Under the pieces are notes generated by a model. That model did not search any database. It had not been told where the DNA came from and saw nothing but the letters and a program-made list of their open reading frames with translations. The position numbers and the translations under genes are program-made. Of a DNA stretch of 64,000 nucleotides, positions 1 through 64,000 are shown in pieces (within the stretch, counting starts at the first letter, position 1; every line of letters starts with the position of its first letter). Source of the DNA: Pseudomonas sp. WJP1 (GTDB lineage Bacteria > Pseudomonadota > Gammaproteobacteria > Pseudomonadales > Pseudomonadaceae). The stretch is from NCBI RefSeq assembly GCF_028471945.1, contig NZ_CP110128.1, forward strand, positions 3,212,501 to 3,276,500, read 5' to 3'.

Positions 1-177
1 TAAAGGGAAGCAGCCCAGCTTGCCGGGAAGGCCGGTGTTCAAGGCGTGCTCATCGGCGTGGCGCAGCAACGGCTGGCCCGTGTTGCGTACGGACCAGTTG
101 ACGATGCTGCCGCCGAGTTCGGGGGCGAGGGTGAGGTGGGTGAATGGGTCTTCGAGTTCGAGCAATGTTGGTTTCAT
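1..177 (-). CDS. Aldose 1-epimerase family protein (5' part, cut by window edge)
   Basis: The first 59 codons of a minus-strand gene that runs off the left edge. The start is MKPTLLELEDPF, followed by TLAPELGGSIVNW and a region ending GLPGKLGCFPL. This is the usual N-terminus of galactose-mutarotase-like proteins, whose family next reads PWSNRI. Such enzymes interconvert alpha and beta anomers of sugars. It lies downstream of the TRAP transporter genes on the same strand, separated by a REP pair, so it could be the last gene of the uronate operon, supplying the anomer that uronate dehydrogenase uses. Family assignment is good. The substrate is inferred from the neighbours. Confidence 0.75.
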   Translation of the reverse strand, partial: MKPTLLELEDPFTHLTLAPELGGSIVNWSVRNTGQPLLRHADEHALNTGLPGKLGCFPL

Positions 178-214
178 GTTCACCAGCGATCAAGAGGGAA
201 TACGTGGATTGCCC

Positions 215-284
215 TTGTAGGAGCCCGGCTTGCCGGCGAAGACGTATTTGAGAACGCCTTCGCCGGCAAGCCTGGCTCCTACAG
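215..284. repeat. REP pair (inverted)
   Basis: Two inverted copies of a Pseudomonas REP arm (GTAGGAGCC..GGCTTGCCGGCG and its complement) around a short spacer. It lies between the TRAP large permease and the epimerase gene, where it may stabilise mRNA ends. Confidence 0.85.
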
Positions 285-309
285 TTAAAGCGTTGCGAGA
301 TCAAACGGG

Positions 310-1590
310 TTACAACACCAAATGCGGCAACCACAACGACAGCGCAGGAATGTAGGTCACGGCCATCAACACCAGGAACAGCACGCCGTAAAACGGCAGC
401 AGCGCCTTGACGGTTGACTCGATGCTGACCTTACCCACGGCCGACCCCACGAAGAGTACCGCGCCCACCGGCGGTGTAATCAAGCCGATCCCCAGGTTCA
501 CCAGCATGATCATGCCGAACTGCACCGGGTCCACGCCGATGCCGAGAATTACCGGCATCAGGATCGGCGTGAGGATCAGGATCAGCGGCGCCATGTCCAT
601 CACGGTGCCCAGCAACAGCAGCATGACGTTGATGCACATCAGGATCACGTAACGGTTGTCCGACAGGGTCAGGAACATCGTGGTGATCTTTGCCGGGATC
701 TGCATCAGGGTCATGATGTAGCCGAAGCTGGCGGCGAAGCCGATCAGGATCATCACGATCGAAATCGTGCGCACCGTGCGGTGCATCAGTTTCGGCAGCT
801 CGCTCCACTTGTAGTCGCGGTAGATGAACATGGTCACGAAGAACGCCCACAGCACTGCAATCGCCGCCGACTCGGTCGCCGTGAAGATCCCGCTCAGTAT
901 CCCGCCAAGAATGATGACCATCGCCATCAGGCCCCACAACGCTTCCCCGCAAATCTTCAGCGCTTCGCGCATCGGAATGACTTCGCCCTTGGGGTAGTCA
1001 CGCTTTTTCGCGAAGATCAGGCACAACACCATCAGGCACGCGCTCATCAACAGGCCCGGGACCACGCCGGCCATGAACAGCGAGGCAATCGACACCGTAC
1101 CGCCTGCTGCCAGCGAGTAAAGCACCGAGTTGTGGCTCGGCGGGGTCAGCAGCGCTTGCACCGAACCGCTGACGGTCACGGCGGTGGCGAACTCACGGGG
1201 ATAGCCGCGACGTTCCATTTCCGGAATCAGCACCGAACCGACCGAGGCGGTGTCGGCCACCGAGGAGCCGGAGATCGCGCCGAAGAAGGTCGACGCCATG
1301 ATGTTGACCAGCGACAAGCCACCGCGCACGAACCCGACCAGCACCCCGGCAAACGCCACCAGGCGCCGGGACATCCCGCCCTCGGCCATGATCGCACCGG
1401 CGAGGACGAAGAATGGAATCGCCAGCAGGGAAAACTTGTTGACGCCACCGGCGACCTGGATCATCAGCGCCTGGAACGGAATATCGATCCAGAACGCGCC
1501 GATCAGCGCGGAAAGCCCCAGCGCGTAGGCGACCGGCATACCGATCAGGATCAACGCGATAAAACTGCCCAGCAGAATAAAAGCGTCCAT
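310..1590 (-). CDS. TRAP transporter large permease (DctM family)
   Basis: 426 aa, the normal size for DctM, hydrophobic throughout with about a dozen membrane segments. It starts MDAFILLGSFIALILIGMPVAYALG and carries family stretches such as GGVNKFSLLAIPFF and LITPPVGAVLFVG near the C-terminus. It forms the sodium-driven channel of a tripartite ATP-independent periplasmic transporter in the inner membrane, working with the small permease and binding protein encoded just upstream. It follows dctQ with no gap (start at 1590, dctQ stop at 1591). With udh and a lactonase upstream, the cargo is probably a hexuronate. That part is inference. Confidence 0.93.
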   Translation of the reverse strand: MDAFILLGSFIALILIGMPVAYALGLSALIGAFWIDIPFQALMIQVAGGVNKFSLLAIPFFVLAGAIMAEGGMSRRLVAFAGVLVGFVRGGLSLVNIMASTFFGAISGSSVADTASVGSVLIPEMERRGYPREFATAVTVSGSVQALLTPPSHNSVLYSLAAGGTVSIASLFMAGVVPGLLMSACLMVLCLIFAKKRDYPKGEVIPMREALKICGEALWGLMAMVIILGGILSGIFTATESAAIAVLWAFFVTMFIYRDYKWSELPKLMHRTVRTISIVMILIGFAASFGYIMTLMQIPAKITTMFLTLSDNRYVILMCINVMLLLLGTVMDMAPLILILTPILMPVILGIGVDPVQFGMIMLVNLGIGLITPPVGAVLFVGSAVGKVSIESTVKALLPFYGVLFLVLMAVTYIPALSLWLPHLVL

Positions 1591-2118
1591 TCAGGCAGCC
1601 CCTTCGTTTTCTTCAACGTGGTCGAAACGTACGACCCGACGGTTGCTCTGGTCACCGAACAAGAGTTTTTCCAGGACAAAGATCAGCGTCAGCAGACCGC
1701 CCACGGGAATCGGCATGTAGGTGATGCCCACGCGCAGGGTCGGCAGGGCGCTCATGAACTGGTTCCAGGTCGACAGGCACAGCTTGCTGCCCCAGACGGT
1801 CATGAACAGGCAGATGGTTGCCATCAGCAATTGGGAAAACACGCTCATGGCCTGGCGCAGTTGCGGCGACATGCGGTCAGTGAGCATGGCCACCGCCATG
1901 TGCGAACCGGAACGGTAACTGGCGGCGGCGCCGATGAAGGTGAAGACCATCATCAGCAGGATCGCCGTGGGCTCGGGCCAGCTCGAGCCGGTGCCGAGCA
2001 CATAGCGGGCAAACACGCCCCAGGGAATGATCAGCGCGATGGCCAGGACGGACAGCCCCGCGACCCAGATACAGGTCATGTAGAGCTTGTCATTGAAACG
2101 CAGCAGTAGATTCTTCAT
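1591..2118 (-). CDS. TRAP transporter small permease (DctQ family)
   Basis: 175 aa with four predicted membrane segments and the DctQ-type stretch PWGVFARYVLGTGSSWPEP. I chose the ATG at 2118 (MKNLLLRFNDKLYM). An in-frame start nine codons upstream would add an arginine-rich tail unlike the family. DctQ couples to DctM in the inner membrane and is needed for uptake. It sits between dctP (79 bp upstream) and dctM (immediately downstream), the usual P-Q-M order. Confidence 0.92.
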   Translation of the reverse strand: MKNLLLRFNDKLYMTCIWVAGLSVLAIALIIPWGVFARYVLGTGSSWPEPTAILLMMVFTFIGAAASYRSGSHMAVAMLTDRMSPQLRQAMSVFSQLLMATICLFMTVWGSKLCLSTWNQFMSALPTLRVGITYMPIPVGGLLTLIFVLEKLLFGDQSNRRVVRFDHVEENEGAA

Positions 2119-2197
2119 CGGGTTCCACCGTAACCGGGCACGCACAGACCGTCACCCAGGTCAGTACGTGCCGGGCCTTTCTTGAATGCAGGGAGGG

Positions 2198-3169
2198 TTA
2201 CTGGACGGCTTCGATGCGCTTGATCAGGTCCGCGTAGGGCGCGCCGTATTTCTCGCGGATCGAGGCGGTCGCTTCATAGAAAGGTTTTTTGTCGACGGTG
2301 ATGAACTCGACGCCGGCAGCCTTGAGTTTTTCTTCGCTGCTGGCCGATTTGGCATCCCACAGGGTGCGCTCCTGCGCCTGCGCGGCTTTGGCGGTCTTCT
2401 TCACCAGAGCCTGCTGCTCGGGGGTGAGTTTGTTCCAGGTGATCTTCGACATCACGATCGGCTCGGGCAGGATCAGGTGCCCGGTCAGGCTGTAGAACTT
2501 GGCGTTCTGGTAGTGATTATGTTCGAGCAGGGTCGGCGGGTTGTTCTCCGCGCCGTCGATCACACCGGTCTGCAGGGCGCTGAAGATTTCGCCGGTGTCC
2601 ATGGCGATGCCGTTGCCGCCCATGGCGTTGATGGTTTCGATGAACATCGGATTGCCTTGCACGCGGATCTTCATGCCCTTGAGATCTTCCAGGCTGCGCA
2701 CCGGTTTCTTGGTGTAGATGTTGCGCGTGCCGCCATCCATCCAGGCCAGGGCGACGAGGTTGAATTCGGACTGGGTGATCTTGTCGAGGATCTCGTCGCC
2801 GACTTCGCCATCGATGACCTTGCGCATGTGCGCCTGGTCACGGAACACGAACGGCATGTTGAACACGTTCACGTCCGGCACCACCGGGCCGACGATGCCC
2901 AGGCTGACCCGGGCCATCTGGATGGCGCCGACCTGGGCCTGCTCGACCACTTCTTTTTCCGAGCCGAGCACACCGCCGGCGAACATCTTGAAGGTCAGCT
3001 TGCCATCGCTGTCGGCGACCAGGGTCTTGCCCAGCTGTTCTTCGGCAACCACCGTCGGGTAGCCCGCGGGGTGGATGTCGGCAAATTTGATTTCCAGCGC
3101 ATGGGCGGCGCTGCTGAGGGTGAAGGCCAGGGGGAGTGCTGCGGCGAGCAAGGTGCGTTTGAAGTCCAT
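2198..3169 (-). CDS. TRAP transporter solute-binding protein (DctP family)
   Basis: 323 aa periplasmic binding protein. Residues 1-24 form a Sec signal (KRTLLAAALPLAF..AHA). The mature part begins LEIKFADIHPAGYPTV. The stretch KGMKIRVQGNPMFIETINAMGG holds the arginine that normally clamps the substrate carboxylate, and ALQTGVIDGAENNPP is a family signature. It captures the substrate for DctQM. A GGAG sequence lies upstream of the ATG. The operon context (udh, lactonase) favours galacturonate or glucuronate as ligand. Other uronate TRAP systems are known, but the ligand cannot be read from the sequence. Confidence 0.93.
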   Translation of the reverse strand: MDFKRTLLAAALPLAFTLSSAAHALEIKFADIHPAGYPTVVAEEQLGKTLVADSDGKLTFKMFAGGVLGSEKEVVEQAQVGAIQMARVSLGIVGPVVPDVNVFNMPFVFRDQAHMRKVIDGEVGDEILDKITQSEFNLVALAWMDGGTRNIYTKKPVRSLEDLKGMKIRVQGNPMFIETINAMGGNGIAMDTGEIFSALQTGVIDGAENNPPTLLEHNHYQNAKFYSLTGHLILPEPIVMSKITWNKLTPEQQALVKKTAKAAQAQERTLWDAKSASSEEKLKAAGVEFITVDKKPFYEATASIREKYGAPYADLIKRIEAVQ

Positions 3170-3236
3170 TGGGGGTGTCTCCAGATTTGTTGTTTTTGTT
3201 ATTCAAGGCACAGCGGTGTAGCGCCAACAGTTGCAT

Positions 3237-4124
3237 TCATTGCTTGAAGAGCGGCTCCGGCAAACCCTTGACGCCGGGGTCCAGGGCGAACACGCCACCG
3301 GCCAGCGACTGTTCATCCTGGTCGTCTCCCGGGCGAATCGAGGTCACGAACAAGGTGTCCAGGCGACTGCCACCGAAGGCGCACATGCTCGGTTTTTTCA
3401 CCGGTACGGCGAGGGAACGGTCCAGTCGACCGTCGGGGGTGAAGCGGTGAACCAGCCCGGCATCGTTGCCGCAGATCCAGTAACAACCCTCGGCATCGAC
3501 CGCCGCGCCATCAGGGCGACCGTCGTGCTGATTCATGTCGATGAACACGCGGCGGTTGGAAGGGGTGCCGCTGTCGATGTCGTAATCGAAGGCCCAGACC
3601 TGCTGCACCAATGGATGGGAGTCGGACAGGTACATCGTCTTGCCGTCCGGGCTGAAGGCCAGGCCGTTGGGCACGATCAGGCCGTTCATCTGTGCCTGCA
3701 GCGGCCCCTGTTGCCCGGCGTCGTAGCGATAGAGCGTGCCCACCGCGGCATTGGCGTTCATGTCCAGCACCATGCTGCCGGCCCAGAAACGGCCCTGACG
3801 GTCGCAGCGACCATCGTTGAGGCGCATGCCGGGGCGAGCGTGATCGACGTGGGCCAGGGGGGCGCTGTCGAGGCTGCCGTCTTCATGCGCCTGCAGATGG
3901 AAGAACCCGCTCTCCATGCCCGCGACCCAGCCGCCGTCGGGGTGACGGGCGATGCAGGCGAGCATCTGCGGGGTTTTCCAGGCGTGCACATGCCCGGTTT
4001 GTGCGCTCCAGCGTTGCAGGCCCCCGGCGGGAATATCGACCCAGTACAGGGCGTTTTCCTCGGGGACCCAGACCGGGCTTTCACCCACCGCGTTGCGGGC
4101 ATCGACAATCAGTTCGGCTGACAT
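3237..4124 (-). CDS. SMP-30/gluconolactonase family lactonase
   Basis: 295 aa six-bladed beta-propeller hydrolase. The metal-site regions of the family are present: GESPVWVPEENALYWVD near the N-terminus, GMRLNDGRCDRQGRFW in the middle, and NGLAFSPDGKTMYLSDS further on. Its likely job is opening the aldarolactone made by uronate dehydrogenase (galactaro- or glucaro-lactone to the aldarate). It lies 50 bp after udh and 67 bp before dctP on the same strand. Lactonase class is clear. The exact lactone is inferred from context. Confidence 0.88.
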   Translation of the reverse strand: MSAELIVDARNAVGESPVWVPEENALYWVDIPAGGLQRWSAQTGHVHAWKTPQMLACIARHPDGGWVAGMESGFFHLQAHEDGSLDSAPLAHVDHARPGMRLNDGRCDRQGRFWAGSMVLDMNANAAVGTLYRYDAGQQGPLQAQMNGLIVPNGLAFSPDGKTMYLSDSHPLVQQVWAFDYDIDSGTPSNRRVFIDMNQHDGRPDGAAVDAEGCYWICGNDAGLVHRFTPDGRLDRSLAVPVKKPSMCAFGGSRLDTLFVTSIRPGDDQDEQSLAGGVFALDPGVKGLPEPLFKQ

Positions 4125-4174
4125 GGCAACTCATTCCTTGGGTTGGTTGTGCTGGGGATCCGGGTCAGGGGTGA

Positions 4175-4999
4175 TCAGTCGCCGAACGGGCCTGCCGCGC
4201 AAAAGGCACCACCCTGGTAAACCCGCGCCGGGTCATCGGCGGCTGGCAACGGCAGGGCTTCGACTTTTTCGCGGAATACTTCGGAGCTGTCCTGCGGGGC
4301 GTAGCCCAGGGCACTGGCGTAGCGGTTGTCCCACCAGATGTCCTTGTTATCGGAGGCGCCGTAGACCACGGTGTGGCCGACGTTCGGGGTATAGAGCGCA
4401 CGTTCGAGGAGTTGGGTGAGGTCGCCGAAGCTCAGCCAGGTGCTCATCATCCGGCGGTTTTGCGGTTCGGGGAACGAAGAGCCGATGCGCACGCTGACGG
4501 TCTCGATGCCGTAGCGATCGAAGTAGAAGGTGGCCATGTCTTCGCCGTAGGACTTGGACAAACCGTAGTAGCTGTCGGGGCGGCGAGGGGAGTGGGCGTC
4601 GATGACTTCGTCCTGCTTGTAGAAGCCGATCACGTGGTTGGAACTGGCGAAGATCACGCGCTTGACGCCGTGCCGGCGCGCCGCCTCGTAGATGTGGAAG
4701 ACGCCGCAGATGTTGGCGCCGAGGATCTCTTCGAACGAGCGCTCAACCGACACGCCGCCAAAATGCAGGATCGCGTCCACGCCTTCGACCAGTTGGTGCA
4801 CGGCGTGCTTGTCGGCGAGGTCGCAGGGTACGACTTCCTCGCGATCATCGATGGCGGGGGCGATGTCGGCGATGTCCGACAGGCGAATGACATTGGCGTA
4901 CGGGCGCAGGCTCTCGCGCAGGACTTTGCCCAAGCCACCGGCAGCACCGGTCAGCAGCAGGCGATTGAAGGGCGTTTGGGCGGTTGCGGTGGTTGTCAT
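4175..4999 (-). CDS. udh: Uronate dehydrogenase (NAD-dependent, SDR superfamily)
   Basis: 274 aa. A Rossmann glycine motif (LLLTGAAGGLGKVL) lies near residue 20 and the catalytic SYYGLSKSYGED (YxxxK) near the middle. The sequence resembles bacterial Udh, which oxidises D-galacturonate or D-glucuronate to the aldarolactone. I chose the ATG at 4999 (MTTTATAQTPFNRLLL), because the longer frame begins in the promoter region. It is the first gene of the uronate operon, followed by the lactonase and TRAP genes. Its promoter (TTGACA at 5087-5092) carries an operator-like palindrome near +1. Confidence 0.87.
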   Translation of the reverse strand: MTTTATAQTPFNRLLLTGAAGGLGKVLRESLRPYANVIRLSDIADIAPAIDDREEVVPCDLADKHAVHQLVEGVDAILHFGGVSVERSFEEILGANICGVFHIYEAARRHGVKRVIFASSNHVIGFYKQDEVIDAHSPRRPDSYYGLSKSYGEDMATFYFDRYGIETVSVRIGSSFPEPQNRRMMSTWLSFGDLTQLLERALYTPNVGHTVVYGASDNKDIWWDNRYASALGYAPQDSSEVFREKVEALPLPAADDPARVYQGGAFCAAGPFGD

Positions 5000-5042
5000 G
5001 GGAATCCCTGGCAAGCAATTGTTGTTATTCGGTCGTTGTAGG

Positions 5043-5092
5043 TTGTCGTACGACTTTGCTGAAGTATCGGTAGACTTTCCGGTTTTTGTCAA
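5043..5092 (-). promoter_or_regulatory. udh operon promoter with GntR/FadR-type operator
   Basis: On the minus strand, a perfect -35 TTGACA (5092 to 5087) is followed after 18 bp by GATACT (5068 to 5063). The predicted start of transcription is near 5056. Directly downstream is the palindrome GTCGTACGAC (5045-5054). With its flank it reads TTGTCGTACGA, matching the FadR-subfamily GntR consensus TNGTNNNACNA. The placement fits repression relieved by an inducer. No GntR gene is inside the window. Confidence 0.6.
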
Positions 5093-5164
5093 CGCGACAT
5101 TAGTGGAAATTGACGGAGGGTCGTCTCCCTCCTGCCGGGATTAAATCTCTGGACTGGCCCGGAA

Positions 5165-5267
5165 CCTGTGGGAGCGAGCCTGCTCGCGATGGTCGTCAAC
5201 GATAACGCTGGAAGCCTGACACCCAGCAGCGTTCTCAGGTTCATCGCTGGCAAGCCAGCTCCCACAA
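5165..5267. repeat. REP pair (inverted, mixed arms)
   Basis: The left arm TGTGGGAGCGAGCCTGCTCG and the right arm CGCTGGCAAGCCAGCTCCCA belong to two REP sequence variants. They flank about 60 bp of spacer downstream of the oprD-like gene. Confidence 0.85.
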
Positions 5268-5275
5268 GGGGTGCG

Positions 5276-6574
5276 TTACAACAACGAAATCGGATAACTG
5301 ATGAAGAGCCGGTTCTCATCGAACTCGTTGGTGCTGAAATCCTTGCGGATGCTCGCATTGCGCCATTTGACGTTGAGGTTTTTCAGCGCGCCGCTCTGCA
5401 CGGTGTAGGCCAGTTCCGATTCGCGACCCCATTCCTTGCCGTCGGTGATGGTGCCGGTGTGCACGTTGTCGCCGCTGATGTAGCGGTTCATCAACGTCAG
5501 GCCGGGAATGCCGAGGGCCACGAAGTTGTAGTCATGACGCACCTGCCAGGACTTCTCCCGGGCGTTGTCGTAGCTGGAGTTGTAGCTGTCGTTGGCCAGG
5601 GTCCCGCCGCTGGTGCCGTTGACCCGCATCCACACGTCATCGCCGCTGAGTTTTTGCAGGCCGATGTAGAAGGTGTTGCCGCCGTACTTGGCCGAGAGCA
5701 GGGCAAACGCGGTCTTGTTGTCGAGGTCGCCGGCGAGGGCGCTGCCATCTTCCTTGCCGATGAAGTAGCCGAGGTTGGCGCCAAGGGTCCAGTCGCCGAT
5801 GGGCTGGCTGTGGCTGAGGTTGAAGTATTGCTGTTGGTAGATGTCGCTGAGCTGCGCATACCACACGCCGACCTGGGTGCGTTTCTCGTTGAAGGCGTAT
5901 TCGCCGCCGCCGAAATTGAAGCGATCCGAGGAAAAGGCCGCCGATTTGCCGTTCATGAACATGTCTTCCATGCTCGCATCGTTGCGCGGGCTGTTCTGCC
6001 GGAACTGCCCGCCGTAGAGTGTCAGGCCGCTGATCTCGGTGGAGGTCACCTGGCCGCCGCGAAAGGTCTGCGGCAGCGAGCGGCCGTCGTCGGAACGCAG
6101 GATCGGCAGCACCGGCATCCATTCGCCGACCTTCAGTTCGGTTTTCGAAATCTTGCCCTTGAGCGCCACGCCCAGGCGCCCGAAGTTGTCGGCCGGGCGG
6201 CCGTCACCGTGGATCGGCAGCAACTGCGTACCCCCGGTGCCTTTGCCGCCATCGAGCTTCTGCGAATACAGGCCCAGCAGATCCACACCGAAGCCGACCG
6301 GCCCCTGGGTGTAGCCGGACTTCGCGTCGAGGATGAAGTTCTGTGTCCACTCCTCAGCCTTGCCCTGGGGGTAGGCCGGGTTGATGTAGTTGCGATTGAA
6401 GTAGGCGTTGCGCAGGTTCAGCGTGGCTTTGGCGTCATCGGTGAAGCCTTCGGCCTGGCTGCTGACGGGCAGGGCGAGGGCCAGGCTGGTGCAACCGAAC
6501 AGGCTCAGCGTCTGCAAGCGGGTGAAGGATGGGCGTGGGGTACGGGCGGACGAATCGCGGACGAGCTGGCTCAC
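5276..6574 (-). CDS. OprD family outer-membrane porin
   Basis: 432 aa. An N-terminal signal region ends near LPVSSQAEG, followed by GFTDDAKATLNLRNAYFNRNY, the typical beginning of mature OprD-family porins. The C-terminus ENRLFISYPISLL is a beta-strand. It forms an 18-strand substrate-specific channel for small carboxylates in the outer membrane. The start is GTG at 6574, supported by AAGGGAG nine bases upstream. It is probably the outer-membrane entry for uronates, because its promoter shares an operator motif with the udh operon 1.6 kb away. Confidence 0.9.
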   Translation of the reverse strand: MSQLVRDSSARTPRPSFTRLQTLSLFGCTSLALALPVSSQAEGFTDDAKATLNLRNAYFNRNYINPAYPQGKAEEWTQNFILDAKSGYTQGPVGFGVDLLGLYSQKLDGGKGTGGTQLLPIHGDGRPADNFGRLGVALKGKISKTELKVGEWMPVLPILRSDDGRSLPQTFRGGQVTSTEISGLTLYGGQFRQNSPRNDASMEDMFMNGKSAAFSSDRFNFGGGEYAFNEKRTQVGVWYAQLSDIYQQQYFNLSHSQPIGDWTLGANLGYFIGKEDGSALAGDLDNKTAFALLSAKYGGNTFYIGLQKLSGDDVWMRVNGTSGGTLANDSYNSSYDNAREKSWQVRHDYNFVALGIPGLTLMNRYISGDNVHTGTITDGKEWGRESELAYTVQSGALKNLNVKWRNASIRKDFSTNEFDENRLFISYPISLL

Positions 6575-6610
6575 TGTGACGCTCCCTTGCTGCTTTTTGT
6601 TTTTATTTTT

Positions 6611-6669
6611 GTTATACGTCGTCGTACAACGTTGGCGGCGATATTTGCGGGATTTTCAGGGGTTGTCAA
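6611..6669 (-). promoter_or_regulatory. oprD-type porin promoter with GntR-type operator
   Basis: On the minus strand, TTGACA (6669 to 6664), an 18-bp spacer and AATATC (6645 to 6640) form a sigma-70 promoter. Downstream lies the dyad GTTATACG-TCGT-CGTACAAC (6611-6630), which contains TCGTCGTACAA, a TNGTNNNACNA match. A further GTTATACG lies at 6676-6683 upstream of the -35. The arrangement copies that of the udh promoter. Confidence 0.55.
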
Positions 6670-6757
6670 TTGGAAGTTATACGATGACTTTGTGGGGGCG
6701 CAGGATGAGTGCTTTAGCGGCAGGTTCGAAGTGAGGCGCAGTCCAGCTGTGCAAGCC

Positions 6758-6768
6758 TGGTCGTACGA
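6758..6768. promoter_or_regulatory. Third TNGTNNNACNA-type site
   Basis: TGGTCGTACGA shares GTCGTACGA with the udh operator. It lies 75 bp upstream of the RutR-type gene and about 90 bp upstream of the oprD -35. It could assist looping with the oprD operator or be a chance match. Confidence 0.35.
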
Positions 6769-6842
6769 AGATTGCCTGTGCCCTGTCGCCGCGAGCTAGA
6801 GCGGATGCTAGTCTTGTTTAATGTTGTTGTCAGGGAGCCCTC

Positions 6843-7463
6843 ATGGGCAATCACAAGATCGAGATCCGTCGCAGTAACGTCGAGAAAATTCTGCTGGGGG
6901 CCGAGAAGGTCTTCGCCGAAAAAGGCTTTGGCAGCACCGCCATGGCCGACATCGCCGCCGAAGTGCAACTGCCGCGCTCCAACCTGCATTACTACTTCAG
7001 CACCAAGACCGAACTGTACAGCGCCGTGCTGTTCGACCTGCTGGAAGTGTGGAAGCAGGACGCCCTGTGCTTCGAGATGTTCGACGACCCCCGTGTAGTG
7101 CTCAGCAGCTACATCCGCGCCAAGATGAACCACTCACGCAGCCGGCCCTACGGCTCGAAAGTCTGGGCCAACGAAATCATCCACGGCGCGCCGACCCTGG
7201 GTGAGACCCTGGACGCGAGCCTGTACGACTGGGCCAAGATGAAGGAAGCGAAGATTCGCCAGTGGGTGGACGACGGGCGCATCCTGCCGGTGGAGCCTTC
7301 AAGCCTGCTGTACATGATCTGGGCCTCGACCCAGCACTATGCCGACTTTGATCACCAGGTAAATATTTTGAATGATCATCAGCCGTTGTCGGACATGCAG
7401 TTCGAGCGGGCGGTGCAGACGGTGACCAGTGTGATTTTGCGGGGGATTGGGTTGGAGCCCTGA
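6843..7463 (+). CDS. rutR: TetR family regulator, RutR type
   Basis: 206 aa. The N-terminal TetR helix-turn-helix (ILLGAEKVFAEKGFGSTAM..LHYYFSTKTELY) spans residues 15-60. The C-terminal half matches RutR, with LLYMIWASTQHYADFDHQV near residue 160. In E. coli RutR senses uracil and controls pyrimidine degradation genes. Here it is divergent from oprD and points toward the preA-preT-dihydropyrimidinase block, so control of that pathway is likely. The ATG has GGGAG seven bases upstream. A REP pair separates it from preA. Confidence 0.85.
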   Translation: MGNHKIEIRRSNVEKILLGAEKVFAEKGFGSTAMADIAAEVQLPRSNLHYYFSTKTELYSAVLFDLLEVWKQDALCFEMFDDPRVVLSSYIRAKMNHSRSRPYGSKVWANEIIHGAPTLGETLDASLYDWAKMKEAKIRQWVDDGRILPVEPSSLLYMIWASTQHYADFDHQVNILNDHQPLSDMQFERAVQTVTSVILRGIGLEP

Positions 7464-7484
7464 GGCCTTCGGTGTTGCTGATGG

Positions 7485-7565
7485 CCTCATCGCGGGCAAG
7501 CCCGCTCCCACAGGTTTCTCTGGCGTTCACAAAACCTGTGGGAGCGGGCTTGCCCGCGAAGGCGT
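7485..7565. repeat. REP pair (inverted)
   Basis: Arms CGCGGGCAAGCCCGCTCCCA and complement, between the converging rutR and preA genes. It may also act as a transcription barrier. Confidence 0.88.
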
Positions 7566-7585
7566 CAGTTCAGACGCCGCAGAAC

Positions 7586-8860
7586 TCAAACCGCGACATG
7601 GTACGGATTGCGCGGATCATGATTCCAGTCCAGAAACGGCTTGCCGTTTTCCATGGGCACCATCTCGATGCAATCCTGCACCGGACAGGTGATCTGGCAC
7701 AGGTTGCAGCCCACACACTCATCCTCGATCACCTGGTACTTATGCGTACCGTCCGCCTGCTTGAGGCTGGCCACCGCCTGGTGCGAGGTGTCCTCACAAG
7801 CGATATGGCAGCGCCCACAACCAATGCACGCCTCCTGATCGATCTTCGCGATCACCTGATAGTTGATGTCCAGGTACTTCCAGTCGGTGGTATTGCCCAC
7901 CGCGCGCCCGGAAAACTCGGCGATGCTGGTGTAGCCCTGGGTGTCCATCCAGCGTGACAAGCCGTCTTTCATCTCCTCGACGATGCGGAAGCCATGCAGC
8001 ATCGCCGCCGTGCACACTTGCACCGAGCCGCTGCCCAGGGCGATGAATTCAGCGGCATCGCGCCAGTTGCCGATGCCGCCAATGCCGCTGATGGGCAGGC
8101 CATGGGTCTGCGGGTCGCGGGCGATTTCGGCGACCATGTTCAAGGCGATCGGCTTGACCGCCGAGCCGCAATAGCCGCCATGGGTGCTTTGGCTGCCGAC
8201 AATCGGATTGGCAACCATGCGCTCCAGGTTGACGCTGGTGATCGAGTTGATCGTGTTGATCAGCGACACTGCATCCGCGCCGCCACGGTGCGCCGCGCGG
8301 GCAGCCACGCGGATGTCGGTGATGTTCGGCGTCAGCTTGACGATCACCGGCAATGAGCAATAGGTCTTGCACCAGCGGGTGACCTGCTCGACGTATTCCG
8401 GCACCTGGCCGACCGCCGCGCCCATACCGCGCTCGGGCATGCCGTGGGGGCAACCGAAGTTCAGCTCGATGCCGTCGGCCCCCGTGGCCTCCACCAGCGG
8501 CAGGATGTGTTTCCAGGATTCTTCGACGCAGGGCACCATCAGCGAGACGATCAACGCGCGGTCCGGCCAGTCCTTCTTGACCTGGGTGATTTCCCGCAGG
8601 TTGATCTCCAGGGAGCGGTCGGTGATCAGTTCGATGTTGTTGAAACCCAGTACCTCCCGGTTCGCCCCGAAGTGCGCCGAATAGCGCGACGACACGTTCA
8701 CCGCCGCCGGGTCTTCCCCCAGGGTTTTCCAGACCACGCCGCCCCAGCCGGCCTCGAAGGCGCGGACCACGTTGTAGGCCTTGTCGGTCGGCGGCGCGGA
8801 GGCCAGCCAGAACGGGTTGGGGGACTTGATGCCAGCGAAGACAATCGACAGATCGGCCAT
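7586..8860 (-). CDS. preA: NAD-dependent dihydropyrimidine dehydrogenase subunit PreA
   Basis: 424 aa. Residues 1-330 form a dihydroorotate-dehydrogenase-like FMN barrel (SPNPFWLASAPPT, NFGCPHGMPERGMG, GIGGIGNWRDAAEF). The C-terminus carries two [4Fe-4S] motifs, CIGCGRCHIAC and CVGCNLCQITCP. With PreT it reduces uracil and thymine to the dihydro forms in the cytoplasm, the first step of the reductive pathway. The preT stop (8861) abuts the preA start (8860), so translation is probably coupled. It is the last gene of the hydantoinase-preT-preA operon. Confidence 0.95.
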   Translation of the reverse strand: MADLSIVFAGIKSPNPFWLASAPPTDKAYNVVRAFEAGWGGVVWKTLGEDPAAVNVSSRYSAHFGANREVLGFNNIELITDRSLEINLREITQVKKDWPDRALIVSLMVPCVEESWKHILPLVEATGADGIELNFGCPHGMPERGMGAAVGQVPEYVEQVTRWCKTYCSLPVIVKLTPNITDIRVAARAAHRGGADAVSLINTINSITSVNLERMVANPIVGSQSTHGGYCGSAVKPIALNMVAEIARDPQTHGLPISGIGGIGNWRDAAEFIALGSGSVQVCTAAMLHGFRIVEEMKDGLSRWMDTQGYTSIAEFSGRAVGNTTDWKYLDINYQVIAKIDQEACIGCGRCHIACEDTSHQAVASLKQADGTHKYQVIEDECVGCNLCQITCPVQDCIEMVPMENGKPFLDWNHDPRNPYHVAV

Positions 8861-10228
8861 TTATGCAGCCTCCACGTTGAGCATCAGTTGAGCGTTGATC
8901 GCCTCGGCGGCGCGTTTGCCGTGCTGCACCGCCTGCACGGTGAGATCCTGGTCGAGGCTGGTGCAGTCGCCGCCGGCATACACGCCGGGGATGCTGGTGC
9001 GCAGGTTTTCGTCCACCTGGATGCGCTCACCCTGACGCTTGAGTTCCCGGGCCAGCGGATCGGCGAGGGCGCTGCTGTCGAAGGCCTGGCCGATGGCCTT
9101 GAAAATCGCGTCGGCGGCCAGCTCGAAGGTTTCACCGGTGGTTTGCAAGCGGCCTTCAACCAGATGGGTGCGGGCGAATCGCATGCCGCGCACCTGGCCT
9201 TGGTCATCGAGCAAGACTTCTTCCGGTTGGGCCCAGGTCATCAGGCGTACCTGATTGGCCTTGGCGATGTCCTGTTCGTGATGGGTCGCGCCCATGTCCT
9301 CGACGCCACGGCGATAGACCAGGTTGACGTCGTGGGCGCCGAGGCGGGCCATTTGCACCGCCATGTCGATGGCGGTGTTGCCGGCGCCGAGCACGATGCA
9401 GTGGTCGGCCAGTGGTAACTGGCTCAGGTCATCGGCCTGGCGCAGTTCGCGGATGTAGTCGGTGGCGGCCAGCAGGCCGGGCGCGTCTTCATGGGCCAGG
9501 CCCAGCTGCTTGCTGGCTGCGAGACCAAGGCCGAGGAACACCGCGTCGAATTGTTGATGCAGGTCGCTGAGGGTCAGGTTCTCTCCCAGTTTCTGGCCGT
9601 GGCGGATTTCAATTCCGCCGATCTCCATTAGAAATTCCAGCTCTTTCTGTGCGTAGTCGTCCACCAGTTTGTACTTGGCGATCCCGTATTCATTCAGGCC
9701 GCCGGCCTTTTCACGGGCCTCGAAAATCACCACGTCATGGCCGTGCATCGCACTGCGGTGGGCGCAGGACAACCCGGCGGGCCCGGCACCCACCACGGCA
9801 ATGCGCTTGCCGGTGGCGGCGGCACGGGGGAACGGGTGCTGGCTGAAGTGTGCGTTGTCCACGGCATAACGCTGTAACAGGCCGATCAGCACCGGCGCGC
9901 ATTCATGGGCGTTGTTGCGCACACAGGCTTGCTGGCAAAGAATCTCGGTCGGACAGACCCGGGCGCAACTGCCTCCGAGGATGTTGGCCGAGAGGATTTT
10001 CTGCGCCGCGCCCTGCACGTTGTCCTGATGGATGTTGCGGATGAACGAGGGAATATCGATTTCGCTCGGGCAGGCATTCACGCAGGGCGCGTCGTAGCAA
10101 TACAGGCAGCGCGAAGCTTCCAGGTGAGCCTGGCGATCGTTGAGTGGCGGCGCCAGGTCGGTGAAATGGCCGGCGAGGGCGGCCGCGCTCTCAATGGGAT
10201 GCGGGAGGTGGGTCAGGGTCTTGATCAC
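8861..10228 (-). CDS. preT: NAD-dependent dihydropyrimidine dehydrogenase subunit PreT
   Basis: 455 aa from a GTG start at 10228 (MIKTLTHLPHPIES), preferred because upstream codons read through REP sequence. The N-terminus is a cysteine-rich double [4Fe-4S] domain (CLYCYDAPCVNACPSEIDIP and CARVCPTEILCQQAC). Then come an FAD-binding VVGAGPAGLSCAH and an NAD-binding VLGAGNTAIDMAVQM. It passes electrons from NADH to PreA. GAGG lies about 11 bases upstream of the start. It follows the dihydropyrimidinase gene across a REP pair. Confidence 0.94.
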   Translation of the reverse strand: MIKTLTHLPHPIESAAALAGHFTDLAPPLNDRQAHLEASRCLYCYDAPCVNACPSEIDIPSFIRNIHQDNVQGAAQKILSANILGGSCARVCPTEILCQQACVRNNAHECAPVLIGLLQRYAVDNAHFSQHPFPRAAATGKRIAVVGAGPAGLSCAHRSAMHGHDVVIFEAREKAGGLNEYGIAKYKLVDDYAQKELEFLMEIGGIEIRHGQKLGENLTLSDLHQQFDAVFLGLGLAASKQLGLAHEDAPGLLAATDYIRELRQADDLSQLPLADHCIVLGAGNTAIDMAVQMARLGAHDVNLVYRRGVEDMGATHHEQDIAKANQVRLMTWAQPEEVLLDDQGQVRGMRFARTHLVEGRLQTTGETFELAADAIFKAIGQAFDSSALADPLARELKRQGERIQVDENLRTSIPGVYAGGDCTSLDQDLTVQAVQHGKRAAEAINAQLMLNVEAA

Positions 10229-10290
10229 GGTTTGGGCCTCACGGTTATTTGAGGTGCTGCCTCTGATGGGCATTTTTTGTGGCTGTACTG

Positions 10291-10378
10291 GCCTCTTCGC
10301 TGGCAAGCCAGCTCCCACAGGGATCTCGGGCGTTCACATAACCTGTGGGAGCTGGCTTGCCAGCGATAGGCCGGAGGC
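10291..10378. repeat. REP pair (inverted)
   Basis: Arms CGCTGGCAAGCCAGCTCCCA and complement, about 20 bp apart, in the gap between the dihydropyrimidinase and preT genes. The element is inside the presumed operon and could cause differential expression. Confidence 0.88.
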
Positions 10379-10383
10379 CGCTT

Positions 10384-12364
<1,981 letters not shown>

Positions 12365-13849
12365 ATGCAACAGATCAGATCGCAAGTGAACGAGCGCGAC
12401 GGCTTGTTCGAGCTGGAAGCCGGCAGCGATGTCCTCGACAGTCCCCGTTACAACCACGACATAGCACCGACCAAGGTGCGCGAGCGAACCTGGAACAAAT
12501 GGCACATCACGGCATTGTGGGTGGGCATGGCGATTTGCGTGCCGACTTACACCCTGGGCGGGGTACTGACGGCGTACTTCGGCCTGAGTGTCGGTGAAGC
12601 GCTGCTGGCGATTCTGTTCGCCAACATCATCGTATTGATCCCGCTGACGCTCAACGCGTTTCCCGGCACCAAGTACGGCATCCCGTTTCCGGTGTTGCTG
12701 CGTTCGTCCTTCGGCATCTTCGGTTCCAACATCCCGTGCCTGATTCGCGCCCTGGTGGCCTGTGGCTGGTTCGGTATCCAGACCATGTTCGGTGGCCTGG
12801 CGATCCACCTGTTCCTGGGCTCGGTGTTCGAGGGCTGGAAATCCCTGGGCGGCACCGGCGAGGTCATCGGCTTCATGGTGTTCTGGGCGCTGAACCTGTG
12901 GGTGGTGATTCGCGGCGCCGAGTCGATCAAATGGCTGGAGACCCTGTCGGCACCGTTGTTGGTGCTGGTGGGGGTCGGGTTGCTGGTGTGGGCCATGCCC
13001 AACGTGTCGATGACCGAGCTGCTGGCGATTCCGGCCAAGCGTCCAGAAGGCGCGGGCGTGGCCAGTTACTTCGCGGCAGGGCTCACCGCGATGGTCGGGT
13101 TCTGGGCCACGCTCTCGCTGAACATCCCCGACTTCAGCCGCTACGCGAAAAGTCAGAAAGACCAGATCGTCGGGCAGATCATCGGCCTGCCACTGACCAT
13201 GTTCCTGTTCGCCTCCCTGGGCGTGGTGATGACCGCCGCCTCGGTGAAGCTGGTGGGGGTGACGGTGTCCGACCCAGTGACCCTGATCGGCCATATCCAG
13301 AGCCCGGTCTGGGTGGCGCTGGCCATGGCGCTGATCATCATCGCCACGCTGTCGACCAACACCGCGGCCAACATCGTATCGCCCACCAACGACTTCCAGA
13401 ACATCGCCCCCAAGGCGATCAACCGGACCAAGGCGGTGATGCTTACCGGGCTGGTCGGGCTGGCTCTGATGGCCCATGAACTGCTGAAGAAACTCGGCCT
13501 GATCGTTTCCGACCTCAGCCTGGAAACGGTCTACTCCAACTGGCTGCTCGGCTATTCCAGTCTTCTGGGGCCGATTGCCGGGATCATGGTGGTGGACTAT
13601 TTCCTGATCAAGAAGCAGCAGCTGGACCTGGCCGGGCTTTACCGTGACGACGTGTATCCGGCGTGGAACTGGAACGGTTTTATCGCCTTCGGAGTGCCGG
13701 TGGTGTTGACGTTGCTGTCCCTGGGCAGCGATGTGTTCAGTTGGTTCTACAGCTATGGCTGGTTTACCGGCTCGGCCCTGGGTGGGTTGATTTATTACGG
13801 GTTGTGCGCGATGCGGCCCAGCCCATCTGTCGCAAAATCTGCGGTGTGA
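12365..13849 (+). CDS. NCS1 family nucleobase/hydantoin permease
   Basis: 494 aa with 12 predicted membrane segments. The N-terminal signature SPRYNHDIAPTKVRERTWNK is typical of NCS1 transporters for uracil, cytosine, allantoin and hydantoins. LSLNIPDFSRYAKSQKDQI lies mid-protein and NTAANIVSPTNDFQNI later. I chose ATG 12365 because GGAG (12356-12359) precedes it at good spacing. The ATG at 12329 has no ribosome site. It imports the pathway substrate, probably uracil, thymine or a dihydropyrimidine. Confidence 0.9.
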   Translation: MQQIRSQVNERDGLFELEAGSDVLDSPRYNHDIAPTKVRERTWNKWHITALWVGMAICVPTYTLGGVLTAYFGLSVGEALLAILFANIIVLIPLTLNAFPGTKYGIPFPVLLRSSFGIFGSNIPCLIRALVACGWFGIQTMFGGLAIHLFLGSVFEGWKSLGGTGEVIGFMVFWALNLWVVIRGAESIKWLETLSAPLLVLVGVGLLVWAMPNVSMTELLAIPAKRPEGAGVASYFAAGLTAMVGFWATLSLNIPDFSRYAKSQKDQIVGQIIGLPLTMFLFASLGVVMTAASVKLVGVTVSDPVTLIGHIQSPVWVALAMALIIIATLSTNTAANIVSPTNDFQNIAPKAINRTKAVMLTGLVGLALMAHELLKKLGLIVSDLSLETVYSNWLLGYSSLLGPIAGIMVVDYFLIKKQQLDLAGLYRDDVYPAWNWNGFIAFGVPVVLTLLSLGSDVFSWFYSYGWFTGSALGGLIYYGLCAMRPSPSVAKSAV

Positions 13850-13856
13850 GGGCGGG

Positions 13857-13939
13857 CCCCATCGCTGGCAAGCCAGCTCCCACAGGGTTCTCGGGCGTTC
13901 ACAATACCTGTGGGAGCTGGCTTGCCAGCGATGAGGCCT
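13857..13939. repeat. REP pair (inverted)
   Basis: Arms ATCGCTGGCAAGCCAGCTCC and complement, between the NCS1 permease and the amidohydrolase genes of one transcription direction. Confidence 0.88.
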
Positions 13940-13991
13940 CAAAGACACCACGCAATTGCCTAAACCATAAGAACAGCCTGAGGAGATCCCC

Positions 13992-15266
13992 ATGAACGCA
14001 GCCGTAGACGTTCTGCAATCGACCCATCAGCACATCAACCGCGACCGCCTGTGGCAGTCGCTCATGGAGCTGGCCAGACTCGGCGCCACGGTCAAGGGCG
14101 GCGTCTGTCGCCTGGCCCTGACCGACCTCGATCGCCAGGCCCGCGATACGTTCGTGAAGTGGTGTGAGGAAGCCGGCTGCACTGTCAGCATCGACGCCGT
14201 CGGCAATATTTTCGCCCGCCGCCCTGGGCGCAACCCGGACCTGCCACCGGTGATGACCGGCAGCCACATCGACACCCAGCCCACGGGCGGCAAGTTCGAT
14301 GGTTGCTTCGGTGTACTGGCCGGCGTCGAAGTGCTGCGCACCCTCAATGACCTGAACATCGAGACCGAAGCGCCGCTGGAAGTGGTGGTCTGGACCAACG
14401 AAGAAGGCTCGCGTTTCGCCCCGTGCATGATGGGCTCCGGCGTGTTCGCCGAGAAATTCACCCTGGAGGAAACCTTGGCCAAGGTCGATGCCGAGGGTGT
14501 GACGGTGGGCGAAGCGCTCAACGCCATTGGCTACGCGGGAACCCGCAAAGTCAGCGGCCACTCAGTGGGTGCCTATTTCGAGGCGCACATCGAGCAAGGC
14601 CCGATCCTCGAAGATGAACGCAAAACCATTGGCGTCGTCATGGGCGCCCTCGGACAGAAATGGTTCGACCTTAAACTGCGCGGCGTTGAAGCCCATGCCG
14701 GCCCCACGCCGATGCACCTGCGCAAGGACGCACTGGTCGGCGCAGCGGTGATCGTCGGTGCCGTCAACCGTGCAGCCCTGAGTCATCAGCCCCATGCCTG
14801 TGGCACCGTTGGTTGTCTGCAAGCCTATCCTGGCTCGCGTAACGTCATCCCGGGCGAAGTGCGCATGACACTGGACTTCCGTCACCTGGAACCGGCGCGT
14901 CTGGACTCGATGATCGCCGAAGTCCGCGAAGTCATCGAAACCATCTGCGAAGAACACGGTCTGACCTTCGAACTGACCCCGACGGCAGATTTCCCGCCGC
15001 TGTATTTCGACAAGGGTTGCGTCGAAGCGGTACGTAGCGCAGCGCAAGGGCTGGGCCTGTCACACATGGACATCGTGAGCGGCGCAGGGCACGACGCAAT
15101 CTTCCTTGCCGAGCTGGGACCGGCCGGGATGATCTTCGTACCCTGTGAAGGCGGCATCAGCCACAACGAAATCGAAAACGCCGCTCCGGATGATCTGGCG
15201 GCCGGGTGTGCGGTGCTCTTGCGGGCGATGCTGGCGGCTTCGGCGGCGATCGCTGGCGTCAGTTAA
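13992..15266 (+). CDS. Zn-dependent N-carbamoyl-beta-alanine / N-carbamoyl amino acid amidohydrolase
   Basis: 424 aa M20-family hydrolase. The metal ligands sit in TGSHIDTQPTGGKFDGCFG (His, Asp), WTNEEGSRFAP (Glu-Glu), AHIEQGPILE (His) and SGAGHDAIFLA (C-terminal His). It removes the carbamoyl group from N-carbamoyl-beta-alanine or beta-aminoisobutyrate, releasing CO2 and ammonia. This is the third reductive pyrimidine step. AGGAGAT precedes the ATG. It is the last gene of the block and is followed by a strong terminator. The family also includes allantoate and L-carbamoylase enzymes, but the context favours the pyrimidine role. Confidence 0.92.
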   Translation: MNAAVDVLQSTHQHINRDRLWQSLMELARLGATVKGGVCRLALTDLDRQARDTFVKWCEEAGCTVSIDAVGNIFARRPGRNPDLPPVMTGSHIDTQPTGGKFDGCFGVLAGVEVLRTLNDLNIETEAPLEVVVWTNEEGSRFAPCMMGSGVFAEKFTLEETLAKVDAEGVTVGEALNAIGYAGTRKVSGHSVGAYFEAHIEQGPILEDERKTIGVVMGALGQKWFDLKLRGVEAHAGPTPMHLRKDALVGAAVIVGAVNRAALSHQPHACGTVGCLQAYPGSRNVIPGEVRMTLDFRHLEPARLDSMIAEVREVIETICEEHGLTFELTPTADFPPLYFDKGCVEAVRSAAQGLGLSHMDIVSGAGHDAIFLAELGPAGMIFVPCEGGISHNEIENAAPDDLAAGCAVLLRAMLAASAAIAGVS

Positions 15267-15313
15267 GCAGGTAGCGGATAACCCCATTGGGTGTGTAACT
15301 ACTTCAATTAAAG

Positions 15314-15337
15314 AAACGGCCTTGCGGCCGTTTTTTT
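15314..15337 (+). terminator. Rho-independent terminator
   Basis: Stem AACGGCC / GGCCGTT with loop TTGC followed by seven T residues. It ends the amidohydrolase transcript and insulates the large gene downstream. Confidence 0.9.
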
Positions 15338-15465
15338 ATAGCTGGGTGAAAAACCACGATATTCAAAAAAAGCGGTTTCAAAAATCCTGTGTGTCGGGGA
15401 GTATGCCCGCCATTTGTGCATGTATTAACAGTCGTGCTGTCAAGTTCACCATGGAGTAATGGTTA

Positions 15466-18400
15466 ATGACCATCAAGATCGAGGGGGTAATCGCCAACAA
15501 GATTGGCTTCGCTTCCCACCAAAATGCTGTGCCGGTTCTGCGAGAGCTGACAGTGCACAACCACGGTGAGGCAGACTTCAACGATCTTGAACTGGAGCTT
15601 GTGGCAGATCCTCCCTTTCTCGAAGGTAAAACGTGGCGCCTGGACCGTCTGGGTAAAGGTTCGACGCTTCATATCTCTGAGCGCAATCTGGCGCTTAATG
15701 CCGGCTATCTTGCTGACCTTGCAGAAAGTCTTGCGGCAACCATCGTTCTGCGTCTTCGCTGCAAAGAGGAAACGCTCTGCAGCCAATCATTTGCGGTTGA
15801 GCTTCTGGCAAAAAATGAATGGGGCGGTATTAACTCCATGCCGGAGCTGTTGCCCGCGTTTGCCATGCCGAATGACCCTGCGGTCGATCGAATCTTGAAG
15901 TCTGCATCGGACGTTTTGCGTCGTGCAGGAAAGGCAGATGGCATTGACGGATACGAAAGCAAATCCAGGACCAGGACATGGGAACTGGCCTCCGCGATAT
16001 GGTCGGCTGTGTGCGGGTTAAGACTGAGTTATGCGTTACCCCCCGCAAGTTTTGAAACCCAGGGGCAAAAGGTTCGAACGCCAGGCCTTGTTCTGGAGGG
16101 CGGTGTAGCGACGTGCCTGGATACGGCATTGCTTTTCGCGGCAGCTCTGGAGCAGGCCGGGTTGAATGCGCTGTTGATCATGACCAAAGGGCATGCGTTT
16201 GTTGGTGCCTGGCTTCAACCACAAGAGTTCTCTCAGCTCATTACGGACGAAGCCAGCGCGGTACGTAAGCGTATCGACTTGAAAGAATTGCTCGTATTTG
16301 AAACGACGCTCGCAACCCGTTTTCCTTTGCCGGGTTTCAGCCAGGCAATAAGCAATGCAGAGCGGCAAATCAATGATGAAGACTTCATCATGGCCATTGA
16401 TATACATCGGGCGCGTATGCAGCGCATCCGACCTTTGGCGTCGTCGGTGTCTGTGCCTAAGTCTGGTCCCGCTGAAGAGCCGCAAGAAGTATCAGAGTCT
16501 TTGGAAGAAGCTCCCCCTTTGCCTGGCTTCGACATTGAGATATCTACGGATGCAGATTCCCCCGCCGGCAAGTTAACACTTTGGCAGCGCAAACTTCTTG
16601 ACCTCACCACACGCAACCGACTTCTGCACTTGCCCGATAGCGCAAAGGGTGTCCGCCTGATTTGTCCTGAACCGGCGCAATTGGAGGATCAGCTTGCCAG
16701 CGGAAAGCGTATTCGAATTGTCTCGGTGCCAGATCTCGAAGCGGGCGGGCGAGATGCGGCTCTGTATGAGCAACAGAACAGTGAAAGTTTGCGCGATGAG
16801 TATGCCAGGACGGCGCTGTCTCGAGGCGAAGTACTTGCCACCCTGGAAAAGAGCAAGCTTGAAGTTGCATTGATCGATCTCTATCGCAAAGCCCGGAGCG
16901 ATCTTGATGAGGGGGGCGCAAATACGCTGTTTCTTGCCCTCGGTTTTCTAAAATGGAAAAAGTCGGCAGACGATCCGAAAACCTATTCGGCTCCCTTGAT
17001 TTTGCTACCGGTGAAGCTTGACCGTAAAAGTGCTTTGTCGGGCGTGACCATGACGCTGCTTGAAGATGAGCCGCGCTTCAACCTGACATTGCTCGAGTTG
17101 CTGCGACACGATTTCGAGTTGGTCATCCCGGGGTTGGAGGGGGAGCTTCCAAGCGATGAAAACGGTATCGATGTAACCGGCATCTGGAATACGGTCAGAC
17201 GCGCGATCAGGGATGTGCCGGGATTCGAAGTCACCACGGAGCTCGTGCTGGGGACTTTTTCCTTTGCGAAATACCTGATGTGGCAGGATCTGGCTGCGCG
17301 TTCGGAACAGCTTCTGAAAAGCCCCATGGTCAAGCACCTGTTGGAAAGAAGCATTGGCGGTGAAGGTTATTCGACGGTGGGTGACTTTCCTCAACCCAAC
17401 GAACTGGACAGGAAGGTCAACCCGGCCGAGCTTTTTACACCGTTACCGGCGGATTCTTCTCAGTTGGCGGCCGTGGTCGCTTCGGCCAGTGGTTGTGACT
17501 TTGTACTCGACGGGCCTCCCGGTACCGGTAAATCCCAAACCATTGCAAACATGATTGCGCACAACCTTGCCCTGGGTCGTAGGGTCTTGTTCGTCGCTGA
17601 GAAAATGGCGGCGCTGGACGTGGTCTATCGTCGACTTGAAGAACAGGGGTTAGGCGAATTCTGTCTTGAACTCCATTCGAGCAAGACGTCGAAAGTTGAA
17701 GTGCTCAAGCAACTCGAGCGAGCGTGGGACGTTCGTGATGCGCTGACCGCTGAAGAGTGGACAGCTGAAACGGCGAAGCTGCATACGCTGAGAAATCGAC
17801 TCAATGAAGTGGTTGAGCTGATGCATCGCCGCGCACCAAACGGTTTGTCCGTGCACCAGGCCATTGGCCGGGTTGTTCGCGATGGCGATGCCTCGATACC
17901 GCGTATTGGATGGCCAGAGGGCACAACTCACGACGCCCAGGCTTACGCTCGGTTGCACGATGTCGCCAGACGCCTCGATCTCAATAGCCAGGCTGCACGA
18001 GAGCTGTCTGCAAGCTTTTCACTGTTGGCCCCTACGGATTGGTCGAACGGATGGCAGGAAGCAATTGTTGCTGCAGCGAGTGATCTTCCGGGCGCCATCG
18101 AGCGACTCAAGGTCGCCAGCACCAGTTTGCTGAAAGCAACCGACCTTCCACTGGCGGTTGCAAGTAGCGAGGATATCGAACGACTGATCCAGTTTGTCGC
18201 GGTCCTGATGGATACCCACGGCATTGATCTTTCATTTGTCTTTACGCTGAACGCGAGCGCGAAGATCGGTGCTGCCAAAAAAGCTGCTCAATTACTCGCA
18301 GAATATCGAGAGATCGAGCAGTCGCTGTCCCTGCGGTATGCGCCAGACGCTTGTCGCACTATCAAACTTGAACAGGTCAAAAACGATTGGGATACGGCGA

Positions 18401-21315
18401 AGGCCAGATTCTGGTTCCTGGCGACGCTTGGTAAAAAGAAGGTCGCTAAAAATCTGGCAATGGCAGGGGGCGCCGTCGGAGTTCCGCAAGTCGAGTCGGA
18501 CCTGTTCAAGCTAAACGAGCTGCGTAACCTGCTTACCGCCCTGGACGGCCTGGCTGCGGATGTGAGTTCCGTGCCCGGATGGAACGGCGTGTCCAGTGAT
18601 GCACCAACCATGGCTCAAGCGTGCGAGCTGGGCGAACGTCTAAGGACGATGATCAGCGCCAGAGCCGAGTCTGCCGAAGACTTGATTTCCTTGCGCGCAG
18701 CGACTGAAAAGCTTGTCGTAAAAGCCAATGAGTTACTGGGCGGTGGCGGATTTATTGCTTCGGCATTGCAGCAGTTGAAAAATGCATTCGCTGACTTCAA
18801 CGAAACTGCCAAGCGATTCAACGACTTGGGCAACCGGCCAATTGCGCAAACGCTCACAATCGAATCTCTGCTGGAGGCTGCCAATGCAATCATCCGTCAG
18901 GAATCCAAGCTGAAGGCCTGGTGTGATTGGTGTCGAGTCAGGGAGGAGGCGGTCGCGTCGGGGCTTCAACCTTTAAGTGATGCGTTGGCGTCGAACGCAT
19001 TGCCCGAAGGTGGCACTGTCAATGCTTTCGAAACTGCCTACGCTCGCTGGTTTGCGACCGTGATGATTGATGCGCAGCCGTTGCTGCGAAACTTCGTACC
19101 TGCCGAGCACACAAGCGACATTGAGGCGTTTGTTCGTCTTGATGAGGATTTGTCCAAACTCACAGTGCGGTACATACGAGCGAAGCTGTGTGGTGTGATT
19201 CCGTCGAAAAACGAGATTGGCAAGCAGGGTGGCTTTGGCATTCTCAAGCACGAGTTGCAGAAGTCCCGACGCCACAAGCCCGTGCGACAACTGGCTGTCG
19301 AGATGGGGGACGCCATGACGAAGCTTGCCCCTTGCATGCTCATGAGTCCGCTTTCGATTGCACAGTATCTACCGACGGACCTGGCGCTTTTCGACCTGGT
19401 TATTTTCGATGAGGCTTCGCAAATCGCGCCGTGGGACGCCATTGGTTCGATTGCAAGAGGTAAGCAGGTTGTGATTGCGGGAGATCCCCGACAAATGCCG
19501 CCGACGAACTTCTTCAATCGTGCTGCGTCCGCGACAGAGGATGATACGTCGGAAGATATGGAAAGTATCCTGGATGAGTGTCTCGGCGCGGGTATTCCAA
19601 GCCACAGCCTTAGCTGGCACTACCGTAGTCGTCATGAAAGTCTGATTGCTTTTTCAAACCACCGTTACTACGACAGTAACCTGATTACTTTCCCGGCATC
19701 AGAGACCCGCGCAAGCGCTGTGGAATGGCGACGTGTCGATGGCGTTTATGCGAAGGGTAAAGGGCGACACAATCAGGCAGAAGCCGAGGCTATCGTTACT
19801 GAAACCGTGAAGCGTTTGTTGGACCCAGCCTTTGTCGCTGCCGGTCATAGCATCGGGATCATTACGCTCAACACTGATCAACAGAGACTGATTACCGATT
19901 TGTTGGACCGGGCGCGCCAGCAGTTTCCGCAGATCGAGCCGTTCTTCCAGGATGATATCGCTGAGCCTGTCGTGGTCAAGAACCTGGAGACGGTGCAAGG
20001 CGATGAGCGAGATCTGATCATGTTGGGTATTGGCTACGGTCCTACCGAACCCGGTGCCCAGGTCATGTCGATGAACTTCGGTCCCTTGAACAAAGAGGGT
20101 GGGTGGCGCCGCTTGAATGTCGCGATTACACGTGCGCGCAGGGAAATGTTGGTTTTTTCATCTTTCGACTCGTCAATGGTCGATTTGAATCGCACCAACG
20201 CCCGGGCTGTACGGGATTTGAAGCACTTTGTCGAGTTTGCCCAACGTGGCCCGAAGGCGCTTGCCGAGGCGGTGCAGGGATCTGTAGGTGGCTATGATTC
20301 GCCATTTGAAGAAGCCGTTGCTCAAGGGCTGAGACGCAAGGGTTGGCAGGTTGTGCCTCAAGTTGGTGTATCACGTTTCCGAATTGACCTGGGGATCGTC
20401 CATCCGGATAGACCGGGCGACTATCTCGCCGGTGTCGAATGCGATGGCGCGACTTATCACAGTGCAGCAACAGCCAGAGATCGCGACAAGGTTCGTGGCG
20501 CAATCCTTAAAGGACTGGGATGGAAACTGGTTCGACTGTGGTCTACCGAATGGTGGATTGACAAGTCTGGAGCACTTGATCGTTTGCATGCATCACTCGA
20601 GAGTCTGTTGAGTGAGTCGCGCGCAGTCCCGGCGCTAGCACAGCCTCAAGAGCTACCTGTTCCTCATCTGCTCCTGGTACAGACGCCGTCGGCAGAAGCT
20701 ACCGTTGAACAGACAGAGAAGATTGCCAGTACTTCCACGCAGGATCGGCTCGTTGACGAGAAGGCGGAAATCAGGATTGCCGGCGCGTTTGCTGCTCCCG
20801 CCAAGCCTGCAATGAAGGGCGAGTATCGCGCCACAGACTTCACGAATGTGAGTGACCGGATTCAGGCCGACGCGTTTTACTCTCAAGAGTACGACGCTGT
20901 TCTTTCAGATTTGATTGCCCATGTGTTAGTTCAAGAAGCTCCAATACTCGATTCGTTGTTGGTTCAGCGGATTGCCAGGGCTCATGGTTTTCAGCGCTCT
21001 GGACGTCTGATTCGTGAACGGGTACTGGATTTGACGGAGAAAAATCATCACCTGAGGAGCGACCCCGTCGAAGGTCTGTTCGTCTGGCATTCTGAAAGCG
21101 ACGTTGCTGGCTGGAATAGTTATCGGATTGCCGGCGCGTCAAATGATGCTCGGTCAGTAGAAGAGATTGCAGCTGAAGAATTACTGGTCGTCGCGTCCTT
21201 GATTTCGGCAGGTGACAGACCGCACGAGATCGCCAAGGCATTCGGTTTGAAGCGTTTGACGAGTGCGGCACGTGAGCGGATAGAGTTGGTGATGAAGTCA
21301 GGAACAGGTCTCTAG
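15466..21315 (+). CDS. DUF4011 / SF1 helicase / Vsr-like nuclease / DUF3320 giant protein, probable anti-phage defence
   Basis: 1949 aa. Domains in order: a beta-rich N-terminus (1-130); a transglutaminase-like fold with Cys217 (GGVATCLDTAL) and His243 (KGHAFVGAW); DUF4011 from about 370 (LWQRKLLDLTTRNRLLHL); an SF1 helicase with Walker A GPPGTGKS (683-690), Walker B VIFDEASQ (Asp1315-Glu1316), GDPRQMPPTNFF, WHYRSRHESL and NVAITRARR (about 1551); a Vsr/DUF559-like nuclease with Glu1615, Asp1641 and VECDGATYH (Glu1658); and a C-terminal DUF3320 region from about 1800. From memory, this architecture has been reported as a single-gene phage-defence system (Hhe) in a large screen. GGAG precedes the ATG. 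The G+C looks lower than in the neighbours, which suggests transfer. It is intact, with no frameshift. Confidence 0.85.
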   Translation: MTIKIEGVIANKIGFASHQNAVPVLRELTVHNHGEADFNDLELELVADPPFLEGKTWRLDRLGKGSTLHISERNLALNAGYLADLAESLAATIVLRLRCKEETLCSQSFAVELLAKNEWGGINSMPELLPAFAMPNDPAVDRILKSASDVLRRAGKADGIDGYESKSRTRTWELASAIWSAVCGLRLSYALPPASFETQGQKVRTPGLVLEGGVATCLDTALLFAAALEQAGLNALLIMTKGHAFVGAWLQPQEFSQLITDEASAVRKRIDLKELLVFETTLATRFPLPGFSQAISNAERQINDEDFIMAIDIHRARMQRIRPLASSVSVPKSGPAEEPQEVSESLEEAPPLPGFDIEISTDADSPAGKLTLWQRKLLDLTTRNRLLHLPDSAKGVRLICPEPAQLEDQLASGKRIRIVSVPDLEAGGRDAALYEQQNSESLRDEYARTALSRGEVLATLEKSKLEVALIDLYRKARSDLDEGGANTLFLALGFLKWKKSADDPKTYSAPLILLPVKLDRKSALSGVTMTLLEDEPRFNLTLLELLRHDFELVIPGLEGELPSDENGIDVTGIWNTVRRAIRDVPGFEVTTELVLGTFSFAKYLMWQDLAARSEQLLKSPMVKHLLERSIGGEGYSTVGDFPQPNELDRKVNPAELFTPLPADSSQLAAVVASASGCDFVLDGPPGTGKSQTIANMIAHNLALGRRVLFVAEKMAALDVVYRRLEEQGLGEFCLELHSSKTSKVEVLKQLERAWDVRDALTAEEWTAETAKLHTLRNRLNEVVELMHRRAPNGLSVHQAIGRVVRDGDASIPRIGWPEGTTHDAQAYARLHDVARRLDLNSQAARELSASFSLLAPTDWSNGWQEAIVAAASDLPGAIERLKVASTSLLKATDLPLAVASSEDIERLIQFVAVLMDTHGIDLSFVFTLNASAKIGAAKKAAQLLAEYREIEQSLSLRYAPDACRTIKLEQVKNDWDTAKARFWFLATLGKKKVAKNLAMAGGAVGVPQVESDLFKLNELRNLLTALDGLAADVSSVPGWNGVSSDAPTMAQACELGERLRTMISARAESAEDLISLRAATEKLVVKANELLGGGGFIASALQQLKNAFADFNETAKRFNDLGNRPIAQTLTIESLLEAANAIIRQESKLKAWCDWCRVREEAVASGLQPLSDALASNALPEGGTVNAFETAYARWFATVMIDAQPLLRNFVPAEHTSDIEAFVRLDEDLSKLTVRYIRAKLCGVIPSKNEIGKQGGFGILKHELQKSRRHKPVRQLAVEMGDAMTKLAPCMLMSPLSIAQYLPTDLALFDLVIFDEASQIAPWDAIGSIARGKQVVIAGDPRQMPPTNFFNRAASATEDDTSEDMESILDECLGAGIPSHSLSWHYRSRHESLIAFSNHRYYDSNLITFPASETRASAVEWRRVDGVYAKGKGRHNQAEAEAIVTETVKRLLDPAFVAAGHSIGIITLNTDQQRLITDLLDRARQQFPQIEPFFQDDIAEPVVVKNLETVQGDERDLIMLGIGYGPTEPGAQVMSMNFGPLNKEGGWRRLNVAITRARREMLVFSSFDSSMVDLNRTNARAVRDLKHFVEFAQRGPKALAEAVQGSVGGYDSPFEEAVAQGLRRKGWQVVPQVGVSRFRIDLGIVHPDRPGDYLAGVECDGATYHSAATARDRDKVRGAILKGLGWKLVRLWSTEWWIDKSGALDRLHASLESLLSESRAVPALAQPQELPVPHLLLVQTPSAEATVEQTEKIASTSTQDRLVDEKAEIRIAGAFAAPAKPAMKGEYRATDFTNVSDRIQADAFYSQEYDAVLSDLIAHVLVQEAPILDSLLVQRIARAHGFQRSGRLIRERVLDLTEKNHHLRSDPVEGLFVWHSESDVAGWNSYRIAGASNDARSVEEIAAEELLVVASLISAGDRPHEIAKAFGLKRLTSAARERIELVMKSGTGL

Positions 21316-22475
21316 GTGGCACCTGCCAGCGGGCATATACCTGACGGATCAAGCTTTTCACTGACCACAAGATCCACCTGGTGAATCGGTTTGCCCCGAT
21401 GCCTGAGCATGCCGCCCTGGCGTTGATGCATCACCGCCGTCATCTCGGCGAGTATCGCCAGGGCCACGCTCTGCGGCGCATCGCCACCCAGGTCGAGGCC
21501 CATCGGGTAGTGCAGTGCCGAGTGGCCCGGGCCGATTTCCGCCAGCAGGCGTTCGGTGCGCTCCCTGGGGCCGAGCTGGCCGATGTAGGCGGGCGCGGCT
21601 TGCAGCGCCAGTCCGAGCCAATGGCGGTCCTGGCGGTAGCTGTGGGTCATCACCGCCACAAAGGCGCCGTCGATCAGCGGGGCCAGGTCGAACGGGTTGT
21701 CGAGGCTGGCGAGGATAACGGCGTCGGCTTGCGGGAAACGTTCGGCGCGGGCGAAGTGGCTGCGGCTGTCGACGACGCTGACGTGCCAGTCCAGCAACTT
21801 GGCCATGCGCACCAGCGGCTGTGCGTCGTGGCCCGCGCCGATAATCACCAGGCGGGGCGGTGGGGCGATGTACTCTAAAAACACTTCGACCTCACCACGG
21901 GCGTTGCAGTAGAGCCGTGTCGAGGACTTTTTCTGCGCCAGGGTCTTGTGCAGGTCACGGCGGATCGCCTCGTTCAGTTGCAGGTTGCGCAGGCTGCCCT
22001 CGGTGTCTGACAGCAGACGGTCACCGACCCGGGCCGATGCATCCCGGGAACTGGCAATCACCGTGGCCATGGCGGCCGGTTGTTGACGGTCGCGCACCCG
22101 TCGCAGCAGTTCGATGGCCGGGGAAGGTGATTTCGCCCGAAGGCGTTCGAGCATGACGAACACCGTGCCGTTGCAACCCAGGCCAAAGGTCAGGGCGCTT
22201 TGCTCGTCGTCTTCATCCTCTGTGGCGCCGGTGCTGTAGCGGCGCACCACCGGTTCGCCGGAATCGGTGAGCCACCAGGCTTTTTTCGCCAGGTCCTGTT
22301 CCAGGCAACCGCCGCTGACGGTGCCAACGGTGCGGCCGTGAATGGGGATGAGCATCCGCGCACCGGGACGGCGGTAGGCCGAGCCTTCCACCTTGACCAC
22401 GGTGGCGAGGATGCTTTCTTCGCCGTGGTGGGCGGCGGTGTCGATGGCTTGTAGAAGATCATTGAGGCCGGACAT
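21312..22475 (-). CDS. XdhC/CoxI family molybdenum hydroxylase maturation protein
   Basis: 387 aa from ATG 22475 (MSGLNDLLQAID). Upstream codons in the frame come from REP sequence. The N-terminal XdhC domain has EGSAYRRPGARML and GTVSGGCLEQDL. The C-terminal domain is Rossmann-like, with VIIGAGHDAQPLV and VVDSRSHFARAERFP. XdhC proteins bind molybdenum cofactor and help sulfurate and insert it into xanthine-dehydrogenase-type enzymes. The likely client is the hydroxylase encoded at 31944-34612. Its stop (CTA at 21312-21314) overlaps the stop of the giant gene tail to tail. It is the last gene of the minus-strand catabolic operon. Confidence 0.9.
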   Translation of the reverse strand: MSGLNDLLQAIDTAAHHGEESILATVVKVEGSAYRRPGARMLIPIHGRTVGTVSGGCLEQDLAKKAWWLTDSGEPVVRRYSTGATEDEDDEQSALTFGLGCNGTVFVMLERLRAKSPSPAIELLRRVRDRQQPAAMATVIASSRDASARVGDRLLSDTEGSLRNLQLNEAIRRDLHKTLAQKKSSTRLYCNARGEVEVFLEYIAPPPRLVIIGAGHDAQPLVRMAKLLDWHVSVVDSRSHFARAERFPQADAVILASLDNPFDLAPLIDGAFVAVMTHSYRQDRHWLGLALQAAPAYIGQLGPRERTERLLAEIGPGHSALHYPMGLDLGGDAPQSVALAILAEMTAVMHQRQGGMLRHRGKPIHQVDLVVSEKLDPSGICPLAGAT

Positions 22476-22503
22476 GGCAATAAATCCTATGCATCGTGGA
22501 GAT

Positions 22504-22598
22504 CCCTGTGGGAGCGAGCCTGCTCGCGATTGCGGTACATCAGTCAACATCGATGTAGGTGACCCACCGCTATCGCGAGCAGGCTCACTCCTACAGGG
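22504..22598. repeat. REP pair (inverted)
   Basis: Arms TGTGGGAGCGAGCCTGCTCG and complement (right arm with TAC variant), in the gap between the aminohydrolase and the XdhC gene. Confidence 0.87.
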
Positions 22599-22617
22599 GA
22601 GCGGGGTGGCTTGAGGA

Positions 22618-24006
22618 TCAGTTGTCGATGTTCATTAACTGCCGCACCCCATCCCACGCCTCGGCCCGCATCCGCTGCATGTCCAGCCCCGGGATCTCGC
22701 CGTTATCGACCACCACCCGGCCACCGACCAGGCTGTACTTCACCGCAATCGGCTCACCCGCCACCACCGGCGCGACGGCAATGTCGTGGAAGCCGAAGAA
22801 GCGCGGATGCTCCAGACCGTAGATCACCAGGTCCGCCGCCTGGCCGATTTCCAGGGTGCCGACCGCACCCAGCCCGAGCACCCGGGCACCGCCGGCCGTA
22901 CCCCAGTGGATGACATCTTCGGCGGTGGTGGCAGAGGCGCCTTGCTGCGCCCGGTGAATCAGCCACGCGGTGTTCGCTTCGCCGACCATGCTGCCGGACT
23001 CGTTTGACGCCACGCCATCCACGCCAAGGGAAATCGGTACCCCGGCCTCGAACATCTGCGGCACCGGCGCGACGCCGCTACCGAGGCGCGCATTGCTCAC
23101 CGGGCAGTGGGAAATGCCGGTGCCGGTTTGCGCGAGCATGCGGATTTCACCGGGTTGCATGTGCACCGCGTGGGCGAACCACACGTCCGGGCCGAGCCAT
23201 TCGTGTTCGGCGACGAACTCTACCGGCAGGCAGTTGTATTTCTCGCGGCAGAAATTCACGTAGTTCTGCGTTTCCGACAGGTGCGTGTGCAGGCGCAAAC
23301 CGAGGCCGCGTGCGCTGTGGGCGAGTTCGCGCAGCAGCGTCGGCGGCAGAGAAAACGTCGGTGTGGTCGGCGCGACCACTACCCGGCGCATGGCGTGCGG
23401 AGTGTCCTGGTGATAACGCGACTTCAGCCGTTCGATGTCACCGACCATCTGGTCGAGGGTTTCCGGTTGCAGCGCGGTTTTCGAGAACCCCGGATGGGCG
23501 CTGGCGGACTCCAGCGCGCCGCCCCGGCACAGCACGAAACGCAGGCCGAACTGATCGGCCATGTCGAACAGCAGGTCACCGGTCTCCGTGGTGCCGTTGG
23601 CATGGTAGAGGTAATGATGATCGGCGCAGGTGGTCACGCCCGACAGCAGCAGTTCGGCCATGCCCAGTTGTGCGGCGATCCGCGCCAGTTGCGGCGTGAA
23701 GCGGTTGAGGCGCGGGTAGGGCACGCTGGCCAGCCAGCCTTGCAGGTCCTGGTTCAATCCTTCGGGCACGGCCTTGAGCAAGTTCTGGAACAGGTGATGG
23801 TGGGTGTTGATCCAGCCCGGATACACCACCGCGTGGCGCGCATCGATCAGGCGCTCGCCGGGTTGCGCTTGGAGACCCGGGGCCATTTCGGCGATGCGCC
23901 CGTCGACGATGCGGATGTCCACGGCGCCGGCCCTGGCCCGCGGGCCACGCAGGCCGGTCATCACCGCCACAGGATTCTTGATCAGGATGTTTTGCAGTTG
24001 AGTCAT
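22618..24006 (-). CDS. Aminohydrolase of the 8-oxoguanine/isoxanthopterin deaminase type
   Basis: 462 aa metal-dependent hydrolase of the TRZ/ATZ branch. Ligand motifs: PGWINTHHHLFQN (HxH), LRLHTHLSETQNYV, and SLGVDGVASNESG with the metal Asp. GTGISHCPVSNARLGSGVAPV is the substrate-side signature of this branch. Relatives deaminate aromatic N-heterocycles (8-oxoguanine, isoxanthopterin, hydroxyatrazine). The start at 24006 is preceded by GGAG. The NCS2 permease stop lies 12 bp upstream, so the two are one transcript. The exact substrate is unknown. A pterin or oxopurine is the best guess from the family and the permease. Confidence 0.82.
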   Translation of the reverse strand: MTQLQNILIKNPVAVMTGLRGPRARAGAVDIRIVDGRIAEMAPGLQAQPGERLIDARHAVVYPGWINTHHHLFQNLLKAVPEGLNQDLQGWLASVPYPRLNRFTPQLARIAAQLGMAELLLSGVTTCADHHYLYHANGTTETGDLLFDMADQFGLRFVLCRGGALESASAHPGFSKTALQPETLDQMVGDIERLKSRYHQDTPHAMRRVVVAPTTPTFSLPPTLLRELAHSARGLGLRLHTHLSETQNYVNFCREKYNCLPVEFVAEHEWLGPDVWFAHAVHMQPGEIRMLAQTGTGISHCPVSNARLGSGVAPVPQMFEAGVPISLGVDGVASNESGSMVGEANTAWLIHRAQQGASATTAEDVIHWGTAGGARVLGLGAVGTLEIGQAADLVIYGLEHPRFFGFHDIAVAPVVAGEPIAVKYSLVGGRVVVDNGEIPGLDMQRMRAEAWDGVRQLMNIDN

Positions 24007-24018
24007 GGTCGGCTCCAG

Positions 24019-25380
24019 TCAGAGGCTGTGGGTGGCGGATTTGCTGGTGGCGGCATCAGGCACGCTGACGCCGTTGAGGGTGGCGTTGAGCAGCACCGAC
24101 ACCAGGCAGGCGATCACCACGCTGCTGTGCAGGAACGGCTGCGACCATTCGGGCAATTGCTTGAACAGGGCCGGGGCCAGCACCGGCACCAGGGCGGCGG
24201 CGAGGGTGAAACCGACGATAAGCACGTTGTAGCGGTTGCGCTCGTAGTCGACCTTGGCCAGGGTCTGGATCCCGGCTGCCGCGACCACGCCGAACATGGC
24301 GATCCCGGCCCCGCCGAGGGCCGCGGTCGGCATCGAGGCGATGATCGCCCCGGCCTTGGGCACCAGTGCCACCGAGCACATCAGCAAGCCGCTGATGGCG
24401 ACCACCCAGCGACTGCGCACACCGGTGAGGATCACCAGCCCGACGTTTTCCATGAAGGCAATGAACGGGAACGCCGCGAACATCCCGGCGATGGTGCTCG
24501 CCAAGCCATTGGCGCGCAGGCCGTTGATCACCTGCTTCTCTTCCACCGGTTTATCGACGATGTCCCCAATGGCGACGAACAGCCCCATGGATTCGACCAT
24601 CTGCACGATCATCACCACCACCATGGTCGCAATGGGAATCAGGCTGAAGGTCGGCAGGCCGAAGTAGAACGGGTAGGGCACGGTGAGCCACGGCGACTCC
24701 TGCACGCTGTGAAAACTGCCCATGCCCAGCCCGTAGGCCAGCGCCGCGCCTACCAGCATGCCCACCAGCACCGCCATGTTGCGCAGCATCGGGCTGCCGT
24801 AACGGTTGACCAGCAGGATGCTGAGCAACACCACCGCCGCGACCGCCAGGTACGCTGGCGCGCCGAAATCACTGGCATGGCGCCCGCCGCCGACCCATTC
24901 ATAGGCGATCGGAAACAGCTGCAGGCCGATCACAGTGACGATGCAACCGGTGACCACCGGTGGAAAAAAGCGCCGTAATCGACCCACGAACGGTGCGATC
25001 AGCATGGTGAAAATGCCCGCGCCGATTACCGCGCCGCAGACTCCGGCGAAACCGACGTCCGGGTTGGTGCCGATGGCGATCACCGGGCCCACGCTGCTGA
25101 ACGCCACGCCCTGGAGGATCGGTAGGCGCACGCCGAATTTCCAGAAACCGACGGTTTGCAGCAGGGTGGCGATGCCCGAGCAGAACAGCGTGGTGCTGAT
25201 CAGCACCACCGTGTCGGCCTGGGACATTTTCAGGGCGCTGGCCACAATCATCGGCACGGCGATGGCGCCGATGTACGAGACGGCCATGTGTTGCAGGCCG
25301 AGGGTGAGCATTTGCCGTACCGGCAGAACCCGGTCGACGGGGTGGATGGATGACGTTGCGGGGGTATTGGCTGACGACAT
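24019..25380 (-). CDS. NCS2 family nucleobase:cation symporter (xanthine/urate/uracil type)
   Basis: 453 aa with about 14 membrane segments. NAT/NCS2 landmarks are the QH pair in LTLGLQHMAVSY (first membrane segment) and the substrate motif ENVGLVILTG (form E-N-x-G-x4-T-G), plus a downstream AKVDYERNRYNVL. It takes up oxopurines or related heterocycles through the inner membrane. AGAGGTGATTCTCC precedes the ATG. It lies between the CobW-type gene and the deaminase on the same strand, which suggests it imports the deaminase substrate. Confidence 0.9.
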   Translation of the reverse strand: MSSANTPATSSIHPVDRVLPVRQMLTLGLQHMAVSYIGAIAVPMIVASALKMSQADTVVLISTTLFCSGIATLLQTVGFWKFGVRLPILQGVAFSSVGPVIAIGTNPDVGFAGVCGAVIGAGIFTMLIAPFVGRLRRFFPPVVTGCIVTVIGLQLFPIAYEWVGGGRHASDFGAPAYLAVAAVVLLSILLVNRYGSPMLRNMAVLVGMLVGAALAYGLGMGSFHSVQESPWLTVPYPFYFGLPTFSLIPIATMVVVMIVQMVESMGLFVAIGDIVDKPVEEKQVINGLRANGLASTIAGMFAAFPFIAFMENVGLVILTGVRSRWVVAISGLLMCSVALVPKAGAIIASMPTAALGGAGIAMFGVVAAAGIQTLAKVDYERNRYNVLIVGFTLAAALVPVLAPALFKQLPEWSQPFLHSSVVIACLVSVLLNATLNGVSVPDAATSKSATHSL

Positions 25381-25468
25381 GGAGAATCACCTCTAGCTGT
25401 TGTTATTCGGTAAAGAGGGGTATTCGTTCTGTGCCCGGAACCGCCATCCACCGGCTCCGATGCCTTTT

Positions 25469-26515
25469 TCAGCCTGCCAGGCAGGCGGCAAAGCCCTGGT
25501 TCAGGGCCGCGCGGTCCAGGTCGCGGCCGATGAACACAATCTTGCTGGAGCGCGGTTCGGCGCCCCATGGGGTGGAGGCACGGAACTCGACGAGGCTGTG
25601 CACCCCTTGCAGTACGTAGCGCTGGTCCTGATCGGCCACCGCCAGCACGCCCTTCATGCGATACAGGTTGTCGGCTTGCTCGGTACGCAGGCGGGTGATC
25701 CAGCGGTGGAAGTCGCCCAGGTTCACCGCGCCATCCACGGCGATGCCCACCGACGACACGCTCGGATCGTGGTCATGATCGAGATCGTCATGTTCGTGAT
25801 GATGGTCATCGGCGTGGTGATCGTGCTCGGCACCTATTTCCATGAGTTTTTGCGTGGATTCGAAGGCGCCGATGCCGAGGATTTTCGACAGGTCGATTTC
25901 GGCATAACTGGAGGTCACCAGGTCCGCCGTGGCATTGAGCCCGCGGATGGTCTCGCTCAGGGCCGCTACTTCAGCGTCACTGACCAGATCGACCTTGTTG
26001 ATGACAATGCGGTCGGCGCAGACGATCTGGTCCACCGCCTGGTTGTCCACGCCATCGAGTTGCAGGTCGTGCAGGTGCTGGGCGATGTGCCTGGCATCGA
26101 CCATGGTGACAATGGCGTCGAGTTCCACTTCATCGGCGATCGGGTCGTTGATGAAAAAGCTCTGGGCCACCGGGTACGGGTCGGCCAGGCCACTGGTCTC
26201 GATCAGGATGTGATCGAGTCGCACCGGCCGCGCCACCAGTTCACGGACGATGCGCACCAGGTCTTCGCGAACCTCGGCGGTGCAGCACACGCAGCCGTTG
26301 ACCATCTCGTAGATCTCTTCGGTTTCGGAACTGAGCACCAGGTCGCCGTCGATGCCGACCTCACCGAACTCGTTCTCGATCACGGCGATCTTGCGCCCGT
26401 GGTTTTGCTTGAGGATGTAGTTGAGCAGGGTGGTTTTACCGGCGCCGAGGAAGCCGGTGAGGATGGTCACCGGGATTTTGGTGTTGGGGGTTGGGGCGTT
26501 GAAGGGGGTGTTCAT
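25469..26515 (-). CDS. CobW/COG0523 family GTP-binding metallochaperone
   Basis: 348 aa from ATG 26515 (MNTPFNAPTPNTKIPVTIL). The P-loop is TGFLGAGKTTLLN, the metal motif NGCVCCTAE, then IETSGLADPYPV and the guanine-specificity NKVDL. A histidine- and aspartate-rich loop (HDHHADDHHHEHDDLDHDHD, about residues 235-255) should bind metal. The C-terminal CobW_C domain is present. Such proteins deliver Zn, Co or Fe to client enzymes or handle metal stress. Lying inside an operon with several metal-dependent amidohydrolases, it probably metallates one of them. That role is inference. Confidence 0.9.
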   Translation of the reverse strand: MNTPFNAPTPNTKIPVTILTGFLGAGKTTLLNYILKQNHGRKIAVIENEFGEVGIDGDLVLSSETEEIYEMVNGCVCCTAEVREDLVRIVRELVARPVRLDHILIETSGLADPYPVAQSFFINDPIADEVELDAIVTMVDARHIAQHLHDLQLDGVDNQAVDQIVCADRIVINKVDLVSDAEVAALSETIRGLNATADLVTSSYAEIDLSKILGIGAFESTQKLMEIGAEHDHHADDHHHEHDDLDHDHDPSVSSVGIAVDGAVNLGDFHRWITRLRTEQADNLYRMKGVLAVADQDQRYVLQGVHSLVEFRASTPWGAEPRSSKIVFIGRDLDRAALNQGFAACLAG

Positions 26516-26574
26516 GTGATGCTCCTTGATAACAATTGACCAGTGCACAATGAATTTGGAGGGATGCTGCTTTT

Positions 26575-26667
26575 TTGTAGGAGTGAGCCTGCTCGCGATG
26601 GCGGCGTGTCAGCCAACAGGGATATTGGATGTAATTGCCCTATCGCGAGCAGGCTCGCTCCCACAGG
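26575..26667. repeat. REP pair (inverted), overlapping a gene end
   Basis: Arms TGTAGGAGTGAGCCTGCTCG and TCGCGAGCAGGCTCGCTCCC. The right arm lies within the 3' coding end of the UbiX-like gene, which terminates at 26609 inside the pair. Confidence 0.87.
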
Positions 26668-27238
26668 GTTTTGTGTGTTCACCCCAGCGCATTGCGGTGC
26701 CAGCATCGAGGCCGAACAGGTCGAGGACGCGGCCGAGGCTGTGATCGACCATTTGCGCAAGGTCCCGCGGGCGGGCGTAGAAGGCCGGAAGGGGCGGGGC
26801 GATGATGCCGCCCATCTCGGTGACAGCCGTCATGTTGCGCAGGTGGGCGAGGGTCAGCGGGGTTTCCCGGGCCATCAGCACCAAGGTGCGACGTTCCTTG
26901 AGAGCGACGTCGGCGGCTCGGCCGATCAGGCCCGAGGAGGTGCCGGTGGCGATTTCCGCCAGGGTGCGCATGGAGCAGGGCGCGACCACCATGCCCAGGC
27001 AGCGGAACGAACCGCTGGCGATCCCGGCGGCCACGTCGTCAGCGCGGTGATAATGGCTGGCCAGCGCCGTGACGTCGGCCAGTTTGTAATCGGTTTCGTG
27101 GGCCATGGTCAGCAGCGCGGCGCGGCTGATGACCAGGTGGCTTTCAATGTCGAGCTCGGCGAGCAATTGCAGCAGGCGCACGCCGTAGATAAAACCTGAC
27201 GCACCGCTGATGCCGACCACCATGCGCTGGCGGTTCAT
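26609..27238 (-). CDS. UbiX family flavin prenyltransferase
   Basis: 209 aa from ATG 27238 (MNRQRMVVGISGASGFIYGV). Family motifs: GISGASG, a serine/arginine stretch CSMRTLAEIATG, AADVALKERRTLVLMARETP and GGIIAPPLPAFYARP. UbiX makes prenylated FMN, the cofactor of UbiD decarboxylases. It overlaps the UbiD-like gene by ATGA (27235-27238), so the two are translationally coupled. The last 20 or so residues (from CGSEPARD) are REP sequence read as protein, which suggests REP insertion extended the original C-terminus. Confidence 0.9.
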   Translation of the reverse strand: MNRQRMVVGISGASGFIYGVRLLQLLAELDIESHLVISRAALLTMAHETDYKLADVTALASHYHRADDVAAGIASGSFRCLGMVVAPCSMRTLAEIATGTSSGLIGRAADVALKERRTLVLMARETPLTLAHLRNMTAVTEMGGIIAPPLPAFYARPRDLAQMVDHSLGRVLDLFGLDAGTAMRWGEHTKPCGSEPARDRAITSNIPVG

Positions 27239-28620
27239 GATTGCAGGCCTGCGAGTAGTTGCCGGGCGCGGTCGAGCACGTCCTGGTCCAGCTGCGCCTT
27301 GATCCCGTCGAATCCCGAACCGCGGGTAGCGTCCAGGCCCATGCGTGAGGTGGTGCCGTCGACGGACGATGACGGGTCCAGCGGGCTGCCAGGCAAGCCA
27401 TCGATGACGAAGATGTCCTGGTGCGGCTGGAAGTGCGTAGCCAGCGCCCACAGCACCTGACTGTCGTCGCTGATGTCGATGTCGCTGTCCACCGCGATCA
27501 CGGTCTTCAGGTACGGGTCCCAGCCGAGCAGGGCGAGCATGATCTGCCGCGCTTCGCCGTCGCGGCTTTGCTCCAGGGCGACGTAGCAATGAAAATGGGT
27601 GCCTGAATTGGGGTAGTGCACGGCAGTGACGGCGGGGAAGCGCGCCTTGAGTTTCTCGCTCATCTCGGCTTCCCGGGGCAGGCGCGCCAGGGTCAGGTGT
27701 TCGGCGTAGCGGCCACCGACCACATCCACCAGCCAGGCATCCTTGCGCCGCATCAGGGTATCGACCCGCAGCACATTGTTGGTCGAGCGATCCGAGGAGT
27801 AGCCGCTGAACTCACCGAACGGACCTTCTTCGGCATAGGCCGCCGGATCGATCGCGCCTTCGAGGACAAACTCTGCATAGGCCGGGACGCCGATGCCGTA
27901 GCGCGGGGTTTTCACCAGTTCCAGCGGTGCGCCGAACAAACCGCCCGCCACTGCGCGCTCATCGCTGCCGAATGGCAGCCGTGCCGCCGCCGCGAGCATG
28001 AACAACGGGTGCGCGCCGACCACCATGGCCACGCGCAATTCCTCGCCGCGCTCACGGGCGGTCTGCAGCATGCGCCACAGGTGGCCGCGTGAGTGCAGGC
28101 TGGTGGCGAGCGTCTGCCGGGCGTGGCGCATCGAGCGGTGGTAGCTCATGTTGGCGATGCCGCTGACCGGGTCCTCGGCAATGATGATCGCGTTGGTGAT
28201 GTAGGGGCCGCGATCACTGGCGAAATGCTTGAGCATCGGCAGCAGCGCCAGGTCCACGGCTTCGCCTTCGAAGATCTCGTCCAGCACGGGGCCGGTTTCA
28301 ACGTAGCGCGGGGCGATGGGGTTGTTGGCGCGTTGCTGGAAGGTCTCGTGTAGTTGCGCTGGGGCAACACCGAACATTCGGGCGATGCGCGTTCGGGAGG
28401 CGAACAGGTTGGTGGCCACCGGGGCGCCGAAGTGGCCGACTTTTTCGCAGATCAACAAGGGATCGCGGCCCTGGGAGGCGAGTGCATCGACGAGGGCGGT
28501 GACATCCTGATCGGCTGAAAGGGAATGCGCGACGCTGAGCACGTCGTCCGGGTATTGCCGGCGATAGGCGTCTAGAAAATCGTGAAAATCCTGGGTATCG
28601 CCGAGCGTCGAGAGGGTCAT
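27235..28620 (-). CDS. UbiD family prenyl-FMN-dependent decarboxylase
   Basis: 461 aa from ATG 28620 (MTLSTLGDTQDFHDFLDAY). UbiD landmarks: MSYHRSMRHARQTLATSLH in the middle, then EEGPFGEFSGYSSD with the catalytic glutamate, and a C-terminal RMGLDATRG. Such enzymes reversibly decarboxylate aromatic, heteroaromatic or alpha,beta-unsaturated acids. The UbiX partner follows immediately. Upstream are two ACMSD-like amidohydrolases. The substrate cannot be read from the sequence. An N-heterocyclic carboxylate would fit the neighbours (NCS2 permease, deaminase, Mo hydroxylase). Confidence 0.9.
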   Translation of the reverse strand: MTLSTLGDTQDFHDFLDAYRRQYPDDVLSVAHSLSADQDVTALVDALASQGRDPLLICEKVGHFGAPVATNLFASRTRIARMFGVAPAQLHETFQQRANNPIAPRYVETGPVLDEIFEGEAVDLALLPMLKHFASDRGPYITNAIIIAEDPVSGIANMSYHRSMRHARQTLATSLHSRGHLWRMLQTARERGEELRVAMVVGAHPLFMLAAAARLPFGSDERAVAGGLFGAPLELVKTPRYGIGVPAYAEFVLEGAIDPAAYAEEGPFGEFSGYSSDRSTNNVLRVDTLMRRKDAWLVDVVGGRYAEHLTLARLPREAEMSEKLKARFPAVTAVHYPNSGTHFHCYVALEQSRDGEARQIMLALLGWDPYLKTVIAVDSDIDISDDSQVLWALATHFQPHQDIFVIDGLPGSPLDPSSSVDGTTSRMGLDATRGSGFDGIKAQLDQDVLDRARQLLAGLQS

Positions 28621-28653
28621 GGTTTCACCTCGTGAAAAACAATGCTGTGCGTA

Positions 28654-28746
28654 CCTGTAGGAGCAAGCCTGCTCGCGAAGAGGCCAGCCCATTCAAAATC
28701 AATGTGACTGATCGACCGCTATCGCGAGCAGGCTCACTCCTACAGG
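28654..28746. repeat. REP pair (inverted)
   Basis: Arms TGTAGGAGCAAGCCTGCTCG and TCGCGAGCAGGCTCACTCCT, filling the gap between the first ACMSD-like gene and ubiD within the operon. Confidence 0.87.
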
Positions 28747-28761
28747 GGATATTGCATGTCG

Positions 28762-29667
28762 TTACAGGTAGGTGGTGGTCAGGCGAATGTCCGCCTCGGC
28801 CAGGTCCCTGGGTGGCGGCGTCGGTTCGATACCGCACAACCTTGCGATGTTGTTGCCCAGGTAATCCTCAAGGTGGTCCTCGTCGATGCCCAGGCCTTGT
28901 GGTGCGGGCGAGCACAGCACCTCAAGCTCGCGCAGCCACATGCCCGGTTCGTTCGGCGGCGAGTCGGTACCGAACACGATCTTGTTGCGCGGCAGGTCCT
29001 TGGCGAACTCGACGATCCGCGACTGGAAGCACCAGCCGGATTCGCAGTACACGTTCGGCGTGTCCATGGCCATCCAGAACGCTTCGAACGAGTAGTTGCC
29101 GCCGGTCTGGATGCCGAAGTGACCGATGATGAAATTGACCATCGGGAACTCGCGGATGATCGGGTAGAACATGGTCGGAATGGTGTACGGGCCGTCGCCG
29201 GTGTGGATCAGCACCACGATGTTGTACTTGGCACACACCTTCATTGCCGGACGCAGCCAGTCCAGCGCCCGGTCCGGGCGATAACCGTGCATGTTGGCGT
29301 GCAGCTTGAGCATCTTGAAACCGTATTCCTTGATGTGGAATTCCAGCTCCGCCGCACCGTTTTCCGGTCCCCAGCGCGGGTTGAAGTTGAAGTTGCCGAT
29401 GAAACGGTCGGGGTACTTCACGCACAGCTCGGCGACGTAGGACATGTAGTCACGCACGCCTTCACGGCCACGGCGGTTGCCGTCGCGGTAGCCGGTGTTG
29501 CCTGGCGGTGGCTGGATGAAACCCATGTCGATACGGCGCGGCTTGCCGTTGATCATGTACGGGCCGTCCATCAGCTTGAGCATGCGCTCGCCGGTGAAGG
29601 GTTCGCCGGTGTGTCGCCAGGCCTCGTCGACCAGGTTGGTGGGGTGCAGATGGGTATCGATGATCAT
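28762..29667 (-). CDS. ACMSD-like amidohydrolase (Amidohydro_2), intact metal site
   Basis: 301 aa TIM-barrel hydrolase/decarboxylase. It starts MIIDTHLHPTN with the HxH metal motif intact (His6, His8). Other expected ligands follow: VLIHTGDGPY (His), IIGHFGIQTGG (His) and KIVFGTDSPPNEP (Asp). This family includes 2-amino-3-carboxymuconate-semialdehyde decarboxylase, gamma-resorcylate decarboxylase and iso-orotate decarboxylase, as well as some hydrolases. The adjacent upstream gene is a paralogue, 4 bp away. Co-occurrence with UbiD/UbiX suggests two decarboxylation steps, or a ring hydrolysis plus a decarboxylation. The precise reaction is unknown. Confidence 0.88.
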   Translation of the reverse strand: MIIDTHLHPTNLVDEAWRHTGEPFTGERMLKLMDGPYMINGKPRRIDMGFIQPPPGNTGYRDGNRRGREGVRDYMSYVAELCVKYPDRFIGNFNFNPRWGPENGAAELEFHIKEYGFKMLKLHANMHGYRPDRALDWLRPAMKVCAKYNIVVLIHTGDGPYTIPTMFYPIIREFPMVNFIIGHFGIQTGGNYSFEAFWMAMDTPNVYCESGWCFQSRIVEFAKDLPRNKIVFGTDSPPNEPGMWLRELEVLCSPAPQGLGIDEDHLEDYLGNNIARLCGIEPTPPPRDLAEADIRLTTTYL

Positions 29668-29671
29668 CGGT

Positions 29672-30601
29672 TCAGCTCCTGGCCAGTTGCGTGGTGACGG
29701 GACGCTTGAGTTGCGCCTCTGCTTCGGAAACGGAGCGCGGCGGCGGTGTCGGTTCGAGGCCGATCATCCGGGCGGTGTTGTTGCCCAGGTACTCTTCGAG
29801 GGTGTCTTCGTCGAGGTTCAGGCCTTGCGGCGGTTCGTGGCACAACACTTCCAGCAGGCGCAGCCACATGCCCGGTTCGTTCGGCGGTGTATCGGTGCCG
29901 AAGAGAATCTTGTGGGTGGGCAAGACCTTGGCGAACTCGACGATCCGCGATTGCAGGCACCAGCCCGATTCGCAGTAGACGTTGGGCAACTCCATCGCCC
30001 ATTGCATCGGCTCGAACACGTAGACACCGCCGGTCTGCACGCCAAAGTGGGCCATGATGAAATCGACGTTGGGGAACTCCTTGATCATCGGCACCCATTC
30101 CGAGGGAATGCTGTACGGCCCGTCGCCGGTGTGCAGCTTGACCGGGATGCCCAGCTCGGCGCATTTCTCGAAGGCCGGGCGCACCCAGTCCAGGGCGCGG
30201 TCAGGACGGTAGGCGTGCATGTTGGCCTGCATCTGGACCATCTTGAAGCCGTGTTCCGTGACGTAGCGCTCGATCGCCTCGACGCCGTTTTCCACGCCGC
30301 AGCGCGGGTTGTAGACGAAGCAACCGATGAAGCGATCGGGGTAGGTCTGGACCATTTTCAGCGTGTAGGCCATGTAGGCGTCGATGGATTCGCGCCCGCT
30401 GAGTTCTCCGTCGGTCCAGGTGTAGATGGTGTTGCCCTGAGGGGGCTGGATGAAGGCTTTGTCGATGCGGCGAGGTTTGCCGTTGACCATGTATGGGCCA
30501 TCCATCATCTGCAGCAAACGCTCGCCGGTGAACGGGTCACCGTCATGCCTCCAGGCGAGGTCCACCAGATCGGTGGGATAGCAACTGATATCGATGATCA
30601 T
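29672..30601 (-). CDS. ACMSD-like amidohydrolase paralogue lacking the HxH metal motif
   Basis: 309 aa, homologous to the next gene along its whole length (shared DGPYM, GKPRRID, YRPDRALDW, HTGDGPY, CESGWC, NEPGMWLR). Its N-terminus reads MIIDISCYPTD. The two histidines of the HxH motif are replaced by Ser6 and Tyr8, while the later His (LHTGDGP), His (MAHFGVQ) and Asp (FGTDTPP) remain. It may bind metal differently, or act as a non-catalytic partner of the intact paralogue. It is the first gene of the catabolic operon, with GGAG ahead of the ATG. Confidence 0.85.
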   Translation of the reverse strand: MIIDISCYPTDLVDLAWRHDGDPFTGERLLQMMDGPYMVNGKPRRIDKAFIQPPQGNTIYTWTDGELSGRESIDAYMAYTLKMVQTYPDRFIGCFVYNPRCGVENGVEAIERYVTEHGFKMVQMQANMHAYRPDRALDWVRPAFEKCAELGIPVKLHTGDGPYSIPSEWVPMIKEFPNVDFIMAHFGVQTGGVYVFEPMQWAMELPNVYCESGWCLQSRIVEFAKVLPTHKILFGTDTPPNEPGMWLRLLEVLCHEPPQGLNLDEDTLEEYLGNNTARMIGLEPTPPPRSVSEAEAQLKRPVTTQLARS

Positions 30602-30776
30602 TGAAGTCGATCTCCTGATAGCGGGTAAGGGAACCTTGCGGTTCGCTAGCAGCCACGTCCGGGCAATCGGCCATTTCTATGCGCAAAGGCTCGCGCATTC
30701 CCTCGCCTGGTCGCATCCGGCTCGGGACGCTGGCTGCTTGGGGAGGAGTATTGGAAGGGGGTGTGGGGTTCGTACA

Positions 30777-30813
30777 ATATTAATTGGGCGAGGGGTTGAT
30801 ATGCGTTCGATAT
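30777..30813 (-). promoter_or_regulatory. Candidate promoter and LysR-type box of the catabolic operon
   Basis: In the 333-bp gap 30602-30934, the minus strand has TAATAT (30782 to 30777) as a -10 with no recognisable -35. The dyad ATATGCGTTCGATAT (30799-30813), of LysR T-N11-A form, overlaps the expected -35. GATATG is also directly repeated there. The rest of the gap is a long 5' leader (30602-30776) and a REP pair. The layout suits activation by a LysR protein such as the neighbour at 30935-31825. Confidence 0.4.
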
Positions 30814-30833
30814 GGTTTTGTGTTGACTGGGCG

Positions 30834-30933
30834 GGCCTCATCGCTGGCAAGCCAGCTCCCACAGGTTTTGCAGTATGTCTTAGATCCAATTAACACCATC
30901 GATTCCTGTGGGAGCTGGCTTGCCAGCGATGGC
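30834..30933. repeat. REP pair (inverted)
   Basis: Arms TCGCTGGCAAGCCAGCTCCC and complement, directly against the stop codon of the LysR gene at 30935. Confidence 0.88.
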
Positions 30934-30934
30934 C

Positions 30935-31825
30935 TCAGGCCTGAGTAAGCAAGGCCAACTGCTTGACCGCATCAACCACCGGCGCCACTCGCTCGGCCTG
31001 ACCCGGCGGCCACACCGCATACAGGTTGTAATGCGCCGCGATCTGCGCCTCGTTCAACATCACCAGACGCCCGCTGCGCAACGCATCCGCCGCCAGCAAA
31101 CCCCGAACCAATCCGGCACCAACCCCGGCCTCGGCAGCGGCGATCAGGTTCGCCGCATTATCGAAAATCACCCGCGCCGAAGGCTCGACGGGAGGCATGC
31201 CGGCCGCATCCAGCCAGGGAATCCACGACCGTCGCGTATACCCCAACAACGGCAACTCAAGGATCTGCGTCGGACTTAGCGGTAACTGCAAACCATGCCG
31301 CTCAAGCAATTCGGGCGAGGCCACCGCCATCACCCGATCCCCACAAATTTGCGTCATCTCGCAGTCTTCCCAATCGCCATAACCGTAGCGCAAGGACAGG
31401 TCGACACGTTCGAACGTGCTGCGGTCCGAGCGCGGCATCGACAGCAACACCACCTCATGGTCGGGCAAAAGGTCCAGCAGTTGCGGCAGGCGCGGATTGA
31501 GCCAGCTCTGGGCCAGTTCGCTGTCCACATCGAGCGTGAGGCGTTGCGCCACGCTGCGGTTTTTCACCGAAGACAGCGCCCGGTCGATCTGCGCCAGGCC
31601 GTCGGACAGCACACTGGCGAACAACTGCCCGGCATCGGTGAGGTTGCTGCCGCCGCCTTCACGCACGAACAGCGGCTGGCCGATGAAGTCTTCCAGGGAG
31701 CGGATCTGCTGGCTGATGGCGCTGTGGGTCAGGTCCAGTTTGCGCGCGGCGCTGGAGAAGCTGCCGCTGCGGGCGGCCTGGAGGAAGGCACTCATGGACT
31801 GCACCGACGGGTATCGCTTGTACAT
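30935..31825 (-). CDS. LysR family transcriptional regulator
   Basis: 296 aa from ATG 31825 ([20 protein letters not shown]). The N-terminal winged helix-turn-helix ([20 protein letters not shown]) spans about residues 21-40 and the substrate-binding domain residues 90-296. It is divergent from the molybdenum hydroxylase genes and lies between the two catabolic transcription units, so it is well placed to control both. The inducer is unknown. The HTH and effector-domain layout is like GcvA-type LysR proteins. Confidence 0.9.
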
Positions 31826-31943
31826 GCTGTTAGTCCTACTTACACAGGATGGCAGAAATCGTCGCTGGCCCGATTTTCCCAAGGCTCCCAATAATCGAGC
31901 ACCAGGCCTGCACAAAGACGGGCCGCTCTCTTGGAGCCTGACA

Positions 31944-32408
31944 ATGATCGAATTCACGGTAAACGGCGAACGACGCGAGCTGGTAGAGACATCGCCCTCC
32001 ATGCCCTTGTTATGGGTGTTGCGTGACCATTTGAAACTCACCGGCACCCGCTTCGGTTGCGGCATGGGCCTGTGCGGCGCCTGTACCGTGCACCTGGACG
32101 GGGTCGCTGTTCGATCCTGCCAGTTGCCGGTGGCCGCCGTGGCGGGGCACAGCATCACCACCATCGAAGGCCTGTCGCCGACCGGGCAGCATCCGTTGCA
32201 ACTGGCCTGGGTTGCCGAAGATGTGCCGCAATGCGGTTACTGTCAATCCGGTCAGATCATGTCCGCCGCCGCGTTGCTCAACACCGGTGCAGAAGTGACC
32301 GACGATTCGATCCGCAATGCCATGTCCGGCAACCTGTGCCGCTGCGGAACCTACGGGCGGATCAACAAGGCGATCAAGCGCGCGGCCAACGCGCCGAAGG
32401 AGGCGTGA
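31944..32408 (+). CDS. [2Fe-2S] subunit of a molybdenum hydroxylase (isoquinoline oxidoreductase type)
   Basis: 154 aa. The plant-type [2Fe-2S] motif is [13 protein letters not shown] plus SCQLP in the N-terminal half. The second cluster motif is CGYCQSGQ with [10 protein letters not shown] in the C-terminal half. It relays electrons from the Mo centre of the large subunit. The ATG at 31944 is preceded by TTGGAG. Its stop overlaps the large-subunit start (TGATG at 32406-32410), indicating coupled translation. No FAD subunit gene is adjacent, as is normal for this two-subunit class. Confidence 0.92.
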
Positions 32409-34612
32409 TGACGATCTCCCAAGTGGAACTCTCGCGGCGTGCATTTCTCAAGCAAAGCGCAACCGCTGCCAGCGGCCTGGCCATCGCGTTTTACCTGCCC
32501 AGCGGCCTGTCTGCGACAGACCCCAAGGCCCCGGCGCCGGCCTCTGCTTTCGAACCCAACGCCTGGGTGCGCATCCTGCCCGACGGCACGGTGAAACTGG
32601 TGGTGCACAAGCACGATTCCGGCACCGGCACGCACACCGCGCTGGCCGCGTGCGTGGCCGAGGAACTGGACGTCAACCCGATGACCGTGCAGGTGATCTC
32701 GCCGGAAAATCCGTTCTTCGAAACCTACATTCACCCGGTCTGGAAAGTCTTCTCCACCGGCGGCAGCACCAGCGTGTCGCTGGAGTACGAGCGCCTGCGC
32801 ATGGCCGGGGCGACGGCCCGCGCGCTCTTGCTCACGGCAGCCGCCCGGCAGTGGAAAGTCAGCCCCGACAGTTGCACCACCGAGGAGGGCCGCGTCGTGC
32901 ATGCAGCGAGCCAGCGCAGCCTTGGCTACGGTGAGCTGGCCGGTGTCGCCGCGCATCTGCCGGCACCGGACAACGTCACGCTCAAGGACCCGGCGCAGTT
33001 CAAGTACATCGGCAAATTGCGGCACAAGCGCGATGCCCAGGCCAAGGTCTGCGGACGCTTCACCTACAGTATCGACGTGGTGCTGCCGGGCATGCTGGTG
33101 GCGGTAATTCAACGCGCGCCCGTGGTGGGGGCCAGCGTTGTGTCGGTAAACAGCGCGGCGGCGCTGCAGGTGCCGGGTGTGCGCAAGGTGATCAAGGTGC
33201 CGGGCCGTCCCGACGTGCTCGGCGGTAATGTCGAAGGCGTGGCGGTGCTGGCGGACCATTACTGGGCCGCGCATCAGGGCCGCGAGTTGCTTGAAGTGAA
33301 ATGGAGCGACTCGCCACTGGCCGATTTCGACAGCGATGAACTGCACAAGGCCCAGGCTGCGGCGCTGGCTGACAAAGGTGCGCAACGGGTGTCCGCGATG
33401 GCTGCCGGGGATGTGAACGGCCAATGGCCGAACGCCGCGAAACTGCTCGAAGCCGAGTACAGCATGCCCTACAAGGTGCAGAATCCGCTGGAACCGATCT
33501 GCGTCACCGCACAGGTCAAGGACAACGCCATCACTTATTGGGGTGGCGTGCAGGTGCCTTCGTCGGCCCTGGAGGCCGCGCAAACGGTGTGCGGGATCGC
33601 CAAGGACAAGGTCACCATCAATGAGTTGGTGTCCGGCGGCAGCTTCGGCGCGCGGGAGGCCAAGTACTGGCTGTTCGAAGTGGCGTACCTGGCGCAGCAG
33701 ACCAGGGTGCCGGTGAAACTGATGAACAGTCGTGAAGACGAAATGCGTTCGTTGTTCATGCACCCGGCCACGCTCCATCGGGCCAAGGGTGCGCTGGATG
33801 CCCAGGGACGCTTGACGGCGTTGCAGCTGGAGGCCGTGTCACCGGCCTCGCCGGAACAATGGGAACCGGGCTACTTCGAGCGCCCCGATAAAATGGACTA
33901 CAGCACCACGGAAGCCATCACAGCGTGGGATTTCGCCTATCGCCCGGCCCACTTAGACCTTTCCTGGGTCAGGCACGAAACCGGTGTGCCCAGCGGCTGG
34001 TATCGCTCAGTGAGCTTCATCCCCAACGTGTTCGCCGTGGAAAGCTTCATGGATGAGCTGGCCCACGGCGCCGGGCAAGATCCGTTGGCCATGCGCCTGG
34101 CCAACATGCAGGAGCGACCACGGCATGTCGCGGTGCTCAAAAGCGCTGCCGAGCGAGCCGGTTGGGGCCAGCCCCTGCCTGAAGGCACGGCATTGGGCAT
34201 CGCTACCCACCAGGGCTACAGCAGTTTCATCGCGATCGTTGCACGGGTGTCGAAACAGGAGGGGGCGATCAAGGTCGAGAAACTCACCTGTGTCGTCGAT
34301 TGCGGTCTGGCGGTTTCCCCCGGCGGCGTCGAAGAACAGATCTACGGCGGCCTGATGTGGGGCCTGGGGCACGCCTTGTTCGATCGCTTGGACATCAAGC
34401 AGGGCAGGGTGGTGCAGAGCAACTTCCATGATTACCGGGTAGCGCGCATGTCGGACATGCCGGCGCTGGACATCCTGCTGGTCGAAGGTGATCCGGCCAA
34501 GCCCGGGGGTGTCGGTGAACTCGGCAGCCCGGCGGTGGCCCCGGCCATCGCCAATGCCCTGTTCAGCCTGACCGGCGTGCGCCAGCGCTCCACGCCGCTG
34601 AACCTGGGTTAG
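32408..34612 (+). CDS. Molybdopterin-binding large subunit (isoquinoline 1-oxidoreductase beta type), Tat exported
   Basis: 734 aa. A twin-arginine signal (LSRRAFLKQSATAASGLAIA) lies at residues 8-27, so the folded complex probably goes to the periplasm with the small subunit. Mo-pterin motifs: SGGSFGAREAKYW near residue 415 and the catalytic glutamate in GGVGELGSPAVAP near the C-terminus. The enzymes hydroxylate N-heteroaromatics or oxidise aldehydes. There is no cytochrome extension, so the electron acceptor is separate. The XdhC protein at 21312-22475 is the probable maturation factor. The substrate is unknown. Confidence 0.9.
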   Translation: MTISQVELSRRAFLKQSATAASGLAIAFYLPSGLSATDPKAPAPASAFEPNAWVRILPDGTVKLVVHKHDSGTGTHTALAACVAEELDVNPMTVQVISPENPFFETYIHPVWKVFSTGGSTSVSLEYERLRMAGATARALLLTAAARQWKVSPDSCTTEEGRVVHAASQRSLGYGELAGVAAHLPAPDNVTLKDPAQFKYIGKLRHKRDAQAKVCGRFTYSIDVVLPGMLVAVIQRAPVVGASVVSVNSAAALQVPGVRKVIKVPGRPDVLGGNVEGVAVLADHYWAAHQGRELLEVKWSDSPLADFDSDELHKAQAAALADKGAQRVSAMAAGDVNGQWPNAAKLLEAEYSMPYKVQNPLEPICVTAQVKDNAITYWGGVQVPSSALEAAQTVCGIAKDKVTINELVSGGSFGAREAKYWLFEVAYLAQQTRVPVKLMNSREDEMRSLFMHPATLHRAKGALDAQGRLTALQLEAVSPASPEQWEPGYFERPDKMDYSTTEAITAWDFAYRPAHLDLSWVRHETGVPSGWYRSVSFIPNVFAVESFMDELAHGAGQDPLAMRLANMQERPRHVAVLKSAAERAGWGQPLPEGTALGIATHQGYSSFIAIVARVSKQEGAIKVEKLTCVVDCGLAVSPGGVEEQIYGGLMWGLGHALFDRLDIKQGRVVQSNFHDYRVARMSDMPALDILLVEGDPAKPGGVGELGSPAVAPAIANALFSLTGVRQRSTPLNLG

Positions 34613-34617
34613 GCGCC

Positions 34618-35511
34618 ATGGACTTGCGTCTGTTGCGCTACTTCATGGCGCTGGCCGAAGAACTGCATTTCGGCCGGGCCGCCACCCGCTTGCACATCTG
34701 CCAGCCACCGCTGAGCCAGCAGATTCGTCTGCTGGAGGAGGAACTGGGCACGCCGCTGTTCGAGCGCAGTCATCACCGGGTCGAGCTGACCGCCGCCGGG
34801 CAAATGCTCAAGGAGCAGGCGCCGCTGGTGTTCGAACAGCTCAACCGGGCCCTCGACCTGACGCGGCAAACCGGCCGCGGCCAGTTGGGCGAGCTGGAAA
34901 TCGGCATGATCAGTTCGGTGATGGTCGGTGTGCTGCCACGGGCCTTGCACCTGTTTCGCGAGCGTTATCCGCAGGTGGCCTGGCGCCTGCATGAGATGAC
35001 ACCCGCGGCGCAGGTCAAGGCGCTCAAGGAAAAACGCATCGATGCCTGCGTGTTCCGGGTCGGCTATGACGATCCGCAGTTGCGCAATGAACTGCTGATC
35101 TACGAGCCGATCCGGGTAGTGATGCCGGCCGATCACCCGTTGGCCGCAAAACAGCTTCTGGCGCCTGCGGACCTGGCGCCCGAGCCGTTCGTGGCGCTGG
35201 AGCTCAAGCAATCGCGCTTTGCCGATTTTCTCTATCAGTGCTGCATCCAGGCCGGATTCACGCCGCAGATCCGCCAGCAGGTGATCGAGGTGCAAACCTT
35301 GCTCAGCCTGGTCCGGGCCGGTTTCGGCGTGGCCTTGTTGCCGGCCTCCATCGAACAGCTGGCCCCGGCAGGCCTGGTGTTCCGGCGTTTGAGCCCGGCG
35401 TTGCCGGAGGTGCCGTTGTACGCCACCTACCGTGCGGACGATGATTCGCCGGTACTGAAGCTGTTTCTCGATACGTTGCGCGAACTGGTCCTGCAAGATC
35501 GGCCGGCTTAA
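34618..35511 (+). CDS. LysR family regulator (CatR/BenM-like)
   Basis: 297 aa. It begins MDLRLLRYFMALAEELHFGRAATRLHICQPPLSQQI, the characteristic N-terminus of the CatR/BenM/CbnR group that governs aromatic catabolism. The effector domain has a DACVFRVGYDDPQL region. It starts 5 bp after the large-subunit stop, so it is co-transcribed with the molybdenum hydroxylase. It is probably an autoregulator that senses the substrate or an intermediate, and the second LysR of this cluster. Confidence 0.92.
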   Translation: MDLRLLRYFMALAEELHFGRAATRLHICQPPLSQQIRLLEEELGTPLFERSHHRVELTAAGQMLKEQAPLVFEQLNRALDLTRQTGRGQLGELEIGMISSVMVGVLPRALHLFRERYPQVAWRLHEMTPAAQVKALKEKRIDACVFRVGYDDPQLRNELLIYEPIRVVMPADHPLAAKQLLAPADLAPEPFVALELKQSRFADFLYQCCIQAGFTPQIRQQVIEVQTLLSLVRAGFGVALLPASIEQLAPAGLVFRRLSPALPEVPLYATYRADDDSPVLKLFLDTLRELVLQDRPA

Positions 35512-35587
35512 CGCACAAAGTGCTTTGCACTATCCGAAAAACGGGCGGTCGGAAACTTCACAGGGTCACCCAACTTGTGGAGTCGCA

Positions 35588-37075
35588 ATGAGCCAGGACG
35601 TCTTGACCAGGGAAACCAATCGCCGCCAGTTGCAGCAAATCATCGCCGGTCTGTCCGACGGCGTGATCCTGCTGGATCCCGACCAGAGCATCCTCTGGGC
35701 CAATGACGCAGCGCTGGCCATGCACGGCGTCGACCAGATCGGCGAGCTGGGCAGCAACGCCAAGGCCTACGCCAAACAGTTCGCCCTGCGCTATCGCAAT
35801 AACCACGTGGTACCGGCCGACAGCTACCCGATTAGCCGGTTGGCGCGTGGCGAGACCTTCAGTGATGTGCTGGTAGAGGTGACGAGGGGGGAGCGTACCT
35901 GGGTGCATCGCGTGCGCAGCCTGGTGCTGGCCGACAGCCGTGGCGAACCGGAATCGCTGGTGCTGATCATGGACGATGTCACCGACTGGGCCAGCGCCGA
36001 GCAACGCTTCGAGAAAACCTTCGCCGCCAACCCGGCACCGGCCGTGATCTGCCGCCTCAGTGATTTGCGCTACATCAAGGTCAACCCCGGGTTTCTTGAA
36101 ATGACCGGCTATGCCCGCGACCAGGTGATCGGCACGTCGACCTATGAGCTGGACGTGCTGGAACAGGCTGAAAACAAGGAACTGGCCAAGCAGCACCTGC
36201 GCGAAGGCGCGACCATAACGCAGATGCAGGCCCAGTTGCGCCTGGCCGACGGTGGCAGCAAGCAAGTGATAGTCGCCGGCCAGCCCCTTGAGCTCAATGA
36301 CGAGGCCTGCATGCTGTTTTCTTTCGTCGACATGGAGCCCCGGCACAAGGCCGAAGTTGCCCTGCGCCAGAGTGAGGAGCGGTTTGCCAAGGCCTTTCGC
36401 CTGACGCCGGTGCCGACCCTGGTGTGCAGCGCAGGCGATCAGGTGGTAATGGATGTGAATGATGCGTTTCTCGTTACCCTCGCGTACTCGCCCGAAGAAG
36501 TGGTCGGAAAAACCATCGCCGAGATCGATTTCTTCCATGACAAAGGGGCACGGACGCGGCTCTTCTCTGCACTGGAGAAAACCGGCAGCCTGGACCGCGT
36601 TGACGTACGTGTGCGCAGCAAAGATAACGAACTGTTCGATTGCGCCGTCTGCGCCGATACCGTGAATATCCAGGACAGCCCCTGCTACCTGCTGGTGATG
36701 ATGGACATCACCGAGCGCAAACGCACCGAGCTTGAGTTGGTGTCTGCCATTGAAGAGGTGATGAAGGATGCCTCCTGGTTCAGTCGCACGCTGATCGAAA
36801 AACTGGCTAACGTGAAGAACGTCAATGCGCCGCAGTTGCCCAGTGTGTCCTATACCGACCTGACCCCCCGGGAGCGCGACGTGCTGGAGTTGATCTGTGA
36901 AGGCCTGGCGGACAAGGAAATCGCCACGCGCCTGAAGCTGTCGACCAACACCGTGCGCAACCACGTCGCCACGGTCTATTCCAAACTCGATGTGCATAGC
37001 CGCAGCGAGGCGATTGTCTGGGCGCGCGAGCGTGGGTTGTTTTCCAGTGCATGGCGCCCGAAGGGGCAACGATAA
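35588..37075 (+). CDS. PAS-domain LuxR-type transcriptional regulator
   Basis: 495 aa from ATG 35588 (MSQDVLTRETNRRQLQQI), preceded by GTGGAG. There are three PAS-like sensor domains (about 10-135, 145-265 and 280-400; note MDDVTDWASAEQRF, VDMEPRHKAEVALRQ, MMDITERKRTELEL as domain ends). The C-terminal LuxR HTH starts at PRERDVLELICEGLADKEIA and ends KLDVHSRSEAIVWA. There is no kinase domain and no receiver, so it is a one-component cytoplasmic sensor. The ligand is unknown. It is adjacent to the heterocycle cluster and may regulate it. Confidence 0.88.
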   Translation: MSQDVLTRETNRRQLQQIIAGLSDGVILLDPDQSILWANDAALAMHGVDQIGELGSNAKAYAKQFALRYRNNHVVPADSYPISRLARGETFSDVLVEVTRGERTWVHRVRSLVLADSRGEPESLVLIMDDVTDWASAEQRFEKTFAANPAPAVICRLSDLRYIKVNPGFLEMTGYARDQVIGTSTYELDVLEQAENKELAKQHLREGATITQMQAQLRLADGGSKQVIVAGQPLELNDEACMLFSFVDMEPRHKAEVALRQSEERFAKAFRLTPVPTLVCSAGDQVVMDVNDAFLVTLAYSPEEVVGKTIAEIDFFHDKGARTRLFSALEKTGSLDRVDVRVRSKDNELFDCAVCADTVNIQDSPCYLLVMMDITERKRTELELVSAIEEVMKDASWFSRTLIEKLANVKNVNAPQLPSVSYTDLTPRERDVLELICEGLADKEIATRLKLSTNTVRNHVATVYSKLDVHSRSEAIVWARERGLFSSAWRPKGQR

Positions 37076-37203
37076 GGTGCAAATGCACCAGGCCATGGGG
37101 TGCAAATTCACGTTCTGGCAAGCAGGTGGCAAACCTTAGGCTAAGAGCGGGCGAATGACGTTTTGTGATCACTCGTCCACCTCTGGTCGCTAAAGGAACA
37201 GCC

Positions 37204-37260
37204 ATGCACGATGAACGCTCTACCCACCATGTGACTTGCCGTAGTGGGTTATCGCGATGA
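37204..37260 (+). CDS. Possible 18-aa leader ORF upstream of the DUF1652 gene
   Basis: The frame MHDERSTHHVTCRSGLSR has a good ribosome site (AAAGGAACAGCC) and its TGA overlaps the DUF1652 ATG (ATGA at 37257-37260). The DUF1652 start itself has no ribosome site, so reinitiation from this ORF would explain its translation. I found no homology to go on. Confidence 0.4.
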   Translation: MHDERSTHHVTCRSGLSR

Positions 37261-37508
37261 TCCACGTATCCCAGCTGCGCACGCAACTTGAGCGGACCTT
37301 TTCGCCCCTGGCCTGCGAGTGCAATGTCAGCGGCGATCATTCGTTGACCATCAAGCTCTACCATCCCGTATCAGGACAAGTCGATCTGGTGGTCAGCGGC
37401 TTGAATGTGGCCATGCTGCAGTCCGCTGAAGCTGTGGCCTCGCTCATCGAAGAACTGCGCTATGAGTTGCAGTGCAACAGCCTGCAACGCCCGGACCCGG
37501 TGGTGTAG
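37257..37508 (+). CDS. DUF1652 family small protein
   Basis: 83 aa. The sequence MIHVSQLRTQLERTFSPLAC and the body (VTGDH-like NVSGDHSLTIKLY, SAEAVASLIEELRYEL) match the DUF1652 family, which is nearly restricted to Pseudomonas and has no known function. It has no signal peptide or membrane segment and is predicted cytoplasmic. It appears translationally coupled to the 18-codon ORF upstream. Confidence 0.8.
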   Translation: MIHVSQLRTQLERTFSPLACECNVSGDHSLTIKLYHPVSGQVDLVVSGLNVAMLQSAEAVASLIEELRYELQCNSLQRPDPVV

Positions 37509-37650
37509 GAATTGCCAGGTTTGGTACGCCAGGACCACTGAATACGCGAGAAAAAAGTACAAAAGTGATTTTTCTGCAACTGCGCCGTGAACTTTACGGC
37601 GGTGTTGTGTTGTCACACCCATGTGTACTTCTTTTTGCGCGGGTCATCCT

Positions 37651-37866
37651 ATGAAAAGTCTTGGGAAACGCCTTATTACACCAGTCGCACTCTGTGCCGT
37701 GATTCTCGGTGGCTGCTCCAGTCCGCCGCCACCGCCACCTGCCGCGCCACCCCCTCCACCTGAAACCACCTGCCAGACCTCCGATAACACCCAGGTGATG
37801 GGCGAAATGCGGGCGGAAGGGCAGGTGACGCGAGAAACCACCGTGACGCGGTGTGTCACGCAATAA
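37651..37866 (+). CDS. Small poly-proline lipoprotein of unknown function
   Basis: 71 aa from ATG 37651 (MKSLGKRLITPVALCAVIL). The lipobox LGGC gives Cys22 as the acylation site, followed by SSPPPPPPAAPPPPPETT, a rigid proline linker, and a short 35-residue tail with two cysteines (ETTCQ and VTRCVTQ) that could pair. It is a plausible surface or periplasmic tether. The function is not recognisable. Confidence 0.7.
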   Translation: MKSLGKRLITPVALCAVILGGCSSPPPPPPAAPPPPPETTCQTSDNTQVMGEMRAEGQVTRETTVTRCVTQ

Positions 37867-37872
37867 ACATAT

Positions 37873-37978
37873 CCTGTAGGAGCGAGCCTGCTCGCGAAAA
37901 ACGTTAACGATGACGCGGGTTGCCTGACAGCCCGCGGCGCCCTGACGTCCATCGCGAGCAGGCTCGCTCCTACAGGGG
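37873..37978. repeat. REP pair (inverted)
   Basis: Arms CCTGTAGGAGCGAGCCTGCT and AGCAGGCTCGCTCCTACAGG flank about 55 bp. It lies downstream of the lipoprotein gene. Confidence 0.88.
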
Positions 37979-38024
37979 GCAGAAGTGCGGCAGGTTAGCG
38001 TTATTATCGCGATTTTCTCTAGCG

Positions 38025-38046
38025 TGACTGTCAATTGTGACAGTTA
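38025..38046 (+). promoter_or_regulatory. Operator-like dyad upstream of the first Ig-repeat gene
   Basis: TGACTGTCA-ATTG-TGACAGTTA, 8 of 9 positions symmetrical. It ends 58 bp before the ATG at 38105. The same dyad stands at the same distance before the paralogue (40269-40290). The core also fits the SOS-box pattern CTGT-N8-ACAG. Confidence 0.6.
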
Positions 38047-38104
38047 TCAACCTGTTATTTTTTCTAGATAGTCCATTGGTCATTTCGATAATCGAGAAAC
38101 CATC

Positions 38105-40129
38105 ATGACCAATGAAGAAACATTCGTAACAGCTCAGCAAAACGGTTGGGAAGAAGCCAAATTCTTCTTCAACGACAAGCTGGTCGAAGGGCCCATTATG
38201 CTGTGGCGTGGGCAGGAGCATGAAATCAGGGTGGAAATGCCCGAGACCTTTACGGGGAAAATATCGCTCAAGAAAGAGGATTCCCGCGACCTGGCCCTCA
38301 CCGCTTCCCCGGCGTTCGACGTCCCTGTTGATCCAGTCGACAAAGCATTCCGTTGGAAAGTGACGTCGGTAGACGATAACAAGAGTGGCAATATCGTCCT
38401 GGTTTTTTCGAGCCATGACGTGGTCGTGGAATGGCGGCATCCCTGTGTGGTGCGCTCGGACAATTTGGGCGATGACTGGGGTTTGCAGCTTAAGGGCAAT
38501 GTTCCTCTACCTTCTCATCCCATCATGTTAAGGCACTCGTGGGGGGAAGTGTTTTATTCGGTTAACAAAACTGGTGCTAACGCGCAGGGGCTAAGGATGA
38601 GTTACCGCATCTTCCCTCCTCTTGAAGCGGGTGATGTGGAAATTCATTATGTTACGGGCGGTTGGAGTGTTCTCGCGTACGGAAAACCAGTAAGTGGTCG
38701 GTTCGAATTAATAGTTGAGGAAGAGGGTATCCCTAACTCGCTTATAGTGCCTTGTCTGTTGTTGGCGAGTAATTTAGAAGCGGAAGGGGAGATAAAAGTC
38801 GGAGGTAAAGACATTTCGCCTATGGGAAATATTTATTTTCGTGATCGCCCGGTGCGCATAACCTTCGCGCCCAATCCTGACAGTCTGATCAAGGAGGTTC
38901 CGCTCTGGTTGAAGGGGCGAGTCAGTCCTCCACTTGTCCCAGGCGATATTCGAAGTTCACCGGCGTTCGATGTGAAACAGACAGGAATATATGAATGGGA
39001 CATAACCGGGTCAAACAGAAGCGGAACTTTTGTGCTGACTCTTTGGGGCGGCAATGGAGCGTCAAGTAGGAATGACTACGAGCTTGAACTCCCTGGAAAA
39101 TTGTTGTCGGCTAACCTGGAAGATGAGGCTGATGTCCTCATTAACGGTAATCCGCCATTTGAGGGAATGAAGTTCGTTCATGGCAATACCTATTTCCTCA
39201 AGCTCAGGCTAAAAGAAGGCAGCCCATTGGAGGGGCAAGCTGTACAGCTGCATTGCGCAGGCCTGGAGGGGTACAATCCTGGAGACCTGACGTGTGAGCC
39301 GGGCTTTGACCTGCCGCAAACTTCCTACTATGGATGGAACTTGACCGCCGTACAGGGAGCAGGAAAGTTTCAACTGAGCCTGACCGGCGAGGGTATGGAC
39401 AAGGCGCTAGAGCTGCCGATTTTCAGATTGGTGGAGGAGGATGTTTCGAAGTTCTTTGAGGTCCGGTTCGATGGAAAGACTTTGCCGGATGGCCAGCAAG
39501 CGCTTGCCACTCGATACGGTCGGCACACCATTACACTGATGCCTAAAAGTGGTGCGCCTGAGGGTGATGTCAGACTCAACTGGGGTACAGAGAATCCTGG
39601 GCTGGGGGTGGAAGTTACGCCGCCTATCGGGGTTGCCCAGACGGTCGATCGAATCCTGGGAGCGACCTGGTCACTGGCATGCCTTGGCGAAGAGGGCGAG
39701 TTTTCCGTGAAAGCGGAGTTGGAAGGGTCGCCTTTGCCGGCGCTGGAGCTTCCAGTGTCGTTGTCGGCTGGACAATTTATTATGCGCTTTAGGGCGCTTG
39801 GCATTTCTCAGCCTTTGCCACCGGCAAGCACAATCGGTGCGGAACTGTTCCCTGGGGGAGGATGGGGCCTTATCCCTTCAGTATTGGTGACGCAGGGAGG
39901 CGTACCGGTTTCCGGTGTCAAGGTCGAGTTCATTACGCCTGATCATCCCATTGGTTACGGCACAACTGGAGATGCCGGAACCACCGGAAGCTCCGTGCCA
40001 GTCAAGTACTATCCCAAAGAGGAGCGCCTGATTGAGTTTTTGGCAAGAACGACCGAACCAACAGGTCGCATTTCCATGATTCGGTTACTGGTAAAGCTTA
40101 TTCCCGCAAGCGGAACTCCCAGTAAGTAA
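38105..40129 (+). CDS. Ig-like repeat protein of unknown function, copy 1
   Basis: 674 aa with no signal peptide or membrane segment. It appears to be about five related beta-rich repeats of roughly 110 residues (about 14-120, 121-225, 226-335, 336-445, 446-555). Each begins with an F/V..V.INGNPP type strand and contains a phrase such as SPAFDVPVDPVDKAFRW or EPGFDLPQTSYYGWNLT. A C-terminal invasin-like domain follows (GVPVSGVKVEFITPDHP, then GYGTTGDAGTTGSSVPV). The G+C is lower than that of the neighbours. It is followed by a hairpin terminator and a second paralogue. I do not recognise the function. A surface or secreted adhesin-like role is possible but unsupported. Confidence 0.75.
   Translation: MTNEETFVTAQQNGWEEAKFFFNDKLVEGPIMLWRGQEHEIRVEMPETFTGKISLKKEDSRDLALTASPAFDVPVDPVDKAFRWKVTSVDDNKSGNIVLVFSSHDVVVEWRHPCVVRSDNLGDDWGLQLKGNVPLPSHPIMLRHSWGEVFYSVNKTGANAQGLRMSYRIFPPLEAGDVEIHYVTGGWSVLAYGKPVSGRFELIVEEEGIPNSLIVPCLLLASNLEAEGEIKVGGKDISPMGNIYFRDRPVRITFAPNPDSLIKEVPLWLKGRVSPPLVPGDIRSSPAFDVKQTGIYEWDITGSNRSGTFVLTLWGGNGASSRNDYELELPGKLLSANLEDEADVLINGNPPFEGMKFVHGNTYFLKLRLKEGSPLEGQAVQLHCAGLEGYNPGDLTCEPGFDLPQTSYYGWNLTAVQGAGKFQLSLTGEGMDKALELPIFRLVEEDVSKFFEVRFDGKTLPDGQQALATRYGRHTITLMPKSGAPEGDVRLNWGTENPGLGVEVTPPIGVAQTVDRILGATWSLACLGEEGEFSVKAELEGSPLPALELPVSLSAGQFIMRFRALGISQPLPPASTIGAELFPGGGWGLIPSVLVTQGGVPVSGVKVEFITPDHPIGYGTTGDAGTTGSSVPVKYYPKEERLIEFLARTTEPTGRISMIRLLVKLIPASGTPSK
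39458..39776 (+). repeat. 319-bp perfect repeat, copy 1
   Basis: Identical base for base to 41708-42026 (offset 2250). The match is broken by single mismatches at each end and stays near-identical to the stop codon. It covers the fifth repeat domain of each Ig-like protein. Confidence 0.9.
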
Positions 40130-40146
40130 TGTGCAGGAAATGCCAG

Positions 40147-40175
40147 GGAGCTCCGTTGATTCGGAGCTCCTTTCA
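40147..40175 (+). terminator. Hairpin terminator after Ig-repeat gene 1
   Basis: Stem GGAGCTCCG / CGGAGCTCC, loop TTGATT, then TTTCATT. It is repeated exactly after the paralogue. Confidence 0.7.
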
Positions 40176-40268
40176 TTAACCCCCAAAAAGCAATTTCAGG
40201 CGCCAAGCTTGCTGCTTCAGGGCAGAAAATCCGCCCCGCCATCTGGTTTTATTGCAATATGTTCTACG

Positions 40269-40290
40269 TACCTGTCAGATATGACAGTTA
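40269..40290 (+). promoter_or_regulatory. Operator-like dyad upstream of the second Ig-repeat gene
   Basis: TACCTGTCA-GATA-TGACAGTTA, with the same arms and the same 58-bp distance to the ATG (40349) as the site at 38025-38046, although the loop bases differ. Conservation of the arms and not the loop suggests selection for protein binding. Confidence 0.6.
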
Positions 40291-40348
40291 TGTAATCATC
40301 ATTTTTTCGCGATAGTCGCTTGGCCATTTCCATTTTCGAGAAACTGCC

Positions 40349-42367
40349 ATGAACGACGAAATAGATTTTGTATTAGCGAAGCCAGAAGGTTGGGAACAAG
40401 CCAGATTGTTCATCAACGGTAATGAGGTTATGGAAGGAGAGTATATTGTCCTCCACCATTTGAAAGAGAATTCTGTAGTCGTCGAACTTCCTACCACAAT
40501 TGCGCGGGTTCTGCGTATGGAGTTGGAAAATCCTGGCTTTCAGGACGTTAAAGCTTCTCCGAATTTCGGAAGTCCCGTTAATCAAGTCGATGGTAAATTC
40601 AACTGGCAGATTACGCTGAGCAGGGGCGAGCGTGGGCGAGTGTGGTTGGATCTTGAGAGTCCGGATATCGATCTCCCCTGGAAACTTACGTGCCTGGTGA
40701 TGGCGGCAAATCTCCTTGATGAAGTGGAGAGTATTATGGTGGGCAGTGTTGCTTTTCCGCCCGGCGTGGCGGGAGGGATTTTAATGTACAGGGAATCTCC
40801 TCATAAGTCCAGCCGACGTATCAGTTTGGTTTACAAGCAGGACAGCCAGTTGATGTACTACCCGATACGCATGAAAGCAACCCCGATCACCGGATTAAAC
40901 GACGGTGACCTTCAGGTGACGTGTATCCCGCCGAATACGTGGGAGTTCTGGGGCGAAAATAACAATGGTACCTTCGAGCTTGATTTCTCGGGGACAAGCT
41001 TTATCACTGGCGCCACGCTGCCCGGAAAAGTGATATCGACTTCAATACCGGAAGAATTTAAAGAGTTACTGATAGACGGTAAGCCATTTTCGCAGGAGAT
41101 TGTGTTGTTCAGGGATGTACCTCGTGACTTCGAGTTGACCTTCCATGAGCATAATCCGTTAAAGGGCAGTCAGATTTTCCTGAAACTCATACCGGTAAGC
41201 GGATTGGATCAAAGCAATCTGGTGGTGACCACAACCAGCACCCATGAATGGGTGGCACAGGCCAACAGCAAGAGTGGCACATTCGGAGTAGAGATAGAAC
41301 TCCGGTTTGGAGCAAGCCCCCATTATGGCTATCGTTTTGGTATTCTCAAAGTGCTCTCACCCAACCTGGAAGATGAGGTCGACGTCCTTATTGACGGCAA
41401 ACCCCCAGTTGAGGGTATGAAGTTCATTCATGGCACTAGCTATTTGCTTACGCTCTGGCCTAAAAAAGGCAGCCCATTGGAGGGACATGCGCTACAGCTG
41501 CATTGTGCAGACCTGGAGGGGTTCAACCCTGGAGACCTTAAGTGTGAACCGGGCTTTGACCTGCCGCAAACGTCTAATTATGGATGGGTCTTGACCCCAT
41601 TACAGGGTTTTGGAAAGTTTCAACTGAGCCTGACCGGCGAGGGCATGACCAAAGCGCTCGAGCTGCCGGTTTCCAGATTGGGGCAGGATGATATCTCGAA
41701 GTTCTTCGAGGTCCGGTTCGATGGAAAGACTTTGCCGGATGGCCAGCAAGCGCTTGCCACTCGATACGGTCGGCACACCATTACACTGATGCCTAAAAGT
41801 GGTGCGCCTGAGGGTGATGTCAGACTCAACTGGGGTACAGAGAATCCTGGGCTGGGGGTGGAAGTTACGCCGCCTATCGGGGTTGCCCAGACGGTCGATC
41901 GAATCCTGGGAGCGACCTGGTCACTGGCATGCCTTGGCGAAGAGGGCGAGTTTTCCGTGAAAGCGGAGTTGGAAGGGTCGCCTTTGCCGGCGCTGGAGCT
42001 TCCAGTGTCGTTGTCGGCTGGACAATATATTATGCGCTTCAGGGCGCTTGGCATTTCTCAGCCTTTACCACCAAAAAGCACAGTCGGTGCGGAACTGTTC
42101 CCTGGGGGAGGATGGGGCCTTACCCCTTCAGTATTGGTGACTACGCAGGGAGGCGTTCCGGTTTCCGGTGTCAAGGTCGAGTTCATTGCGCCTGATCATC
42201 CCATTGGTTACGGAACAACTGGAGATGCCGGAACCACCGGAAGCTCCGTGCCAGTCAAGTACTATCCCAAAGAGGAGCGCCTGATTGAGTTTTTGGCAAG
42301 AACGACCGAACCAACAGGTCGGGTTTCCATGATTCGGTTACTGGTAAAGCTTGTTCCCTCAAGCTGA
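40349..42367 (+). CDS. Ig-like repeat protein of unknown function, copy 2
   Basis: 672 aa paralogue of the preceding gene with the same repeat architecture. The N-terminal half is strongly diverged (starts MNDEIDFVLAKPEGWEQARLF). From about residue 335 (VLSPNLEDEVDVLIDGKPPVEG) the similarity rises sharply, and it becomes identical DNA for 319 bp. It has no signal peptide or membrane helices. The N-termini align as FVTAQQNGWEEAKFFFN and FVLAKPEGWEQARLFIN. The pattern fits an old tandem duplication with recent gene conversion of the 3' part. The function is unknown. Confidence 0.75.
   Translation: MNDEIDFVLAKPEGWEQARLFINGNEVMEGEYIVLHHLKENSVVVELPTTIARVLRMELENPGFQDVKASPNFGSPVNQVDGKFNWQITLSRGERGRVWLDLESPDIDLPWKLTCLVMAANLLDEVESIMVGSVAFPPGVAGGILMYRESPHKSSRRISLVYKQDSQLMYYPIRMKATPITGLNDGDLQVTCIPPNTWEFWGENNNGTFELDFSGTSFITGATLPGKVISTSIPEEFKELLIDGKPFSQEIVLFRDVPRDFELTFHEHNPLKGSQIFLKLIPVSGLDQSNLVVTTTSTHEWVAQANSKSGTFGVEIELRFGASPHYGYRFGILKVLSPNLEDEVDVLIDGKPPVEGMKFIHGTSYLLTLWPKKGSPLEGHALQLHCADLEGFNPGDLKCEPGFDLPQTSNYGWVLTPLQGFGKFQLSLTGEGMTKALELPVSRLGQDDISKFFEVRFDGKTLPDGQQALATRYGRHTITLMPKSGAPEGDVRLNWGTENPGLGVEVTPPIGVAQTVDRILGATWSLACLGEEGEFSVKAELEGSPLPALELPVSLSAGQYIMRFRALGISQPLPPKSTVGAELFPGGGWGLTPSVLVTTQGGVPVSGVKVEFIAPDHPIGYGTTGDAGTTGSSVPVKYYPKEERLIEFLARTTEPTGRVSMIRLLVKLVPSS
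41708..42026 (+). repeat. 319-bp perfect repeat, copy 2
   Basis: Second copy of the sequence at 39458-39776, in the equivalent domain of the second paralogue. Confidence 0.9.
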
Positions 42368-42398
42368 ATTTCCAGTAGGTAATACGCAAGAAATGCCA

Positions 42399-42430
42399 GG
42401 GAGCTCCGTTGATTCGGAGCTCCTTTCATT
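42399..42430 (+). terminator. Hairpin terminator after Ig-repeat gene 2
   Basis: Same stem GGAGCTCCG / CGGAGCTCC with loop TTGATT and TTTCATT as after the first paralogue. Confidence 0.7.
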
Positions 42431-42482
42431 AACCTGACAGCGTCGATTTACGGCAGCACGCATTGCGCTGCCGACCCTCAAT

Positions 42483-43250
42483 TCAAGACAAGAACCCGCC
42501 ATCCACATTCAGTGAAACCCCAGTCGTGTAACTGGAAGCATCGCTGGCCAGATACAACACCGCTCCCGCCATTTCACTCGGATCTGCCACGCGCTTGAGC
42601 GGGATCTGCTGCAGCGCGGTGTTCAGGATCGCCTCGTTCTTCACCAGCGCCGAAGCGAACTTGGTGTCGGTCAGGCCCGGCAGCAGGGCGTTGCAGCGGA
42701 TACCGAACTGCGCGCACTCCTTGGCGAATACCTTGGTCATGTTGATGACTGCTGCCTTGGTCACCGAGTAGATGCCCTGGAAGATCCCGGGAGAGACGCC
42801 GTTGATCGACGCGACGTTGATGATGCTGCCGCCGCCGTTTTCGCGCATCAGCTTGCCGGCTTCCACCGACATGAAGAAGTAGCCGCGGATATTGACGTCG
42901 ACGGTTTTCTGGAAGGCGCTGAGGTCGGTGTCCAGCACGTTGCAGAACTGCGGGTTGGTCGCGGCGTTGTTGACCAGGATGTCCAGGCGCCCGAACTGTT
43001 CCTTGATGCCGGCGAAGACCTGGCTGATCTGCTCCATCTCGCCGATGTGGCAGGCGATGGCGTTGGCTTTGCCGCCAGCGGCGATGATCGCGTCGGCCAC
43101 GTGCTGGCAGCCCTCGAGTTTGCGGCTCGAGACGATCACGTGGGCGCCTTGCTGGGCCAGCAGTTTGGCGATGGCTTCACCGATGCCGCGGCTGGCGCCG
43201 GAGACGAAAGCGATCTTTCCGTCGAGGTCGAACAACTGAGTCTTGGACAT
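42483..43250 (-). CDS. SDR family NAD(P)-dependent oxidoreductase
   Basis: 255 aa classical short-chain dehydrogenase. The cofactor motif is VSGASRGIGEAIAK near residue 16, NNAAT lies near residue 92, and the catalytic Ser is in INVASINGVSP with YSVTKAAVI (YxxxK) near residue 160. The C-terminus is TGVSLNVDGGFLS. It probably reduces a 3-oxoacyl or secondary alcohol substrate. It is followed in the operon direction by no gene and preceded by the phosphotransferase-like gene (132 bp apart, same strand). The pair is often found with acyl-CoA dehydrogenases, absent here. Confidence 0.88.
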   Translation of the reverse strand: MSKTQLFDLDGKIAFVSGASRGIGEAIAKLLAQQGAHVIVSSRKLEGCQHVADAIIAAGGKANAIACHIGEMEQISQVFAGIKEQFGRLDILVNNAATNPQFCNVLDTDLSAFQKTVDVNIRGYFFMSVEAGKLMRENGGGSIINVASINGVSPGIFQGIYSVTKAAVINMTKVFAKECAQFGIRCNALLPGLTDTKFASALVKNEAILNTALQQIPLKRVADPSEMAGAVLYLASDASSYTTGVSLNVDGGFLS

Positions 43251-43282
43251 GATTTTTCCTTGTTATGGAGCCGAAATCGCCT

Positions 43283-43369
43283 TTTGTAGGAGCTCGCGAT
43301 GCGGCGATCCGACTTGCCAGCGAAGGCGGCCTCAAGTACGCCTTCGCCGGCAAGCCGGGCTCCTACAGG
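43283..43369. repeat. REP pair (one arm degenerate)
   Basis: Left TTGTAGGAGCTCGCGATGCG is a degenerate arm. Right GCCTTCGCCGGCAAGCCGGG is a full one. It lies between the SDR and the phosphotransferase-like gene. Confidence 0.75.
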
Positions 43370-43381
43370 TTCGTGTTGGTA

Positions 43382-44449
43382 TCAGAGGCTGGATTTGTCG
43401 ATGACCTGCAAGCTCATCTGCTCCAGCAGTTTGTTCATGTGAATGAACTGCGCGAAGCGTTTGTCCTGGGTCTGGCCATGGTAGAAGCGGTAGTAGATCT
43501 GCTGCACGATACCGGCCAGGCGGAACAGGCCGTAAGTGTAGTAGAAGTCGAAATTGTCGATTTCGATGCCTGAACGCTGGGCGTAATAGTCGACGAATTC
43601 GCGGCGGGTGAGCATGCCCGGTGCGTGGCTGGGCTGACGGCGCATCAACTGTACCGGTGCCGGATCATTGGCTTCGATCCAGTAGGCGAGGGTGTTGCCC
43701 AAGTCCATCAACGGGTCGCCCAGGGTAGTCAGTTCCCAGTCGAGCACGCCGATGATTTGCATCGGGTTGTTCGGGTCGAGGATGACGTTGTCGAAGCGGT
43801 AGTCGTTGTGCACGATGCTGGAGGTCGGGTGATCGGCCGGCATCTTGTCGTTGAGCCAGGCTTTCACCGCTTCCCACTGCGGCGCGTCAGGTGTCAGGGC
43901 TTTCTCGTAGCGATCGCTCCAGCCCTTGATCTGCCGTGCTACGTAGCCGTCAGGCTTGCCGAGGTCACCCAGGCCGTAGGCGTTGTAGTCGACACGGTGC
44001 AGTTCGACGAACTTGTCGATGAAGCTCTTGCACAGGGCTTCGGTTTTCGCTGAGTCCAGCCCTAGCTCGGGCGGCAGTTCGGAACGCAGGATGATGCCGT
44101 TGACGCGCTCCATTACATAGAACTCGGCGCCGATCACCGCTTCGTCGGTACAGTGCACGTAGGCCTTCGGGCAATACGGAAAGCCGTCGCGCAATTGATT
44201 GAGGATGCGGAATTCGCGTCCCATGTCATGGGCGGACTTGGCCTTGTGGCCGAACGGCGGACGACGCAGGACGAACTCCTGTTCGGGGTACTCCAGCAAA
44301 TAGGTGAGGTTGGACGCACCGCCCGGGAACTGGCTGATCCGTGGCAGGCCGCTCAAGCCCGGAATGTGGGCCTTGAGGTAGGGATCGATCAGGCTGGCAT
44401 CGAGTTCTTCGCCGGTGCGGGTGCGGGTGGATTGGTCAGTAAGCGTCAT
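43382..44449 (-). CDS. Phosphotransferase family protein (APH/ACAD10-like)
   Basis: 355 aa of the aminoglycoside-phosphotransferase fold. The nucleotide-binding loop is in FPGGASNLTYLLEY, the catalytic region in SIVHNDYRFDNVILDPN (H-x-D type), and the metal Asp in GVLDWELTTLGDPLMDLG. It is the ACAD10-like subgroup tied to fatty-acid and acyl-CoA metabolism rather than antibiotic resistance. The C-terminus mentions YGLFRLAGIVQQIYYRFY. It lies upstream of the SDR on the same strand. Function within the family is not settled. Confidence 0.85.
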   Translation of the reverse strand: MTLTDQSTRTRTGEELDASLIDPYLKAHIPGLSGLPRISQFPGGASNLTYLLEYPEQEFVLRRPPFGHKAKSAHDMGREFRILNQLRDGFPYCPKAYVHCTDEAVIGAEFYVMERVNGIILRSELPPELGLDSAKTEALCKSFIDKFVELHRVDYNAYGLGDLGKPDGYVARQIKGWSDRYEKALTPDAPQWEAVKAWLNDKMPADHPTSSIVHNDYRFDNVILDPNNPMQIIGVLDWELTTLGDPLMDLGNTLAYWIEANDPAPVQLMRRQPSHAPGMLTRREFVDYYAQRSGIEIDNFDFYYTYGLFRLAGIVQQIYYRFYHGQTQDKRFAQFIHMNKLLEQMSLQVIDKSSL

Positions 44450-44592
44450 GCTTATCCCTTCTGCTTATTCTGGAGGCCTGAAACTATTGGCTAATCTAAT
44501 GCGCACACCCGGCACCCACAACCTCGAATCCCCCTTATAGGTGAGCGTGTTGCCGGGCAATCATTGCTTTTGATACACCTGTTTGAATTATC

Positions 44593-45558
44593 TTACTGGA
44601 CGGCTTGGGTAATGTCCTTCGGCAGTTCGATGGGGGTCAGCACCGGCTGGCCGGAGAAAAACGCCACCAGGTTGCGTCCTACCAGTTCCACGGTGCCTTG
44701 GGTGGCCTCGGGGGAGAGTCCGGCCACATGCGGGCTGAGGATGACGTTCGCCAGGACCTTGAGGGCGTCCGGCACCTTGGGTTCGGCATCAAACACATCC
44801 AGTGCGGCACCGGCGATCCGCCGTTGCTCGAGCGCGGTGATCAGGTCGGCGGTGACCACCACGCTGGCACGGGCGATGTTGACGAAAAAACCATTGGGCC
44901 CCAGGGCCTCGAGCACCTGTCGGTTGATCAGGTGCTTGGTGCCCAGGCCCCCGGGGGTGGCAGCGATCAGGAAGTCTGAGGCACGGGCCAGTTCGGTGGG
45001 CGTCGAGCAGAACTTGTAGGGCACATCGCTGCGGTGCTGGCGGTTGTGGTAACTCACCGTCATGTCGAAACCTGCGGCAGCGCGTTTGGCGATGGCCATG
45101 CCGACCGCACCGAGGCCGAGAATGCCCAGGCGCTTGCCGGCCAGGGACGGACGCATGATTTTTGGCCATTCGCCCCGGCGTACGGCGGCGTCGCAGCGGG
45201 GGACGTCGCGCACCAGCGACAGCAGCAGCGCCATGGCATGGTCTGCCACCGAGGAGGCGTTGACCCCGGCGCCATTGGTCACGGTGATGCCCCGGTCGGC
45301 GGCGGCTTGCAGGTCGACCTGTTCATAGCCTGCGCCAATCACGCAGATGATCTTGAGGTTGGGCAGGGCGGCGATTTCATCGGCATAGAGACCGAGCGGG
45401 CCGCGGGTCAGGACAGCGTCGATCTGGCCGCTGTGACGGGTGATGGCCTCGGCGCGCTCGGCGGGCGTGGGCGCCAAAATCAGGTGAAATCCCTGATGTT
45501 CGAGAATGGGCAGGTAATCATTGATGGTTTCAACCAGTACCAGAACGGTTGCAGGCAT
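44593..45558 (-). CDS. D-2-hydroxyacid dehydrogenase family protein
   Basis: 321 aa from ATG 45558 (MPATVLVLVETINDYLPIL). The nucleotide motif LGILGLGAVGMAIAKRA (GxGxxG) lies near residue 150, and the NIARASVVVTADL and PHVAGLSPEATQGTVEL stretches carry the catalytic Arg/His region. It reduces a 2-oxoacid, e.g. glyoxylate or hydroxypyruvate, with NAD(P)H. Upstream codons lie in a REP-like stretch, hence the start choice. The substrate is uncertain. Confidence 0.85.
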   Translation of the reverse strand: MPATVLVLVETINDYLPILEHQGFHLILAPTPAERAEAITRHSGQIDAVLTRGPLGLYADEIAALPNLKIICVIGAGYEQVDLQAAADRGITVTNGAGVNASSVADHAMALLLSLVRDVPRCDAAVRRGEWPKIMRPSLAGKRLGILGLGAVGMAIAKRAAAGFDMTVSYHNRQHRSDVPYKFCSTPTELARASDFLIAATPGGLGTKHLINRQVLEALGPNGFFVNIARASVVVTADLITALEQRRIAGAALDVFDAEPKVPDALKVLANVILSPHVAGLSPEATQGTVELVGRNLVAFFSGQPVLTPIELPKDITQAVQ

Positions 45559-45654
45559 GCTTTGCTCCTGTGGGCAGCGGACAGTCGGGCTCGAACGTCG
45601 GTCGAGAGTGCTGGTTGCGAACCAATTTGGCAATCTCACTGTCTTCGCTCCTCA

Positions 45655-45686
45655 GTGTAGGAGCTAGCGAAGCCTGCGATCTTTTA
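45655..45686. repeat. Single REP-like half element
   Basis: TGTAGGAGCTAGCGAAGCCTGCG is a lone arm with no inverted partner, in the intergenic gap upstream of the dehydrogenase. Confidence 0.5.
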
Positions 45687-45719
45687 AAGCCACGGAATAT
45701 TTTTGATGCCAGCGAATTT

Positions 45720-46316
45720 TCAGGCCGGGGCAGGGGGCTCAATCAGAAACGTCTGGGCCGCCTCGAGGATTTCCTCCGACAGGGCGTCGCCCCGGGTGGC
45801 CCGCGCTAGGGTCAGCGCGCCGACCATCAGTGAATACTGCACCAGCGCCTGCTGCCGCTTTTCGGCGGCATCGTCCGAATCCATCAGTTCGCCCAGGGCA
45901 TCGAGCAGCCGGTTCAGGCCGGCCATGAACGGCTCGCGCAAGCCGCTTTCGGCGTGCTCGTGGCACATGTCGCCGGCAAAGGCCACCACCGGGCAGCTTT
46001 CACCGGGGTTGTCGCGGCTGTAGACCGAAAGGTAAGGCTTGATCAGGGCCTGGCGCGCCGCCACTTTGTCGTCGCCCTGGGTGATTCGTTCGCGCCAGCG
46101 CGTACCCACCTCCTTGAAGGCCCGCTCGCTGGCCTCCCTGGCCAGCGCTTCCTTGGACTGGAAGTGACCATAGAAACCGCCATGGGTCAGGCCCGCCGCC
46201 GCCATTACATCGACGACGCTGATCCCGTGCAGGCCGCGTTCGCGAAACAACCGTGTGGCGGCCTCGACGATGATTTCGCGGTTGAGGTCGGCTTGTTTGC
46301 GGGAAACGCGGGGCAT
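45720..46316 (-). CDS. TetR family regulator
   Basis: 198 aa from ATG 46316 (MPRVSRKQADLNREIIVEAA). A TTG six codons upstream is an alternative. The helix-turn-helix TRLFRERGLHGISVVDVMAAAGL spans about residues 20-45, and GGFYGHFQSKEALA is typical of the family. The C-terminus is FLIEPPAPA. It lies 29 bp downstream of a tautomerase gene in the same orientation and 160 bp upstream of the dehydrogenase gene. It resembles the AcrR/SdrP-type TetR proteins that control detoxification genes. Confidence 0.87.
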   Translation of the reverse strand: MPRVSRKQADLNREIIVEAATRLFRERGLHGISVVDVMAAAGLTHGGFYGHFQSKEALAREASERAFKEVGTRWRERITQGDDKVAARQALIKPYLSVYSRDNPGESCPVVAFAGDMCHEHAESGLREPFMAGLNRLLDALGELMDSDDAAEKRQQALVQYSLMVGALTLARATRGDALSEEILEAAQTFLIEPPAPA

Positions 46317-46345
46317 GGGCGGCTCACAGGTCAATTAGTTGGCGA

Positions 46346-46729
46346 TCAGAGGGCGTATTGGGCAATGCCATTGCCGAACGACCAGTTCTCTTTTTTCACT
46401 TCCACCAGATTAATGAAAACATCCTCCAGGCGCACGGCCAGCTGCGTGTTGAGGCTTTCGACGATGGTCTTGTAGAGCAGCTTTTTCTGCTCCAGGGTTC
46501 GGCCTTCGCTCAGGGTGATCTGGATGACCACCAGGTTGTCGGTGCGCTGGATGCCCAGGTACTGGGGGTCGAAGATGAAATGCTGTTCGTCGTGTTCGGC
46601 GAGGATCTGGAAGTTGTCGTTCTCCGGCACGCCAATCGCGCTGCGCAGGGCGGCGTAGATCAGTTGTCCGACGCGTTTGGCGTAGGTGGGGTCCTGCTGT
46701 TTCTTGAGGTCGACGCGAACCAGTGGCAT
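46346..46729 (-). CDS. Tautomerase family protein
   Basis: 127 aa from ATG 46729 (MPLVRVDLKKQQDPTYAKRV). The mature Pro2 after the initiator is the catalytic proline of 4-oxalocrotonate-type and MIF-type tautomerases. LVVIQITLSEGRTLEQKK and VFINLVEVKKENWSFG follow. Such small enzymes act on enol/keto forms of unsaturated acids. It lies directly upstream of the TetR gene on the minus strand, probably under its control. The substrate is unknown. Confidence 0.82.
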   Translation of the reverse strand: MPLVRVDLKKQQDPTYAKRVGQLIYAALRSAIGVPENDNFQILAEHDEQHFIFDPQYLGIQRTDNLVVIQITLSEGRTLEQKKLLYKTIVESLNTQLAVRLEDVFINLVEVKKENWSFGNGIAQYAL

Positions 46730-46827
46730 GGGATGACTCCGGAGGGTTGACAGGTTCGTTAAAAATACATGATGGACGACCTTTATCAATGCTGGATTGG
46801 CGATTACCGATGAGTTGATGCAAATCC

Positions 46828-46921
46828 ATGTGGGAGCGAGCCTGCTCGCGATAGCGATGTATCAGCCAACGCGGGTGTTGAATCCGCCGCCGCCATCGCG
46901 AGCAGGCTCGCTCCCACAGGG
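46828..46921. repeat. REP pair (inverted)
   Basis: Arms TGTGGGAGCGAGCCTGCTCG and CGAGCAGGCTCGCTCCCACA, in the 366-bp divergent gap between the tautomerase and the transporter. The rest of that gap (46730-46827 and 46922-47095) has no coding frame I trust. It must hold both promoters. Confidence 0.87.
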
Positions 46922-47095
46922 TTGTGCATTGTTGTAAATTTTCCAAATTGGAACCACCGTTCCTCACCTAAGTCTTTGCTTCTGTTCACTAATCCTCCAG
47001 AATCGCGCCCCTGTTTCGGCCAGGGCGCTGCCTGTCGGGTATTCCGACGCGTCCCGGCCGGGTGGCAAGTGACCGGAATGTGGAGATCCCACCGG

Positions 47096-48376
47096 ATGAA
47101 TGATCAGGCCAATAGCGTTAACGAACGCTTTGTAGCAGCGACACCCGCAACTCTTTCGAGCTGGAATCGCCAGGACACCACCTGGATGCTGGGCTTGTTT
47201 GGTACGGCGATTGGCGCGGGAACCCTGTTTTTACCGATCAATGCAGGCCTGGGCGGCTTCTGGCCGCTGCTGATCCTGACATTGCTGGCGTTCCCGATGA
47301 CGTTCTACGCACACCGCGGCCTGACCCGCTTTGTGCTGTCCGGCCGCGAAGGCGCGGACATCACCGAGGTGGTGGAGGAGCATTTCGGCATCAAGGCCGG
47401 CGCGCTGATTACCTTGCTGTACTTCTTCGCCATTTTCCCGATCCTGCTGATTTACAGCGTGGCCCTGACCAACACCGTGGGCAGTTTCCTTGAGCATCAA
47501 CTGCACATCATGCCGCCACCGCGCGCCGTGCTGTCGCTGGTGCTGATCCTCGGCCTGCTGGCGGTGGTGCGTTGTGGTGAGCAGCTGATCGTCAAGGCCA
47601 TGAGCCTGATGGTCTACCCGTTCATCGTCGCCCTGCTGTTCCTGGCGGTGTACCTGGTTCCCCACTGGAACGGCGGCATCCTGGCCACCGCCAGCGATGT
47701 ACCGGCGCCGTCGGCGTTGCTGCACACCCTGTGGCTGGCGATTCCGGTGATGGTGTTCTCGTTCAACCATTCGCCGATCATTTCGGCGTTCGCCGTGGAT
47801 CAGAAGCGTCGTTACGGCGAGCACGCCGAGGAGCGCAGTTCGCAGATCCTGTCCCGCGCCCACTTGCTGATGGTGGTGATGGTGCTGTTCTTCGTCTTCA
47901 GTTGCGTGCTGACCCTGTCGCCGGCACAACTGGCCGAGGCAAAGGCACAGAACCTGTCGATCCTGTCGTACCTGGCCAACCATTTCAGCAACCCGACCAT
48001 CGCCTTCGCGGCGCCGTTGATTGCCTTCGTGGCCATCTCCAAGTCGTTCCTGGGGCACTACATCGGTGCAAGCGAAGGCCTCAAGGGCCTGATCGTCAAG
48101 AGCGGCAAGCGTCCGGCAGCCAAGACCCTGGACCGCATCGTCGCGGCATTCATGCTGGTGGTGTGCTGGATCGTCGCCACGCTGAACCCGAGCATCCTCG
48201 GCATGATCGAAACCCTGGGTGGCCCGGTGATCGCGGCGATCCTGTTCCTGATGCCGATGTATGCCATCCGCAAGGTGCCGGCCATGGCGCGCTATCGTGG
48301 CCAGGCGTCGAACGTGTTTGTGGTGGCGGTAGGCCTGGTAGCTATCTCGGCGTTGATCTATTCGCTGACCGCCTGA
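47096..48376 (+). CDS. HAAAP family amino acid permease (serine/threonine transporter type)
   Basis: 426 aa with about 11 membrane segments, from ATG 47096 (MNDQANSVNERFVAATPAT), preceded by GTGGAGAT. Family landmarks: GLFGTAIGAGTLFLPINAG near residue 33, AIPVMVFSFNHSPIISAFA in the middle, and SFLGHYIGASEGLKGL. It resembles SdaC-like proton-coupled serine carriers. Its neighbour downstream is acnB in the convergent direction. No biosynthetic or catabolic partner is adjacent, so the amino acid is inferred from the family only. Confidence 0.88.
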   Translation: MNDQANSVNERFVAATPATLSSWNRQDTTWMLGLFGTAIGAGTLFLPINAGLGGFWPLLILTLLAFPMTFYAHRGLTRFVLSGREGADITEVVEEHFGIKAGALITLLYFFAIFPILLIYSVALTNTVGSFLEHQLHIMPPPRAVLSLVLILGLLAVVRCGEQLIVKAMSLMVYPFIVALLFLAVYLVPHWNGGILATASDVPAPSALLHTLWLAIPVMVFSFNHSPIISAFAVDQKRRYGEHAEERSSQILSRAHLLMVVMVLFFVFSCVLTLSPAQLAEAKAQNLSILSYLANHFSNPTIAFAAPLIAFVAISKSFLGHYIGASEGLKGLIVKSGKRPAAKTLDRIVAAFMLVVCWIVATLNPSILGMIETLGGPVIAAILFLMPMYAIRKVPAMARYRGQASNVFVVAVGLVAISALIYSLTA

Positions 48377-48389
48377 CCCCGTCACTCTG

Positions 48390-48500
48390 ATCGTTCCCAC
48401 GCTCCGCGTGGGAATGCAGCCCTGGACGCTCCGTGTCCCTTTCCAGAGCTGGAACGCGGAGCGTCCCTTGAGGCATTCCCACGCAGAGCGTGGGAACGAT
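48390..48500. repeat. Long palindromic intergenic repeat
   Basis: Outer arms TCGTTCCCACGCTCCGCGTG and CACGCAGAGCGTGGGAACGA with inner arms GGACGCTCCGTGTCC and GGAACGCGGAGCGTCCC. It is another common class of Pseudomonas intergenic repeat, between convergent genes. Confidence 0.8.
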
Positions 48501-48523
48501 TAGCGCGGAGTTCCTGAAGGCAT

Positions 48524-48563
48524 AAAAAAACGCCGCTCATCTCACGATGGGCGGCGTTTTTTA
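48524..48563. terminator. Bidirectional terminator of acnB and the permease
   Basis: AAAAAACGCCGC and GCGGCGTTTTTT form a hairpin with A and T tracts on either side, active in both directions between the converging genes. Confidence 0.9.
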
Positions 48564-48576
48564 TTGCTCTGTAACG

Positions 48577-51177
48577 TTAGGCTTGAACGACCGGGATGTT
48601 GGCGTTCGCAGCAGCTTCACGGAACTCGGCGATCTGGTCGAAGGACAGGTAGCGGTAGACATCGGCCGCCATGCTGTCGATCTTGCCAGCGTATTCCATG
48701 TACTCCTCGACGGTCGGCAGGCGACCCAGGATGGAAGCCACGGATGCCAGCTCAGCCGAAGCCAGGTAGACGTTCGCGCCGTCACCCAGACGGTTCGGGA
48801 AGTTACGGGTCGAAGTCGACACAACGGTCGAGTTCGGCTCTACACGTGCCTGGTTACCCATGCACAGCGAGCAGCCCGGCATTTCCATGCGCGCGCCAGC
48901 CTTGCCGTAGATGCCGTAGTAGCCTTCTTCGGTCAGTTGGTGAGCGTCCATCTTGGTCGGCGGCGACAGCCACAGACGGGTTGGCAGCTGACCCTTGACC
49001 TGCTCCAGCAACTTGCCGGCAGCACGGAAGTGGCCGATGTTGGTCATGCAGGAACCGATGAACACTTCGTCGATCTTCTCGCCAGCAACGCTGGAGAGCA
49101 GGCGAGCGTCGTCCGGGTCGTTCGGAGCGCACAGTACAGGCTCCTTGATGTCGGCCAGGTCGATCTCGATGACTTCGGCGTACTCGGCGTCCTTGTCCGC
49201 TTCCAGCAGCTCAGGGTTGGCCAGCCAGGCTTCCATCGCCTGGGCACGACGCTCCAGGGTGCGTGCATCGCCGTAGCCTTCGCCGATCATCCAGCGCAGC
49301 AGGGTGATGTTGGACTGCAGGTATTCAGCGATCGACTCTTTCGACAGCTGGATGGTGCAACCGGCAGCCGAACGTTCAGCCGAGGCGTCGGACAGTTCGA
49401 AGGCTTGCTCGACGGTCAGCTTAGGCAGGCCTTCGATCTCCAGGATGCGACCGGAGAAAGCGTTCTTCTTGCCTTTCTTCTCTACGGTCAGCAGCCCGGA
49501 CTGGATCGCGTAGTAAGGAATGGCGTGAACCAGGTCACGCAGGGTGACGCCTGGTTGCAGTTCGCCCTTGAAGCGAACCAGGATCGACTCAGGCATGTCC
49601 AGCGGCATGACGCCAGTGGCTGCGGCGAACGCAACCAGGCCGGAACCGGCCGGGAACGAGATGCCGATCGGGAAACGGGTGTGCGAGTCGCCACCGGTAC
49701 CGACGGTGTCTGGCAGCAGCATGCGGTTCAGCCACGAGTGGATGATGCCGTCGCCCGGACGCAGGGAAACGCCGCCGCGGGTCATGATGAAGTCAGGCAG
49801 GGTGTGGTGGGTGGTCACGTCGATCGGCTTTGGATAAGCCGCGGTGTGGCAGAAGGACTGCATCACCAGGTCGGTCGAGAAGCCCAGGCACGCCAGGTCT
49901 TTCAGTTCGTCACGGGTCATTGGACCTGTGGTGTCCTGGGAACCCACGGTGGTCATCTTCGGTTCGCAGTAGGTGCCCGGGCGAACGCCGGTCACGCCGC
50001 AAGCCTTGCCGACCATTTTCTGCGCCAGGGTGAAACCCTTGGTGCTTTCAGCCGGTGCTTCAGGCTTCTTGAACAGCGTCGAAGGTGGCAGACCCAGCTC
50101 GGCGCGAGCCTTCTCGGTCAGGCCACGGCCGATGATCAGCGGGATACGGCCGCCAGCACGAACTTCGTCCAACAGGACCGGGGTCTTCATTTCGAAGGTG
50201 GTCAGGACTTCATCGGTGCCGTGCTTGCAGACTTTACCAGCATGCGGGTACAGGTCGATCACGTCGCCCATGTGCATGTTGGAAACGTCGAATTCGATTG
50301 GCAGTGCGCCAGCATCTTCCATGGTGTTGTAGAAGATCGGGGCAATCTTGCTGCCGAAGCAGAAGCCGCCGGCACGCTTGTTCGGCACGTAGGGAACGTC
50401 GTCGCCGAAGAACCACAGTACCGAGTTGGTGGCCGATTTACGCGAAGAACCGGTACCGACCACGTCGCCAACGTAGGCGATCGGGAAGCCGGCGTTGCGC
50501 ATTTCTTCGATCTGCTTCATCGGGCCGGTGACGCCTTGTGCGTCAGGCACGATGCCGTCGCGTGCCATTTTCAGCATGGCCAGGGCGTGCAGCGGGATGT
50601 CCGGGCGGGACCAGGCATCAGGCGCAGGGGACAGGTCGTCGGTGTTGGTCTCGCCAGTCACCTTGAACACGCGCAGGCTGATCTTGTCGGCCAGGGTAGG
50701 GCGCTTGACGAACCATTCGCCGTCAGCCCAGGATTGCAGTACGCCCTTGGCGTGAACGTTGCCGTTCTTGGCTTTTTCAGCCACGTCGTGGAAGGCGTCG
50801 AACATCAGCAGGGTGTGCTTGAGTTCTTCGGCAGCGACTGGCGCCAGCTCGGCGTCGTCCAGCAGGTTGACCAGGGTCACGATGTTGTAGCCACCCTGCA
50901 TGGTGCCGAGCAGTTCAACAGCGCGCTTCTTGTCGATCAGGGGGGATTGGGCTTCGCCTTTGGCTATGGCGGACAGGAAGCCGGCCTTGACATAGGCTGC
51001 TTCGTCCACTCCAGGCGGAACGCGATTGGTGATCAGGTCAACGAGGAATGCTTCTTCGCCAGCCGGGGGATTCTTCAGCAGCTCGACCAGGCCTGCAGTT
51101 TGTTCGGCGTTAAGCGGCTGGGGAACGATACCCAGTGCTGCGCGCTCTTCGATATGTTTGCGGTAGGCTTCAAGCAC
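48577..51177 (-). CDS. acnB: Aconitate hydratase B / 2-methylisocitrate dehydratase
   Basis: 866 aa from a GTG at 51177 (encoded [20 protein letters not shown]), matching the E. coli AcnB N-terminus (MLEEYRKH). GAGGG lies eight bases upstream. The longer ATG frame would add 16 unrelated residues. It has a HEAT-like N-terminal domain, then the [4Fe-4S] ligands GSCMTNIGH and [13 protein letters not shown]. It converts citrate to isocitrate in the TCA cycle, and AcnB apo-protein can bind mRNA under iron or oxidative stress. Convergent with the permease. Confidence 0.96.
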
Positions 51178-51297
51178 AGTTATTACCCTCATCAGTGGTC
51201 CCAAATGGGTGTCCGGGACGCTCATCCCGAAATTGCCGTACTCATGCGCTGCATGGCGTTGTGAGCCACTTAGCCAGAATTACCGACAATTCCTTAC

Positions 51298-51437
51298 AGA
51301 AGCTGCTTTCAAAGTTTTACGCCTGCAGAACGGGAGCTGATGAGGGTTGGCGCAAGGCTTTTCCCCGCTGGAAAAACCCTTCGCCAACACCGCTCTGAAG
51401 GAACGACTGTGCTCGTGACGCTTTGAAAACAGCTTCT
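51298..51437. other. Nested inverted repeat (possible structured RNA or element) upstream of acnB
   Basis: The outer arms AGAAGCTGCTTTCAAAG (51298-51314) and CTTTGAAAACAGCTTCT (51421-51437) pair at 16 of 17 positions. Inside lies a second hairpin, 51346-51388 (stem GTTGGCG..TTTTCC / GGAAAA..CGCCAAC, loop CCGCT). It occupies the middle of the 407-bp acnB/DUF1289 gap. The rest of that gap shows nothing else certain. It could be a leader, a small RNA or a MITE-like element. Confidence 0.55.
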
Positions 51438-51527
51438 AACGGACATTGGCGCCTAAAAAGGCAGGCTGATTCTACGGCAAAAAAAAATTAAAGGTAAGTT
51501 GGCGACTGAAACTTTGAGGGGTGATCA

Positions 51528-51549
51528 ATGTTAGACAAAGGGCTAACAT
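51528..51549 (+). promoter_or_regulatory. Dyad upstream of the DUF1289 gene
   Basis: ATGTTAG-ACAAAGGG-CTAACAT has perfect seven-base arms, 35 bp before the DUF1289 start. It may be an operator or an RNA hairpin. Confidence 0.4.
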
Positions 51550-51584
51550 GCCATCCTGTTTTGCTTTTCGCGTTTTGCCTACCT

Positions 51585-52055
51585 ATGCCCAATCAGACCA
51601 TCAAGACCCCCTGCGTCGGCCTTTGCTCCACTGTTTACGGTGACTTGGTGTGCCGTGGCTGCAAGCGTTTCCACCACGAAGTGATTCACTGGAACGGCTA
51701 CAACGAGGAAGAAAAACGCGCGGTGTGGCTGCGTCTGGAGCAATTGTTGTCCCAGGTGATGGCGGCCAAGGTGGAAATTTTCGACCCGGCGCTGCTGAGA
51801 ATGCAGCTGGAGCAGCGCAAGATCCGCTTTGTGCCACACCAGTCCGTGTATTGCTGGGCCTACCAATTGATCGCCCGGGGCGCGCGGGTCATCAACAACC
51901 TGGAAGCCTACGGGATGGTGCTGTTGCCAGAGTTTCGCGACTGGAACCTGCCGGAACTGCGCGACGCCATCGATCGGGAGTTTTTCCTGCTCTCCGAGGC
52001 GCATTACCAGCGCTACATTGCGCCGGGGTTTTTGAAAGACGCGTTTGGCGGTTAA
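51585..52055 (+). CDS. DUF1289 domain-containing protein
   Basis: 156 aa from ATG 51585 (MPNQTIKTPCVGLCSTVYG), which places the cysteine motif (C..C..CRGCKRF) at the N-terminus as in the family. The rest, with HWNGYNEEEKRAVWLRLEQL and a C-terminal FLKDAFGG, is longer than the minimal 60-residue DUF1289. The cysteines could bind a metal or iron-sulfur cluster. The function is unknown. It is divergent from acnB. Confidence 0.82.
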   Translation: MPNQTIKTPCVGLCSTVYGDLVCRGCKRFHHEVIHWNGYNEEEKRAVWLRLEQLLSQVMAAKVEIFDPALLRMQLEQRKIRFVPHQSVYCWAYQLIARGARVINNLEAYGMVLLPEFRDWNLPELRDAIDREFFLLSEAHYQRYIAPGFLKDAFGG

Positions 52056-52065
52056 TTTTTAAAAG

Positions 52066-52091
52066 CTTCGCGGGCAAGCCTCGCTCCTACG
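52066..52091. repeat. Single REP-like half element
   Basis: CTTCGCGGGCAAGCCTCGCTCC, a lone arm between the DUF1289 gene and the convergent stress protein. Confidence 0.55.
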
Positions 52092-52122
52092 AGCGAAGGC
52101 GATTTACCCGGCGCTGCAAATC

Positions 52123-52986
52123 TCAATGCTTGACCGCCAACTCCTCCAGGTGATCCTCAACCTCCTGCGGCTTGAGCACCAGAACATCGCTCTCCACTGC
52201 ATCAAGCACCACTTCGGCGGTATTGCCGATCAACGTCCCCGATAATCCGCTGCGCGCCACGGTGCCGATCACGGTCACCGCTGCCTGCAGTTTGTGCACC
52301 ATGAACGGAATCAGCACATCCGCCGGACCCTCGGCGATGTGCAGGTGTTCGTTGTCGATGTCGAACTCGGCCTGGAACGCCTGGCACTGTTCGCGATAGC
52401 GTGCCTCGATGGTTTCGCTCAGCTGCAATGTAGGGTCGGCGGCCGACAGCATGGGCGACGGGTGAGCACTGATCACATGCAGGTGCGCCTTGGCCAGGCT
52501 GGCGATGTCGTAGCCGTAGTCGATGATGCTGTTGTGCAAATGGCGGTGCTCACTCTCCATGTTGCCAACGTCGACGGCCGCCAGGATCACTTTGTCCTTC
52601 CACGAGCCTGCGGTTTTCACCAACAGCACGGGGGTGGGGCAGTTGCGCAGCAGTTTCCAGTCCACCGGGGTCAGCAGGGCCTTTTTCAGCGAGCTGTCGG
52701 GGAAATGCTGCTTGATCACCAGCCCGCAGCCTTCGGCCTGCTGCACGTCGATGATGGTTTCGTGCAGGCTTTCATTCCAGGCCTGCTCGGTAGTGACGCT
52801 GTATCCGTCCTGCAACAGGGCAGCCTTGAGGACGCCCAGCATGGCGCTGTGGTCGTGCTTGCGGTCACAGACCAGCAGGTGCAGGTGCGCCTGGGTCACG
52901 CCGGCAATCAGTTTGGCTCGTTTGAGCGCCAGGCTTTCCGAATGCTCGGGGTCGATGACCACCAGAATGCTGCGAATGGCTTGCAT
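52123..52986 (-). CDS. Universal stress protein (tandem UspA domains), ANR-controlled
   Basis: 287 aa from ATG 52986 (MQAIRSILVVIDPEHSESLAL), with AGGAG eight bases upstream. There are two UspA domains (1-140, 150-287). The second keeps the ATP-loop pattern GTVARSGLSGTLIGNTAE. In Pseudomonas several such proteins support survival of anaerobic energy stress. The promoter carries a perfect ANR box at the class II position, which fits that role. It is divergent from miaE. Confidence 0.9.
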   Translation of the reverse strand: MQAIRSILVVIDPEHSESLALKRAKLIAGVTQAHLHLLVCDRKHDHSAMLGVLKAALLQDGYSVTTEQAWNESLHETIIDVQQAEGCGLVIKQHFPDSSLKKALLTPVDWKLLRNCPTPVLLVKTAGSWKDKVILAAVDVGNMESEHRHLHNSIIDYGYDIASLAKAHLHVISAHPSPMLSAADPTLQLSETIEARYREQCQAFQAEFDIDNEHLHIAEGPADVLIPFMVHKLQAAVTVIGTVARSGLSGTLIGNTAEVVLDAVESDVLVLKPQEVEDHLEELAVKH

Positions 52987-53027
52987 GATCGGGATCTCCT
53001 GAAAATGAAAAAGCATGGCGTTGCACA

Positions 53028-53070
53028 ACTATAGTTCCTGCGCGGCATTCGGTGGCTTGATGCATATCAA
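53028..53070 (-). promoter_or_regulatory. ANR (FNR-type) class II promoter of the stress protein
   Basis: TTGAT-GCAT-ATCAA (53057-53070) is a perfect FNR/ANR box. On the minus strand the -10 is TATAGT (53033 to 53028), giving a transcription start near 53021 and the box centre at about -42, the class II activation position. A separate plus-strand -10 TATAAT (53102-53107) serves miaE. Confidence 0.7.
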
Positions 53071-53144
53071 CGGTGTGACTGGTGGTCTTCGGGCAGGCCG
53101 GTATAATCGGCGCCCTTTGTTTCATACCTATTTCCGTGAGCCCC

Positions 53145-53753
53145 ATGATCCTTCCCGAAATTCACGAGTTCCTCGGCTGCCGTACCCCGGATGGCTGGGT
53201 TCAGGCCGCTTTGGCCGATCAGGACACCTTGTTGATCGACCACAAGAATTGCGAGTTCAAGGCGGCCAGCACGGCGCTTAGCCTGATTGCCAAATATCAC
53301 TCCCACGTCGACTTGATCAACATGATGTCGCGTCTGGCCCGGGAAGAGCTGGTGCACCACGAACAGGTCATGCGCCTGATGAAAAAACGCAAGATCGGCT
53401 TGCGTCAGCTGTCCGCCGGGCGTTACGCCTCGGGGTTGCGCAAGGTGGTGCGCAGTCACGAACCGGTAAAACTGGTGGATACCCTGGTGGTCGGCGCATT
53501 CATCGAGGCCCGCAGTTGCGAGCGTTTCGAGGCGTTGGTACCGCATCTGGACGAGGAACTGGGCAAGTTCTACTTCGGCCTGCTCAAAAGCGAGGCCCGG
53601 CACTTCCAGGGCTACCTGAAGCTGGCGTACCAGTACGGGGACGCCAAGGACATCGCCCAGGTGATCGACAAAGTGCGGGCCGCCGAGCAGGAACTGATCG
53701 AATCGCCGGATGTGGAGTTCCGCTTCCACAGCGGTGTGCCTGCGGCCGCCTGA
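53145..53753 (+). CDS. miaE: tRNA 2-methylthio-N6-isopentenyladenosine(37) hydroxylase
   Basis: 202 aa from ATG 53145 (MILPEIHEFLGCRTPDGWV). The di-iron ligands of the family appear in REELVHHEQVMRL (ExxH), FIEARSCERFEAL and LLKSEARHFQGYL (ExxH). It hydroxylates ms2i6A at position 37 of tRNAs using O2. The TATAAT at 53102-53107 lies about 38 bp upstream. Divergent from the ANR-controlled stress gene, so the two may respond oppositely to oxygen. Confidence 0.94.
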   Translation: MILPEIHEFLGCRTPDGWVQAALADQDTLLIDHKNCEFKAASTALSLIAKYHSHVDLINMMSRLAREELVHHEQVMRLMKKRKIGLRQLSAGRYASGLRKVVRSHEPVKLVDTLVVGAFIEARSCERFEALVPHLDEELGKFYFGLLKSEARHFQGYLKLAYQYGDAKDIAQVIDKVRAAEQELIESPDVEFRFHSGVPAAA

Positions 53754-53764
53754 CGATCTTTGCT

Positions 53765-54253
53765 TTAACGGCTCAAACCCAGCCGCTCATGCCACTCGGC
53801 GATCGATTCTTCGGGATACCCCTCGAACTGTTTATCGCCCGGCTTCACTTCGGTCTCGACCCAGGGGGCCTTGGAGTCCAGCAGCAAATGCGTGTGCTGC
53901 GGCGGCACCGGTAGCGGCGTGTCGATGGCCGAGGCGAAGGGGTGGATCAGTTCCGGCCATTCGGGGCTGAACAGCCATAGACCCGAGCCGCACAGCGAAC
54001 AGAAATGCCGCTCGGCGCTGCTGCGATGGGCGCGCTTTTCGCCTTCGCCCTTGAGCAGGGCATGGTAGATCGCGACGTTCTTGCGCCCGCGCACCTTGAG
54101 GCTATTGGCGTCGCCGGCAATATTGATCGCATAACCACCTCCACCCTGGGTCTTGCGGCAGATCGAGCAGTAGCAGCGTTGATAGGGGTAGGGGTGGGCG
54201 CTGGTCAGGCTGAACGACACCGCGCCGCAATGGCAGGAGCCTTCGAGATGCAT
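53765..54253 (-). CDS. GFA family protein (glutathione-dependent formaldehyde-activating type)
   Basis: 162 aa from ATG 54253 (MHLEGSCHCGAVSFSLTSA). The zinc cysteines are CHCG, CYCSICRKTQGGG and HFCSLCGSGLW, the pattern of the GFA fold. The original family role is S-hydroxymethylglutathione formation, but most members have no proven substrate. It converges with miaE and is divergent from the LysR gene that follows. Confidence 0.87.
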   Translation of the reverse strand: MHLEGSCHCGAVSFSLTSAHPYPYQRCYCSICRKTQGGGGYAINIAGDANSLKVRGRKNVAIYHALLKGEGEKRAHRSSAERHFCSLCGSGLWLFSPEWPELIHPFASAIDTPLPVPPQHTHLLLDSKAPWVETEVKPGDKQFEGYPEESIAEWHERLGLSR

Positions 54254-54388
54254 GGGGATCTCCCGTGGCAAAGTTGTACGGTTCAGCCTAGAAGATTTGC
54301 GGCGCGATTTCCGACGCCTTCGCGGTCCCACTGGACGGCCATCGATGGCCAAGTCAGCATGACCGCCTTCAAACCCGGACCCGACCCT

Positions 54389-55273
54389 ATGCGCCGATTA
54401 CCCTCCCTGGCAGCCCTTAGAACCTTCGAATGCGCCGCCCGTCACGCTCATTTTGGCCGGGCGGCTGCAGAGTTGTGCGTGACCGACAGCGCCGTCAGCC
54501 ATCAGATCCGCCAGCTGGAAGAACAGCTTGGCGTGTCGTTGTTCGTGCGCGAAGGCCGGCAGATTCGCCCGACCATGGCCGCCGGACGCCTGATGCAAAG
54601 CCTGCAGCAGGCCTTTGAACTGATCGGTGATGCCTGCGACGAACTGCGCGACCCTTCGTCCCTGGCGGTGTTGCGCCTGGCGGTCACCGCCGAGCTGGCG
54701 CAAAAGTGGTTGATGAGTCGTCTCTCGGATTTCTATGCGCGCTACCCGCACATCACCTTGCACCTCTACGAGCAGCCCATCGACGCCACGGCACCGGGTG
54801 AAGACATCGACCTGGCCATCACCTATGGCACAGGTCCAGTGGACAGCAGTGCGTATTTCGTCCGGCCATTGCCCGCGCTGCAGTTTTTCCCGGTGTGCAG
54901 CCCTGGTCTTTTCAACCAGGGCACCCTGAAAACCCCGAAGGACCTGGCCCGCCACTGCTTGCTGCATGACGATCAGGACGGCAAGACCTGGACCGCCTGG
55001 CTCACCAGCCATGCCGGTGACCAGCGCCCCGAGCGTCAACTGTATTTCGCCCACGCCGGGTTGGCGCTGGAAGCCGCTGCCCAGGGGCAGGGCGTCGCCA
55101 TGGGCGATAACCTGACAGCCCAGGAGGATTTGCTCAGCGGTCGCCTGGTGCGGCCATTCACTTCAAGCATGACCGCCTTGGGGCAATATGCGCTGGTGTG
55201 CGAGCGGGTTCGCCTGGAGCGGCCCGCCGTGGCGCAGATGCTCGAATGGTTCAACGATCAGCTGGTCGATTGA
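54389..55273 (+). CDS. LysR family regulator (GcvA-like)
   Basis: 294 aa. I chose ATG 54389 (MRRLPSLAALRTFECAARH), the typical GcvA-family N-terminus. An in-frame ATG at 54359 is the alternative. The helix-turn-helix is HFGRAAAELCVTDSAVSHQI. The effector domain has LAITYGTGPVDSSAYF and a C-terminal AQMLEWFNDQLVD. It is about 100 bp upstream of the agmatine deiminase gene in the same direction, so it may control polyamine genes. No clear T-N11-A box was picked out. Confidence 0.88.
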   Translation: MRRLPSLAALRTFECAARHAHFGRAAAELCVTDSAVSHQIRQLEEQLGVSLFVREGRQIRPTMAAGRLMQSLQQAFELIGDACDELRDPSSLAVLRLAVTAELAQKWLMSRLSDFYARYPHITLHLYEQPIDATAPGEDIDLAITYGTGPVDSSAYFVRPLPALQFFPVCSPGLFNQGTLKTPKDLARHCLLHDDQDGKTWTAWLTSHAGDQRPERQLYFAHAGLALEAAAQGQGVAMGDNLTAQEDLLSGRLVRPFTSSMTALGQYALVCERVRLERPAVAQMLEWFNDQLVD

Positions 55274-55373
55274 TGAGTTGAGTTCAAGTATTCCGAAATA
55301 ATCATCGTTGGCGAGGAGGGCGTGCGCGACCTTAGCCTGTGGTCATTCCAATCCCCGCTGATGAGGTTTGCCC

Positions 55374-56498
55374 ATGGCACGTTTGCTCGACTCCACTCCC
55401 AAACTCGACGGGTTCCGTTTGCCCGGCGAATTCGAAACCAAGTCCGGCTGCTGGCTCGGCTGGCCTGAGCGCACCGATGTCTGGCGCAATGGCGCCAAGC
55501 CTGCGCAGAAAGTCTGGGTGCAGATCGTCACCGCCATCAGCCAAAGCGAACCGGTCACCGTCTGCGCCTCGGCCGCGCAATTCGCCACCGCGCGCCGCCA
55601 GTTGCCGCCGCAAGTACGGGTGGTGGAAATGACCTGCAACGACACCTGGTTCCGCGACAGTGGTCCGTGCTTCGTGGTCAACGACCACAGCGGTGAAGTG
55701 CGCGGCGTCGACTTCGAGTTCAACGCCTACGGCGGCCTCGACGGCGGCTTGTACTACCCGTGGGACAAGGACGACCAGATCGCCAGTAAAATCCTCGAAA
55801 TCGAAGGCTTCGATCGCTATCGCGCGCCGTTGATTGCCGAACTCGGCGGCATCCAGAGCGACGGCCAGGGCAGCATTCTCACCACCGAGCAATGCCTGCT
55901 CAACCGTAACCGCAACCAGCATCTGGGCAAGGATGAAGTTACTCGCCGCTTGACCGATTACCTGGGTGCCGAGCAGGTCATCTGGCTGCCTCGGGGCTGC
56001 AAATTCGACGAAACCGACGGCCACGTCGACGATCTGGCGTGCTTCGTGCGCCCCGGTGAGGTGGTGCTGCAATGGACCGACAATCGCGACGATCCGCAGT
56101 GGGAAATCTACCAGGAGGCCTACGACATCCTGCGCAGCACCCGCGACAGCCGTGGTCGCGAGCTGATCGTGCACAAGCTGCCCCAACCGGATGTGCTGGA
56201 GTGGACGGCCGAAGAGGCCGAGGGCCTGGATCAACAGGACAGCACGCATACCCGTCAGGCTGGCACGAAAATCTGCGCGTCCTATATCAATTACTACGCC
56301 GGCAACACCTCGATCGTGGTGCCGCTGTTCGGCGATCGCAACGATCAGGTGGCGCTGGCGACCCTGGCCGAACTGTTCCCGCAGCACAAGATCGTCGGCA
56401 TCGAGAACTCCCGGGAAATTCTCCTCGGTGGCGGCAACGTCGCGTGCATCACCATGCCGCAGTACGCCGGCGCTGCCTGCAACAAAAAGGGAGTTTGA
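55374..56498 (+). CDS. aguA: Agmatine deiminase
   Basis: 374 aa from ATG 55374 (MARLLDSTPKLDGFRLPGEF), with GAGG upstream. Active-site motifs of the guanidino-modifying family: NDTWFRDSGPCF, DETDGHVDDLACF (His) and GGGNVACITMPQY with the catalytic cysteine near the C-terminus. It converts agmatine to N-carbamoylputrescine in the cytoplasm. The usual partner aguB (N-carbamoylputrescine amidase) is not in the window. It is followed directly by a polyamine-binding protein gene, 2 bp away. Confidence 0.94.
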   Translation: MARLLDSTPKLDGFRLPGEFETKSGCWLGWPERTDVWRNGAKPAQKVWVQIVTAISQSEPVTVCASAAQFATARRQLPPQVRVVEMTCNDTWFRDSGPCFVVNDHSGEVRGVDFEFNAYGGLDGGLYYPWDKDDQIASKILEIEGFDRYRAPLIAELGGIQSDGQGSILTTEQCLLNRNRNQHLGKDEVTRRLTDYLGAEQVIWLPRGCKFDETDGHVDDLACFVRPGEVVLQWTDNRDDPQWEIYQEAYDILRSTRDSRGRELIVHKLPQPDVLEWTAEEAEGLDQQDSTHTRQAGTKICASYINYYAGNTSIVVPLFGDRNDQVALATLAELFPQHKIVGIENSREILLGGGNVACITMPQYAGAACNKKGV

Positions 56499-56500
56499 AC

Positions 56501-57598
56501 ATGGGCCTGCACAAACTGACTCAAGCGTTATTGCTGGTGCTTGCACCCCTGTGTGTGCAGGCCGCCGACACCGCCAAGCCGGTGGTGAACCTGTATATCT
56601 GGGGCGAGTACCTGGCCCCGGACACCTTGAGCAACTTCGAGAAAAAAACCGGTATCCATGTGGTCGCCGATCACTTCGATTCCCTGGAAACCGTCGAAAC
56701 CAAACTGCTGACCGGTCGCAGCGGCTACGACCTCGTGCTGACGGCGGGGCAGCACTTGTCGCGGGCAATCCAGAGCGGCGCGATCCAGACCGTGGACAAG
56801 CAGCGGATACCGCACTTTGCCGGAGTCGGCGAAGAGTTCCGCCAGCACATGGCGGTGTTCGATCCGGGCAACCGATATGCCGGGATCTACGCTTGGGGCA
56901 CCACTGGCGTAGGTTATCAGCAAGAGGCGGTCAAGCAGCGCCTGCCCGATGCGCCAACGGACAGCTGGGCAATGCTGTTCGACCCGGCGGTGGTGTCGAA
57001 ATTCGCCGATTGCGGGGTCAGCCTGCTCAACGACCCTAACGAAGTGTTCGCGGCGGTCATGAAATACATGGGGCTGGACATCAACCGTCAGAGCCTCGAT
57101 GACTTGAAACTGGCCGAACAGCAGCTGGCGAAGATTCGCCCGTACATTCGCTACTTCGACAACGACCTGAATATCAGCGACCTGGCCAACGGCAATACCT
57201 GTGTGGCGATGTCATGGAACGGTAACGTGGCCATCGCGGCAGGCCAGGCACAAGCGGCTGGAAAGCCGTTTTCGTTGCAGTACCGGATACCGAAAGAGGG
57301 CACGCTGATCTGGTTTGACGCCATGGTCATTCCCAAGGACGCTCCACATCCCGAGGCGGGGCTGGCCTTGATGGATTACTTGATGACGCCCGAAGTGATC
57401 GCGCCGATCACCGACACCATCCACTATGCCAATGCGATCACGGCGGCGGATACCTTGATCGACCCGGCGATCCGCAATGATCCGGGGACTTATCCGACGC
57501 AGGCGGTGCGGGCGTCGTTGTACAGCAAGAATGACAATGGCAAGGCGTTCAACCGGGCTTTGATTCGGGCGTTCAGCCGGTTGAAGTCGGGGTTGTGA
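56501..57598 (+). CDS. Polyamine ABC transporter substrate-binding protein (PotF/SpuD-like)
   Basis: 365 aa. The signal peptide ends CVQAADTA near residue 22. The mature start VVNLYIWGEYLAPDTLSNFE is the classic PotD/PotF beginning. A tryptophan-containing site region is MSWNGNVAIAAGQAQ, and DYLMTPEVIAPITDTIHYANA follows. It binds putrescine, spermidine or agmatine in the periplasm. The permease and ATPase genes are not adjacent, so it either serves a transporter elsewhere or works as a sensor. It is co-transcribed with aguA, which suggests agmatine or putrescine. Confidence 0.9.
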   Translation: MGLHKLTQALLLVLAPLCVQAADTAKPVVNLYIWGEYLAPDTLSNFEKKTGIHVVADHFDSLETVETKLLTGRSGYDLVLTAGQHLSRAIQSGAIQTVDKQRIPHFAGVGEEFRQHMAVFDPGNRYAGIYAWGTTGVGYQQEAVKQRLPDAPTDSWAMLFDPAVVSKFADCGVSLLNDPNEVFAAVMKYMGLDINRQSLDDLKLAEQQLAKIRPYIRYFDNDLNISDLANGNTCVAMSWNGNVAIAAGQAQAAGKPFSLQYRIPKEGTLIWFDAMVIPKDAPHPEAGLALMDYLMTPEVIAPITDTIHYANAITAADTLIDPAIRNDPGTYPTQAVRASLYSKNDNGKAFNRALIRAFSRLKSGL

Positions 57599-57638
57599 TT
57601 GGCTTTGGGTGATGTGTTGGCGGGTCCGACGTCATCGC

Positions 57639-57746
57639 CCTGTAGGAGCGAGGCTTGCCCGCGAAGAACGATGACGCGGTATTACGGATAAACCGCGGCG
57701 CCTGGTTCGCCGGCAAGTCGGATCGCCGCACCGCTGGCTCCTACAA
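57639..57746. repeat. REP pair (degenerate)
   Basis: Arms CTGTAGGAGCGAGGCTTGCC and a diverged opposite arm ending GCTGGCTCCTACAAG, between convergent genes. Confidence 0.7.
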
Positions 57747-57766
57747 GCGATGAACGATAACGCGGT

Positions 57767-58384
57767 CTATTTGCCAGGCACCCGCCACAAATACCAAGCA
57801 GCCACAGTCCGAAACGGACTCCACGCCAACCCGATCTCGATCATCTGCTTGCGCGTCGGTTGCACCTCCAACCCCTTGAGCCGCCGATAACCCTCGCGCA
57901 CGCCAAAGTCATCGGCCGGCAAAATGTCCGGTCGCTCCAGGCTGTAGATCAATAGCATTTCGACGGTCCAGCGCCCCACGCCGCGCAGGGTGACCAGGCG
58001 TTCGATCAGTGCTTCATCGTCCATGGCCAGCGCCGTGGCGTAATCGGGCACCACGCCCTCCAGTGCAGCCTGGGCGATACATTGAATGGTGGCGATCTTG
58101 CTGGCGGAAAAGCCGCAACTGCGCAGTCGATCAAAATTCGTCGCGACAATCTGCTCGGGCCGCGGAAACGCCATCGATGGGTACAGCGCCAGCAGCCGGC
58201 CGACAATTGCATCCCCGGCCTTGGCATGCAGTTGCTGATAGGCAATCGCCCGCACCAGCGATTCATAGGGATCGCGGGCCGCGTGAGGTTGATGCAGGCA
58301 CGGGCCGATGGCTTCGATGTGCCGACGCCAATCCTCATCAAGAGACGCTAGAAACTCGGTGGCGGGTAAGTAAGCGTCCGACAT
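57767..58384 (-). CDS. DNA-3-methyladenine glycosylase II (AlkA-type HhH-GPD)
   Basis: 205 aa helix-hairpin-helix glycosylase. The HhH motif is LVTLRGVGRWTVEMLLIYSL and the catalytic aspartate is in LPADDFGVREGYRRL. It lacks the N-terminal domain of full-length E. coli AlkA, as do many short bacterial homologues. It removes alkylated bases from DNA. It is 4 bp after the PEP-mutase-family gene, so it lies in an operon with ada, matching the classic adaptive response. Confidence 0.91.
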   Translation of the reverse strand: MSDAYLPATEFLASLDEDWRRHIEAIGPCLHQPHAARDPYESLVRAIAYQQLHAKAGDAIVGRLLALYPSMAFPRPEQIVATNFDRLRSCGFSASKIATIQCIAQAALEGVVPDYATALAMDDEALIERLVTLRGVGRWTVEMLLIYSLERPDILPADDFGVREGYRRLKGLEVQPTRKQMIEIGLAWSPFRTVAAWYLWRVPGK

Positions 58385-58388
58385 GGGC

Positions 58389-59201
58389 TCAGGCTTTCCC
58401 CGGCGGTTTCAGCAGCGCGTTGACTTCGCCATAGGTGAATGCCTTGAGGTCATGGATGTCGAGCTTGCCGGTCTGCAGAAAGTTTTTTGCCAGTGCGGCC
58501 ATGGCGCCATAGAGGAACTCGGCGATGCCGGAGCCGGCGCTCAAGCGGCGCACGCCCAGTGTTTGCAACTCTTGCAGTGACGGCAGACCGGGGACACCGA
58601 GGACATTGAGTGGCAGCGTGGTGCCCCGGCACAGCGCCGCAATCTCGTACTCCGATGTAACGCCAGCCGCGAACAATCCGTTGGCACCCGCCGCTTGGTA
58701 CAACGCGGCGCGCCCAAGGGTTTCCGCCACGCGATCTTCGGCGGGGACCAGGCTCCTGAGGTACACGTCGGTGCGTGCGTTGATGAACAGGTTCACGTTG
58801 CGGCGATCAGCAACCTGCCGCGCGATTTCAATCTTGTGCACGAGCAATTCAGGCGGCGCGGCACCGTCTTCGATATTGATCCCGACCGCACCGGCGGCGA
58901 TGACCGCATCCACCACCTCGGCAACCCGTGCCAGATCGTCGGAGTAGCCAGCCTCGATATCCACGGTCAACGGCACCGAAATCACCCGGGCGATGGATTC
59001 GACCGTCGATACCAACCGCTCAAGGGGCAGGGTGTTGCCGTCCGGGTAACCATGGACCCAGGCCACTGCCGCACTGCTGGTAGCCACGGCCTTGTTGCCC
59101 AGTTGCTCCACCAGCCGCGCCCCGACAGCGTCGGCGACGTTGGTGAGGATCAGCAGACCGTCGTGATGCAGCTTATGAAGTTGATCATCAAGCCTGTCCA
59201 T
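58389..59201 (-). CDS. Isocitrate lyase / PEP mutase superfamily protein
   Basis: 270 aa from ATG 59201 (MDRLDDQLHKLHHDGLLIL), with AAGGAAG upstream. The core motif VDIEAGYSDD (metal region) and GINIEDG are present, and INARTDVYLR lies at the strand-6 position. It lacks the KKCGH loop of true isocitrate lyase, so it belongs to the oxaloacetate decarboxylase / carboxyphosphonoenolpyruvate group. The reaction is unknown. It stands between ada and the AlkA-type gene, an odd partner for DNA repair, perhaps linked to handling of small metabolites. Confidence 0.85.
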   Translation of the reverse strand: MDRLDDQLHKLHHDGLLILTNVADAVGARLVEQLGNKAVATSSAAVAWVHGYPDGNTLPLERLVSTVESIARVISVPLTVDIEAGYSDDLARVAEVVDAVIAAGAVGINIEDGAAPPELLVHKIEIARQVADRRNVNLFINARTDVYLRSLVPAEDRVAETLGRAALYQAAGANGLFAAGVTSEYEIAALCRGTTLPLNVLGVPGLPSLQELQTLGVRRLSAGSGIAEFLYGAMAALAKNFLQTGKLDIHDLKAFTYGEVNALLKPPGKA

Positions 59202-59231
59202 CGAGATTCCTTCCTTTTGCAATGCGTGGGA

Positions 59232-60314
59232 TCAGAACGCGAGTTGTTGGGTGATCTGCACTGCTGCGTTTTCCAGTCTGAGCAGGAACGCTTTGCGCGG
59301 TTGGCCTCCAGCGTAGCCGGTCAGCGAGCCATCGGCGCCGATCACCCGATGGCAGGGCACGACAATCGAGAGGCGGTTATGACCGTTGGCCAGGCCCACC
59401 GCACGACTGGCGCCGGGCTTGCCCAGGCGGGCAGCGATTGCACCGTAGGTGGTGGTCTGGCCATAGGGGATGAGTGCCAGTTCGGCCCATACCTGGCGGG
59501 AAAATTCGCTACCGGGCATGTGCAGGGCAACGCTGAATTCGGTCCGTTCACCGGCGAAATACTCAGTCAGTTGGTGTTCGATTTGCTGCAGATGCCCGTT
59601 ATGCCCCGGCGCCACGACGTAACCAAAGCGGTTTTGCAACGCTTGCACTTCCCGGGTCAGGCTGGGCTGGTCGAGGAATTCCAGTAACACCAGTCCGCGA
59701 CGTTCGGCCATGGCGATCATCGGCCCCAGCGCAGTGGTCAGGCGCGTGAACAGCAGCGGCTCACTGTTGGCGGCGCGGCCCGGTGTAATGTGAAAAGACT
59801 TCTGGAACGCATCGCGAAAGCCGCTGAGGGATTCGTAACCGGAGTCGTAGGCGGCGTTGTCGATGGAATCCCCCTGCTTGATCCCGCCCAAGGCCACGCC
59901 CAGGCGCCGGGTGCGCAGCCAGGCATGAAAGGTCATGCCGAAATGCTGCTTGAACCAGCGGCGCAGTTTCAGCGGCTCGATGCCTTCGGCCAGCAGCTGG
60001 GCGTCGGTCCAGCGCTGCTCGGGATCGGCGTCCACCGACTTGAGCAACCGCTGCACCCAGTGCGGCGCAATTGCAGCGGCGTCCGTGGGTTTGCAGCGCA
60101 GGCAAGCGCGATATCCTGCCGCCAGGCACTCATCGGCGTGGGCAAAGAACTCGACATTCTCAGGCTTCGGGCTGCGTGCGGTGCAACCGGGGCGGCAGAA
60201 AATACCGGTCGTCTTGACCGCGGTAAAAAACACCCCCTCGTAGGCGGTGTCGCGTTCGAGCATGGCGCGAACCATCTCGGCGTGGGGCGGCAGTAGCGTG
60301 TCTTGTAGGTTCAT
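59232..60314 (-). CDS. ada: Ada: DNA alkylation repair methyltransferase and activator
   Basis: 360 aa, full length. The N-terminal zinc domain with the methyl-accepting cysteine is GIFCRPGCTARSPKPENV and RACLRCKPTDA. An AraC-type HTH region includes LLAEGIEPLKLRRWFKQHFG. The C-terminal O6-methylguanine methyltransferase has VPCHRVIGADGSLTGYAGG with the active cysteine. Methylation of the N-terminal domain by phosphotriesters turns it into an activator of itself and of alkA. The alkA-like gene is two genes downstream in this operon. Confidence 0.95.
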   Translation of the reverse strand: MNLQDTLLPPHAEMVRAMLERDTAYEGVFFTAVKTTGIFCRPGCTARSPKPENVEFFAHADECLAAGYRACLRCKPTDAAAIAPHWVQRLLKSVDADPEQRWTDAQLLAEGIEPLKLRRWFKQHFGMTFHAWLRTRRLGVALGGIKQGDSIDNAAYDSGYESLSGFRDAFQKSFHITPGRAANSEPLLFTRLTTALGPMIAMAERRGLVLLEFLDQPSLTREVQALQNRFGYVVAPGHNGHLQQIEHQLTEYFAGERTEFSVALHMPGSEFSRQVWAELALIPYGQTTTYGAIAARLGKPGASRAVGLANGHNRLSIVVPCHRVIGADGSLTGYAGGQPRKAFLLRLENAAVQITQQLAF

Positions 60315-60384
60315 GGGTTGAGCTTAAGCTGCATGGCAGAACCCCTCCACCGGAAAATCGACAGAGAATTGCCCCCGTTCGCCG

Positions 60385-61341
60385 TCAGGTTCGCGAAGGG
60401 TCGCGATCCGCCAGTGCTTCCAGCAAATCCGCCGAGGGAGCGAAAAACAAGCCACCGGTGACTGCCGTGCTGAAATCCAGCAAGCGGTCGTAATTACCCG
60501 CGGGTTTGCCGACAAACATGTTCTCGAGCATCTGTTCCAGAGGTTCGGGCGAGCGCGCATAGCCGATGAAATAAGTGCCAAATTCTCCAGCGCCTGGCCG
60601 CCCGAAGGGCATGTTGTCGCGCAGGATCTTCACTTCTTCGCCGTCCTTGGTGATGGTCGTCAGGGCGCTGTGGGAATTGCTCGGTTTGACCGAGTCGTCG
60701 AGTTCGATGTCGGACAACTTCGTTCGCCCGATAATCCGCTCCTGCGCCTCGACGGATAACGCGTTCCAGGCATTCATCTTGTGCAGGTATTTCTGCACCA
60801 GCACATAGCTGCCTCCGCTAAACAACGGGTCTTCTTCGCCCACAATGGTGAAACCGACAGCCTTGCGTCCGACGGGGTTTTCGGTGCCATCGACAAAGCC
60901 GATGATGCTGCGCATGTCGAAATAGCGAAAACCCTGGACTTCATCGATGACCGAAACCGCACCGCCCAGCGCTGAGAGTAACTGCGTGGCCAATTCGAAA
61001 CACAGGTCCATATGCTCCGCCCGGATGTGCAGCAAGAGGTCGCCAGGGGTGGCAATGGCGCGACGTTCCTCTGGGCCGAATTCACGGAAGTCGTGCAGCG
61101 AGGCAGGGCGCGGGTGGCCGAACAAGGTGTCCCACGCCGCGGAGCCAAAACCACAGATGCACGACAGATTGCCGGAGGGCACACGTTTGCCGACCGAGCG
61201 CGTGAGGGCCGCGATGTCTGCGCACCAGCCCCGCACTTTGCTGGCGGCGTCACTGCCGGGAACCAGGGTTGCCACGATAAAAATCGCGCTGCGGGTGATG
61301 GGGCTACAGATGGGTTGAGCGTCCGGCGTTGATTCGTCCAT
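60385..61341 (-). CDS. Dyp-type peroxidase
   Basis: 318 aa. The family GXXDG motif is in IIGFVDGTENPVGRKAVG, with the distal Asp. The N-terminal region SITRSAIFIVATLVP-like and the C-terminal NSHSALTTITKDGEE and FFAPSADLLEALADRD are typical. It is a heme peroxidase of broad substrate range, cytoplasmic or encapsulated. No encapsulin gene was seen next to it. It is transcribed in the same direction as ada, about 70 bp upstream. Confidence 0.9.
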   Translation of the reverse strand: MDESTPDAQPICSPITRSAIFIVATLVPGSDAASKVRGWCADIAALTRSVGKRVPSGNLSCICGFGSAAWDTLFGHPRPASLHDFREFGPEERRAIATPGDLLLHIRAEHMDLCFELATQLLSALGGAVSVIDEVQGFRYFDMRSIIGFVDGTENPVGRKAVGFTIVGEEDPLFSGGSYVLVQKYLHKMNAWNALSVEAQERIIGRTKLSDIELDDSVKPSNSHSALTTITKDGEEVKILRDNMPFGRPGAGEFGTYFIGYARSPEPLEQMLENMFVGKPAGNYDRLLDFSTAVTGGLFFAPSADLLEALADRDPSRT

Positions 61342-61373
61342 TGGTATTTACGTCCTGCTAAGCAAATGTTGGT

Positions 61374-61994
61374 TCAGGCCCGACGCGCCATCAGCAACAC
61401 TGAAGCCGCCGCCGACAACAACCCCGCGCAGCAGCGATTGAACATCCGCTTGCCCGACGGTTTGGCGAACCAGCGGCGCATGTGCAGGCCCATGTAAGCG
61501 TAGGCGCCGATGGCGATCCATTCCAGGATCAGGAACAGTGCACCCAACACCGCGAATTGCGGTGCGATGGCATGGCTCGCGTCGATGAACTGCGGCAGGA
61601 ACGCGGTGAAGATCAGGATCGCCTTCGGGTTGCCGGCTGCCACCAGAAACTCTTGCCGGGCCAACGCCAGCATTCCCACCGGCGGGGCGCTGACCGCGGT
61701 TTCCACGCCGGGGTTGGCGCGCCACAGTTGCCAGGCGAGATAAAACAGGTACGCGGCGCCGAGAATCTTGATCCCGTAGAACAACAATTCCGAGGTTTGC
61801 AGCACCACCGCCAGACCGGCTGAGGCGAGAGCGATCATCCCGGCGAAGGCGAGCAAGCGGCCAATACCGGCCAGGCACGCAATGCGGTAGCCATAGCGAG
61901 TCGAATTGCTGACCGACAGCAGGTTGTTCGGGCCTGGCGCCATGTTCAGGGCGAAGCAGGCCGGAAGGAAAAGGGTGAGGGTGGTGAGGTCCAT
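61374..61994 (-). CDS. LysE/RhtB family amino acid exporter
   Basis: 206 aa from ATG 61994 (MDLTTLTLFLPACFALNMAP), with TTGGAG upstream. Six hydrophobic segments fit the family. GPNNLLSVSNSTRYGYR after the first segment is the LysE/RhtB signature. It exports an amino acid or related metabolite through the inner membrane. It lies 32 bp upstream of the Dyp peroxidase start in the same direction. The substrate is unknown. Confidence 0.89.
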   Translation of the reverse strand: MDLTTLTLFLPACFALNMAPGPNNLLSVSNSTRYGYRIACLAGIGRLLAFAGMIALASAGLAVVLQTSELLFYGIKILGAAYLFYLAWQLWRANPGVETAVSAPPVGMLALARQEFLVAAGNPKAILIFTAFLPQFIDASHAIAPQFAVLGALFLILEWIAIGAYAYMGLHMRRWFAKPSGKRMFNRCCAGLLSAAASVLLMARRA

Positions 61995-62084
61995 GATCGG
62001 CTCCAACAGCAGGAGCGGCATTTTTATCACAGCCGCCCAAGGGCTTGACCCATACAGTCAGGAACGCAGGCAGCGTACCAGTGG

Positions 62085-62996
62085 CTAGCTGGCGAATTTT
62101 TTCGCCCCGGCCACACACAGGATCACTGCCACGGTGACGCCGAGCATGCCCGGGCTGACGTGTTCATGCAGCAAGGTGGCGGCCAGTGCCAGGCCGAAAA
62201 ATGGTTGCAGCAATTGCAGTTGCCCGACGGCGGCGATGCCCCCTTGTGCCAGCCCGCGATACCAGAACACAAAGCCGATCAGCATGCTGAACAGCGACAC
62301 GTAGGCCAGGCTGAACCAGGCCGGCAGGCTGATGTTGTCCAAGGTCGCAGGCATCCGCCACCAGGTCAGCGCGGCCATGACCGGCAGCGCCAGCACCAGC
62401 GCCCAGCAAATCACCTGCCAGCCGCCGAGTGTGCGGGACAGTTTTGCGCCTTCGGCATAACCCAGGCCGCAGGCCAGGATCGCCAACAGCATCAGGATGT
62501 CTCCTTGGGGCGAGGCCGTCAGGCCCTGGGCAACGGCGAAGCCGACCACCAGCAAACTGCCCAGCACCGAGAAGATCCAGAACACCGGCCGCGGGCGCTC
62601 GCCACCGCGCAAGACGCCAAACACCGCCGTCGCCAGCGGCAGCAGGCCGACGAACACGATCGAGTGTGCAGACGTGACGTACTGCAGCGCCAGCGCGGTC
62701 AGCAGCGGAAACCCCACCACCACGCCCAGCGCCACGATGGTCAGTGGCACCAGTTGATGTCGCCCGGGGCGCTTTTCCTTGAACAGTAATAACAGGGACA
62801 GGGCCAGAATCGCGGCGATGGTCGCGCGGGCGACCGTGAGAAACACCGGATCGAATTCGAGTACCGCCACCCGCGTCGCGGGCAGCGAGCCGCTGAAGAT
62901 CACCACTCCAATCAGGCCGTTGATCCAGCCGCTGGTATGGGTTTGCAACGCCCGGTCTTGCAGAATTGAGGTCCGTTCCATCTCGCTCACGCTCAT
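62085..62996 (-). CDS. EamA/DMT family transporter
   Basis: 303 aa from ATG 62996 (MSVSEMERTSILQDRAL). An internal ATG at 62981 is the alternative. Ten predicted membrane segments in two EamA halves (about 28-160 and 170-300); FVGLLPLATAVFGVLRG and GQLQLLQPFFGLALAATLL are typical stretches. It is a drug/metabolite efflux type protein. It is divergent from the MocR gene across 73 bp, so it is probably the MocR target. Confidence 0.9.
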   Translation of the reverse strand: MSVSEMERTSILQDRALQTHTSGWINGLIGVVIFSGSLPATRVAVLEFDPVFLTVARATIAAILALSLLLLFKEKRPGRHQLVPLTIVALGVVVGFPLLTALALQYVTSAHSIVFVGLLPLATAVFGVLRGGERPRPVFWIFSVLGSLLVVGFAVAQGLTASPQGDILMLLAILACGLGYAEGAKLSRTLGGWQVICWALVLALPVMAALTWWRMPATLDNISLPAWFSLAYVSLFSMLIGFVFWYRGLAQGGIAAVGQLQLLQPFFGLALAATLLHEHVSPGMLGVTVAVILCVAGAKKFAS

Positions 62997-63069
62997 TGTT
63001 TGATTGCACGAAACCATCCTATGGCTGACTATCGGTACAATCAAAAAATTGTCATGGATACATCTTCAC

Positions 63070-64000
63070 ATGCCTCGATCCCGCTATAAAACGCTGGTTG
63101 ACGCCTTTGCCGCGGATATCCGCTCAGGGCGTTTGTCCCCCGGTACACGCTTGCCGACCCACCGGCAACTGGCCACCGAGCATGGTTTGGCGCTGGTCAC
63201 CGCCAGCCGGGTATATGCCGAGCTTGAAAGCATGGGCCTGGTCAGCGGCGAAACCGGGCGCGGGACTTTTGTCCGGGAGACTTCACTGCCGCCGGGCCAG
63301 GGCATTTCACAGTCGGTGGTGGCCGCGGGGATGATCGACCTCAACTTCAACTATCCGTCATTGCCAGGTCAGGCTGATCTGTTGCGCAACGCCCTGCGCC
63401 AGCTCGCGTTGTCCGGTGACCTGGAAGCCCTCCTGCGCTACCAGCCCCACGCCGGGCGCCTGCATGAGCGGGCTGCGTTCGCCTGCCATCTGGGCGAGCG
63501 TGGTCTGAACGTGCCGGCCGAACAGGTGCTGATCGTCAGCGGCGCCCAGCACGGCCTGGCGGTGGTGATGATGACCTTGCTCAAGCCCGGCGATGTGATT
63601 GCCGCAGACGCCTTGACCTATCCGGGCTTCAAGACGCTGGCCGAAACGCTGCATCTCGAAGTCCTGCCCATTCCCGTAACGGACAAGGGCCCTGATCTGC
63701 CTGCATTGGACAAGCTGTGCCGGATTCGATCGGTACGGGCCGTGTACTCGATGCCGACCTTGCACAACCCGCTGGGTTGGGTGATGGACGCCGATCAGCG
63801 CGAGCAGCTGGTGGCGATTGCACGGCGGCATGACCTGACGATCATCGAGGACGCGGCCTACGCATTCCTGGCCGAAGACGCACCGCCACCCCTGGCTGAA
63901 ATAGCGCCGGAAAGAACGGTGTACGTCAGCGGCTTGTCCAAGAATGTCGCTACCGGGTTGCGTGTCGGTTTTGTCGCTGCGCCGCCGCAGTGGATTGGCG
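63070..64000 (+). CDS. MocR/GntR-type regulator with PLP aminotransferase-like domain (3' end outside window)
   Basis: 310 codons visible and open at the right edge. The N-terminal GntR winged HTH (IRSGRLSPGTRLPTHRQLAT and VTASRVYAELESMGLVSG) covers residues 14-70. The rest is an aspartate aminotransferase-like fold, with SGAQHGLAVVMMTLL, YSMPTLHNPLGW and the PLP lysine in VSGLSKNVATG. MocR proteins often control PLP-, amino-acid- or transporter-related genes near them. Here the divergent EamA exporter is the likely target. Confidence 0.9.
   Translation, partial: MPRSRYKTLVDAFAADIRSGRLSPGTRLPTHRQLATEHGLALVTASRVYAELESMGLVSGETGRGTFVRETSLPPGQGISQSVVAAGMIDLNFNYPSLPGQADLLRNALRQLALSGDLEALLRYQPHAGRLHERAAFACHLGERGLNVPAEQVLIVSGAQHGLAVVMMTLLKPGDVIAADALTYPGFKTLAETLHLEVLPIPVTDKGPDLPALDKLCRIRSVRAVYSMPTLHNPLGWVMDADQREQLVAIARRHDLTIIEDAAYAFLAEDAPPPLAEIAPERTVYVSGLSKNVATGLRVGFVAAPPQWIG

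Follow-up and report, generated by a model that had tools for sequence, protein, structure and literature searches.

Organisation of the locus

The window (the whole stretch of 64,000 nucleotides that was analysed) belongs to a 7.0-Mb Pseudomonas genome assembled as a single contig. It carries one intact frame of 1949 codons, from ATG to stop, at exactly 15466-21315 on the plus strand, as a preliminary description of this DNA had proposed. Full-length relatives of its product, up to 98% identical, occur in the protein database, which marks the frame as a real gene rather than a random one. It is called proA here, after the NCBIfam family that its 1949-residue product matches (see below). The gene is located in a pyrimidine/purine-catabolism region of the chromosome, in between a gene for an M20-family hydrolase/carbamoylase (13992-15266, plus strand) and an XdhC-family gene (21312-22550, minus strand) that overlaps the proA stop by 4 bases. 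A hairpin with an 8-base stem, followed by a T-run on the plus strand, separates the M20 gene from proA (15314-15333); it was read from the sequences, the scan having listed only the minus-strand reading, and a like hairpin occupies the equivalent place in two relatives, L099 and L003. No direct or inverted repeats of at least 12 bases are found in 15200-15480, Rfam has no match in 12000-24000, and no recombinase gene is seen beside proA. A 33-base inverted repeat with a 29-base gap (22504-22598) spans the xdhC start; it looks like a REP-type element, and similar copies are found in the fetched regions of relatives.

From the N- to the C-terminus, ProA is predicted to comprise an Ig-like β-sandwich (residues 1-116, 15466-15813, by predicted fold), a transglutaminase-like domain (residues 120-325, 15823-16440), DUF4011, an SF1 helicase, a Vsr-fold nuclease and DUF3320, the latter within a mostly helical C-terminal region. 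All are encoded on the plus strand. Pfam places DUF4011 (PF13195) at residues 376-546 (16591-17103; 154.8 bits, cut-off 22.2), the MTES_1575 nuclease at 1614-1711 (20305-20598; 116.4 bits, cut-off 38.2) and DUF3320 at 1802-1851 (20869-21018; 59.3 bits, cut-off 25), while the helicase matches AAA_12 (57.9 bits) and AAA_11 (56.3 bits) above a cut-off of 27 each. These matches, together with the predicted nuclease fold, bear out the order DUF4011, SF1 helicase, Vsr-like nuclease, DUF3320 that had been read from the sequence. Among the HMMs proposed as checks, DUF4011 and DUF3320 exceed their cut-offs, DUF559 (16.1 bits against 20.6) and transglutaminase remain below theirs, and the Vsr assignment holds through MTES_1575.

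The helicase and nuclease core

Several pieces of evidence identify the motor as a UPF1-like SF1 helicase: the AAA_11 and AAA_12 matches, partial matches to UPF1, SMUBP-2 and SEN1, and the presence of Walker A, Walker B and later motifs. The solved structures related in sequence are SMUBP-2, SEN1, UPF1/NAM7 and DNA2, each covering parts of the helicase; a sequence search with residues 1-660 found none. The Walker A motif GPPGTGKS (17512-17535) contains Lys689, and its residues G683, T687, G688, K689 and S690 are invariant, as are D1315, E1316, A1317 and S1318 of the Walker B motif DEASQ (19408-19422). A variable region (residues 801-1240, 17866-19185), delineated by alignment and dN/dS, lies between the helicase motifs, and the insertions of long ProA forms near residues 930-1033 fall inside it. 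The C-terminal nuclease is assigned to the Vsr fold by the MTES_1575 match and by its predicted structure, in which E1615, D1641, E1658, D1660, H1665 and D1672 are the acidic and histidine residues that, from knowledge of the fold, we take to act in catalysis. Foldseek returned no match under 0.001 with the C-terminal model. The helicase and nuclease residues, including Lys689 and Glu1658 at the positions given beforehand, are unchanged in 183/183 aligned sequences, counts that are not independent because the alignment rows are redundant, and the claim of intact motifs stands. The core residues are also retained in the six relatives of differing form that were inspected.

The N-terminal module

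The transglutaminase-like N-terminus, another element of the preliminary description, holds by its predicted fold and candidate catalytic residues and fails by Pfam score. Pfam transglutaminase models do not match the whole protein at E 0.1, nor residues 1-335 alone; Transglut_core reaches 13.0 bits (E 0.13) with residues 119-335 alone, against a cut-off of 23. The label consequently needs evidence from the fold. In the predicted structure Cys217 stands at a helix start, with His243 and Glu279 on the following strands, and the three residues are unchanged in 181/183 aligned sequences, that is, in every one having the domain. Foldseek with the N-terminal model is weak, with one match under 0.001. 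Fold and Cys217-His243-Glu279 thus support an Ig-like sandwich followed by a transglutaminase-like domain in the model, with a weak sequence signal.

Whether this domain would cleave or merely bind is a finely poised matter. The chance that it is a purely structural or binding module without catalysis falls a little short of even. The third catalytic residue of the transglutaminase fold is usually Asp, and its replacement here by Glu, the Transglut_core score under the cut-off and the existence of PDC-S37-like forms devoid of the domain would fit such a module; retention of the Cys, His and Glu wherever the domain exists, together with a dN/dS of 0.05-0.06 in this part (against L099, L003 and L004), argues for catalysis.

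The sequence RNRLLH (residues 383-388), within DUF4011, fits the HEPN motif R-x4-6-H. Arg383 is found in 177/183 aligned sequences and His388 in 167/183, with Asn at 388 in 15/183. The DUF4011 model mixes helices and strands, residues 382-393 being modelled at low confidence, and Pfam has no HEPN match in ProA.

Family membership and relation to known systems

By sequence, the protein is an intact, solitary member of an already named defence family, and the kind of system is not new. It matches the NCBIfam equivalog NF058533, 'anti-phage protein ProA', over its full length and far above the cut-off (2196.9 bits against 1500; residues 15-1927, profile positions 2-1900 of 1903), with no difference found. 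The experiment behind this name was not found in the literature searched. Other Pseudomonas members of NF058533 are ~2210 residues long, the one inspected (L039) having insertions around 930-1033. The PADLOC candidate PDC-S37 (2023 set) also matches (1192 bits, residues 369-1944, profile positions 9-1531 of 1550), a coverage judged along the model length as PADLOC supplies no cut-off for it. PDC-S37 shares the DUF4011, helicase, nuclease and DUF3320 stretch but lacks the Ig-like/transglutaminase-like module, so that the N-terminal 368 residues of ProA fall outside the model; this layout is that of the ~1600-residue relatives. These two assignments support the earlier proposal of a self-contained anti-phage protein.

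Other systems are more distant. Hhe (NF042953; PADLOC PDLC02194) was rejected on score (829.1 bits against an NCBIfam cut-off of 2000), its models matching in three stretches, the best at residues 1097-1762. Mokosh (MkoA, MkoC) gives matches of 35-86 bits centred on the second half of the helicase, and none of full length. Going by the name alone, ProA may be what DefenseFinder calls 'Prometheus', which is a guess; in the accessible portions of PMC12629846 and PMC12390725 the latter name appears undescribed.

The accessible part of a 2013 paper (PMC3710099) describes giant relatives, of the MTES_1575 type, that combine HEPN, a transglutaminase-like peptidase, an SF1 helicase, a Vsr DNase and winged helices, and that come without modification genes. 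A self-contained defence was proposed there, in which the giants would recognise invading DNA directly and add a protein-cleaving line of defence. ProA has in common with these giants, as presented in that part, the transglutaminase-like domain, the SF1 helicase, the Vsr nuclease and the lack of a modification gene, and their winged helices overlap the shared DUF3320. The giants carry a HEPN RNase, whereas ProA starts with an Ig-like sandwich.

Forms, distribution and selection

ProA matches over the cut-off are present in 29/297 Pseudomonas genomes, that of the window included. Three forms are found in this set: ~2210 residues, 1942-2000 residues (the class of the window protein) and 1733-1759 residues; a fourth, of ~1600 residues, scores below the NF058533 cut-off. 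The closest named records are from P. brassicacearum (92%), P. frederiksbergensis (88%) and P. sputi (84%). The five ~1740-residue forms opened (L135-L139) lack DUF3320 and six ~1600-residue forms (L122-L127) lack the N-terminal module, the core being kept in both. Home-made HMMs, applied to 24 loci, detected neither the N-terminal module in trans in the fetched stretches of L122-L127 (8.4 kb only for L126) nor DUF3320 elsewhere in those of L135-L139; three of L122-L127 have weak DUF3320-like scores at the C-terminus.

Outside chromosomes, 68 of 72,556 plasmid records match at least 80% of ProA, and 2 of 50,697 phage records match it, one covering 86% at 33% identity. With an E. coli-titled record as query, whose ProA is 59% identical to that of the window, megablast matched no E. 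coli copy in the collection. The relatives on two Klebsiella plasmids (H16, H17) and one Rhizobium plasmid (H28) match as two pieces; they appear interrupted, since IS21-family genes are annotated under the match.

The gene is under purifying selection, with a whole-gene dN/dS of 0.10 against L099 and 0.08 against L003, and such low values indicate that it is in use. Against the same two relatives, the helicase, DUF4011, nuclease and DUF3320 parts have dN/dS values of 0.02-0.09, residues 801-1240 stand at 0.12, and the Ig-like part, at 0.17-0.19, is the highest among the folded regions; two linkers reach 0.13-0.53, as compared to 0.02-0.19 for the folded regions.

A relative without the gene and the defence context

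The nearest sampled relative by PreA (98%), genome G273, has the same gene order without ProA: M20 and xdhC are adjacent, ~70 bases apart. The stretch of the window without counterpart in it extends approximately from 15249 to 21348, according to the blastn ends. The difference does not amount to a clean insertion: the final M20 codons diverge, and between the two match ends lie ~100 bases peculiar to G273. The G+C content of proA, 54.6%, is below the 62.4% of the flanks (up to 6 kb per side), as had been claimed. Low G+C is on its own insufficient as proof of import, because the gene has a higher G+C than its flanks in both L128 and L130, and about the same in L005. Taken with the relative devoid of the gene, the patchy presence in the genus and the lack of a second system, it supports the lone import suggested at the outset.

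A metabolic region with no other defence gene had also been described, and PADLOC detects no second complete system among the 50 other window ORFs; three families match one ORF each, the best at E 7.6e-12 (CARF-like). Around 22 relatives from the genome collections, twelve PADLOC families each match one of 118 neighbour ORFs at 1e-15, so that the location of ProA gives little guilt by association. These 118 ORFs remain from 138: 17 that L003, L004, L013 and L099 contribute at the M20/guaD site were omitted, as were 3 shorter than 120 residues. Of 121 Pfam families among the neighbours, most of the 25 listed are those of regulators, transporters or metabolic enzymes. The greedy choice behind the neighbour and window ORF sets can take wrong-strand frames; in one set, two operon genes lost in this way were restored by hand, with others. 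The plasmid regions are richer in defence-type genes than the genome-collection neighbourhoods: of four opened, three hold AbiJ-NTD4, multiubiquitin/ThiF, or TIR and PDDEXK genes nearby, and the fourth a toxin-antitoxin pair and a bacteriocin.

Elsewhere in the window, in its part of lowest G+C, two tandem paralogues (38105-40129 and 40349-42367, plus strand; 674 and 672 residues, 57% identical overall) have nearly identical last ~220 residues and strongly different N-terminal halves, a pattern suggestive of gene conversion or of an exchange of N-terminal parts. They have no Pfam match at 0.001 and no PADLOC match at 1e-5.

Proposed repeated arrival in one neighbourhood

ProA lies beside M20 in one (L099) of 18 usable regions from the 20 genomes closest by PreA; two regions were unusable (L104 ends before the M20 gene, L113 ~100 bases past it), and those of L100 and L106 stop ~4 to 4.5 kb beyond M20. 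G276 (PreA 98%) has ProA (95%) at the site, followed by a CMD-family gene and a sigma-factor-like gene, then xdhC. The distance between ProA and M20 is 0.4 kb in L003, 2 kb in L004, where a CMD-family/sigma-factor-like pair lies in between, and 2.7 kb in L013, with guaD directly after; in L129 ProA adjoins guaD and not M20. None of these neighbours is found inside the fetched flanks of L005, L006, L025, L032/L128 and L130-L134.

The CMD-family gene and its probable sigma-factor partner (L099:13915-15246, L003:15977-17308, L004:8193-9524) follow ProA in L099 and L003, precede it in L004 and are missing from the corresponding place in the window; the two extra genes of G276 resemble the L003 pair. 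As the pair varies in place and presence, the spot gains and loses other genes too. L004 and L022, both from one 1.4-Mb 'joined contig' of P. frederiksbergensis, share 25.8 kb of identical sequence in opposite orientation, which may be an assembly duplication, and L022 was left out as identical.

The ProA copies at the site fall into three lineages: {window, L099, L003}, {L004} and {L013, L129}. Within lineages, ProA dS (0.25-0.49) resembles the values of M20, guaD and pbuX or is lower; between lineages it ranges from 1.17 to saturation, whereas the neighbour genes reach only 0.37-0.67. This contrast points to ProA having arrived, or having had its allele replaced, at least three times in one neighbourhood. 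A weaker codon bias of proA could inflate dS, yet it would not account for the low within-lineage values. In a tree of 30 proteins, twelve of them database proteins without site assignment, the label 'at this site' needs five changes, three forced by well-supported branches; these three may be one gain and two losses. A shuffle test of the label is not significant (124/500 as low). The family being already known, the repeated arrival of distinct ProA versions would be the mildly new part.

Proposed function and alternatives

The gene is probably an intact ProA-family single-protein phage-defence gene, alone in a catabolism region. The SF1 motor would load on foreign nucleic acid, probably at DNA ends or replication intermediates, and its ATP-driven movement would carry the Vsr-fold nuclease at the C-terminus into position for cleavage. 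Target choice or holding may be aided by the variable middle region and by DUF3320. The Ig-like/transglutaminase-like module may add a protease-like or protein-binding step, missing in some shorter relatives, that would control the nuclease or harm the infected cell.

The neighbourhoods, with their little guilt by association, count against a defence role, as does the available portion of PMC10250203, where a DUF4011 gene, not equated with ProA, is one of the core genes that flank a defence hotspot in P. aeruginosa: a core gene is unlike a typical accessory defence gene. That gene, the metabolic neighbours and the strong purifying selection would suit a resident housekeeping helicase-nuclease that acts in DNA repair or recombination and has been lost patchily. 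Such a role is improbable in view of its restriction to 29/297 genomes of the genus, the different sites in different relatives, the between-lineage dS far above that of the neighbours at one site, and the 68 plasmid records with a long match. Death of the infected cell before phage release, by a triggered nuclease or transglutaminase-like domain attacking host molecules, is a possibility of some substance, though a doubtful one. A protease-like domain with conserved Cys-His-Glu would suit it, and the accessible part of PMC3710099 proposes suicide by HEPN and protein cleavage for the related giants; against it stand the absence of a Pfam HEPN domain in ProA and the six short relatives without the transglutaminase-like module in the protein or the fetched flanks.

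A broader extension of the single-protein defence reading is rather unlikely as a whole: ProA would be a two-effector polypeptide (a helicase-fed DNase and a Cys-His-Glu protease) whose N- and C-terminal modules are exchangeable sensors or effectors round a fixed core, and also a one-gene cargo landing repeatedly at M20/xdhC-guaD without a visible recombinase. The relatives lacking modules are natural truncations for probing the roles of the transglutaminase-like domain and DUF3320, and the pairing of this intact, lone gene with a near relative devoid of it at the same place makes a comparison of gain and loss possible. If true, the repeated arrival in one metabolic neighbourhood would show that single defence genes are able to spread outside defence islands.
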